Assembly (NCBI GenBank): GCA_025451775.1
Contig: JANWJU010000039.1
Coordinates: 1-36,187, forward strand
Direction of reading: 5' to 3'
Length of the DNA stretch: 36,187 nt
Source: Terriglobales bacterium
Lineage (GTDB): Bacteria; Acidobacteriota; Terriglobia; Terriglobales; SCQP01
Under the pieces are notes generated by a model that was not told the origin of the DNA, searched no databases, and worked only from the letters and a program-made list of their open reading frames with translations. Position 1 is the first letter of the stretch. Each line of letters opens with the position of its first letter. Position numbers and translations under genes: made by a program. Below, in pieces: positions 1-36,187 of the stretch.

Positions 1-2359
1 CCTCGGGGACGGGGCGTTGCCAGAGGCTGAAGTCGCACTTGGGATAGCGGGTGCAGCCGTAGAAGGTCTTGCCGCGCTTGGAGCGCTTTTCCGCGATGTC
101 GCCCTCGTGGCACTGCGGACATTTGAAGTCCGGCACCAGGTTCTGCTTGATGTAGCGGCACTCGGGGTAGCCACTGCAGGCGGTGAACTCGCCAAAGCGG
201 CCTTGTTTGACCACGAGTTGCTTGCCGCACTGGGGGCAGAGTTCGTCGAGTTTGCGGTCGGGGGCCTTCTGCTGGGCGTCGAGGCGGCGGGTGGTCTTGC
301 AGTCGGGGTAGCCGGTGCAGGCGTAGAACTGGCCAAAACGGCCCCGCTTCAGCACCATGGGGCGGCCGCAGTTGTCGCAGAATTCTTCTTTCTCCGCATC
401 GCCGGCATCGGCCGAATCCAGGTCGGGCAGCTCCAGCGCCACCTCCCGCGTGTTGGTGCACTCGGGATATCCGCTGCAGGCGAGAAAGCTGCCGTGCTTG
501 CCCCAGCGGATGACCATGGGCTTGCCGCATTTCTCGCACACATGCTCGGTGGGCGTCTCCATGCGCTTGTAATCCTGCATGTGCTTTTCGGCGTACTCGA
601 GATTGGCGCTGAAGCGCTTGTAAAAGTCGCCCAGGGCATCGGTCCACTTCTCGCGGCCCTCTTCGATCTCGTCGAGCTGCTCCTCCATGCGGGCGGTGTA
701 CTGCAACTCGAAAATATCCTTGAAGTTCTTGGTGAGCTGTTCGCTGACCACGGTGCCCAGCTCGGTGGGATGGAACTTGCCCCCCACCTTGGTCACATAG
801 CCGCGGTCCTGGATGGTCGAGAGAATGGTGGCGTAGGTCGAGGGGCGGCCGATGCCCTTCTCTTCGAGTTCTTTGACCAGCGCGGCTTCAGTGTAGCGGG
901 GCGGGGGCTCGGTGAAGTGCTGCTCATCCTTGACCGAGAGCAGCTTCAGCGCCTGGCCATCGCTGAGCGGCGGGAGCTTGTGCTTGAGCGCCTCGTCCTC
1001 GTCGTCTTCTTTATCCTTGCTCTCCTCGTAGACCTTGAGGAAGCCGTCAAAGCGCAGCACGGAACCCGAGGTGCGGAGCTGGTAGACGCCAGCGGCTTGC
1101 GGATCCGGGGCCGCGGGGGCGGTGGCGGCGATTTCAACGCTGGTCTGGTCGAAGCGCGCCGGCGGCATCTGGGAGGCGACGAAGCGCTGCCAGATGAGCT
1201 TGTAGACCTTGTATTCGTCCTCGCCCAGGTAGGAGCGGACCTTCTCCGGATCGCGCAGCACCGAGGTGGGGCGGATGGCCTCATGGGCGTCCTGCGCCCC
1301 TTTTTTGCTGGCGAAGCGGTTGGCCTGCTCGGGCAGATACTCGGCGCCGAATTGGCGGCCGATAAACTCCCGGGCTTCCTGCAGCGCGTCCTCCGACACC
1401 CGGGTCGAGTCGGTACGCATGTAGGTGATCAAGCCCTGCAGACCTTCGCCGCCGAGCTCGATGCCCTCATACAAGCGCTGGGCGATCATCATGGTGCGCT
1501 TGACGCTGAAGCGCAGCTTGCGGCCGGCGTCCTGCTGCAGCTTGCTGGTGATGAACGGCGGCAGCGGATTCCGCTTCCGTTCCTTGGTGTCGACCCGGCG
1601 GACGGCGTAGGTGGCCGCCTCCAGCGCGGCGCGCAGAGCGTGGGCTTGCTCGCCGTTGTCGATTTTCAGCTCGTCCTTGGGCGCGGTGCCGTCGGGCAGG
1701 TAGCGGCGGGCGAGGCGGGCGTCAAAAAAAGGCGCCTTCCCCACCGACAGCCGGCTGTCGAGGGTCCAGTACTCCTGCTTGACGAAGGCCTTGATCAGCG
1801 CCTCGCGCTCGACCACCATGCGCAGCGCCGGTGTCTGCACGCGTCCGGCTGATATGCCGCGGCGCACCCGGTCCCAAAGCAGCGGTGAAATCTGGTACCC
1901 GACGATGCGATCCAGCGCGCGGCGGGCTTGATAGGCGTCCACCAGGTTCTGATCGATCTCGCCGGCGTGGGCAAAGCCCTCCTGCACCCCTTTTTTGGTG
2001 ATCTCGTTGAAGGCCACGCGCTTCATCGGTATGCCCAAGGGCTTGCCCGTGCCGCCATCGAGGTTGAGCACGTGCGCCAAGTGGAAGCAGATGGCCTCGC
2101 CCTCCCGGTCCGGATCGGCGGCCAGGTAGATGGCCTTGGCCTTCTTCGCCTCCTTCTTCAGTTGGCTCAGCACCTTTTCCTTGCCGGGGATGACCACGTA
2201 GGTGGGCTGGAAGTGATTGTCGATGTCGACGCCCAAGTCGCGCTTGGGCAGATCCATGACGTGGCCGAGCGAGGCCATGACCTCGTACTCCGCCCCCAGG
2301 TACTTGCCAATGGTTTTGGCCTTGGCCGGCGACTCAACAATAACGATGGATTTTGGCAT
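1..2359 (-). CDS. topA: DNA topoisomerase I (3' end beyond left edge)
   Basis: Type IA topoisomerase that relaxes negatively supercoiled DNA through a 5'-phosphotyrosine intermediate. The start is the ATG at 2357-2359, giving MPKSIVIVESPAKAKTIG, the usual TopA N-terminus and Toprim start. The acidic Toprim triplet DPDRE lies at about residues 82-86. The catalytic tyrosine is Tyr313 in GLITYMRTDS, matching the position in E. coli TopA. ISAGRVQTPAL is also present. From about residue 607 there are four C4 zinc ribbons (CEKCG, CDNCG, CPQCG and CPQCH types) typical of the TopA tail. The frame is still open at base 1, so the C-terminus is missing from the window (786 codons seen). It lies 80 bp downstream of dprA on the same strand, a common pairing, and is probably co-transcribed. 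No clear Shine-Dalgarno is seen before the ATG. Confidence 0.97.
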   Translation of the reverse strand, partial: MPKSIVIVESPAKAKTIGKYLGAEYEVMASLGHVMDLPKRDLGVDIDNHFQPTYVVIPGKEKVLSQLKKEAKKAKAIYLAADPDREGEAICFHLAHVLNLDGGTGKPLGIPMKRVAFNEITKKGVQEGFAHAGEIDQNLVDAYQARRALDRIVGYQISPLLWDRVRRGISAGRVQTPALRMVVEREALIKAFVKQEYWTLDSRLSVGKAPFFDARLARRYLPDGTAPKDELKIDNGEQAHALRAALEAATYAVRRVDTKERKRNPLPPFITSKLQQDAGRKLRFSVKRTMMIAQRLYEGIELGGEGLQGLITYMRTDSTRVSEDALQEAREFIGRQFGAEYLPEQANRFASKKGAQDAHEAIRPTSVLRDPEKVRSYLGEDEYKVYKLIWQRFVASQMPPARFDQTSVEIAATAPAAPDPQAAGVYQLRTSGSVLRFDGFLKVYEESKDKEDDEDEALKHKLPPLSDGQALKLLSVKDEQHFTEPPPRYTEAALVKELEEKGIGRPSTYATILSTIQDRGYVTKVGGKFHPTELGTVVSEQLTKNFKDIFELQYTARMEEQLDEIEEGREKWTDALGDFYKRFSANLEYAEKHMQDYKRMETPTEHVCEKCGKPMVIRWGKHGSFLACSGYPECTNTREVALELPDLDSADAGDAEKEEFCDNCGRPMVLKRGRFGQFYACTGYPDCKTTRRLDAQQKAPDRKLDELCPQCGKQLVVKQGRFGEFTACSGYPECRYIKQNLVPDFKCPQCHEGDIAEKRSKRGKTFYGCTRYPKCDFSLWQRPVPE

Positions 2360-2384
2360 GGAGATGAACGATGGATATGCAAAC

Positions 2385-2401
2385 GCGGCGGTGCCCGCCG
2401 C
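2385..2401. other. GC-rich hairpin between dprA and topA
   Basis: GCGGCGG and CCGCCGC are separated by three bases, a perfect 7-bp stem in the 80-bp gap between the dprA stop and the topA start. There is no T tract on either strand, so it is not a classical terminator. It may only reflect local GC content. Confidence 0.3.
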
Positions 2402-2439
2402 CGCATCCCAGAGTGGAGTTGAACGGCTGGCAACTTGTA

Positions 2440-3600
2440 TTAGCTTACCCGCAAATATTTTTTTCCGGGGAATTGCCGGACTTGGCCACCCAGTTCGAGA
2501 TCGAACAGCAGGGTCAGGACCTCAGGGGCAGGCAGCTTATTCTCCAACCGATCGACAATCTCGTCAACATGGCAGGCTTCATCGACGCGGAGGGCATTGA
2601 GCACGGCCTGCTGGGCGGCGGCGCCTTCCTGGGCATCGCCACTGCCGGGGGCCCGGGTCAGCAGCGTGGGCGCAGGCGGAGGCACCAAGCGGGCACGCAC
2701 GGAACTGGGCAGTTCGTCGATGATGTCGGCCACCTCAGTGGCCAATTTAGCCCCCTGCTTGATCAACATGTTGGGCAGCCAGGCCTGCTTTTGCGTGGCC
2801 ATGCCCGGTATTGCGTAGACGTCCCGGTTCTGTTCCAGCGCCATGCGGGCGGTGATGCGGCTGCCGCTGTACTCGCCCCCCTCGACCACCAACACGCCCA
2901 GCGCGAGGCCGCTGATCACGCGGTTGCGGATGGGGAAATTTTGTGCGGCAGGAATCGTGCCCAAAGGAAACTCGGATACCAGCGCCCCGCCCGATTTGAG
3001 GATCGCCTCGGCCAAGCCGCGGTTTTCGCTGGGGTAAATGATATCCAAGCCCGTGCCCAGCACCGCCACCGTGTGGCCATTGGACTCCACGCAGGCCTTC
3101 TGGCTGATGGCGTCAATGCCCCGCGCCAACCCGCTGATCACCGTCACCCCCCAGGAGGCCAAGTCCCGACCCATGCGCTCGGCCATCAGCCGCCCGTATA
3201 CAGTCGGATGGCGTGTGCCCACGACGGCCACGCCGAATTGATCCACCGCCTCCACCCGCCCCTGAACGTAGAGCAGCAGCGGTGGATCGAAGATCTCCCG
3301 CAGCAACTCGGGGTAGGCGCGGTCGCCCTGGGTGATGATGCTATAACCCAGCGCCCGCGCCCGTTCGGCCTCGGTCGCGCCCAGGGCCGCGGAACGGCCG
3401 TCGTGCAGGTGTTGCGCCGCCTCCGCCTTGATCCGGCATGATTCCAACTCGGTCAGCGAGGCGGCGTAGATTGCTTCCGGACCCCGGAAGTGCTCGAGCA
3501 AATGGTGCGCCCCACGCTGGCCCAAACCCGGCGTCAGAATCAGACCCAACCACAGCGGCAGGGCGGCAACCGGCGAAGTGGCAACTTCAGGCACCCACAC
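2440..3600 (-). CDS. dprA: DNA processing protein DprA
   Basis: Cytoplasmic protein that binds incoming single-stranded DNA during natural transformation and loads RecA. The 386-aa product has an N-terminal helical region with a helix-hairpin-helix-like LTPGLGQRGAHHLLEHF. The Rossmann-like DprA core follows, with AVVGTRHPT, ISGLARGIDAISQKA, LGTGLDIIYPSENRGLA, FPIRNRVISGLA and VVEGGEYSGSRITA. The C-terminal ~70 residues look like the DprA winged helix. The start is a GTG at 3598-3600; a second in-frame GTG two codons later is possible. A 17-bp palindrome overlaps the start codon. It probably heads a dprA-topA transcript. Other competence genes are not in the window, so function in uptake is known for the family rather than shown here. 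Confidence 0.95.
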   Translation of the reverse strand: MWVPEVATSPVAALPLWLGLILTPGLGQRGAHHLLEHFRGPEAIYAASLTELESCRIKAEAAQHLHDGRSAALGATEAERARALGYSIITQGDRAYPELLREIFDPPLLLYVQGRVEAVDQFGVAVVGTRHPTVYGRLMAERMGRDLASWGVTVISGLARGIDAISQKACVESNGHTVAVLGTGLDIIYPSENRGLAEAILKSGGALVSEFPLGTIPAAQNFPIRNRVISGLALGVLVVEGGEYSGSRITARMALEQNRDVYAIPGMATQKQAWLPNMLIKQGAKLATEVADIIDELPSSVRARLVPPPAPTLLTRAPGSGDAQEGAAAQQAVLNALRVDEACHVDEIVDRLENKLPAPEVLTLLFDLELGGQVRQFPGKKYLRVS

Positions 3601-3613
3601 CTAGCCTAGGTGT
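3597..3613. promoter_or_regulatory. Palindrome over the dprA start
   Basis: ACACCTAG and CTAGGTGT flank a single C, a perfect inverted repeat with 8-bp arms covering the proposed GTG start of dprA. It could be an operator, or a hairpin that shields the start on the dprA mRNA. No regulator is identified. Confidence 0.4.
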
Positions 3614-3630
3614 TTCGGCAATTTGGGTCA

Positions 3631-3648
3631 ATCCCCACACTTGGGGAT
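3631..3648. promoter_or_regulatory. Second palindrome in the dprA upstream region
   Basis: ATCCCCA, four bases, then TGGGGAT: a perfect 7-bp inverted repeat 18 bp from the previous palindrome, in the 66-bp space between the divergent dprA and the small gene at 3667. It may be an operator for either gene. Function is inferred from position only. Confidence 0.35.
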
Positions 3649-3666
3649 AGGCCTACGCTAAGGATC

Positions 3667-3906
3667 ATGAAGCACGTCGACGCCAAGGCCATTCGGGAGC
3701 GGCTGCACTCGGTAACGCTCGCCATCGATACGCTGGAGACCTGTTGCGTTCACCCCGCCCACCGCCGCATCGCCAAAACAGCCGGCCGGGCATTGCAGGA
3801 GATCGCACGCCTGGTCACCGACGATGAAATCGAAGAGCACGGCCAAGCTCCCGGCGCCGAGATGCAAGCCAAACGCCGCGACATCCGCGCCAAAACCGCC
3901 GCCTAA
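3667..3906 (+). CDS. Small hypothetical protein (79 aa)
   Basis: Not recognised. The start is set at the ATG at 3667 (MKHVDAKAIRERLHSV), preceded by a weak AAGGA-like stretch. The longer frame from 3610 would run through the palindromic intergenic region. The product is mostly charged helix: an N-terminal amphipathic segment with two adjacent cysteines (LETCCVHPAHRR), a second helix (ALQEIARLVTDDEIEEHG) and a basic Lys/Arg-rich tail. There is no signal peptide or membrane segment. It is divergent from dprA and converges on the lipoprotein gene, ending 8 bp from that gene's stop. Codon third positions are GC-rich like its neighbours, which supports coding. Confidence 0.6.
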   Translation: MKHVDAKAIRERLHSVTLAIDTLETCCVHPAHRRIAKTAGRALQEIARLVTDDEIEEHGQAPGAEMQAKRRDIRAKTAA

Positions 3907-3914
3907 GGGACCAG

Positions 3915-4916
3915 CTAACGCGCTGCCGCCGGCGCCGAACGCGGACTTTCGTTGCCCGCTTGATCCACCGCCGTCACGGCGTAGCGCGCGCCGCCCTGGA
4001 CGGGAGCGGCAGGCGCACGGGGATCGAGAAAGGCCGGGGTGGGCACCGGTTCCGGGTTGCGCTTTTGCCACGGCCCCTCGCCCAGCTGGAGGTAGATATT
4101 GTAGCCGGCGAGGTCGCGCGCCGGCGAGGGGTTCCACGACAGCTCGACGCCCGCCACCGTCACCACGGCCTGCACGCCGGTGGGCGCCGGGGGCGGAAAA
4201 ATATCAGCCGTATCGACTTGCAGATGGCGGGAGTCGCCGCTCGCGACGCGCGTGGCGGCGCTGCCAGCGAGGCTGCGCAGCCAGTAGGCATAGTGCTGAT
4301 TCGCCGCCACGCTGGCGTCAAGATAGACGCCCACGGCGCCTTCCGGGCCAGCGGGCGCCTGGGTGATCACGGCGCCGTCGCGGATCACGGCAACCGCGGG
4401 CGTGGGCGCCGCAGCCGGTTGCCGGGGCCAAAGCCAACGCAGCGTGACGCCCGCCGCGCTGGGCGTGGCGGTCTCGAGTGTGGGCGGCACGGCCACCGGC
4501 GTCAGCGGCACGGCCACGCGATTGGACCAGCCCGCGCTGGCGCCCCCGGCGTTCTCCACCCCCAGCCCCACGGTCACGAAGCCGCGGCCTCCAGCCCCAA
4601 GCTGCGCCACCGCCACGGCGTGGTCAGCGTGACCCATGAGCGGCAGCACGCGCGGGCAGGCGGAACTGCTGTTGGCCGCGCCCGGCCATACGCACAGCTG
4701 ATACCGCAGCGGGAGGTTCGCCGCCTTGAGCGCTTCCCCATCGTTGGTGCGGACGGGTGCGGTCCAGGTGAACTGCACCTCCGGACCCTGGCGTTGCGCG
4801 GTGAAATCACTGACGACGGCGGGGATTCCCGCCGAGGGCGGTTGCACCGGGCCCACTTGGGCGCAGCCGCATAACACCGCGCACATCCCGGCGATCGACA
4901 GCAGTGCGCGGCCCAT
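3915..4916 (-). CDS. Putative lipoprotein with fibronectin type III-like domains
   Basis: 333-aa exported protein of unknown role. The N-terminus MGRALLSIAGMCAVLCGCAQ is a short hydrophobic signal ending in a lipobox-like LCGC, with Cys18 as the likely lipidated residue. The rest contains repeated beta-sandwich-like units: VQFTWTAPV near residue 50, VTLRWLWP near 160, and a C-terminal unit with APTGVQAVVTVAGVELSWNP, DLAGYNIYL and YAVTAVDQAGNESP. That last pattern is a clear fibronectin type III signature. The start lies 2 bp after the hslU stop, so it is almost surely the last gene of the hslV-hslU transcript. Fn3 lipoproteins usually act in surface or carbohydrate binding. A link to HslVU is not established. 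Confidence 0.8.
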   Translation of the reverse strand: MGRALLSIAGMCAVLCGCAQVGPVQPPSAGIPAVVSDFTAQRQGPEVQFTWTAPVRTNDGEALKAANLPLRYQLCVWPGAANSSSACPRVLPLMGHADHAVAVAQLGAGGRGFVTVGLGVENAGGASAGWSNRVAVPLTPVAVPPTLETATPSAAGVTLRWLWPRQPAAAPTPAVAVIRDGAVITQAPAGPEGAVGVYLDASVAANQHYAYWLRSLAGSAATRVASGDSRHLQVDTADIFPPPAPTGVQAVVTVAGVELSWNPSPARDLAGYNIYLQLGEGPWQKRNPEPVPTPAFLDPRAPAAPVQGGARYAVTAVDQAGNESPRSAPAAAR

Positions 4917-4918
4917 GG

Positions 4919-6421
4919 CTACAGGATGTAACGGGACAGATCCTGGTCCTTGACGATGCTCTCGAGTTGCTTCTGCACGTAAGCGGCATCGATGGTGATG
5001 TCTTTGGGGTCGTTTTCGGCGCCGGCGAACGAGATCTCGTCCAGCACCCGCTCCATGATGGTATGCAAGCGGCGCGCCCCGATGTTCTCGGTGGCCTCGT
5101 TGACCCGCGCCGAGAGGCTGGCGATCTCGTGCAGCGCTTCATCGGTGAAGTGGAGATGCACGCCTTCGGTCTCGAGTAAGGCCGTGTACTGCTTGATCAG
5201 GGCGCTCTTGGGCTCTTTCAAAATGCGCACGAAATCGTCCAGGGTGAGCGAGTCCAGCTCCACCCGGATGGGAAACCGCCCCTGCAACTCGGGGATCAGA
5301 TCGCTGGGTTTGGAGACGTGGAAGGCGCCGGCGGCGATGAACAGGATGTGATCGGTGCGCACCATGCCGTAGCGGGTGTTGACAGTGGTGCCCTCGACGA
5401 TGGGCAGGATGTCGCGCTGCACGCCTTCGCGGCTCACGTCGGGGCCGTGGCCGCCCTCGCGGCCGGCAATCTTGTCGATTTCATCGAGGAAGATGATGCC
5501 ACCCTGCTCGACCCGCTCGACGGCGGTGCGGGTGACCTGGTCCATGTCCACCAGGCGCTGCTCCTCCTCCTGGGTGAGATAGTCCATGGCCTCGGAGATC
5601 TTCATCTTCCGCTTCTTGGTCTTCTGCCCGAACAGGTTGGGGAGGATGTCCTTGATGTTGATGTCCATCTCCTCGATCCCCTGGTTGGTGATGAACTCGA
5701 AGCTGGGGAAGTTGCGCTCGCGCGTTTCGATCTCGACCACCTTGTCGTCCAGCTTGCCTTCCCGGAGCTGGGCGCGGAGCTTCTCGCGCGTCTTCTGGGA
5801 GGAGCGGGAGGTGGAGCGCTCGGCCGCCTCGGCGGAGCCATTGGCGGCCACCACGGGTTCGGGCGCGGACGCCGGGTTGGGGACGATGGCAAAGCCCAGT
5901 TCCTTGGGACTCTTGGCGGTGTCGGCGCCGCCGGAGGTTGCCGCCGGTGCCACCGCGGGCGTGGGGGGCAGCAGCAGGTCCAGCAGCCGCTCCTCGGCGT
6001 TCTGCTCGGCCTTGTCGCCCACTTCGTCCAGCTTCTCCTCCCGCACCATGTCGATGGCGATCTCAACCAGGTCGCGGATCATGCTCTCGACATCGCGGCC
6101 GACGTAGCCGACTTCGGTGAACTTCGAGGCCTCGACCTTGAGGAAGGCGGAGTTGGCGAGCCGCGCCAGACGGCGGGCAATCTCGGTTTTACCGACCCCG
6201 GTGGGCCCGATCATGATGATGTTCTTAGGCATCACCTCTTCGGCCAACTCCGGCGCCAGCTTCTGCCGCCGGATGCGGTTGCGCAGCGCCACCGCCACGG
6301 CACGCTTGGCGGCGGGTTGGCCGACGACGTGTTTATCGAGCTCGGCGACAATCTCGCGCGGCGTCAACTCATCAAGCGGCGGCGCGTCCTCTTCCACGGC
6401 TTCGGGCAGATACAAGGCCAT
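4919..6421 (-). CDS. hslU: ATP-dependent protease ATPase subunit HslU
   Basis: AAA+ unfoldase that feeds substrates to the HslV peptidase in the cytoplasm. The start is the ATG at 6419-6421 ([15 protein letters not shown]), 2 bp after the hslV stop. The upstream open frame overlaps hslV and was rejected. Visible motifs are Walker A GPTGVGKT (residues 72-79), pore loop GYVG (105-108), Walker [13 protein letters not shown], the sensor region GRFPIRVEL, and the C-terminal SRYIL that docks into HslV. The product is 500 aa against 443 in E. coli. The extra length is an Ala/Pro/Ser-rich stretch in the intermediate domain, roughly residues 160-225. The downstream lipoprotein starts 2 bp beyond the stop. 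Confidence 0.97.
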
Positions 6422-6423
6422 AG

Positions 6424-7020
6424 CTAAAGCGTTGGGGCGGGCGCGGCGGGCGCGCCTGTCTCCCGGGTCGAGTCCAGCTCCTCGATGGTCAGTTCGCGGT
6501 TGGTGTAGATGCAGATGTCGGCGGCGATGCCCAAGGCCTCTTCGGCGATGGCGCGGACTGGAAGCTGGGTATGGCGCAACAGTGCCCGGGCCGCCGCCAG
6601 CGCGAACGGACCGCCTGAACCGATGGCGCAAATCCCGTCGTCGGGCTCGATCACGTCGCCTTGACCGCTAAGCAGGAAGGTATCGCTGTCATTCGACACC
6701 ACCAGCAAGGCTTCCAAATGCCGCAGGGCCCGGTCGGTGCGCCAGTCCTTGGCCAGTTCCACCGCCGAACGGCTAAGGTTGCCGTGGTACTGCTCCAGCT
6801 TGGTCTCAAAACGGCTGAACAGTGAAAACGCGTCGGCGGTGGATCCGGCAAAGCCCGCCAGCACCTTCTCGCCGTATAAGCGCCGGATTTTACGGGCGTG
6901 GTGCTTGATCACGCTCTCGCCCATCGTGACTTGACCATCCCCAGCGAGCACGACTTTGCCGCGGGCGCGCACGCTAAGGACAGTAGTGGATCGAATTTTA
7001 GGAAACCGGGTCGAGCGCAT
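6424..7020 (-). CDS. hslV: ATP-dependent protease peptidase subunit HslV
   Basis: Proteasome-like threonine peptidase that forms the HslVU complex with HslU. The 198-aa precursor starts [17 protein letters not shown]. The expected mature N-terminal nucleophile is Thr12, exposed after removal of an 11-residue propeptide (E. coli loses only Met). Family motifs follow: [53 protein letters not shown] and ADICIYTN. The C-terminus carries a short Pro/Ala tail. It is the first gene of hslV-hslU-lipoprotein, and the gaps of 2 bp imply translational coupling. It is divergent from the small gene at 7098 with 77 bp between them. Confidence 0.97.
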
Positions 7021-7034
7021 GGGCGGGATGGTCC

Positions 7035-7074
7035 AGTATACTCTGCAACCGTTTCCGGTTCTGGCTCGTATACT
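7035..7074. promoter_or_regulatory. Divergent promoter region, hslV and the 7098 gene
   Basis: The 77-bp gap between hslV and the 7098 gene contains two TATACT -10-like hexamers, one on the minus strand (plus-strand AGTATA at 7035-7040) and one on the plus strand (7069-7074). No good TTGACA-like -35 is seen for either, so the promoter call rests on the -10 boxes and position. Confidence 0.4.
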
Positions 7075-7097
7075 AGATTAGGAACGGGAGGTGGCCA

Positions 7098-7340
7098 ATG
7101 ACAACGACGGTCCAGGGCATCCAGATTGATCGTGAAGACCTTGAAGGCCTGCGCACCCACCTGCTGCAAATTGGCCCCGACTACTGCGGCGCCAGCGAGG
7201 TCATCCGGGCCTTCATGACCGGCCGCGGCTACGGCATCTCGCCCGAGATGGCGCGGTTGGCCGCCATCGAGTTCGGCCGCAGCGGCTGCTCGCTCGCAGG
7301 TATCGAGCAAGCCATTAGCCAAGCTGCACAAGTGAACTGA
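7098..7340 (+). CDS. Small hypothetical protein (80 aa)
   Basis: Not recognised. A strong ribosome binding site, GGGAGGTGG at 7086-7094, precedes the ATG at 7098, and a TATACT box lies just upstream, so expression is likely. The product MTTTVQGIQIDREDLEGL is soluble and helical. It contains GPDYCGASEVIRAFMTGRGYGISPEMARLAA and ends with an Ile/Ala/Gln-rich helix; two cysteines are present. There is no signal peptide and no known motif that I can name. A strong hairpin follows 8 bp after the stop. It is monocistronic. Confidence 0.7.
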   Translation: MTTTVQGIQIDREDLEGLRTHLLQIGPDYCGASEVIRAFMTGRGYGISPEMARLAAIEFGRSGCSLAGIEQAISQAAQVN

Positions 7341-7348
7341 AGCTGCCC

Positions 7349-7379
7349 ACCGCTCCCGGCGTGAAAGCCAGGGAGCGGT
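7349..7379 (+). terminator. Hairpin after the 7098 gene
   Basis: ACCGCTCCC (7349-7357) pairs with GGGAGCGGT (7371-7379), and an inner GGC/GCC extends the stem with one bulge. It sits directly after the stop at 7340. There is no T run after the stem, so it may be a non-canonical terminator or an mRNA-stabilising stem. Confidence 0.5.
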
Positions 7380-7412
7380 ACGGGAGAGCGACCAACGGGA
7401 GCGGCCCAGCGG

Positions 7413-7622
7413 CTATTCGCCGCTTTCGCGGCGGGCTTTTTTGCGGTTGCGTTTGCGGGCGAGGGCTTGCTTGAGCCGCATCTTCTCGCCGGGTTTCAGA
7501 TAAAAGGAGTGGCGCTTGACCTCTTTGATGATGTCTTCCTGCTGCACCTTGCGTTTGAAGCGGCGCAGCGCGTTCTCCAACGATTCGCCTTCTTGCAGGC
7601 GGATTTCGGCCAAATCAATCAC
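7413..7622 (-). CDS. rpsU: 30S ribosomal protein S21
   Basis: Small basic protein of the 30S subunit. The 69-aa product has the S21 pattern: a conserved N-terminus LQEGESLENALRRFKRKVQQE, then VKRHSFYLKPGEKMRLKQ and a highly basic ARKRNRKKARR tail. The start is GTG at 7620-7622. Its first bases overlap the TGA stop of rsmI (7619-7621) as GTGA, so it is translationally coupled to that gene. Length is normal for the family. Confidence 0.95.
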   Translation of the reverse strand: MIDLAEIRLQEGESLENALRRFKRKVQQEDIIKEVKRHSFYLKPGEKMRLKQALARKRNRKKARRESGE

Positions 7623-8470
7623 CCCCTATCCGTCTCTAGTTTACCTTGAAGCTGCTGCCAGCGGCGGTAAAGCTCGCTGCGGGGCACATGCAACTGCCGT
7701 GCCAGGCGTTTGAGCTCCTCTTTGGTGGTGGCGGCGGTGAGGGTCAACTCGGGGGCATGGCCCTCGCCAGGGGCCGGAGGGGGCGCCTGCGGCGGACCCA
7801 CCACCAGCGTGAACTCGCCCCGTGGCGCCGCCTCCGTCCACTGAACTTGCAACTGGGCCCGCACGGCGGCGATGGAGCCGCGCACCACCTGCTCATGGAG
7901 CTTGGTCAGTTCCCGGCACAAGGTCAGCGAGCGGGAGTTGCCGAAGACTGCTTCCATCGCTTCCAGCGAGGCGAGGATGCGGTGCGGTGTCTCGAAAACC
8001 ACCAACGCCCCGGGGTGACGCGCCCAAGCTTCAAACCAACGCTGCCGCTCGCCCGTCCGCGCCGGCACGAAGCCGGCGAGCAGGACCGGTTCCTCAACCC
8101 CACTCGCCATCAGCGCCGCCAGCGCGGCCGAGGCGCCCGGCACCGGAACGATGTTGACCCCAGCGGCGGCGGCGCGCGTTATCAACCGCGCCCCAGGATC
8201 GCTGACCAACGGGGTGCCGGCATCGCTGATCAGGGCCACGTTCTCCCCCGCCGCCAGGCGGTCCAGCAGTTCCCCGCCCCGCTCGGCCTCGTTCAAACGG
8301 TGGTAGCTCACCGTGGGCCGGCGGATGTGGTAGTGATCGAGCAGCGTGCGGCTATGGCGTGTGTCCTCGCAGGCGATGACGTCCACCTCGCCCAGCAGGC
8401 GCACCGCGCGGAAGCTGATGTCTTCCAGGTTGCCGATCGGGGTGGCGATCAGGTAGAGGGTTCCCGCCAT
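7619..8470 (-). CDS. rsmI: 16S rRNA (cytidine1402-2'-O)-methyltransferase
   Basis: SAM-dependent enzyme that 2'-O-methylates C1402 in the decoding centre of 16S rRNA. The start is set at the ATG at 8468-8470, giving MAGTLYLIATPIGNLEDISFRA, the standard RsmI N-terminus; the frame is open 16 codons further but without conservation. Motifs of the tetrapyrrole methylase fold follow: VDVIACEDTRHSRTLL, LISDAGTPLVSDPGARL, VPVPGASAALAAL, FETPHRI and LCRELTKLHEQVVRG. The 283-aa length is typical. It overlaps rpsU by 3 bp, so ribosome modification and an S21 gene share a transcript. Confidence 0.96.
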   Translation of the reverse strand: MAGTLYLIATPIGNLEDISFRAVRLLGEVDVIACEDTRHSRTLLDHYHIRRPTVSYHRLNEAERGGELLDRLAAGENVALISDAGTPLVSDPGARLITRAAAAGVNIVPVPGASAALAALMASGVEEPVLLAGFVPARTGERQRWFEAWARHPGALVVFETPHRILASLEAMEAVFGNSRSLTLCRELTKLHEQVVRGSIAAVRAQLQVQWTEAAPRGEFTLVVGPPQAPPPAPGEGHAPELTLTAATTKEELKRLARQLHVPRSELYRRWQQLQGKLETDRG

Positions 8471-8611
8471 AATAGATGCAAGCGGCGCGGCGGCTAGGCC
8501 GAAATGGGGGTCAACCACACGAAAACTGCGAGCAGGCGTATGATGTAAAAAGAGCGGTGATGAGGCACGATGTCAATCTCAAGGCATCGCTTTGGAAGGC
8601 TCGTTATACCC

Positions 8612-8818
8612 ATGGCGGACTCGGGAGACACGCTGGATGTGATCGTCGAGCGCATGCTCGACCAGTTTGAAGCGTCGGATGCAGGATGCACCGAGGAAGA
8701 AAAAATACGGCGGCACCACAGCTTCATGGCTGCTGCCGGACAGATTGCTTCGCGGCACGAAAGTCGTCCAAAAGTTTCTGAAACTCGGCGGAGCCGGACC
8801 GCAGCCCACGCGCGATAA
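8612..8818 (+). CDS. Possible small protein (69 aa)
   Basis: Not recognised. The ORF begins MADSGDTLDVIVERMLDQFE, has an acidic N-terminal half with GC-rich third positions, and changes to a basic, less coding-like tail after about residue 48, where it is antisense to the minus-strand ORF 8724-8897. No convincing ribosome binding site precedes the ATG. The size and the helix-then-basic layout resemble small antitoxin-like or phage-derived proteins, but that is only an impression. Confidence 0.3.
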   Translation: MADSGDTLDVIVERMLDQFEASDAGCTEEEKIRRHHSFMAAAGQIASRHESRPKVSETRRSRTAAHAR

Positions 8819-8897
8819 TCACCGTCTTAAACTGCTCCTCGGTCAGGCTCAAAATATGATCGAGCAGAAACTTGCGTTCAGTACGCCTCCGCGTCAC
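8724..8897 (-). CDS. Possible small helical protein or gene remnant (57 aa)
   Basis: Not recognised. From a GTG at 8895-8897 the frame encodes a helical, charged product containing ERKFLLDHILSLTEEQFKTV and FQKLLDDFRAAKQ. Codon use looks coding, with G/C in most third positions. The frame is open upstream to a stop near 8931 (VAKKFRADGDAV), and the adjacent frame is open further upstream, so this may be the 3' part of a frameshifted gene. It overlaps the plus-strand ORF 8612-8818 tail to tail by 95 bp; at most one is likely real in the overlap. Confidence 0.35.
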   Translation of the reverse strand: MTRRRTERKFLLDHILSLTEEQFKTVIIARGLRSGSAEFQKLLDDFRAAKQSVRQQP

Positions 8898-8999
8898 CGC
8901 ATCGCCGTCCGCGCGAAATTTCTTCGCGACCTACGTCCTTGATCACACGTTCTCTCGCATGTTTGGGGGCCTCACCTTCCACGTCGGCTAGTATAGCGG

Positions 9000-9407
9000 C
9001 TATCTGCCCGTGGCTTCGTCCATGGCCAAATTGGCGAGGCGATCGGCCTCGCGGTTGGCTTCGCGGTAGACGTGCTCGATGGTGAAGCTGGCCAAGCTGC
9101 CGGCCAAGCGGCGGGCCTCGTCGTACAAGGGGCGCAGGTTGGCGCTCTTGACCGCATACCGGCCCTGCATTTGCCGCACCAGAAGCTGGGAGTCGGCGTA
9201 AACCAGCACGCGCTCGGCCCGGCGTTCGAGGGCGTCGCGCAAGGCCGCGATCAGGCCGGAGTACTCGGCGTAGTTGTTGGTTTGAATCCCAACCGAAGCG
9301 TACAGCGAACCCAGCGGGTCGCCCTCCGGGGTGGTAATGGCCACACCATAGCCGGCCGGTCCGGGGTTGCCGCGCGAACCGCCGTCCACGCGGTAGACAA
9401 TCGTCAC
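9000..9407 (-). CDS. rnhA: Ribonuclease HI family protein
   Basis: Endonuclease that cleaves RNA in RNA-DNA hybrids. The 135-aa protein starts at a GTG (9405-9407), giving MTIVYRVDGGSRGNPGPAGYG, the classical RNase HI opening. The catalytic carboxylates are Asp8, Glu48 (NNYAEYSGL), Asp72 (VYADSQLLV) and Asp122 (REANREADRLAN). It lacks the basic protrusion of the E. coli enzyme, like the short RNase HI proteins of many Gram-positive bacteria, archaea and acidobacteria. Repeat A1 lies immediately upstream and separates it from the zinc-ribbon gene. Confidence 0.93.
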   Translation of the reverse strand: MTIVYRVDGGSRGNPGPAGYGVAITTPEGDPLGSLYASVGIQTNNYAEYSGLIAALRDALERRAERVLVYADSQLLVRQMQGRYAVKSANLRPLYDEARRLAGSLASFTIEHVYREANREADRLANLAMDEATGR

Positions 9408-9426
9408 GGTTGATGGGCGCGGGCCC

Positions 9427-9500
9427 CAGCGCGGCTTCGCCGTGCGTCCCGCTTATGCTGGCCTCGGCTTGGGGACGCCATCGCCCCGAGCCGGGACCAG
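9427..9500. repeat. Interspersed repeat family A, copy 1
   Basis: Shares a layout and much sequence with 18709-18781: CAGCGCGGC, a short loop, GCCG(T/C)GC, then CCCGCTTATGCT and CGGCTTGGGG. Each half can fold. GCGCGGC pairs with GCCGTGC around TTC, and CGGCTTGGGG (9465-9474) pairs with CCCCGAGCCG (9484-9493) with one G-U. It lies upstream of rnhA. The unit was recognised only by comparison within this window. Confidence 0.65.
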
Positions 9501-9531
9501 CATCGCGATTGAATATCGTCACCTTTGAAGA

Positions 9532-10257
9532 TCATTGCGAGCTGGGAACCTGGTCGGTTTCCAGGTAGAGGATGCGGCCGCAACTTTCACAGACGAACAG
9601 CCGCTCCGGATCACCTGACATCTCCTGCAGAAACTGCGGACGCTGCCGCACCCGGCACCCGGAACACGCCTCGCGGTCGATGGCGGCCAGCGCCTGGCCG
9701 CGCATGCGCAGCACGCGGTCGAAGCGCCGCAGCCACATCTCGTCGGCCTGGCTGCGGAGTTTTTGGCGATTGGCCGCCAACTTCTCCCGTTCGGTGCGCT
9801 TGACGCCGGTACTGTCCTTCAGCGCCCCAGCCTCGGCAGCCACCTCAGCCCGTTGCGCCGCCAGCGCCCCTTCCGCCTCCTTGACCTGACGGCCAAGCGC
9901 GTCGGCGCTCTCCATGATCTCCAACAAGCGCTCCTCGTGCTTGGCGATCTGCGCCTCGGCAAAAGCGATCTCGTCGAGCAGAGCGCGGTACTCCTGGTTG
10001 GTCTTCACATCGCCGGAGTGGGCGCGGATCTTGTCCACCTTGGCCCGGAGCGCCTCGATCTCCCGATCGACTTGGCGGCGTTCGCTTTGGCCGGCAACCT
10101 CGGCCGCTTTCGCCCGTTCCACTGCTTGCTGCGCGTCCTGCAGCCGGCCTTCCACTATCGCCAAGTGCTTGGGCAAGGCTGCAATGTCCACATCCAACTC
10201 CCGCAGCGTTAACTCAAGCGCCTGGATCTCGAGCAAGATCTCAAGGTTTCGATGCAT
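9532..10257 (-). CDS. Coiled-coil protein with C4 zinc ribbon (COG1579-like)
   Basis: 241-aa protein with a long N-terminal coiled coil (about residues 1-185, rich in Glu, Ala, Lys and Arg heptads) and a C-terminal C4 zinc ribbon, CSGCRVRQRP...CESCGRILY. This is the architecture of the COG1579 family, often annotated as a nucleic-acid-binding zinc ribbon protein and often found near RNase H or Nif3-like genes. Biochemical role is not established. It is divergent from the DUF721 gene with 45 bp between the likely starts. It is followed on the same strand by repeat A1 and then rnhA. Confidence 0.85.
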   Translation of the reverse strand: MHRNLEILLEIQALELTLRELDVDIAALPKHLAIVEGRLQDAQQAVERAKAAEVAGQSERRQVDREIEALRAKVDKIRAHSGDVKTNQEYRALLDEIAFAEAQIAKHEERLLEIMESADALGRQVKEAEGALAAQRAEVAAEAGALKDSTGVKRTEREKLAANRQKLRSQADEMWLRRFDRVLRMRGQALAAIDREACSGCRVRQRPQFLQEMSGDPERLFVCESCGRILYLETDQVPSSQ

Positions 10258-10302
10258 TGTGCATTTTCAGGATACCACCTTAGCGATAAGATAAGGCCTG
10301 CG

Positions 10303-10647
10303 ATGCAACCTTTTAGCGACCTGCTGGCCAGCGTGCCGCGCGCGGCGCAGCGTGCCGCGCGTGGCGTGCCGGCATCGGCGCCCGCGCTGGCCCTGGCCTT
10401 GGCCCCCGCATTGGCATGGGCGCTCGCTGCCGGGCCTCCCATCGCCGCCCGCAGCCGCGCCTTGGGCCTGCGCGATGGCGTGCTGCGGGTGGAGCTCGAT
10501 GCAGAGACCGATGCCGCCGACGGCGGCATGGTGCTGCGCCGGCAGATCGAGAGCGTAGCCGCCGAGTTGCGCGCCACCCTCAACACCATGCTCGGCCCGC
10601 AGCAGGTGCAACGCCTGGAATTCAGTGTCTCGACCATCGCCCCTTAA
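10303..10647 (+). CDS. DUF721 family protein (DciA-like)
   Basis: 114-aa protein. The start is set at the ATG at 10303 (MQPFSDLLASV), with AAGG upstream; the longer frame from 10252 overlaps the divergent gene. The C-terminal half carries the DUF721 pattern: ARSRALGLRDGVLRVELDAE, a helix with repeated Leu/Val, then LGPQQVQRLEFSV. DciA, the best studied member, loads the replicative helicase in bacteria lacking DnaC. Whether this short protein does so is inference. The middle contains an unusual Ala/Pro/Leu-rich stretch (about residues 15-50) that could be hydrophobic. The stop is 6 bp before gatC. Confidence 0.75.
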   Translation: MQPFSDLLASVPRAAQRAARGVPASAPALALALAPALAWALAAGPPIAARSRALGLRDGVLRVELDAETDAADGGMVLRRQIESVAAELRATLNTMLGPQQVQRLEFSVSTIAP

Positions 10648-10653
10648 TCCCCT

Positions 10654-10941
10654 ATGCCCGACATCAACATCAACGATATCGCCGCCCTGGCGCACCTGGA
10701 CTTGACCGCGGAAGAAGCCACCGGCCTGCAGCGCGACCTCGAGGCCATCCTCGGCTACGTGGCCCGGCTCAGCCAGATCCCGACCGAGGGCGTAACCCCC
10801 ATGTCCCAGCCGCTCGCCCCCGACGCCCCGCTGCGCGAGGACCACACCCGCGTCTGGTTCACGCCAGCGCAGGCGTTGGCCAACGCTCCGGCCGCCCGCG
10901 ACGGCATGTTTGAAGTCCCCAAGATTATTGACCGCGGCTGA
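10654..10941 (+). CDS. gatC: Asp/Glu-tRNA(Asn/Gln) amidotransferase subunit C
   Basis: Small subunit of the GatCAB complex that turns Asp-tRNA(Asn) or Glu-tRNA(Gln) into the amidated forms. The 95-aa product [20 protein letters not shown] shows the family features: an N-terminal helix, [19 protein letters not shown], then [10 protein letters not shown] and a C-terminal FEVPKIID. It is 23 bp before gatA. gatB is not in the window, so the complex must be completed from elsewhere in the genome. Confidence 0.96.
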
Positions 10942-10964
10942 GCTCCCGGCCGAAGCGCACTCGC

Positions 10965-12404
10965 ATGCCTATCCCCACGCCCTCCGTCGAATTGATCCGC
11001 ACCCAGATCGCCGAACGCCAGACCACGGCCACGGCGGTGGCCGAGCAGCACTTCGCGGCGATCGCTGCCGATGACGCCACCGCGTTGCCGCTGCACGCCT
11101 ACCTCACGCTGAGCCGCGAACGCGCGCTGCAACAGGCCGCCCGCATCGACGCGCTCGCCGACCGCGGCGACCCGCTGCCGCCGCTCGCCGGCCTGCCGGT
11201 GGGCATCAAGGACGTGCTCTCGACCGCGGGCATACGCACTACCTGCGCCTCGCGGGTGCTGGAAAACTACGTCCCCGCCTACGACGCCACCGCGGTGGCG
11301 CGGCTGGAGGCTGCCGGGGCGGTGATCTTGGGCAAACTCAACTGCGACGAGTTCGCCATGGGCTCGACCACGGAGAACTCCGCCTACGGCGTCACCCGCA
11401 ACCCGCGCGACCGCAGCCGCGTCCCCGGCGGCTCCAGCGGGGGCTCGGGGGCGGCGGTGGGCGGCGGGCTCTGCGTGGCGGCGCTGGGCACCGACACCGG
11501 CGGCAGTATCCGGCAACCCGCCGCATTCTGCGGCGTCGTGGGCTTATTGCCCACCTACGGCCGCGTCTCCCGTTTCGGCTTGGCCGCCTTCGCCTCCTCC
11601 CTCGACCACGTGGGCCCGCTGGCGCACTCCGCCAAGGATTGTGCCTACCTGCTGCAAGCCATGGCCGGCCACGATCCCTTGGACGCCACCTCCGCTCTGG
11701 CCCCGGTCGGCAACTATGTGGGCGGGCTCGGCGCGTCGATCCGCGGCTTGAAGATCGGCGTGCCGAGGGAAGTGTTCGGGGCAGGCCTCGATGCCGAGGT
11801 CGAGGCGCGCACCCGTGAGTCGATCGCGGCGCTGCGCGGCGCCGGCTGCGAGATCGTGGACATCAGCCTCCCCAACCACGACGCCGCCATCGCCGTCTAC
11901 TACGTCATCGCCACCGCCGAGGCCAGCTCCAACCTGGCGCGCTACGACGGCGTGCGGTATGGCCGCCGCGCCCCCGCCGCTTCGCTCGCCAACATGTATC
12001 GGCAGACGCGGGATCAGGGCTTTGGCGCCGAGGTCAAGCGCCGCATTCTGCTCGGCACCTACGTCCTCAGCGCCGGCTACTACGACGCCTACTACCGCAA
12101 GGCGCAGCAGGTGCGCGCGCTGGTGGCGGGCGATTACCAGCGCGCCTTCGGCGGGGTCGACCTCATCGCCACGCCGACCACACCAACGCCGGCGTTCAAG
12201 CTGGGCGAGAAGGCCGACCCGCTGGAACTCTACATGGCCGACGCCTTCACCGTTCCCGCCTCGCTGGCCGGCATCCCGGCGATTTCCGTGCCCTGCGGCG
12301 CAGCCCACGGCTTGCCTGTCGGCCTGCAGCTCATTGCCCCGGCGTTTGAGGAAGAACGCCTGCTGCGCGCCGCCCACCATCTCGAATTGCTGCGCCTGGC
12401 CTAA
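10965..12404 (+). CDS. gatA: Asp/Glu-tRNA(Asn/Gln) amidotransferase subunit A
   Basis: Amidase-signature subunit that hydrolyses glutamine and supplies ammonia to GatB. The 479-aa product has the catalytic Ser-cisSer-Lys triad: Lys82 in GLPVGIKDV, Ser157 in [10 protein letters not shown] and Ser181 in [36 protein letters not shown] and [17 protein letters not shown] are GatA-specific features. Full length for the family. It follows gatC with 23 bp and is probably co-transcribed with it and the DUF721 gene. It converges on arsR with a 12-bp gap and no terminator stem visible between them. Confidence 0.97.
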
Positions 12405-12416
12405 GCCACGGCCCGG

Positions 12417-12869
12417 TTAACCGGCATCGCCCCGGTGGACAATCTCACCCCGGGGCGCGGCCACCGAAGTGAATGATTCGACGGGAATCGGCAACGGTGC
12501 TCTATCGAGTACCGGGAGCTTCCGGGGAGCACAGCACGCTTTGTTCAATCTCGATAGGTCCGCCTGCATGCTCTTGTCTTCACCGAGGAGGCACAGCACA
12601 TCGCTGAGGATTCGTGCTGCCCCAGGGCGCTTCGGCACGACGATTTTGTAGTGTATCCATTTCCCGTCGCGGCGGGCGGCGACAATGCCGGCGCGCCGAA
12701 GATAGGCAAGATGGCGTGAAATCTTGGGTTGGCTCTGCCCAAGGATCTCCACGAAATAGCAAACGCACACTTCTTTGCCGTTCATCAGGTTGAGCAGCCT
12801 GAGACGGGTGCGATCGGCGAGCGCGGCAAACAGCAGAGCCATGTCGCCGTGCTTCGGGGAAAGACTCAC
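12417..12869 (-). CDS. arsR: ArsR-family metalloregulator
   Basis: Winged-helix repressor that leaves DNA when it binds arsenite or a similar metalloid. The 150-aa protein has the ArsR fold: ALLFAALADRTRLRLLNLM, then KEVCVCYFVEILGQSQPKISRHLAYLRRAGIVAARRDGKW. The CVC at residues 35-37, at the start of the recognition region, is the classical arsenite-binding motif. A further Cys-Cys pair lies near residues 112-113 in a tail longer than most ArsR proteins. It is divergent from arsC, with a sigma70-type promoter between them, so it probably controls arsC and itself. Confidence 0.93.
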   Translation of the reverse strand: MSLSPKHGDMALLFAALADRTRLRLLNLMNGKEVCVCYFVEILGQSQPKISRHLAYLRRAGIVAARRDGKWIHYKIVVPKRPGAARILSDVLCLLGEDKSMQADLSRLNKACCAPRKLPVLDRAPLPIPVESFTSVAAPRGEIVHRGDAG

Positions 12870-12887
12870 GTTCCCATTATCGGCGTC

Positions 12888-12917
12888 TTGACAGATGCGT
12901 CCAGAGGAGAATATATT
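12888..12917 (+). promoter_or_regulatory. Promoter for the arsC transcript
   Basis: TTGACA at 12888-12893 is a perfect -35. TATATT lies 18 bp downstream at 12912-12917 (or ATATAT with 17 bp). The pair points toward arsC. The AT-rich palindromes GAATATATTC and GTATAC at and just after the -10 are placed where ArsR commonly binds. Operator identity is inferred. Confidence 0.7.
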
Positions 12918-12943
12918 CGCCTTAACGTATACATGGAGACGTC

Positions 12944-13009
12944 ATGGAGTCGGCCATCACCGTTCAGGAACAGATAAAAGGGAAGGTGGCCGTTCGTGGT
13001 GCGGGCTTC
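12944..13009 (+). pseudogene. Leader ORF, possible truncated ars gene
   Basis: An ATG at 12944 with GGAG 7 bp upstream begins MESAITVQEQIKGKVAV, after which the frame enters repeat B1 and looks non-coding. The start resembles the helical N-terminus of arsenite methyltransferases (a V..VKEKYG-type opening), suggesting a 5' remnant whose body was replaced by the repeat. The similarity is short and from memory, so this is tentative. It may instead be a small leader peptide. Confidence 0.25.
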
Positions 13010-13188
13010 GCGGCTCGCCACTTCTCGCTGGGCCGCTCCCGCGATGCTCGCACTGTGAGCATCGCTCGCTTGAGGGCGGGCTTCGACTGGCCGGCACCGC
13101 TGGGGCTGCGCGGGTCGGCGTGGCGGCGCACGAGCGGCACTGCCGCTCGTTGCCCCGCTCTGCTCGTGGCCATCTTCAGGCTGCCTCC
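13010..13188 (+). repeat. Interspersed repeat family B, copy 1 (long form)
   Basis: About 180 bp running from GCGGCTCGCCACTTCTCGC to CTGCCTCC. It contains two strong inverted repeats: GCGATGCTC/GAGCATCGC (13041-13065, 7-bp loop) and ACGAGCGGCA/TGCCGCTCGT around one C (13130-13150). The same sequence order recurs in copies 2 to 5. It sits between the ars promoter and arsC. Confidence 0.85.
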
Positions 13189-13215
13189 ACTCGCAGGAGC
13201 AAAGGAATAAGGATC

Positions 13216-13707
13216 ATGGCCGATCATTACAGCGTTTTGTTCCTCTGCACCGGCAACTCTGCGCGCTCGATCATGGCCGAAGCAATCCTGAACGGCAAAG
13301 GCAATGGGAAGTTCACGGCCTACAGCGCAGGCAGTCAACCGGCCGGGCAGCCGCGGCCTGAAGCACTTCAGCAGATTGAATCAGCGGGACTCTCGACGGC
13401 GGGCCTGCGCAGCAAATCGTGGCACGAGTTCTCGGGTCCGGCAGCGCCGAAGCTCGACTTCGTCTTCACCGTCTGCGACAACGCTGCCAATGAGCAGTGT
13501 CCGTACTGGCCGGGCCAGCCGATGACAGCACACTGGGGCATGGCTGATCCCGCCGCAGTCAAGGGAACTCCGGAAGAAATCGCCCGCGCGTATCGTGATG
13601 CCTTCACTCTGCTCGAGCGCGGAATCGGACAGTTCCTCTCGTTGCCGCCGGCGACGCTCGAACATATGGCGGCCAAGCGCGACATCGCTCAGAGCGGCCG
13701 GCCCTAG
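13216..13707 (+). CDS. arsC: Arsenate reductase, thioredoxin-linked LMW-phosphatase type
   Basis: Reduces arsenate to arsenite in the cytoplasm. The start is set at the ATG at 13216 (MADHYSVLFLCTGNSARSIM), with AAGGA and AAGG upstream; the longer frame reads through repeat B1 and is rejected. The phosphatase loop CX5R is Cys11 to Arg17. A second pair, Cys87 and Cys95 in FTVCDNAANEQCP, matches the redox cysteines of the thioredoxin-coupled ArsC, and HWGMADP supplies the general-acid Asp111. The 163-aa product is a little longer than pI258 ArsC. No arsenite exporter is adjacent, which is unusual for a working ars locus. Confidence 0.92.
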   Translation: MADHYSVLFLCTGNSARSIMAEAILNGKGNGKFTAYSAGSQPAGQPRPEALQQIESAGLSTAGLRSKSWHEFSGPAAPKLDFVFTVCDNAANEQCPYWPGQPMTAHWGMADPAAVKGTPEEIARAYRDAFTLLERGIGQFLSLPPATLEHMAAKRDIAQSGRP

Positions 13708-13713
13708 AAGGCA

Positions 13714-13924
13714 GTGGCTCGCCACTTCTCGCTGGGTCGCTCCCGCGATCCTCGCACTGTGAGCATCGCTCGCTTGAGGGCGGGCTTCGACTGGCCGACA
13801 CCGCTGGGGATGCGCGGGTCGGCGTGGCCGACACCGCTGGGGATGCGCGGGTCGGCGTGGCGGCGCACGAGCGGCACTGCCGCTCGTTGCCCCGCTCTGC
13901 TCGTGGCATCTCCAAGCTGCCTCC
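13714..13924 (+). repeat. Interspersed repeat family B, copy 2 (longest form)
   Basis: It begins GTGGCTCGCCACTTCTCGC 7 bp after the arsC stop and ends CTGCCTCC. The same modules as copy 1 are present, including the ACGAGCGGCA/TGCCGCTCGT palindrome (13867-13887). It differs by an internal 33-bp unit that is exactly duplicated (13794-13826 and 13827-13859). It lies between the convergent arsC and sortase genes. Confidence 0.85.
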
Positions 13925-13995
13925 AAAGGAGCGCGCGCATCTCCGCTCCCGTACGGGCCCGGCTCCGGAACACGCCCAAGAGCGTCGCGAAGCTC

Positions 13996-14637
13996 TTACC
14001 GAGGGGATGAACGCTCCGCCCGCACGATAAACCGCCGCGGCGCCGGCCCGATGAAATAAAACGGGTAACACGTCACCAGCGTCAAGGTGTCGCTGGCGGT
14101 TGCATCCAATACCGCGACATCATCGGGATCGACGATGCTGGTGGTCTGGACACGGTAGTCGAAGGATGCCTGCGCGGTTTGGAGCGTGATCAGGTCCCCG
14201 GGCTGGATGTTTCGCAGAGAACGAAAGAAGGTGTCGCGGTGACCGGCAAGCACGGTGTTGCCTGGTTGGCCCAGCAGCGCGCTGCGGGGCACATGCCCGA
14301 CGGCTCGCCGCAACGTTTCCGCCCCGACGCCTTCGAGAACGATAGCGGACAAATGCAAAGCGGGAATCTGGATGCGGCCCAACCCTTCGCCTGGCACGAG
14401 CGAAGCTGGAATGATGCGATCCGTGATGCGATCGCGTTCGAGCCGCACTGGAATGGATTGGCTCTTCGCTTGCGAGCGCGCGGCGGCGGCGCGCACTCGG
14501 TCGAATTCGCGATTGCTGGCGCGCTGGAACAGCGCCGACTCCAAATAGAAAAACCCCACGGCGAGCAACACCAGCACGCTGGCGGCCGTGGCGACGCGCC
14601 CGACCCAAGTCAGAACGGCAGTGCGCGAGAAGGGCAT
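13996..14637 (-). CDS. Class D-like sortase
   Basis: Membrane-anchored transpeptidase that cleaves an LPXT(G/A)-type sorting signal. The 213-aa protein has one N-terminal membrane segment (VATAASVLVLLAVGFFYLES, about residues 15-34) and a sortase beta-barrel. Active-site residues are visible: His133 in TVLAGHRDTFFRSL, Cys190 in TLTLVTCYPF, and Arg201/202 in GPAPRRFIV. The CYPF and GPAPRRF context is typical of class D enzymes in Gram-negative and acidobacterial genomes. The LPKTA substrate gene lies 99 bp upstream on the same strand, so the pair probably forms one transcript. Confidence 0.92.
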   Translation of the reverse strand: MPFSRTAVLTWVGRVATAASVLVLLAVGFFYLESALFQRASNREFDRVRAAAARSQAKSQSIPVRLERDRITDRIIPASLVPGEGLGRIQIPALHLSAIVLEGVGAETLRRAVGHVPRSALLGQPGNTVLAGHRDTFFRSLRNIQPGDLITLQTAQASFDYRVQTTSIVDPDDVAVLDATASDTLTLVTCYPFYFIGPAPRRFIVRAERSSPR

Positions 14638-14736
14638 AAGACTCCGAGAACACCGGCGGCGTGGAATCCCTGCCGGTCACACTTCAAACGAGCCTCACCC
14701 GCGCGGCCGTGCCGCGCCGGGTGAGGCGTTGGCGGC

Positions 14737-15438
14737 CTACGCGGACCTCTTGACCAGCACAAGCATGCTCACGCCCACTCCCAGCAGGAGCAAGCCCAAG
14801 GCGCCGAAAAGCGGCAATTCACCGGCTGTTTTGGGCAGGCTGGGGGGCGTGGCATCGGCGACCTGCGTGGAAGGGCTCACGGCCACGACCTCCGTCGCCG
14901 GAACCTCCTCACCGGTCGGCTCGACCGCCACAATCGGCGCCTCCTTCAATGCCGCCAGACCCGCCTCGGATGACTCCGTGAGGTTGGAGGCCAATTCCGT
15001 GGGCATCGCCAACACCGGAGCCTTGTTGAGCTTGGCGAGCGCCAGGGCGTCCGATTTTGGATACACGAATTCCTGGCCATATTGATCGCCGGGATAGAAC
15101 CACGCGTGCAGGGCCACCGGGGTATCCACCGGCCGCTCCTCAAAAGTGATCACGGTTTTATCCGTGGGCACCAGCCGGTAGTTGTTGATCGCCAGAATGG
15201 TGGCGAACACATGGGTTTCGTCGGCGTTGAAGATCCGAACGATATTGCGGTCGGCCATCGAATCCACCAACACGAACACGTAGGTGCCCGCGGGCAAAAT
15301 CATGCCCGGAACTTCGACGGGCTGGCTAAAAGTTAGCGTCGTCTTCTTGTTCCATTGGTCCGCCCGAGCCTTCGGAAGGAACAGGACGCCAGATACCGCT
15401 AAGCAAAACACAGCAACAAGCAATTTGCGCATCGACAT
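14737..15438 (-). CDS. Exported protein with LPKTA sorting signal, likely sortase substrate
   Basis: The start is taken at the ATG at 15436-15438 (MSMRKLLVAVFCLAVSGVLF), because the GAGGAG ribosome site ends about 6 bases before it; upstream ATGs overlap or abut that site. A signal peptide covers roughly residues 1-26. The folded part (about 27-150) contains LTFSQPVEVPGMILPAGTYVF and VFATILAINNY, a pattern seen in small acidobacterial surface proteins of unknown function. A Pro/Val/Glu-rich linker follows. The C-terminus is a full sorting signal: LPKTA (201-205), a hydrophobic segment (GALGLLLLGVGVSMLVLV) and a basic KRSA end. With the next gene being a sortase, anchoring is a strong inference; the acceptor in a diderm envelope is unknown. 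Confidence 0.85.
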   Translation of the reverse strand: MSMRKLLVAVFCLAVSGVLFLPKARADQWNKKTTLTFSQPVEVPGMILPAGTYVFVLVDSMADRNIVRIFNADETHVFATILAINNYRLVPTDKTVITFEERPVDTPVALHAWFYPGDQYGQEFVYPKSDALALAKLNKAPVLAMPTELASNLTESSEAGLAALKEAPIVAVEPTGEEVPATEVVAVSPSTQVADATPPSLPKTAGELPLFGALGLLLLGVGVSMLVLVKRSA

Positions 15439-15550
15439 TTCCATCTCCTCTTTTTCTCTTCTCCCACAAATCCCGGCCATTTCACTCGCGAGCCATACGG
15501 CGAGTCCGTCAGCGACGAGTCGTGGGCCATCTGTGGTTTTGAGCTCACCT

Positions 15551-15559
15551 TGTGGATAA
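15551..15559 (-). promoter_or_regulatory. Consensus DnaA box
   Basis: The minus strand reads TTATCCACA, the consensus 9-mer. It is flanked by TCACCTT and AAGGTGA arms that could form a stem with the box in the loop. Only one box was noticed here and there is no dnaA or other origin gene nearby, so it may be a regulatory or chance site rather than part of an origin. Confidence 0.35.
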
Positions 15560-15747
15560 AGATAAGGTGACCGGTGGTAAAAGACTGTCCAATTGTGGGC
15601 AGGCGGCGTCGGCAGCCACGTCGAATCCGCCCTCGGAAAAGGTTGGAGGGCGCCGTGTCAGCGCTCCGCCACGTTGCGTTATTGTGTGCACTTCTGGGCA
15701 GTCGGGCCCTTCGGGACGCGATAACGTTGGGCACGGTGGCCGGGAAG

Positions 15748-15763
15748 CGGACGCATGCGTCCG
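15748..15763. promoter_or_regulatory. 16-bp perfect palindrome
   Basis: CGGACGCATGCGTCCG is self-complementary with no spacer, about 110 bp upstream of the VWA start. Dyad symmetry of this type suits a dimeric repressor, but no candidate regulator is adjacent. Confidence 0.4.
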
Positions 15764-15871
15764 ATAGCCTGACAGATCATTCGCGGTCGAATCGAGCGGT
15801 TTCGCTAGCTGAATGGAGATTCCGATGCGATATTTCGGGCTAGCCTGTTATGGGCGGCCGCGAGGCTCTCG

Positions 15872-16954
15872 ATGCGCACGAACACCTTGAACACCTTGGC
15901 GCCGCGGCTCGTCACTTTTCGCTGGGTCGCTCCCGCTGGTCGCTTGAGGGCGGGCTTCGATTGGCGGCCGGGGATGCCCGCTCTGCTCGTGGCATCTCCA
16001 AGCTGCCTCCAGAGCCGGGGTCGCCGCTTGCGGCGCTTTTGCCGGTTGCTGGGCTTTCTGGCTCTGTGCGCCCTGGCCGCAGAGGCGCAGGCCGCCCCGC
16101 CACGCAAGAACGCACCCCCTCCCTTCAATCTGTCGGTGACGTCGGCCCTGGTCGTTTTGCCGGTAACGGTCACCGCCAACGGGCACTTCGTCTCCGGGCT
16201 CCGCGCGAGGGATTTCCAGGTCTATGAGGACGGGCAGCCGCAAACAGTGACGGTCTTCGACACGGGGGACGCGCCGGTTACTGTCGGATTGATCGTGGAC
16301 CACAGTGGCAGCATGGCGGATAAGCTCCCGGAAGTGGCCGCGGCCAGCCGCGCGTTCGCGCAATCCAGCAATCCACGGGACGAAATGTTCGTCGTGGATT
16401 TCAATGAGCGTGCCGCCGTCGAATCGATCGGCGGATCGGCGTTTTCAAACGATCCGCAGAAACTGGAGGGAGCGCTCACCGCCGTTTCGGCGGGCGGGGA
16501 AACGGCGCTCTATGACGCCGTGGCCGTGGGGCTCCGTTATCTGCGGTTCGGCGGTTGGCAACGGAAGGCGCTGATCGTGGTCAGCGACGGCGGGGACAAT
16601 GCGAGCCGGCTCCGTTTCTCGCAGGTGTTGGCGCTGGCGCAACAATCGCAAGCCGCGATTTACGCGATCGGCTTAGAGAGCACCGCCGATGACGAAGGCA
16701 ACCCAGGGCTCCTCAAACAGCTCTGCAAGGCGACCGGGGGCATGGCCTACTTTCCTGAGGCCGGGAACTCCGTGATGGAAGCCTCTGCAGCCATCGCCCG
16801 CGACCTCCGCGCCCAGTATACGCTTGGGTACGTGCCGCACGCGCGAAGTGACAAGAAAACCTTCCGCAAGGTTGTGGTGAAAGTCGCCGCAAGTGGGCGA
16901 GGCAAACTGACGGCGCGTACTCCGCCCGGCTACTCCACCGGTCCGGATTATTGA
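15872..16954 (+). CDS. Exported VWA-domain protein (acidobacterial VWFA-related type)
   Basis: 360-aa product with the layout of the VWFA-related acidobacterial family: a signal peptide, a short beta domain ending in DFQVYEDGQPQTVTVFD, then a von Willebrand A domain with the MIDAS motif DHSGS (143-147) and VSDGGDNAS. It ends with YTLGYVP...KVVVKV typical of the family. The start is uncertain. From the ATG at 15872, with GAGG 6 bp upstream, residues 12-46 are encoded by repeat B3, and the real hydrophobic signal (LRRFCRLLGFLALCALAAEA) begins only near residue 53. Alternatives are the ATG at 15974 inside the repeat, or a TTG near 16028. A repeat inserted at the 5' end may have replaced the native start. 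The stop is 14 bp before repeat B4. Confidence 0.85.
   Translation: MRTNTLNTLAPRLVTFRWVAPAGRLRAGFDWRPGMPALLVASPSCLQSRGRRLRRFCRLLGFLALCALAAEAQAAPPRKNAPPPFNLSVTSALVVLPVTVTANGHFVSGLRARDFQVYEDGQPQTVTVFDTGDAPVTVGLIVDHSGSMADKLPEVAAASRAFAQSSNPRDEMFVVDFNERAAVESIGGSAFSNDPQKLEGALTAVSAGGETALYDAVAVGLRYLRFGGWQRKALIVVSDGGDNASRLRFSQVLALAQQSQAAIYAIGLESTADDEGNPGLLKQLCKATGGMAYFPEAGNSVMEASAAIARDLRAQYTLGYVPHARSDKKTFRKVVVKVAASGRGKLTARTPPGYSTGPDY
15904..16010 (+). repeat. Interspersed repeat family B, copy 3 (short form, inside VWA 5' end)
   Basis: GCGGCTCGTCACTTTTCGC through GGGCGGGCTTCGA, GGGGATGCCCGCTCTGCTC and CATCTCCAAGCTGCCTCC. The two inverted-repeat modules of the long form are absent. The copy is read in frame by the longest VWA ORF without introducing a stop. 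Confidence 0.85.
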
Positions 16955-16968
16955 GCCTGGCGGCGCAA

Positions 16969-17074
16969 GTGGCTCGTCACTCTTCGCTGGTTCGCGCCCG
17001 TTGGCTGCTTGCCGGGGGGCTTCGATCGGCGGCATCGGGCGCCCGCTCTGCTCGTGGCGCTTCCAAGCGGTTGC
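16969..17074 (+). repeat. Interspersed repeat family B, copy 4 (short, diverged)
   Basis: GTGGCTCGTCACTCTTCGC through GGGGGGCTTCGATC, GCCCGCTCTGCTCGTGGC and a changed 3' end (TTCCAAGCGGTTGC). It is the most diverged copy. It lies 14 bp after the VWA stop, between the convergent VWA and MFS genes. Confidence 0.75.
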
Positions 17075-17103
17075 GAAACCAGCCCCGACCGCGACGCCCC
17101 CGC

Positions 17104-18702
17104 TCAGCGTTGGCGGTCGAAACGGGGCTTGCGCATGATCCAGACCAGGGGAGCGACTCCGAAGAATAGGACCGCGAGCAGGCGGAACGCGTCCAGATAG
17201 CTGAGCACGGTGGCTTGGCGGAGCACGGAACCATAGATCAGGCCCCAGGCCTGATGGCTGGCCAGCGTCAGGCTCGATCCCGCCTGGTGCAGCATCGCCA
17301 TCAAGCCGGAGTGGAGCTGGCGCACGTGCGGGCTGGCGGGGTTGATGTGGGCGACGAGGCGGTCTTGATGGACTTGGCGGCGGCGGGCCAGCACCGTCGC
17401 CATGATCGAAATACCAAAGCTCGACCCGATGTTGCGGGTGAAGCCCGTGATGCTGGTGGCGTAGCCCATCTCGTGGTTGGGGATGGGATCCACGCTGATG
17501 GTGGCGAAGGGGACAAAGACAAAGGAGAGTCCCGCGCCCATCAGCATCTGCGGCCAGAAGAAACTCCAGGGGCCGGCGCTGCCATCCAGGCTGGCAAACC
17601 AGAGCACGCCAAATGCCGAAGCCACGATGCCGCCGAACAGCAGCGCGCGCATGTCCCAACGGCGGCCGATCAGGTAGCCGGCCAGCGGCATCAGGATCAT
17701 GGTGGCGGCACCGCGCGGGGCGTTCCAGATGCCGGCGGTTATGGCCGGGAACTGCAGCACCTCTTGCATGAACAGCGGCAGCAGCAGGATGCTGCCGTAG
17801 AGCACGAAAAACAGCACGATGGAGAGGCCGGCGGCGGCGGCGAAGGTGCGGTATTTGAACAGGCGCAGGTGCACGACCGGCGCGGGCGCGCGCAGCTCCC
17901 AGATTACAAAAGCAACCAGGCAGGCGCCGCCGATGACCGCCAAGGCCGCGATCCAATGGGAACTGAACCAATCCGCCTCCTGGCCCTTGTCGAGCACCAC
18001 TTGCAGGGCGGCGACGCCAATCGCCAACAGCCCCACGCCCCAGTAGTCGATGCCCTGCTTTTGGCCGCGCACGTAGGCGGGATCGGAGACAAAAATTTTG
18101 ACCATGATCCAGCCGAAGATGCTGACCGGAAGGTTGATGAAAAACACCCAGCGCCAGGAGAAGCTGGTGGTGAGCCATCCGCCCAGCACGGGAGCGAGGA
18201 TGGGGGCGACGACGATGCCCACGCCCCACATGGCCATGGCGTGGCCGCGCTGTTCGCGCGGAAACGTCTCCAGCAAAATGGCGCGCGTGGTGGGTTGCAG
18301 CGCGCCGCCAAAGAGGCCTTGCAGCACGCGGCAGCCGATGAGGATGGGCAGCGTGGGCGCCAGGCCGCACATCATGCTGGCGACGGTAAAGCCGGTGACG
18401 GCGGTGAGCAGCAGGCGCTTGCGGCCGAAGCGGGCCGCCAGCCAGCCGGTCATCGGCAGCACGATGGCATTCGAGACCAGATAGGAGGTCAGGACCCAGG
18501 TGGCCTCGTCGATCGAGGCCGAGAGGTTGCCGGCGATGTAGGGGATGCTGACGTTGACCGCCGAGGTGTCGACCAGTTCCATCACGGCGCTGGCCATGAC
18601 GGCGATGGCGATAAACCATCGGGTCCAAACTTCGGCTCGGGAGACGGCTGCGGCGGGCTCGTTCAACGTTTGAGCGTAGCAAGAATTATCATCAATTGGC
18701 AC
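17104..18702 (-). CDS. MFS multidrug exporter, DHA2 (EmrB/QacA) family
   Basis: Inner-membrane proton-drug antiporter of the 14-helix DHA2 group. TM1 carries MELVDTSAVNVSIPYIAGNL (motif D1), followed by the loop 2-3 motif GWLAARFGRKRLLL, CRVLQGLFGGALQPTTRAI and the motif C region GVGIVVAPILAPVLGGWL. Length is about 532 aa. The start is uncertain: the frame stays open to 18786, but its first 28 codons are repeat A2. A GTG at 18700-18702 (VPIDDNS) or a TTG at 18666 is more likely. No membrane-fusion or outer-membrane partner is adjacent, so it may act alone or with partners elsewhere. Substrate is unknown. Confidence 0.88.
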   Translation of the reverse strand: MPIDDNSCYAQTLNEPAAAVSRAEVWTRWFIAIAVMASAVMELVDTSAVNVSIPYIAGNLSASIDEATWVLTSYLVSNAIVLPMTGWLAARFGRKRLLLTAVTGFTVASMMCGLAPTLPILIGCRVLQGLFGGALQPTTRAILLETFPREQRGHAMAMWGVGIVVAPILAPVLGGWLTTSFSWRWVFFINLPVSIFGWIMVKIFVSDPAYVRGQKQGIDYWGVGLLAIGVAALQVVLDKGQEADWFSSHWIAALAVIGGACLVAFVIWELRAPAPVVHLRLFKYRTFAAAAGLSIVLFFVLYGSILLLPLFMQEVLQFPAITAGIWNAPRGAATMILMPLAGYLIGRRWDMRALLFGGIVASAFGVLWFASLDGSAGPWSFFWPQMLMGAGLSFVFVPFATISVDPIPNHEMGYATSITGFTRNIGSSFGISIMATVLARRRQVHQDRLVAHINPASPHVRQLHSGLMAMLHQAGSSLTLASHQAWGLIYGSVLRQATVLSYLDAFRLLAVLFFGVAPLVWIMRKPRFDRQR

Positions 18703-18708
18703 GGGCTT

Positions 18709-18781
18709 CAGCGCGGCGCATTCGCCGCGCGGCCCGCTTATGCTCGCACCGGCTTGGGGCCCCGGAGCCCCAAGCCGGTGC
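18709..18781. repeat. Interspersed repeat family A, copy 2 (double hairpin)
   Basis: Two perfect hairpins in tandem: GCGCGGCG-CATT-CGCCGCGC (18711-18730), and GCACCGGCTTGGGGC paired with GCCCCAAGCCGGTGC around six bases (18746-18781). They are joined by CCCGCTTATGCT, which copy 1 also has. It lies in the gap between the divergent MFS and thpR genes and ends 7 bp before the thpR start. It could block the thpR ribosome site or act as a two-way attenuator. Confidence 0.75.
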
Positions 18782-18788
18782 TGCACGA

Positions 18789-19340
18789 ATGATGCGATTA
18801 TTTCTCGCCATTCCGGTCACCGGGTCGGCCCGCGCTGGGCTGGAAACGGCACTGGAGCGCTGGCGCGCCGTCACCACCAGGCCGCGCTGGGAGCTGCCCG
18901 GCGACTGGCACGTCACGCTCAAGTTCATCGGCACTTGGCCGGATACCGGGGAAGCGCGCCTGCTCGCCGCGCTGGGCCGCCAACCCTGGCCGCACATGCG
19001 GCTGCGGATCACTGGGCTGGGCGCCTTCCCCTCGCCGCGGCGTCCCAGCATCTTGTGGGCGGGGGTGACGCCCGCCGCGCCGCTGGCGGCGTGGGCGGCG
19101 CGCATCGAGGCCGTTGTGGCGCCTTTGGGGGTGGCCCCGGAACGACGCCCGTTTACGCCCCACGTCACCTTGGCGCGGGGACCGGCACCCGGAGAGGCGG
19201 CTGCCGTCCTGAGCGAGTGGCAGCAGCCGGGAGGCGCATGGGGCGAGGTTGATGCCGATGGCATGGCGCTCTACCAGACGCTGCCGGATGCGACCCCCGG
19301 CATGCGCTACCGCATCCGGCATCATTTCCGTGGCGCCTAG
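18789..19340 (+). CDS. thpR: RNA 2',3'-cyclic phosphodiesterase
   Basis: 2H phosphoesterase of the ThpR/LigT family that opens 2',3'-cyclic phosphates on RNA. The 183-aa product starts MMRLFLAIPVTGSARAGLET (an adjacent ATG at 18792 is equally possible). It shows the two defining HXTX motifs, HVTL at 41-44 (GDWHVTLKFIG) and HVTL at 125-128 (FTPHVTLARG). The longer frame from 18696 reads through repeat A2 and is rejected. The stop codon overlaps that of the convergent nadK (shared CTAG), leaving no room for a terminator between them. Confidence 0.92.
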   Translation: MMRLFLAIPVTGSARAGLETALERWRAVTTRPRWELPGDWHVTLKFIGTWPDTGEARLLAALGRQPWPHMRLRITGLGAFPSPRRPSILWAGVTPAAPLAAWAARIEAVVAPLGVAPERRPFTPHVTLARGPAPGEAAAVLSEWQQPGGAWGEVDADGMALYQTLPDATPGMRYRIRHHFRGA

Positions 19341-20182
19341 GCGCCCCAGTGCAGTTTGGCGCGCAGGCTCTGAAAGTAGCCGGGGCCGCGGGCGGCCACC
19401 AGCGTGAGCGCCAACGGGCTGCGGGTGCAGCGGATGCGGTCACCGATCTGCAATCGCTCACCGTGCTGCCCATCGATGGTCAGCATCGGCGCCTCGGCCG
19501 CGGCCCGCACCTGGAGCACGACCTGGGAGCCGTCGCGCACCACCAGCGGGCGCTGGCTGAGCCCGTGCGGGCAGATGGGGGTAATGAGCAGCGCGTCCAA
19601 TCCTGGGTGCACCACCGGGCCGCCGGCACTGAACGAGTAGGCGGTCGATCCGGTGGAGGTGGCCACCAGCACGCCGTCGGCGCGATAGACGCCCACGGGT
19701 TCCTCGTCGATCGTCAATTCGAGTTGCACCGGGCGGGCCAGCCCCGCCTTACACACCACAACTTCGTTGAGGGCATCGAAGCTGGCGAGGCGCTCGCCGC
19801 CGCGCTCGAGTTGGGCGCGCACCAGGGCGCGGCGCTCGCGCACGCCGCCGCCGGCGATCACCGTCTCCAAACTGGAGTAGAGGTCGTCGCGGGCGGTTTC
19901 GGTGAGGAATCCCAGCGTGCCGAGGTGAACGGCGAGCACGGGCACGTCGGCGGCGGCCAAGCGCGGCGCCACGTGCAGCATGGTGCCATCGCCGCCTAAG
20001 ACGACGGCCAACGCCGGCGCCGGCCCGGGGCCGGAGGGGGCAGACTGCGATTCCAGTAACGGTTGGAATCCGCGCTCCCGGAGCCAGGCGCACAGTTCCT
20101 CCCTCACCCGTGCGGCCTGCCCATGGTGGGGGTTGGCGTAGATCGCGATGCCGGCGCCGGCGGAAATGGCCATGTCCGACAT
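19337..20182 (-). CDS. nadK: NAD kinase
   Basis: Phosphorylates NAD to NADP in the cytoplasm. The 281-aa product has VVLGGDGTMLH (GGDG at 63-66), VHLGTLGFLTE and DGVLVATSTGSTAYSFSAGGPVVHP, the three hallmark motifs, plus LNEVVV. The start ATG (20180-20182) shares a base with the tlyA stop TAA, so it is translationally coupled. It is last in dxs-tlyA-nadK. The 3' end overlaps thpR by 4 bp. Confidence 0.96.
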   Translation of the reverse strand: MSDMAISAGAGIAIYANPHHGQAARVREELCAWLRERGFQPLLESQSAPSGPGPAPALAVVLGGDGTMLHVAPRLAAADVPVLAVHLGTLGFLTETARDDLYSSLETVIAGGGVRERRALVRAQLERGGERLASFDALNEVVVCKAGLARPVQLELTIDEEPVGVYRADGVLVATSTGSTAYSFSAGGPVVHPGLDALLITPICPHGLSQRPLVVRDGSQVVLQVRAAAEAPMLTIDGQHGERLQIGDRIRCTRSPLALTLVAARGPGYFQSLRAKLHWGA

Positions 20183-20925
20183 TATTGCAGGACAGCGTAC
20201 ACGAGATATTCCTGATTGCCGCTGGCCCCCAGCACCGGGCTGGGCATCTCGCCCAGGAGGCGGCCGCCCAAGCTGACGAGGGCCGCGCCAACGCGGCGCA
20301 CGGCCGCCGCCTGCGCGGCCGGATCGCGCACCAGCCCGCCCTTGCCCACCGCCTCCCGCCCCGCCTCGAACTGCGGCTTGACCAGCACGATCGCCTCCGC
20401 TCCCGGCTCGAGCAGCGGCGCCACCGCCGGCAGCAGCAGCGTCGCCGAGATGAACGACACATCCATGACCAGCAGCGAAGGCCGCTCGCCGCCGAGGTCC
20501 TCGGCTTTCAGATAGCGGGCGTTGGTCTTTTCCAGCAGATGGACGCGGGCGTCAGTGCGCAAACGCCAGATCATCTGGTTGGTGCCGCTATCGACGGCGT
20601 GCACGCGGCGCGCGCCCCGCGCCAGCAGGCAATCGGTGAAGCCACCGCTGGAGGAACCGATGTCGAGCGCCAGGCGGCCGTCGACCCGAACGGCAAACAA
20701 ATCGAGCGCGGCCGCCAGTTTATCCCCCGCCCGGCTGGCAAAGCGCGAGGTGGGGGCGCGCACCTCCAGGGCCACATCGGCGGGCAGTTGATGCCCCGGC
20801 TTGGCGGCCTTTTGCCCGGCGGCGAACACCTCGCCGGCGAGGATGAGGGCTTGCGCCTGCTGGCGGCTTGCGGCCAGACCGCGGGCGACCAAGAGTTGAT
20901 CCAGCCGGAGTTTAGCGGCGCTCAC
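20182..20925 (-). CDS. tlyA: TlyA family rRNA (cytidine-2'-O)-methyltransferase
   Basis: The 247-aa protein has an N-terminal S4 RNA-binding domain (KLRLDQLLVARGLAASRQQAQ, about residues 4-60) and an FtsJ/RrmJ-like methyltransferase domain. The latter shows FASRAGDKLAAAL, LALDIGSSSGGFTDCLL (SAM site), LLVMDVSFIS and IVLVKPQFEAGRE. TlyA methylates 2'-OH groups of cytidines in 16S and 23S rRNA in mycobacteria, and many homologues have been called hemolysin-like. Which sites are modified here is unknown. It is 15 bp downstream of dxs and coupled to nadK. Confidence 0.94.
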   Translation of the reverse strand: MSAAKLRLDQLLVARGLAASRQQAQALILAGEVFAAGQKAAKPGHQLPADVALEVRAPTSRFASRAGDKLAAALDLFAVRVDGRLALDIGSSSGGFTDCLLARGARRVHAVDSGTNQMIWRLRTDARVHLLEKTNARYLKAEDLGGERPSLLVMDVSFISATLLLPAVAPLLEPGAEAIVLVKPQFEAGREAVGKGGLVRDPAAQAAAVRRVGAALVSLGGRLLGEMPSPVLGASGNQEYLVYAVLQ

Positions 20926-20940
20926 GTGGCGATGCCACCG

Positions 20941-22893
20941 TCAGGAACGGCTCCGGGTGCGGAACCCGGCGGCAGCGCCGGTGGCGCCGGTGGCGGCACT
21001 GGCCGCCGACGGCCCGCTGGCAAAGTGGCGGATGCGCTCGCAGATGCCGTCGCAGTCGAGGCCGTATTTGGCGTGCAGCAGCGCCGGGCTGCCGTGGGGA
21101 ATAATGCGATCGGGAACACCGATGCGCAACATCGAGACGGGGATGCGCCGGTCCTGCACCAGCGCCGCCACCAGCGCCCCAAAGCCGCCGCTGAGCGTGC
21201 CCTCCTCCGCCGTCACCAGAAAGGGTTTCTCCGCCGCCAGGCAGGCGATCAGCTCCTCATCGAGCGGCTTGGCGAAGCGGGCGTTGATGACGGTCAGCGA
21301 CAGCCCCTCCTGGGCCAGCCGCGTGGCCGCTTCCAGGCAGGGGTAGACCATGCTGCCCAGCGCCAGGATGGCTCCATCGCTGCCCTCGCGCAGGATTTCG
21401 GCACGCCCGATTTCGAGCTGCCGCGGCGCCGCCTCCAGCGCCACCCCCATGCCGTTGCCGCGGGGATAGCGGAAGGCGATGGGCGCGCCGTGCTCGAGCG
21501 CGGTGTAGAGCATGTGCCGCAACTCATTCTCGTCCTTGGGCGCCATCACCGTCATGTTGGGCGCGGCCACAAGATAGGCGATGTCGTAGAGGCCGTGGTG
21601 GGTGGGGCCATCCGAACCCACGATGCCGCCGCGGTCGAGGGCGAACGTCACCGGCAGGTTCATCAGGCACACGTCGTGGATGACCTGATCGTAGGCACGC
21701 TGCAGAAAGGTCGAGTAGATGGCCGCCACCGGCCGCAGCCCCTCGCACGCCAGCCCGGCGGCGAAAGTCACGGCGTGCTGTTCGGCAATGCCCACATCGA
21801 AGAAGCGGCGCGGATACCTGGCCGCGAACTCGCTCAGCCCGGTGCCCTCGGTCATGGCGGCGGTGATGGCCACCACCCGCCGGTCGGCGGCGGCCCGCTC
21901 GCACATCGCCTGGCCAAACACGCTGGTGTAGCTGGGCGCGCTCGCCGGCGCCTTGGCAAACGCCCCGGTGGAGATGTCAAAGGCGGTTACGCCGTGATAC
22001 TTCATGGGGAGCCGCTCGGCGTGCGCGTACCCCTTGCCCTTGCGCGTGACCACGTGCAGCAGCACCGGTCCGGGGTGGTCCTTGACCTGCTCCAGCGTGG
22101 CCAGCAGGGTGTCGAGGTTATGGCCATTGACCGGGCCCACGTACTTGAACCCCAACTCCTCGAAGACCAAGCCCGGCAGGATCAAGCCTTTCACCGCCTC
22201 CACCCACTGCCGCACCATGCGGAACAGGCGCGGACCCACGCGCGGTACCGAGCTGATGAGCTGCTCGATCTCGTCGCGCACGCGCTGGTAGGCCTGCCCG
22301 TGGACGATGCGGTTCAAATAGCCGGAGAGCGCGCCCACGTTGGGCGAGATCGACATCTCGTTGTCGTTGAGGATGACCAGCAGCCGGGGCTTCAGGTGCC
22401 CAGCCTGGTTGAGCCCCTCGAGGCCGACGCCGCCGGTGAGGCCGGCATCGCCGATGACGGCAATAACGTAGTTGTCCTGCCCGGCGAGATCGCGCGCCGT
22501 GCACATGCCCAGCGCCGCCGAAATCGAGGTGCAGGCGTGGGCGACGTTGAAGGCGTCGTAGGGGCTCTCGTCCCGCACCGGAAAGCCGCTGATGCCGCCG
22601 TATTGGCGCAGGGTGGGAAAGCGGTCGCGGCGCCCGGTCAAAATCTTGTGGCCGTAGGCCTGGTGGCCCACGTCCCAGACGATCTTGTCGCGGGGCGCGT
22701 TGAACAGGTAATGCAACGCCAGCGTCAACTCCACCGTGCCCAGGCTGCTGGCCAAGTGCCCGCCCACCTTGGCCACGGTCGAGATCATGAAATCGCGCAG
22801 CTCCTCGGCGACCCGGGGCAGCTCGGCGCGCGGAATCTTTTTCAGGTCCGCGGGCGAATCAATGTGGGTGAGGTACCGGTACTCCATAGCCAT
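20941..22893 (-). CDS. dxs: 1-deoxy-D-xylulose-5-phosphate synthase
   Basis: Thiamine-diphosphate enzyme that condenses pyruvate and glyceraldehyde 3-phosphate, the first step of the MEP isoprenoid pathway. The 650-aa product shows GGHLASSLGTVELTLALHY, WDVGHQAYGHKILTGR, the ThDP motif starting IGDAGLTGGVGLEGLN and ending in LNDNEMSIS, then FDVGIAEQHAVTFAAGLA with the catalytic Glu, and DRGGIVGSDGPTHHG. The first motif reads GDAG where E. coli has GDGA, a variant within the family. The C-terminal ~25 residues are an Ala/Ser/Gly-rich extension. It is divergent from ispA by 32 bp and heads dxs-tlyA-nadK. Confidence 0.97.
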   Translation of the reverse strand: MAMEYRYLTHIDSPADLKKIPRAELPRVAEELRDFMISTVAKVGGHLASSLGTVELTLALHYLFNAPRDKIVWDVGHQAYGHKILTGRRDRFPTLRQYGGISGFPVRDESPYDAFNVAHACTSISAALGMCTARDLAGQDNYVIAVIGDAGLTGGVGLEGLNQAGHLKPRLLVILNDNEMSISPNVGALSGYLNRIVHGQAYQRVRDEIEQLISSVPRVGPRLFRMVRQWVEAVKGLILPGLVFEELGFKYVGPVNGHNLDTLLATLEQVKDHPGPVLLHVVTRKGKGYAHAERLPMKYHGVTAFDISTGAFAKAPASAPSYTSVFGQAMCERAAADRRVVAITAAMTEGTGLSEFAARYPRRFFDVGIAEQHAVTFAAGLACEGLRPVAAIYSTFLQRAYDQVIHDVCLMNLPVTFALDRGGIVGSDGPTHHGLYDIAYLVAAPNMTVMAPKDENELRHMLYTALEHGAPIAFRYPRGNGMGVALEAAPRQLEIGRAEILREGSDGAILALGSMVYPCLEAATRLAQEGLSLTVINARFAKPLDEELIACLAAEKPFLVTAEEGTLSGGFGALVAALVQDRRIPVSMLRIGVPDRIIPHGSPALLHAKYGLDCDGICERIRHFASGPSAASAATGATGAAAGFRTRSRS

Positions 22894-22925
22894 GGCGATG
22901 GTGGCGAGGCTGTGTTCAGGCTACC

Positions 22926-23852
22926 ATGGACGCCTCAGGGGGAATGGTGTCGGAGCACTGGATGGCGGAGGAAAAAGCGGGCGTGGATGGGCGCCTGGCC
23001 CAGGCAGCGCCAGCCGAATACACGGCGCCCGCGGCGTTGCATCGCGCGCTGCGCTACAGCCTGCTGGCGGGAGGCAAGCGGCTGCGTCCGCTGCTGTGCC
23101 GCGCCGCCGCCCGCGCCATTGCCGGCGAGGACGTGGACGCCGCCTGGACGCCGGCGATGGCGGTGGAGATGATCCACACCTATTCGCTGATCCACGACGA
23201 TCTACCCGCGCTCGACAACGATGCGCTGCGCCGCGGCCGGCCCACCTGCCATGTGGTGTTTGGCGAAGGCCTGGCCATCCTCGCCGGCGATGCCCTGCTG
23301 ACACTGGCCTTCGAGCAGCTAGCCGCCACGCCGGTGGCGCCGGCCATAACCGTAGCGATGCTGCGCGCGCTGGCGCGCGCCGCGGGCACGCCCGCGGGCA
23401 TGGTGGCTGGCCAGGTGGCGGATTTGGAGGCTTCGGCTCCGCAGGTCAGCGCCACGGAGAACCTCGCCCTCACCCTGGAGACGGTGCGCGCCATCCACAC
23501 CCGCAAGACGGCGGCGTTGATCGGGGCCAGCGTGGTCCTGGGCGGGCTCGCCGCCCAAGCCGACGCCGCGCAACTTCAGGTGCTGGAACAGTTTGGGGCG
23601 GCGATCGGGCTGGCCTTTCAGATCGTTGATGACCTGTTGGACCTCACCGGCTCGGACCTGCAACTGGGCAAAACCGCCGGCAAGGATGCCGCGCAGGCCA
23701 AAGCCACCTACCCCGCCGCCGTGGGCGCGGCCGCCGCGCACGCCGAAGCCCAGCGCCTGCAGCGCCAGGCGCGGGAGCTGATCGCCGGCTGGGGCGCGCC
23801 CGCCGCCCGCCTGCAGGCGCTGGCCACGCTCATGGTCGAACGCCAGCGTTGA
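22926..23852 (+). CDS. ispA: Polyprenyl diphosphate synthase (FPP/GGPP type)
   Basis: Trans-prenyltransferase that builds farnesyl or geranylgeranyl diphosphate from IPP. The 308-aa product has LLAGGKRLRPLL, the first aspartate-rich motif DDLPALD (91-97, the DDX4D form of type II bacterial enzymes) and the second motif DDLLD (235-239) followed by LGKTAGKD. Start choice is open: ATGs at 22926, 22944 and 22962 are in frame, and the second has a GGGGG stretch directly before it. Chain length cannot be fixed by eye. It is divergent from dxs, which supplies the same pathway. Repeat B5 begins immediately after the stop codon. Confidence 0.93.
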   Translation: MDASGGMVSEHWMAEEKAGVDGRLAQAAPAEYTAPAALHRALRYSLLAGGKRLRPLLCRAAARAIAGEDVDAAWTPAMAVEMIHTYSLIHDDLPALDNDALRRGRPTCHVVFGEGLAILAGDALLTLAFEQLAATPVAPAITVAMLRALARAAGTPAGMVAGQVADLEASAPQVSATENLALTLETVRAIHTRKTAALIGASVVLGGLAAQADAAQLQVLEQFGAAIGLAFQIVDDLLDLTGSDLQLGKTAGKDAAQAKATYPAAVGAAAAHAEAQRLQRQARELIAGWGAPAARLQALATLMVERQR

Positions 23853-23959
23853 GTGGCTCGCCACTTTTCGCTGGGTCGCTCCCGCTGGTCGCTTGGGGGA
23901 GGGCTTCGATTAACGGCAGGGGATGCCCGCTCGGCTCGTGGCATCTCCAAGCTGCCTCC
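23853..23959 (+). repeat. Interspersed repeat family B, copy 5 (short form)
   Basis: It starts GTGGCTCGCCACTTTTCGC at the base after the ispA stop and ends CATCTCCAAGCTGCCTCC. It closely matches copy 3 and lacks the long-form inverted repeats. It is followed at once by a 16-bp stretch (23960-23975) identical to the left flank of repeat A1. It occupies most of the ispA-FmdB gap. Confidence 0.85.
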
Positions 23960-24006
23960 ATGGGCGCGGGCCCCAACACCCATGCTCGCTGGGGTAAACT
24001 AGCTCC

Positions 24007-24249
24007 ATGCCGCTGTACGAGTACCATTGCGCCGCCTGCGGCGCCGATTTCGAGCATCTCGCCCGGCGCGCCGCCGAACCCGACCCCGCCTGCCGCTGCG
24101 GCTCGGCCGCGGTCCAACGCATTCCCCACTCGCGCGTCGCCGTCGCGGTGAAATCCAGCGCCTCCAACGGCTGCGAGGGCGGCTGCGAGGGGCCGTGCGC
24201 CAGCGGTTTTGAAGGCGGCTGCGGCGGCGGCGCCTGCTCCGTGAACTGA
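24007..24249 (+). CDS. FmdB family zinc ribbon protein
   Basis: The 80-aa product opens MPLYEYHCAACGADFEHL, the standard FmdB-type zinc ribbon. Zinc ligands are Cys8, Cys11, Cys29 and Cys31. The second half is a Gly/Cys-rich tail (repeated GGCEG, GGCGGG) ending in CSVN, also common in this family. These proteins are called putative regulatory proteins after FmdB, but their role is unproven. The gene follows repeat B5 and is 15 bp before the small gene at 24265. Confidence 0.85.
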   Translation: MPLYEYHCAACGADFEHLARRAAEPDPACRCGSAAVQRIPHSRVAVAVKSSASNGCEGGCEGPCASGFEGGCGGGACSVN

Positions 24250-24264
24250 GCCCCCGACTGAGCC

Positions 24265-24477
24265 ATGAAAACTCCTCCGCCCCCGCCCCGCCCTCCCGGC
24301 TACAACCGTTTCCAGACCTCGGTATCCGGCATGACCTTTGTGCACACGGCGGTCGACGCCCACTTCGATCCCTATGCCGAAACGGCGCGGCCGCTGCACA
24401 TCTCCCGCACCGAAATGGAGACGGTCCCACGTCTGGAGGTGGGACCGTCCCCGGCGCCGGGCCGGCCGCGCCGCTAG
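24265..24477 (+). CDS. Small hypothetical protein (70 aa)
   Basis: Not recognised. It begins MKTPPPPPRPPGYNRFQTSV. The central part (SGMTFVHTAVDAHFDPYAET) looks like a short conserved core, and the tail is Pro/Arg-rich. It is 15 bp after the FmdB gene on the same strand, which supports co-transcription. Its last third overlaps a perfect 11-bp hairpin (24420-24449), so either the stem is coding or the true end of the transcript lies there. No close ribosome site is evident. Confidence 0.5.
   Translation: MKTPPPPPRPPGYNRFQTSVSGMTFVHTAVDAHFDPYAETARPLHISRTEMETVPRLEVGPSPAPGRPRR
24420..24449 (+). terminator. Strong hairpin near the end of the 24265 gene
   Basis: GACGGTCCCAC and GTGGGACCGTC form a perfect 11-bp stem around an 8-base loop. 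There is no T run, but it lies where the FmdB-24265 transcript should end, 57 bp from the convergent LuxR-type gene. It could act as a terminator or 3' stabiliser on either strand. Confidence 0.45.
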
Positions 24478-24505
24478 CGGAGGCGAGGCACCCGGCGGTT
24501 CGAGC

Positions 24506-25195
24506 CTAAGCCGAGGCGCTCAACAACGAACGGTGATCACTGGCCCCGTGGGCCAAGCGCGCCAACAAGCGGGCGGTGGCCAGGTCGAGGGCGCCAAAGC
24601 TGCCCTCCACCGGATTGCCCAGCAGCATCAGGTGCACGCGCGGCGCCGGCGCGCAGCGGACCCCCATCAGATCGCCGCTGTAGCCCAGGGCGGCGCACTG
24701 CCGGCCCTCGAGGCCGTGCGCCTCGTCGGCTTCCATCCGCGCCCAACCGCGGTCGAGCACGCGCTGGATGAAGCCGCCGATGCGCAGCGTCCCCCGGCCA
24801 GCGTCGTTGGACAAGAACGGTTCCATGGGCCCCGGCACCACGCGCCAGAAATCGACCCGTTGGGCGCGGGTGCAGCGCCGTACCGCCTGCCCCAGCCGCG
24901 CCAGCGTCTGCTGCGGCAGCGCCGCCGGCATCTCCAACCCCTGTGCCGCCTGCAGCAACTCGGCCAGCGCAATGTCGGGCGGCGCCGCCCCCGGCCGTTC
25001 CAGCTTGACCATCAGCTCGCGCGCGGAATGCACCTGCGCCTTGCGGTAGATGGTCTTGAGATAGTCTTTCACTGTATTGACACTCAGATTGAGATCGAGT
25101 GCGATGTCTTTGACTGCTTTTGCTTCGAGTAATCCGCCAACAATTTGCTTTTCGCGCCGGGAAAAACCCGGCGCAAGAGCCGTCGTACTCATCAT
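24506..25195 (-). CDS. LuxR-type HTH regulator with N-terminal DNA-binding domain
   Basis: The 229-aa protein has the LuxR/FixJ HTH at its very start: FSRREKQIVGGLLEAKAVKD continuing through LNLSVNTVKDYLKTIYRKAQVHSARELMVKL (residues 11-65). The remaining ~160 residues form a domain I cannot assign; its fragments (FWRVVPGPMEPFLSND, GGFIQRVLDRGW, HLMLLGNPVEGSFGALDL) suggest a GAF-like sensory fold. Most LuxR proteins have the HTH at the C-terminus, so the order is reversed. AAGGAG lies 9 bp before the first ATG. It is divergent from the GMC oxidoreductase gene, a natural target. Confidence 0.8.
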   Translation of the reverse strand: MMSTTALAPGFSRREKQIVGGLLEAKAVKDIALDLNLSVNTVKDYLKTIYRKAQVHSARELMVKLERPGAAPPDIALAELLQAAQGLEMPAALPQQTLARLGQAVRRCTRAQRVDFWRVVPGPMEPFLSNDAGRGTLRIGGFIQRVLDRGWARMEADEAHGLEGRQCAALGYSGDLMGVRCAPAPRVHLMLLGNPVEGSFGALDLATARLLARLAHGASDHRSLLSASA

Positions 25196-25320
25196 CGGCT
25201 TATTCTCCTTACTCGTGACTTGCCACCGTCAACGATGACTCCCCGATTGTTTGCAGCACAATCACGGCGGCCAAGCGCAGAATTGCCTCACAATTCCGTG
25301 ACAAAAATGTCGCACCGCCG

Positions 25321-25340
25321 CGGCCGCCGCCCGGCGGCCG
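25321..25340. promoter_or_regulatory. Perfect hairpin upstream of the GMC gene
   Basis: CGGCCGCCG and CGGCGGCCG flank two bases, a 9-bp perfect stem, followed at once by the palindrome CCGGGCCCGG. The pair lies 60-80 bp before the GMC start in the gap shared with the LuxR-type regulator. It may be an operator or an attenuator. High GC content makes chance stems more likely. Confidence 0.35.
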
Positions 25341-25398
25341 TGCCGGGCCCGGGAATACTCCAGGCGATTCATGGTAGAGTGCGGCTGAGCGGCACGAT

Positions 25399-27114
25399 AT
25401 GACCCAAGCGAGCGCCTCCCCACCCAGCGGTTCCCAACCTTATGACGCGGTGATTGTCGGCTCCGGCGCCGGCGGCGGCATGGCCGCCTACGTCCTCACC
25501 CATGCTGGCGCCCGCTGCCTGGTGTTGGAAGCCGGCGACTGGTACGACACCGCCCGCCAGTCCCACATGCTGGAGTGGCCCTACCAGGCGCCCCACCGCG
25601 GCGAGGGTGGCGGCACCTCCTCCTGGGGCTACTTCGACGCCTGCGTCGGCGGCTGGACGGTGAAAGGCGAGCCCTACACCCAGGCGCCGGGCTCGGACTT
25701 CCGCTGGTGGCGGGCGCGCATGCTGGGCGGACGCACTAACCACTGGGGGCGCATCTCGCTGCGCATGGGCCCCTACGACTTCAAGCCCTACTCCCGCGAC
25801 GGCAAAGGCTTCGACTGGCCCATCAGCTACGATGACTTGGCTCCTTACTATGACAAAACCGAGGAGCTGATCGGCGTCTTCGGCACCGCCGAGAACCTGG
25901 AAAATACCCCCGACGGCAAGTTCCTCCCCTCGCCCCGCCCGCGCTGCTACGAGCTCGAGATCCAGAAAGCGGCGCGCAAACTGAACATCCCCTGCGTGCC
26001 CTCGCGGCTGTCGATCCTGACCCGGCCCCTGAATGGCCGCCCCGCCTGCCACTACTGCGGCCAGTGCGGCCGCAGCTGCGCCACCGGGTCCAACTTCTCC
26101 TCCCCCACCGTGCTGATTCCCCCCGCCCAGGCCACCGGGAAACTGGAAATCCGCACCGGGGCCATGGCGCGCGCGGTCGTGGTGGGCGCCGACGGGCGCG
26201 CCACCGGGGTCAGCGACATCGACAAGGCCACCCGCCAGGAGCGCCAAGTCAAGGCGCGCGTGGTGGTGCTCGCCGCCAGCGCCTGTGAAACGGCGCGCAT
26301 TCTACTCAACTCCAAAAGCGGCCTCCATCCGGATGGCCTGGGCAACGGCAACGGCGTGGTGGGCCGCTACCTCATGGACACGGTGGGCTCGGCCGTGAGC
26401 GGGCATCTGCCGCAGCTCATGGGCCTGCCCGCGCATAACGACGACGGCGTGGGCGGCATGCACCTCTACATGCCCTGGTGGAACTACGGCCGCCAACTCA
26501 GAAACGAGCTGCCCTTCGCCCGTGGCTACCACATCGAGATCGGCGGCGGCCACGGCGTTCCCGGCTCGGGCGTGCTGGGGGGCTCGCAGCGCTTCCTGGG
26601 CGGCGGCTACGGGGTCGAGCTGAAACGCGGCCTGCGGCAGTTGTGGGGCTCGTCCATCAGCTTTTCCGGACGCGGCGAGATGATCCCCAACGATCAGAGC
26701 TACTGCGAGATCGATCCGCAGGTGGTGGACGAGTACGGCATTCCGGTGCTGAAGTTCCACTTCCAGTGGAGCGAGGACGAGTTGCTGCAGGCCCGGCACA
26801 TGCAGGAGACCTTCCGCGAGATCATCGAGACCGCCGGCGGCACGGTGACTTCCTCGGCGGGCGCCGAGCGGCGCTGGGGCATCTCCCACGGCGGCGAGAT
26901 CATTCACGAGGTGGGGACGGTGCGCATGGGCAATGACCGGCGCACCTCGGTGCTCAACGATTACTGCCAGGCCTGGGAGTGCCGCAACCTGTTCGTCACC
27001 GACGGGGCGCCGTTCTGCAGCAACGCCGACAAAAACCCCACGCTGTCGATCATGGCGCTGGCCTGGCGCACGTCCGAACATATCGCCACGCTGATGCAGA
27101 GGAGGGAGCTGTAA
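25399..27114 (+). CDS. GMC family oxidoreductase (gluconate/sugar dehydrogenase-like)
   Basis: The 571-aa FAD enzyme opens with DAVIVGSGAGGGMAAYVL (dinucleotide motif, 21-27). RMLGGRTNHWGRISLRM is the second GMC signature. Near the end are HEVGTVRMGND, with the likely catalytic His, and NADKNPTLSIMALAWR. A cysteine cluster, CHYCGQCGRSC (Cys217, 220, 223, 227), could hold an iron-sulfur cluster. It has no signal peptide of its own. The next gene overlaps the stop by one base and encodes a Tat-exported subunit-3-like partner, so the enzyme is probably exported as a complex and acts in the periplasm on a sugar or alcohol. Substrate is unknown. Confidence 0.9.
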   Translation: MTQASASPPSGSQPYDAVIVGSGAGGGMAAYVLTHAGARCLVLEAGDWYDTARQSHMLEWPYQAPHRGEGGGTSSWGYFDACVGGWTVKGEPYTQAPGSDFRWWRARMLGGRTNHWGRISLRMGPYDFKPYSRDGKGFDWPISYDDLAPYYDKTEELIGVFGTAENLENTPDGKFLPSPRPRCYELEIQKAARKLNIPCVPSRLSILTRPLNGRPACHYCGQCGRSCATGSNFSSPTVLIPPAQATGKLEIRTGAMARAVVVGADGRATGVSDIDKATRQERQVKARVVVLAASACETARILLNSKSGLHPDGLGNGNGVVGRYLMDTVGSAVSGHLPQLMGLPAHNDDGVGGMHLYMPWWNYGRQLRNELPFARGYHIEIGGGHGVPGSGVLGGSQRFLGGGYGVELKRGLRQLWGSSISFSGRGEMIPNDQSYCEIDPQVVDEYGIPVLKFHFQWSEDELLQARHMQETFREIIETAGGTVTSSAGAERRWGISHGGEIIHEVGTVRMGNDRRTSVLNDYCQAWECRNLFVTDGAPFCSNADKNPTLSIMALAWRTSEHIATLMQRREL

Positions 27115-27743
27115 TGCAACGCCGGGACGTTCTCAAGGTGCTGGGGGCCGCGCCCGCCGCCGCCTTCCTGCCGGCCGCGGCCCTAACCGCAACCGCGGCG
27201 GCCCAAGCGGCGCCGGCAACCGCCGCCGCGCCCGCCGCCTATCAACCCAGGGCGCTCGACGCCCATGAGTACCGCCTGCTGACCGTGATCAGCGACCTCA
27301 TCCTCCCCGCCGATGAGCGCACCGGCAGCGCCACCGACTGCGGCGTGCCCGCCTGCGTCGACGATTTCCTGACCATCCGCGGCGAACTGCTGCTCGACCA
27401 GATCCGGGGCGGCTTTTTATGGCTCGACCGCGAAACCCGCCGCCAGCACAAGGTCGATTTCGCCGACGCCACCAAGGCTCAACAGACAGCCTTAATGGAC
27501 CGCATCGCCTGGCCCGGCCGCGCCGCGCTCGAAGACCAGAACGCGGCTGCCTTTTTCAACCACCTGCGCGACCTGGTGGTGAACGCTTTTTATTCGAGCC
27601 AAATGGGGGTTCAGGACCTGCAGTACCAGGGCAACACCATGGTCATGGACTGGGTCGGATGTCCCGCCCCCGTGCTGACCAAACTGGATACCAGCTACGC
27701 CGCCGCCCAGTGGCGCCTGCCATTTCCCCGCACCGGCGCCTAG
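27114..27743 (+). CDS. Gluconate 2-dehydrogenase subunit 3-like protein, Tat signal
   Basis: The 209-aa partner of the GMC oxidoreductase. The ATG at 27114 overlaps the preceding TAA as TAATG, with GAGGAG just upstream. The N-terminus MQRRDVLKVLGAAPAAAFLP is a twin-arginine signal (RRDVLK), followed by an Ala-rich cleavage region. The mature part shows ALDAHEYRLLTVISDLILPADERTGSATDCGVPACVDDF, typical of the subunit 3 family, and AAFFNHLRDLVVNAFYSS. Such subunits carry the folded flavoprotein through the Tat pore. A cytochrome c subunit, present in many of these complexes, is not adjacent. Confidence 0.88.
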   Translation: MQRRDVLKVLGAAPAAAFLPAAALTATAAAQAAPATAAAPAAYQPRALDAHEYRLLTVISDLILPADERTGSATDCGVPACVDDFLTIRGELLLDQIRGGFLWLDRETRRQHKVDFADATKAQQTALMDRIAWPGRAALEDQNAAAFFNHLRDLVVNAFYSSQMGVQDLQYQGNTMVMDWVGCPAPVLTKLDTSYAAAQWRLPFPRTGA

Positions 27744-27871
27744 AGAACGAATCGGCGCTGAATGGGCAACTCAACGCGCCCAGCCCCGGCAAAATGCTGG
27801 CGCACCGGCGCTTAGGCGCGTAAAACCGAATAGGCGTGCACTGGCTGGCCAACAGCGCTAATATCGCCGCA

Positions 27872-29422
27872 GTGCGTATTCACCTTGTCAATCCCAGCCA
27901 TCTGTCCTTCGGCATCGCTGTAATTACACCCCGCTGGCTGTTCGTGCTGGCGGCGGCCACGCCGCCGCAGTATGGCGATCCGATCATCACCGATGAGTGC
28001 CTGACGGCGCTGGACCCGGCGACGGTCCAGCCCGGCGACATTTGCGGCATCGGCATCCATACCGGCAACGCCCTGCGCGGCTACGAGCTGGGGCGCCAGC
28101 TCCGTGCCCGGGGCGCGACCGTGATCTTTGGCGGCATCCACGCCACGCTCTATCCCGAGGAAGCGCGCCACGAGGGCCAGGCGCACGCCATCGTGAGCGG
28201 CGATGGGGACGTGGTCTGGAAGCGGGTACTCGCCGATTGCACCAGCGGTCTGCTGCAGGCGAACTACGACGGCGGCAGGGTATCGGCCGAGGAGTTTATG
28301 CCGGCGCGCTGGGATCTGCTGCCGCCGGGGCGCTATATGTGGGGCTCGGTGCAGACCGTGCGCGGCTGTCCCAAACACTGTTCGTTTTGCTCGGTCTGGC
28401 GCACCGACGGCCAGAAGCCGCGCCAGCGCACGGCCGAGTTGGTGGTGGGCGAAGTGGTCGAGCTGCGGCGGCGCGGCTACCGCTTCATCGCCCTGGCCGA
28501 CGACAATTTCTATCCGGTTTCACTCAACGATCTGCGGCTGGCCCGGCGGCAGGTGGAAAGCGGCACGGACGCGGGCGCTGCCGGCCGCCTGGCGGAGCTG
28601 CAGGCGATCCGCAGCGAGCGCTTTGAGCTGATGCACCAGCTCGCCCAACTGCCCCGGGATCTCGTCTTTTTCACCCAGATCACCATGGAGGTGGCCGACG
28701 ATCCCGAGTTCCTCGATGCCATGCGCGCGGCGCACATCCGGGGCGCGCTGGTGGGCGTCGAGGCGGTCACGCCCGCCGGGCTCAAGGATGTCTACAAGGA
28801 TTTCAACTCGACCGGCGAAGCCTTGGTGGAGCGCCTCGCCGCCTTCCGCCGGCACGACCTGCACGTGCTGGGATCGTTCATCTTCGGGCTGCCCAGCGAC
28901 CGCGCCGAAACCTTCGATGCCACCGTCGACGTGGCTTTGCGCGCCGGCATTACGTTTGCCCAGTTCGTCATGCTGACGCCGTTTCCGGGCACGCTCGATT
29001 TCAAGAAATGGGAGGACGAGGTGGCGTCCAAGGCGCCGCCGATTGAGGGCGTGCCGCTCGCCCGCCACTGGTTGATTCCGCAGGCATCCCGGCCCAAGGT
29101 GTACGTGCCGCATCCCACCATGGAGGCCGACGAGATCCGCCGCCGCACGCAAGCGGTGTGGGACCAGTTTTATAGCATGCGCTCCATCTGGGAGCGTTCG
29201 CGCTGCGTGGGGGGCGTGAAGGGGCGGTTGGCGTTTCTGTTCGTTTCCAAACTCTACCGCCAGATGTACGCCAACACCGGCATCTCCAGCGACAGCGCCC
29301 GGGTCGCCAAGTCGGCGCGTTGGGCGGCGCTGCTCGCCCGCCCCACGCGGCGGCTGTTCACGGCCTCGCCCATGCCGGAGCTGCAGGCGCCGCCGGCCCG
29401 TACCCTGGGGAAAACGGCCTAG
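27872..29422 (+). CDS. Radical SAM protein with N-terminal B12-binding-like domain
   Basis: The frame is open from a GTG at 27836. The GTG at 27872 (VRIHLVNPSHLSFGI) matches how family members begin and is chosen; a TAATAT box ends just 10 bp before it, so a very short or absent leader is possible. Residues 1-130 form a B12-binding-like domain (GIGIHTGNALRGYELGRQLR, VIFGGIHATLYPEEA) that lacks the DXHXXG cobalamin-ligand motif. The radical SAM core has CPKHCSFC with Cys166, 170 and 173, and ALADDNFYPV. The rest is a C-terminal extension. The product is 516 aa. Such enzymes often methylate or rearrange lipids, cofactors or natural products; the substrate here is unknown. Confidence 0.82.
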   Translation: MRIHLVNPSHLSFGIAVITPRWLFVLAAATPPQYGDPIITDECLTALDPATVQPGDICGIGIHTGNALRGYELGRQLRARGATVIFGGIHATLYPEEARHEGQAHAIVSGDGDVVWKRVLADCTSGLLQANYDGGRVSAEEFMPARWDLLPPGRYMWGSVQTVRGCPKHCSFCSVWRTDGQKPRQRTAELVVGEVVELRRRGYRFIALADDNFYPVSLNDLRLARRQVESGTDAGAAGRLAELQAIRSERFELMHQLAQLPRDLVFFTQITMEVADDPEFLDAMRAAHIRGALVGVEAVTPAGLKDVYKDFNSTGEALVERLAAFRRHDLHVLGSFIFGLPSDRAETFDATVDVALRAGITFAQFVMLTPFPGTLDFKKWEDEVASKAPPIEGVPLARHWLIPQASRPKVYVPHPTMEADEIRRRTQAVWDQFYSMRSIWERSRCVGGVKGRLAFLFVSKLYRQMYANTGISSDSARVAKSARWAALLARPTRRLFTASPMPELQAPPARTLGKTA

Positions 29423-29436
29423 GTGGCACTGGGTGG

Positions 29437-29526
29437 TGGCGGAGAGAGTGGGATTCGAACCCACGTTAGAGTTTCCCCTAAACACGCTTTCCAAGCGTGC
29501 GCCTTCAGCCACTCGGCCATCTCTCC
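29437..29526 (-). tRNA. tRNA-Ser (GGA anticodon)
   Basis: The minus strand reads a full class II tRNA: acceptor GGAGAGA paired with TCTCTCC, D arm beginning TGGCCGAGTGGCTGAAGGC, anticodon stem CACGC-loop-GCGTG with loop TTGGAAA (anticodon GGA, reads UCC/UCU), a long variable arm characteristic of serine tRNAs, and T arm GTGGGTTCGAATCCCAC. The discriminator is G, and CCA is encoded (29437-29439). It lies between the convergent radical SAM gene and the divergent rsmD. Confidence 0.96.
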
Positions 29527-29573
29527 TCCGGGCTGGCAGGCTCCATTATAGGGCCTGGAGGTTTTAAGCAGGC

Positions 29574-30167
29574 ATGCGGATCACGGGGGGTGAGCTGCGG
29601 AGCCGGCGGCTGTTGGCGCCGGCGGGCGCGGCGACGCGGCCCAGCGCGGACAAATTGCGGCAGGCGTTGTTCAATATCCTGGGGCCGGCGGTGGGGGAGG
29701 GCTGGTTCGTGGATGCCTACGCCGGTTCGGGCGCGGTGGGAATCGAAGCCTGGAGCCGGGGAGCGCGGCCGGTGCTGTGGATCGAGCGCGCGCCGCTGGC
29801 GCTGCGGGTGCTGCGCGGCAATCTCGCGGCACTCGGCATCGCGGGCGCCGCGGCGCAGGTGATGGCGCGCCCGGTGGCGCCGGCGCTGACCGCACTGGAG
29901 CGCGACTCCGAATTTAGCACCCGTGGCGGATACATTTTTCTCGACCCGCCCTATGCCGACGAACGTGAGTACACGCGCGCGCTGGAGGCGTTGGGGCGGT
30001 CCGCACTGCCACGCCTGCGCGTGATCGTGGAGGCCCGGCGCGGCATGGCGCTGCCGGAGCGGTGCGGACGGCTGGAACGCGAGCGCAGCCCCGTTTACGG
30101 CGATAGCCAGCTCGTGTTCTACACCGCCGCCGTCACTCCCGTCGCTCCCGCTTCCGCCGTAGGCTGA
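29574..30167 (+). CDS. rsmD: 16S rRNA (guanine966-N2)-methyltransferase
   Basis: The 197-aa SAM enzyme modifies G966 of 16S rRNA. It opens MRITGGELRSRRLLAPAG, has TRPSADKLRQALFNIL (family signature), the SAM-binding VDAYAGSGAVGIEAWSRGA, and the catalytic LDPPYAD (DPPY 123-126). The C-terminal tail is Pro/Ala-rich. No coaD follows, although rsmD-coaD is a frequent pairing. A GC-rich hairpin follows 25 bp after the stop. Confidence 0.93.
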   Translation: MRITGGELRSRRLLAPAGAATRPSADKLRQALFNILGPAVGEGWFVDAYAGSGAVGIEAWSRGARPVLWIERAPLALRVLRGNLAALGIAGAAAQVMARPVAPALTALERDSEFSTRGGYIFLDPPYADEREYTRALEALGRSALPRLRVIVEARRGMALPERCGRLERERSPVYGDSQLVFYTAAVTPVAPASAVG

Positions 30168-30192
30168 TTTTTCTCCGCCGTCAAGGGCCGCT

Positions 30193-30226
30193 ACCACCGC
30201 GCGCGGCCCGCGGCCGCGCTGGTGGT
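30193..30226 (+). terminator. Hairpin after rsmD
   Basis: ACCACC...GCGCGGCC pairs with GGCCGCGC...GGTGGT around a CGC loop, with a small internal bulge. It lies between rsmD and the next gene. There is no T tract directly after the stem (TTGTAATTT follows at a few bases), so it is a possible weak terminator. Confidence 0.5.
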
Positions 30227-30264
30227 TGTAATTTCACGGATGGGGGTGTATCCAAGTAATTGCG

Positions 30265-30567
30265 ATGCCCATTGAACTCCGCCCCGAACGCCTGCTCCCG
30301 CCGTCGCCGCCGGCGCCGCCGGTGGCGGGGTTTGACAACCCGGAGCAGGAGGCGGCGTTTTTTTACGGGCTTTTCCTGCGCGGCTACAGCTACCAGGAAC
30401 TGCGGCAGGACATCGAGGTGCCGGCCGAGGTGCAGAAGCAGTGGCAGCGGCACTCGGGCCGCGATCCCGGCTTCGCCTCCGTCGCCAGCCAGATGCTCAG
30501 CTACCGGCGGCGCGTGCTGGCCATTTTTCAGGCGTTGGTGGCCACCGAGCACGCCCTCGTACAATAG
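30265..30567 (+). CDS. Hypothetical protein (100 aa)
   Basis: Not recognised. MPIELRPERLLPPSPPAPPV is a Pro-rich head. It is followed by a helical body with NPEQEAAFFYGLFLRGYSYQEL, then RQDIEVPAEVQKQWQRH and YRRRVLAIFQALVATEHAL. The YSYQELRQDIEVP stretch resembles a helix-turn-helix (a step like 'which residues sense, then recognise'), so a small DNA-binding protein is possible. It is cytoplasmic, with no signal. It is 8 bp before the small zinc-ribbon gene, so the two are likely co-transcribed. Confidence 0.65.
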   Translation: MPIELRPERLLPPSPPAPPVAGFDNPEQEAAFFYGLFLRGYSYQELRQDIEVPAEVQKQWQRHSGRDPGFASVASQMLSYRRRVLAIFQALVATEHALVQ

Positions 30568-30575
30568 AAGTCCTT

Positions 30576-30779
30576 ATGGCCTTCAAACCTGGCGTCACCG
30601 CCCCGCAAACAGGAATCTACTGGTGCAGCGTCTGCAAGCTGCCTGGTCAGTTTGATCAAGGACAGGTCCTGCCCGAATGCCGCAACAAATGCGGCCGCGG
30701 GGGCTGGGATTTCATCCGCCCGAGCGAGGCGCCGGCGGCGCCGTCCGCGCCTGCAGCAGGTGGCGGCACAACTCCGTAA
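30576..30779 (+). CDS. Small zinc-ribbon-like protein (67 aa)
   Basis: The start ATG at 30576 gives MAFKPGVTAPQTGIYWCSVC. Cysteines CSVC and, 15-20 residues later, CRNKC could bind zinc as a short ribbon. GGWDFIRP and a Pro/Ala/Gly-rich tail follow. Small proteins of this kind (a YWC..C..C...C pattern) occur widely with no assigned role. The last 68 bp overlap the 3' end of the convergent gph gene. Tail composition suggests that the overlap is tolerated by low-complexity sequence in both. Confidence 0.65.
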   Translation: MAFKPGVTAPQTGIYWCSVCKLPGQFDQGQVLPECRNKCGRGGWDFIRPSEAPAAPSAPAAGGGTTP

Positions 30780-31455
30780 AATCGCTGGCGATCCAATCGG
30801 GCGCGGCCGCGCGCATCGCCGCCGGCGCGAAGCCGTAGCTCACGCCCCAGGTCCAGACGCCGGCGGCGCGCCCGGTGCGCACATCCACCGCCGAATCGCC
30901 GATCATCGCCGCCCGCGCGGCCTCGACGCCACGCTCGGCGAGCAGGGTGCGCAATCCCACCGGATCGGGCTTCTTGCAATCGAAGCTGTCGCCGCCGTAG
31001 ACGGCACAAAACCGGCCGCCCAGCCCCAACCCGTCCACAATCTCACGGCTGGGGCGCACCGGCTTGTTGGTCAGCACCGCCATCTGGTAGCCGGCCGCGG
31101 CCAGCGCCTCCAGCCCCGCGCTCACCCCCGGATAGAGCACGGTGTGATCCAACTTGTGCTCGGCGTAGTGGGCCAGAAACAGTTCCAGCCCGCGCGCGGA
31201 TTGGGCCTCGGCCTCGCCCCCCAGCGGCTCAAACGCGGGCCCGGGCGACGCTTCGAGTCCGAGCGCCCGCTGCATGAGCCGCGCCGCCCCGTCCCCGACG
31301 TAGCGCGCCACCTCGGCCTCCGGCAGCGGTGCCCGCCCCATCGCGGTCAGCGCCGCATTGACAGCCGCCACTAAGTCGGGACCGGAATCGATCAGTGTTC
31401 CGTCCAAATCCCAGACCAGCAGATCGAGAAAAGGAAAATTTTTGTCCGTAGCCAA
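30712..31455 (-). CDS. gph: Phosphoglycolate phosphatase-like HAD hydrolase
   Basis: The 247-aa HAD-family phosphatase, likely active on 2-phosphoglycolate from DNA repair or metabolism. It has the nucleophile motif VWDLDGTLIDS (Asp16, Asp18), AVLTNKPVRPSREI (Thr/Lys region), KKPDPVGL and the metal-binding GDSAVDVRTGRAAG. The long cap domain fits Gph rather than shorter HADs. Exact substrate is not certain. It is divergent from tatA, and its C-terminal Pro/Ala/Gly tail overlaps the 30576 gene. Confidence 0.88.
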   Translation of the reverse strand: MATDKNFPFLDLLVWDLDGTLIDSGPDLVAAVNAALTAMGRAPLPEAEVARYVGDGAARLMQRALGLEASPGPAFEPLGGEAEAQSARGLELFLAHYAEHKLDHTVLYPGVSAGLEALAAAGYQMAVLTNKPVRPSREIVDGLGLGGRFCAVYGGDSFDCKKPDPVGLRTLLAERGVEAARAAMIGDSAVDVRTGRAAGVWTWGVSYGFAPAAMRAAAPDWIASDFTELCRHLLQARTAPPAPRSGG

Positions 31456-31546
31456 CCATCCAGCATAGCAGCCACGCCTGCATCGTCAGAAAAGGCGGCT
31501 GAGAGCCTCCACCCGCCGGGTTGCCTGCCGCGCCCAACTGATGCGC

Positions 31547-31552
31547 TATACT
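31547..31552 (+). promoter_or_regulatory. Candidate -10 box of tatA
   Basis: TATACT lies 42 bp before the tatA ATG, in the gap shared with gph. The nearest TTGCCT is 20 bp upstream, too far for an ideal -35, so only the -10 is called. Confidence 0.4.
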
Positions 31553-31594
31553 GTTACCGGAGCGGGCGCTGCTCCCCTCCTCCGAGGTGCCTCC

Positions 31595-31789
31595 ATGTTT
31601 GACGGCCTGTTTCAACCCACCCACCTGGTCATCATCCTGATCATCTGCCTTCTGGTATTTGGTCCCAAAAAGCTCCCTGAGCTGGGCAAAGGGCTGGGCG
31701 AGAGCATCCGCGAGTTCAAGAAGTCGATGGCCGAAGCCCGGGCCGAGACTCCGGCCGAGGCCCCCAAGCCCGCCGAAGAGAAGAAGTAG
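31595..31789 (+). CDS. tatA: Twin-arginine translocase subunit TatA
   Basis: Pore-forming subunit of the Tat export system. The start is set at the ATG at 31595 (MFDGLFQPTHLVIILIICLL) with GAGG upstream; the longer frame begins before the promoter box. It is 64 aa: one N-terminal membrane helix (about 9-22), the FG hinge (22-23), an amphipathic helix (KKLPELGKGLGESIREFKK) and a charged Pro/Glu/Lys tail. tatB and tatC are not adjacent. The Tat signal on the subunit-3-like protein at 27114 is a plausible client. Confidence 0.94.
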   Translation: MFDGLFQPTHLVIILIICLLVFGPKKLPELGKGLGESIREFKKSMAEARAETPAEAPKPAEEKK

Positions 31790-31888
31790 CCCCCAGCGAC
31801 CGGCCGCTGCCCGGCGCCCGCCCCGCTGCCGGCGCTTCCCTGCCCGCCCGCATCCACGTCGCCTCCGTCCTTCCTCCTTCAGCGGGGA

Positions 31889-31918
31889 TTGACCGCCTTT
31901 CCTCTGCTGTACTATCAT
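31889..31918 (+). promoter_or_regulatory. groESL promoter
   Basis: TTGACC (31889-31894) and TATCAT (31913-31918), spaced 18 bp, form a sigma70-type promoter. The -10 runs straight into the CIRCE element, the standard arrangement for HrcA repression. Confidence 0.75.
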
Positions 31919-31944
31919 TAGCACTCGAAGCCGGGGAGTGCTAA
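31918..31944. promoter_or_regulatory. CIRCE element (HrcA operator)
   Basis: TTAGCACTC, nine bases, GAGTGCTAA: a perfect match to the CIRCE consensus, with no mismatches. It covers the start of the groESL transcript, so HrcA should repress the operon until heat or misfolded protein titrates GroEL. The hrcA gene is not in the window. Confidence 0.97.
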
Positions 31945-31981
31945 GCGCAGCTTCCCACACTATCCGAAGGAGAAAATACTC

Positions 31982-32275
31982 ATGGCAAAGGTGCGACCGC
32001 TACATGACCGCCTGTTGGTCAAGCGGATTGAAGAGGGCGAAACGATCCGCGGGGGCATTATCATCCCCGACTCCGCCAAGGAGAAACCGCAGGAAGGCCA
32101 AGTCATCGCCGTGGGCAAAGGCAAGGTGACCGAAGAAGGGAAAGTTCTGCCACTGGATGTGAAAGAGGGCGACCGCATCCTGTTCGGCAAGTACTCGGGC
32201 AGCGAAATCAAGCTGGACGGCGAAGATCTGCTGATTTTGCGCGAGGACGAAGTTCTGGGCGTGCTGAGCAAGTAG
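31982..32275 (+). CDS. groES: Co-chaperonin GroES
   Basis: The 97-aa heptameric lid of the GroEL chamber. It opens [17 protein letters not shown], has the mobile loop [20 protein letters not shown] and the C-terminal [22 protein letters not shown] (31967-31972) sits 9 bp upstream. It is first in groES-groEL, downstream of promoter and CIRCE. Confidence 0.97.
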
Positions 32276-32303
32276 GCGCCGCCACCCATTCATCGAGATT
32301 CAA

Positions 32304-34018
<1,715 letters not shown>

Positions 34019-34040
34019 GGCCCAAATTGATCGCACTCAG

Positions 34041-34076
34041 GCCCCGGGTCACGCTCGTGATCCGGGGCTTTTTTTT
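34041..34076 (+). terminator. Rho-independent terminator of groESL
   Basis: GCCCCGGGTCAC pairs with GTGATCCGGGGC (12 bp with one G-U) around GCTC, followed by eight Ts. This is the clearest intrinsic terminator in the window. Confidence 0.95.
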
Positions 34077-34122
34077 GCGCCACCGCGCCCCTGTGCATCT
34101 AGGTCGCACAGAGGAAACACCT

Positions 34123-34536
34123 ATGAAGGCTCTAGCGGCAATCGGCTTAATCGCGGGCGTGATGGCGTTCACGGCGGCCGCGCCCGCCCAGGACCTGGTC
34201 ATGGCCCCGTCGCATGTCCTGCCGGCGGCATCGATCCACCTCAACTTGGGCACCGACCACAACGGCAACACCACCGTCGACCTCAAGGCACAGCACATGG
34301 CTCAGCCCAGCAGCCTGAACCCGCCTCAAGACGTCTACGTGGTGTGGGTGCAGCGCCCGAACCAGCGGCCGCAGCGCAAAGGCCAGCTCAAGATCGACAA
34401 CGATCTGAACGGCGAGCTCAAGTTCATCACCTCGGAGCGCCGCTTTGAGGTCTTTATCACCGCCGAAAACGATCCCAACGTGGCCGAGCCCAGCGGCACC
34501 GAGGTGGCGCGCAGCGCCGTAGCCCGCAAACAATAG
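34123..34536 (+). CDS. Exported hypothetical protein (137 aa)
   Basis: Function not recognised. The ATG at 34123 has AGAGGAAA upstream, and a small CTGTGC/GCACAG stem covers the bases before it. A signal peptide (MKALAAIGLIAGVMAFTAAA, cleavage near APAQ) precedes a beta-rich body: IHLNLGTDHNGNTTVDLKAQ, PPQDVYVVWVQRPNQRPQRKG and GELKFITSERRFEVFITAEND, ending in VARKQ. The layout (a linear scaling term, then 'VYVVWV' and 'FEVFITAE') resembles small anti-sigma/periplasmic domains of unknown role seen in acidobacteria. It converges on pgsA with a 7-bp gap. Confidence 0.75.
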   Translation: MKALAAIGLIAGVMAFTAAAPAQDLVMAPSHVLPAASIHLNLGTDHNGNTTVDLKAQHMAQPSSLNPPQDVYVVWVQRPNQRPQRKGQLKIDNDLNGELKFITSERRFEVFITAENDPNVAEPSGTEVARSAVARKQ

Positions 34537-34543
34537 GAGCGCC

Positions 34544-35194
34544 TTATTCCCTGGCCGGGGACGCGGGACGCCGGCGTTCGAGTCCTTGGTCGCGGCCCTC
34601 GCCCGGCTCCGTGCGCCGCTGCTTGATGCCGTCGTCGACCTGGCGCCAGAAGCGCACGAAATAGGTGTAGGCCGACACCAGCGCCACGATCACCACCGTC
34701 CACAGCGCGATCGTGCCCAGCAGGCGCACGTTCACCGGCCACCCCAAAAGTGGAATGACGGGGTACTTGTGGGCCACGATGATGATGCACACCGCCACCA
34801 CTTGGCTGATCATTTTCGCCTTGCCCCACTCGTTGGCGGCGATGGCGTATCCCTGCGTGGCGGCGATGCTGCGCAAGCCGCTGACGGCGAACTCGCGGCC
34901 GATGATGATCACCACCATCCAGGCCGGCACCAACGTGGGATCGAGCTGCACCAACGAGATGAAGGCAGCCGCGATCAGCAGCTTGTCGGCGATGGGATCG
35001 AGCAGAATACCCAGCGTCGTGATCTGCTGCCGCCGGCGGGCGAGGTAGCCGTCCAGCAGATCGGTAATGGCGGCGGCAAGAAAGATCGCCGTGCCGTAGA
35101 TCTCCCGGTCCGGCACGCGCGTGCTGAACAGCACCGCAATCAGCAGCGGCACCAGAAAAATGCGCAGCAGGGTGAGGCTATTGGGGAGGTTCAA
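34544..35194 (-). CDS. pgsA: CDP-diacylglycerol-glycerol-3-phosphate 3-phosphatidyltransferase
   Basis: Membrane enzyme that makes phosphatidylglycerophosphate for phosphatidylglycerol and cardiolipin. The 216-aa product opens MNLPNSLTLLRIFLVPLLIA and carries the complete CDP-alcohol motif: Asp45, Asp48, Gly49, Ala52, Arg53, Gly62, Asp66 and Asp70 (DLLDGYLARRRQ... GILLDPIADK). Several hydrophobic helices follow. The C-terminal ~30 residues (RQVDDGIKQRRTEPGE...) form a charged extension. Confidence 0.94.
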   Translation of the reverse strand: MNLPNSLTLLRIFLVPLLIAVLFSTRVPDREIYGTAIFLAAAITDLLDGYLARRRQQITTLGILLDPIADKLLIAAAFISLVQLDPTLVPAWMVVIIIGREFAVSGLRSIAATQGYAIAANEWGKAKMISQVVAVCIIIVAHKYPVIPLLGWPVNVRLLGTIALWTVVIVALVSAYTYFVRFWRQVDDGIKQRRTEPGEGRDQGLERRRPASPARE

Positions 35195-35410
35195 GCCTTC
35201 AGGTCCATTCCAGCGCCGAGTCCATCCAGGCGGCGCCCGGGTCAGTCACCACCACCATTTGATACTACGGGTTGAGATCCGTCAAACCAACCGGCGGCGA
35301 ATCCGGCGTTCGTGGCACCGCGGCGGGGAAACATAGCCTAATGCACCATTTCCACCGCTCCCCTTCCCATCCCATCAAGAAATCACATCTGAATCGACGC
35401 GTGGACGATT

Positions 35411-36187
35411 ATGGCGACCAAGGGGTCCTGCAACCGGGGCGTGAGCGAGGGATCAAGCTCTGAGCAGCCATTCCGAATCGAGGCGGCGCGCCGGCGGCCT
35501 CTCCCGCCGCGCGTGGCGCTGGTGATTCCCACCTGCAACGAGGCCGAACACATCGCCTCCACGCTCACCGCATTGCTCGACGGAGCCGAGGGGCACGGGC
35601 ACGATCAGATCGAGATCTGCGTGGTGGACGGCGGCTCGACCGATGGCACCCCGACATTGTTCGCCGCCTGATGCGGCGATGGCCGTCGATGCGTTTGTTA
35701 CTGAATCCCCAACGCCTGCAGGCGGCCTGCAATCTCGCCTTGCGCGCCAGCGGGGGGGCCGAGCTGTTCATGCGTTGCGACGCCCATGCCTATTACCCGC
35801 CCGGGTTCATCGCCCGCGCCGTCCGCCTGTTGGACCAACATCGCGCCGATGGCGTGGCTTATTCCGACCGCCCCTTCGCCGGAGGCGCAGCCCGCAATGC
35901 CTTCCAGTGCGGCGTCGGTTTCGCCCAAAACAATTGGTTGGGAGTGGGCCAGTCGCGCTACCGCTTGGGCACCTTCTCCGGCTGGGTCGACCATGGCAAA
36001 CACGGCTGTTTCCGCCGCGATCTTCTGCTCGCCGCCGGCGGCTATGACGAGACGTTCGCGGTCAACGAGGACAGCGAACTCTCTTATCGTCTGGTGCAGC
36101 GCGGAGCCCACCTGTGGCTGGACCAGGAGCTCTGGGTGGGTTACGTTCCACGCTCCCGCCCGGGCGCATTGGCGCGCCAGTACTTCC
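35411..36187 (+). pseudogene. GT2 glycosyltransferase (ExoA-like), frameshifted, runs off right edge
   Basis: Two adjacent frames together encode one GT2 protein. Frame one gives PPRVALVIPTCNEAEHIAST and IEICVVDGGSTDGTP, then hits a stop at 35669-35671. The next frame carries on from about 35653 as DIVRRLMRRWPSMRLLLNPQ, CDAHAYYPPGFIARAV, QNNWLGVGQSRYRLGTFSGWVDHGKHGCFRRDLLLAAGGYDE and NEDSELSYRLVQRGAHLWL, and is still open at the end. One missing base near ACCCCG (35648-35653) explains the shift. The family adds sugars in exopolysaccharide synthesis. It may be a real pseudogene, a programmed shift or an assembly error in a C run. The start at 35411 is uncertain. Confidence 0.85.

Follow-up and report, generated by a model that had tools for sequence, protein, structure and literature searches.

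The window analysed here, 36,187 nt of contig JANWJU010000039.1 from a Terriglobales genome, contains a gene for a putatively exported VWA protein whose frame runs through a dispersed repeat before reaching the signal sequence. This arrangement raises the question of where translation begins and whether the repeat has become part of the protein's leader. Our answer, which we hold to be probable, is that the repeat landed in frame downstream of a native start, ATG15872, that was retained.

Reading frame and leader of the VWA gene

The VWA gene is a single open frame on the plus strand (ATG15872 to 16954, 360 aa), which is already open from 15809, past the last upstream stop. Translation confirms the original prediction that this frame begins 5' of the repeat, crosses it and only then enters the hydrophobic signal: unique sequence in frame with the VWA body (15872 to 15903) leads up to the repeat edge, followed by the repeat, read as RLVTFRWVAPAGRLRAGFDWRPGMPALLVASPSCLQ, by SRGRRLRRFCR and by the hydrophobic core LLGFLALCALAAEAQA, which begins at about codon 59, near 16046 (Table 1). 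The repeat was rightly said to contribute codons, but the edges at 15904 and 16011 give 36 of them rather than 35. Cleavage of the signal peptide is predicted, from the residues present, between AQA and A. Downstream, coding signal is present over the VWA body, the protein is a clear member of TIGR03436 (171.1 bits against a cut-off of 81.25, E 4e-50, residues 87-354), Pfam VWA_2 and VWA also match, and the relatives found at 52-59% identity belong to Acidobacteriota genomes.

That relatives begin directly with the signal peptide proved roughly right. Among 34 relatives whose start has Shine-Dalgarno support, the median n-region is 18 aa and 27 fall at 7-22 aa; the other seven have longer apparent n-regions of 36-50 aa, possibly start mis-calls, and two relatives (G006 and G011) have short ones of 12 aa. 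Many of these starts carry strong AAGGAG or GGAGG motifs, and in most close relatives a strong Shine-Dalgarno stands ahead of the start. Counted from ATG15872, the n-region of the VWA protein would measure 58 aa with the repeat and 22 aa on its excision, when it reads MRTNTLNTLAPSRGRRLRRFCR directly ahead of LLGFLALCALAAEAQA (LLGF...); because of the repeat, the leader would be about 36 residues longer than those of relatives. The repeat is absent from all 71 related loci, and the relatives examined, without repeat and without extension, gave no instance of the extension being conserved where the repeat is missing. A same-genus orthologue was sought among the congeners and not found, which leaves no close empty site. 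In three of the VWA relatives (L061, L064, L068), an inverted sequence, GCGCCGCGGG / CCCGCGGCGCAAGGAG, overlaps the Shine-Dalgarno 5' of the start and is possibly a translational control hairpin.

Table 1. Positions of the VWA gene parts, of further repeat copies in the window and of other genes carrying the repeat in frame
Feature	Position	Strand	Basis or remark
Shine-Dalgarno-like GAGG (15862-15865), 6-nt spacer to ATG15872	15860..15871	+	start scan
VWA protein: N-terminal codons proposed as native, MRTNTLNTLA(P)	15872..15903	+	
Dispersed repeat element, 108 nt = 36 codons, reads RLVTFRWVAPAGRLRAGFDWRPGMPALLVASPSCLQ	15904..16011	+	alignment, genome and congener copies
Arginine-rich n-region RGRRLRRFCR adjoining the hydrophobic core; contains in-frame TTG16028	16012..16045	+	translation, start scan
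Signal peptide: hydrophobic core and likely cleavage region, LLGFLALCALAAEAQA then A	16046..16096	+	sequence, hydrophobicity
VWA-domain body, TIGR03436 (acidobact_VWFA)	16130..16954	+	NCBIfam, Pfam
Second, more diverged repeat copy	16969..17068	+	82% identity over 100 nt; 14 nt past VWA stop
Third full repeat copy	23853..23960	+	95% identity over 108 nt; abuts stop of gene ending 23852
Longer repeat variant, extra hairpin-forming inserts	13012..13189	+	partial matches, alignment
Longer repeat variant, extra hairpin-forming inserts and internal duplication	13716..13928	+	partial matches, alignment
Maltokinase with in-frame repeat	L222:7643-9121, element 8648-8755		
Oligopeptidase B with in-frame repeat	L228:12206-14374	-	
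FkbM methyltransferase with in-frame repeat	L332:15061-15975	-	congener G004
ArsR-type regulator with in-frame repeat	L322:14058-14813	+	congener G004
Pyridoxal-dependent decarboxylase, in-frame repeat near N-terminus	L157:1393-3075	+	

The repeat family and its landing sites

When about 40 copies are aligned together with flanking sequence, the repeat shows sharp edges around a 108-nt core, the consensus of which runs from GTGGCTCGCCAC... to ...AAGCTGCCTCCA. Within the genome of the window (G000; 2.86 Mb, 161 contigs, 82% complete), the repeat matches 40 further places at 88-99% identity, taken from 231 first-look candidates, and about 108 merged places, 46 of them near full length, were found in a 1.46 Mb sample that was drawn by stretches and weighted to contigs with known copies, so that fractions based on it are approximate. 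This copy number is far above chance. Sister families, diverged from the window repeat, occur in four congeners, with 94% identity and 108 nt in G002, 83% and 111 nt in G004, and 75% and 114 nt or nearly so in G001 and G003; beyond the genus, the repeat gives short weak matches only, within the taxonomic family. Unit lengths of 108, 111 and 114 nt, all multiples of three, would arise in three lineages with a chance of about 1 in 27 if independent, and these three subfamilies are suggestive of a length held to multiples of three. The consensus frames are open in five, six and five of six cases; dinucleotide shuffles equal that in 17-67% of cases, and open element frames were rejected as a sign of selection, GC-rich composition yielding the same.

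The consensus folds into a short 5' hairpin (GTGGC..GCCAC) and a second hairpin at the 3' side, where paired changes on both arms preserve five base pairs. This fold is modest, and a strong structured-RNA reading was dropped because on neither strand do single copies fold more stably than shuffles; an Rfam search of the window matched a tRNA alone. The ends of the unit, GTGGCTCG... and ...GCTGCCTCCA, are complementary over at most about three bases and form no terminal inverted repeats. The two longer variants in the window carry hairpin inserts (GATGCTC...GAGCATC; GAGCGGCACTGCCGCTC), and long and short variants together suggest a modular repeat with two forms. Two copies that run in the same direction (15904-16011 and 16969-17068) bracket the VWA gene itself.

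Genes in the sampled DNA were called with a home-made codon-model caller (1226 genes, 89% of the sample), the start calls of which are rough. Against these calls, 33 of the 46 near-full copies are intergenic, often lying no more than 30 nt from the end of a gene, in a sample of which about 11% is intergenic; the remaining 13 overlap called genes, and about ten are read through in frame. The repeat often starts at a stop codon or 1-2 bases from it (TGA or TAA followed by GTGG), as at 23853 in the window and at several other loci (L019, L021, L023, L025 and L028), a pattern that hints at preferred landing close to the ends of genes.

Host genes identified by Pfam include a member of the prolyl oligopeptidase family (oligopeptidase B-like), an S13 D-Ala-D-Ala carboxypeptidase, a maltokinase, a biotin carboxylase, an acyl-CoA dehydrogenase, an N-acetylmuramoyl-L-alanine amidase and a HisF/HisH-type protein, in which the element forms the C-terminus. 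Judged from aligned protein sequences, the maltokinase is the cleanest in-frame case: its repeat falls between HGDYHLGQVLKT and DFFIFDFEGEP, flanked by the conserved motifs HGDYHLGQVL and DFEGEP, and relatives from four other genomes can be aligned up to either edge of the element, with zero or one codon in between. In the multiple alignment, the repeat faces a 36-column gap in four relatives and a 35-column gap in a fifth. The insertion in oligopeptidase B is absent from three congeners, and in the S13 enzyme the element comes after the signal peptide, where the sequence varies too much for exact alignment. The cases at L228, L332, L322 and L157 span three species of the genus, and the 111-nt family of G004 is also found in frame in a BNR-repeat protein (two copies) and in an HlyD-type protein, just before a hydrophobic segment. 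Because the same behaviour is seen in the window's own genome and in G004, landing in frame characterises the family as a whole and is not special to the VWA gene; this finding across genes is firmer than the VWA case itself.

The start codon of the VWA gene

One major question is which in-frame codon initiates translation. A scan of all in-frame starts from 15809 to the hydrophobic core, in which a Shine-Dalgarno match required at least four bases, found ATG15872 to be the sole start with such a match (GAGG, spacing 6). ATG15974 and TTG16028, both put forward by the original prediction, exist and lie in frame, but neither they nor the remaining in-frame starts down to the core have a match. 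Two other upstream ATGs were rejected as native starts: ATG15825, with GGAG nearby, is out of the VWA frame and its frame stops at 15888, before the repeat, and ATG15850 is likewise out of frame.

We infer from this arrangement, together with the sharp repeat edges, the 22-aa n-region that excision would leave, the want of the repeat at the 71 related loci and the in-frame landings in other genes, that the landing probably took place behind a retained start. A non-autonomous, partly palindromic, genus-specific repeat of 108 nt would have inserted behind codon 11, ahead of the arginine-rich stretch of the signal peptide, with ATG15872 kept as the codon at which initiation would occur; translation would then cross 36 repeat codons, and the n-region would have grown from about 22 to about 58 residues ahead of the same hydrophobic core. 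With a repeat length divisible by three and no stop inside the repeat in the VWA frame, the VWA body is unchanged. Since the insertion precedes the hydrophobic core, the mature protein would be unchanged as well if the protein is exported and cleaved after AQA, the extra residues leaving with the signal peptide. The insertion site would accordingly seem tolerant and the landing near-neutral. That the repeat supplies N-terminal codons, as had been proposed, is most likely correct; that it landed on the native start is disfavoured, ATG15872 and its GAGG speaking for a start that was retained.

Several observations weigh against a retained ATG15872, and most of them bear on an alternative that we regard as unlikely though of some weight, namely that an intergenic repeat copy lies directly 5' of a gene starting at TTG16028 (MRRFCRLLGFLALCALAAEAQA), so that the repeat is 5' untranslated. 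With about two thirds of copies intergenic, many of them at most 30 nt from a gene end, an intergenic copy just before the start is the prior expectation. Initiation at TTG16028 would give a textbook short signal peptide, and the 12-aa n-regions of G006 and G011 would put the start near 16013-16028. The GAGG match is four bases only, a length met at about 13% of random sites and weak alone, and 58% of called starts in the own genome have no Shine-Dalgarno match under the rough start calls. Coding statistics are near zero in all frames over 15872-16045 and thus silent on the reading frame there, the gene caller placed the start at 16046, and the seven relatives with apparent n-regions of 36-50 aa, if not mis-called, are a further point against ATG15872, as is the lack of a congener orthologue that would offer a close empty site. 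However, TTG16028 shares the want of a Shine-Dalgarno match with ATG15974 and the other downstream in-frame starts, in a group where most close relatives have strong ones ahead of the start, and the presence of a Shine-Dalgarno-preceded in-frame ATG just 5' of the repeat would have to be a coincidence of about 2-9%: random intergenic points have an in-frame matched ATG, with no stop between, within 11 codons upstream in 1.6% of cases, a figure that rises to 2.8% within 20 codons and to 9% when GTG and TTG are admitted.

It is quite improbable that the repeat destroyed both the native Shine-Dalgarno and the start, with translation now beginning inside the repeat at ATG15974 (MPALLVASPSCLQSRGRRLRRFCR...). 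This codon is in frame, its 24-aa n-region falls within the range of relatives, and the starts of G006-type relatives would map near the right edge of the repeat; yet it is without a Shine-Dalgarno match, and the ATG is merely part of GGGGATGCCC in the repeat consensus, with no functional reason for its presence. Hardly credible is a decaying or improperly translated gene whose start the repeat cut off, for while none of the congeners supplies an orthologue from which purifying selection could be gauged, the 360-codon frame is intact, TIGR03436 matches over its length (171 bits against a cut-off of 81) and the VWA body keeps its coding signal.

Significance and known in-frame repeats

Rickettsia supplies the best-known small repeats read in frame inside conserved proteins, others occur in Wolbachia, enterobacteria and Neisseria, and the window family is a new example of this already known class. 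A literature search for in-frame repeats in Acidobacteria found no report, which is not proof of absence. A high-copy family in an Acidobacteriota genus of free-living type would untie the phenomenon from reduced intracellular genomes, and natural empty and filled sites would let the tolerance of 36-residue insertions be tested, in signal peptides especially. More tentatively, it is possible that coding-compatible mobile repeats, their length held at multiples of three, are spreading genus-wide in these Acidobacteriota through protein genes and leaders, adding 36-38 residues each time.

REP/BIME elements with RAYT transposases are short, mostly extragenic, hairpin-forming and of high copy number, and GTGG is a recorded variant of their GTAG tag (PMC3733652). 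The window repeat starts with GTGG and shares high copy number, a mostly extragenic position and hairpin formation; its unit, however, is 108 nt, against a REP palindrome of 20-40 bp with a terminal GTAG or CGTC tag. The two most copy-rich genomes, G000 (82% complete) and G004 (98% complete), have no match to Y1_Tnp (PF01797), and single matches occur in G002 and G003.

The enterobacterial RU-1/ERIC and RU-2/YPAL elements and the 107-bp Correia form are small and non-autonomous, with open frames fused in frame to genes (Delihas 2007, PMC2759123, PMC2229807), and in YPO1552 RU-2 has been reported to make up part of a predicted signal peptide (PMC2229807, PMC2759123). The window repeat resembles them in being a small non-autonomous element read in frame, but they belong with the MITE-like elements, having terminal inverted repeats and, in many cases, TA target duplications. 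Neither could be made out for the window repeat; at the protein level, the maltokinase exceeds the empty sites of its relatives by 36 codons net, which the element accounts for by itself.

The Rickettsia palindromic elements (RPE; Ogata et al. 2000) are palindromic units of 105-146 bp in many copies, without a transposase of their own, found between genes and also in frame within conserved protein genes, the reading frames of which remain open (PMC2229807, PMC10969869). The window family, at 108, 111 or 114 nt with a palindromic stem-loop, is likewise of many copies and has no transposase of its own; it too lies between genes and in frame within conserved ones, among them the maltokinase, oligopeptidase B and about eight more, with further cases in G004. 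It differs in lacking the 12-bp terminal inverted repeat of RPE, in belonging to another phylum, in being mostly intergenic and in having a length that changes between three sister lineages (108, 111 and 114 nt). Likened by behaviour and not by sequence, the window repeats would work as RPE do while forming a separate family.
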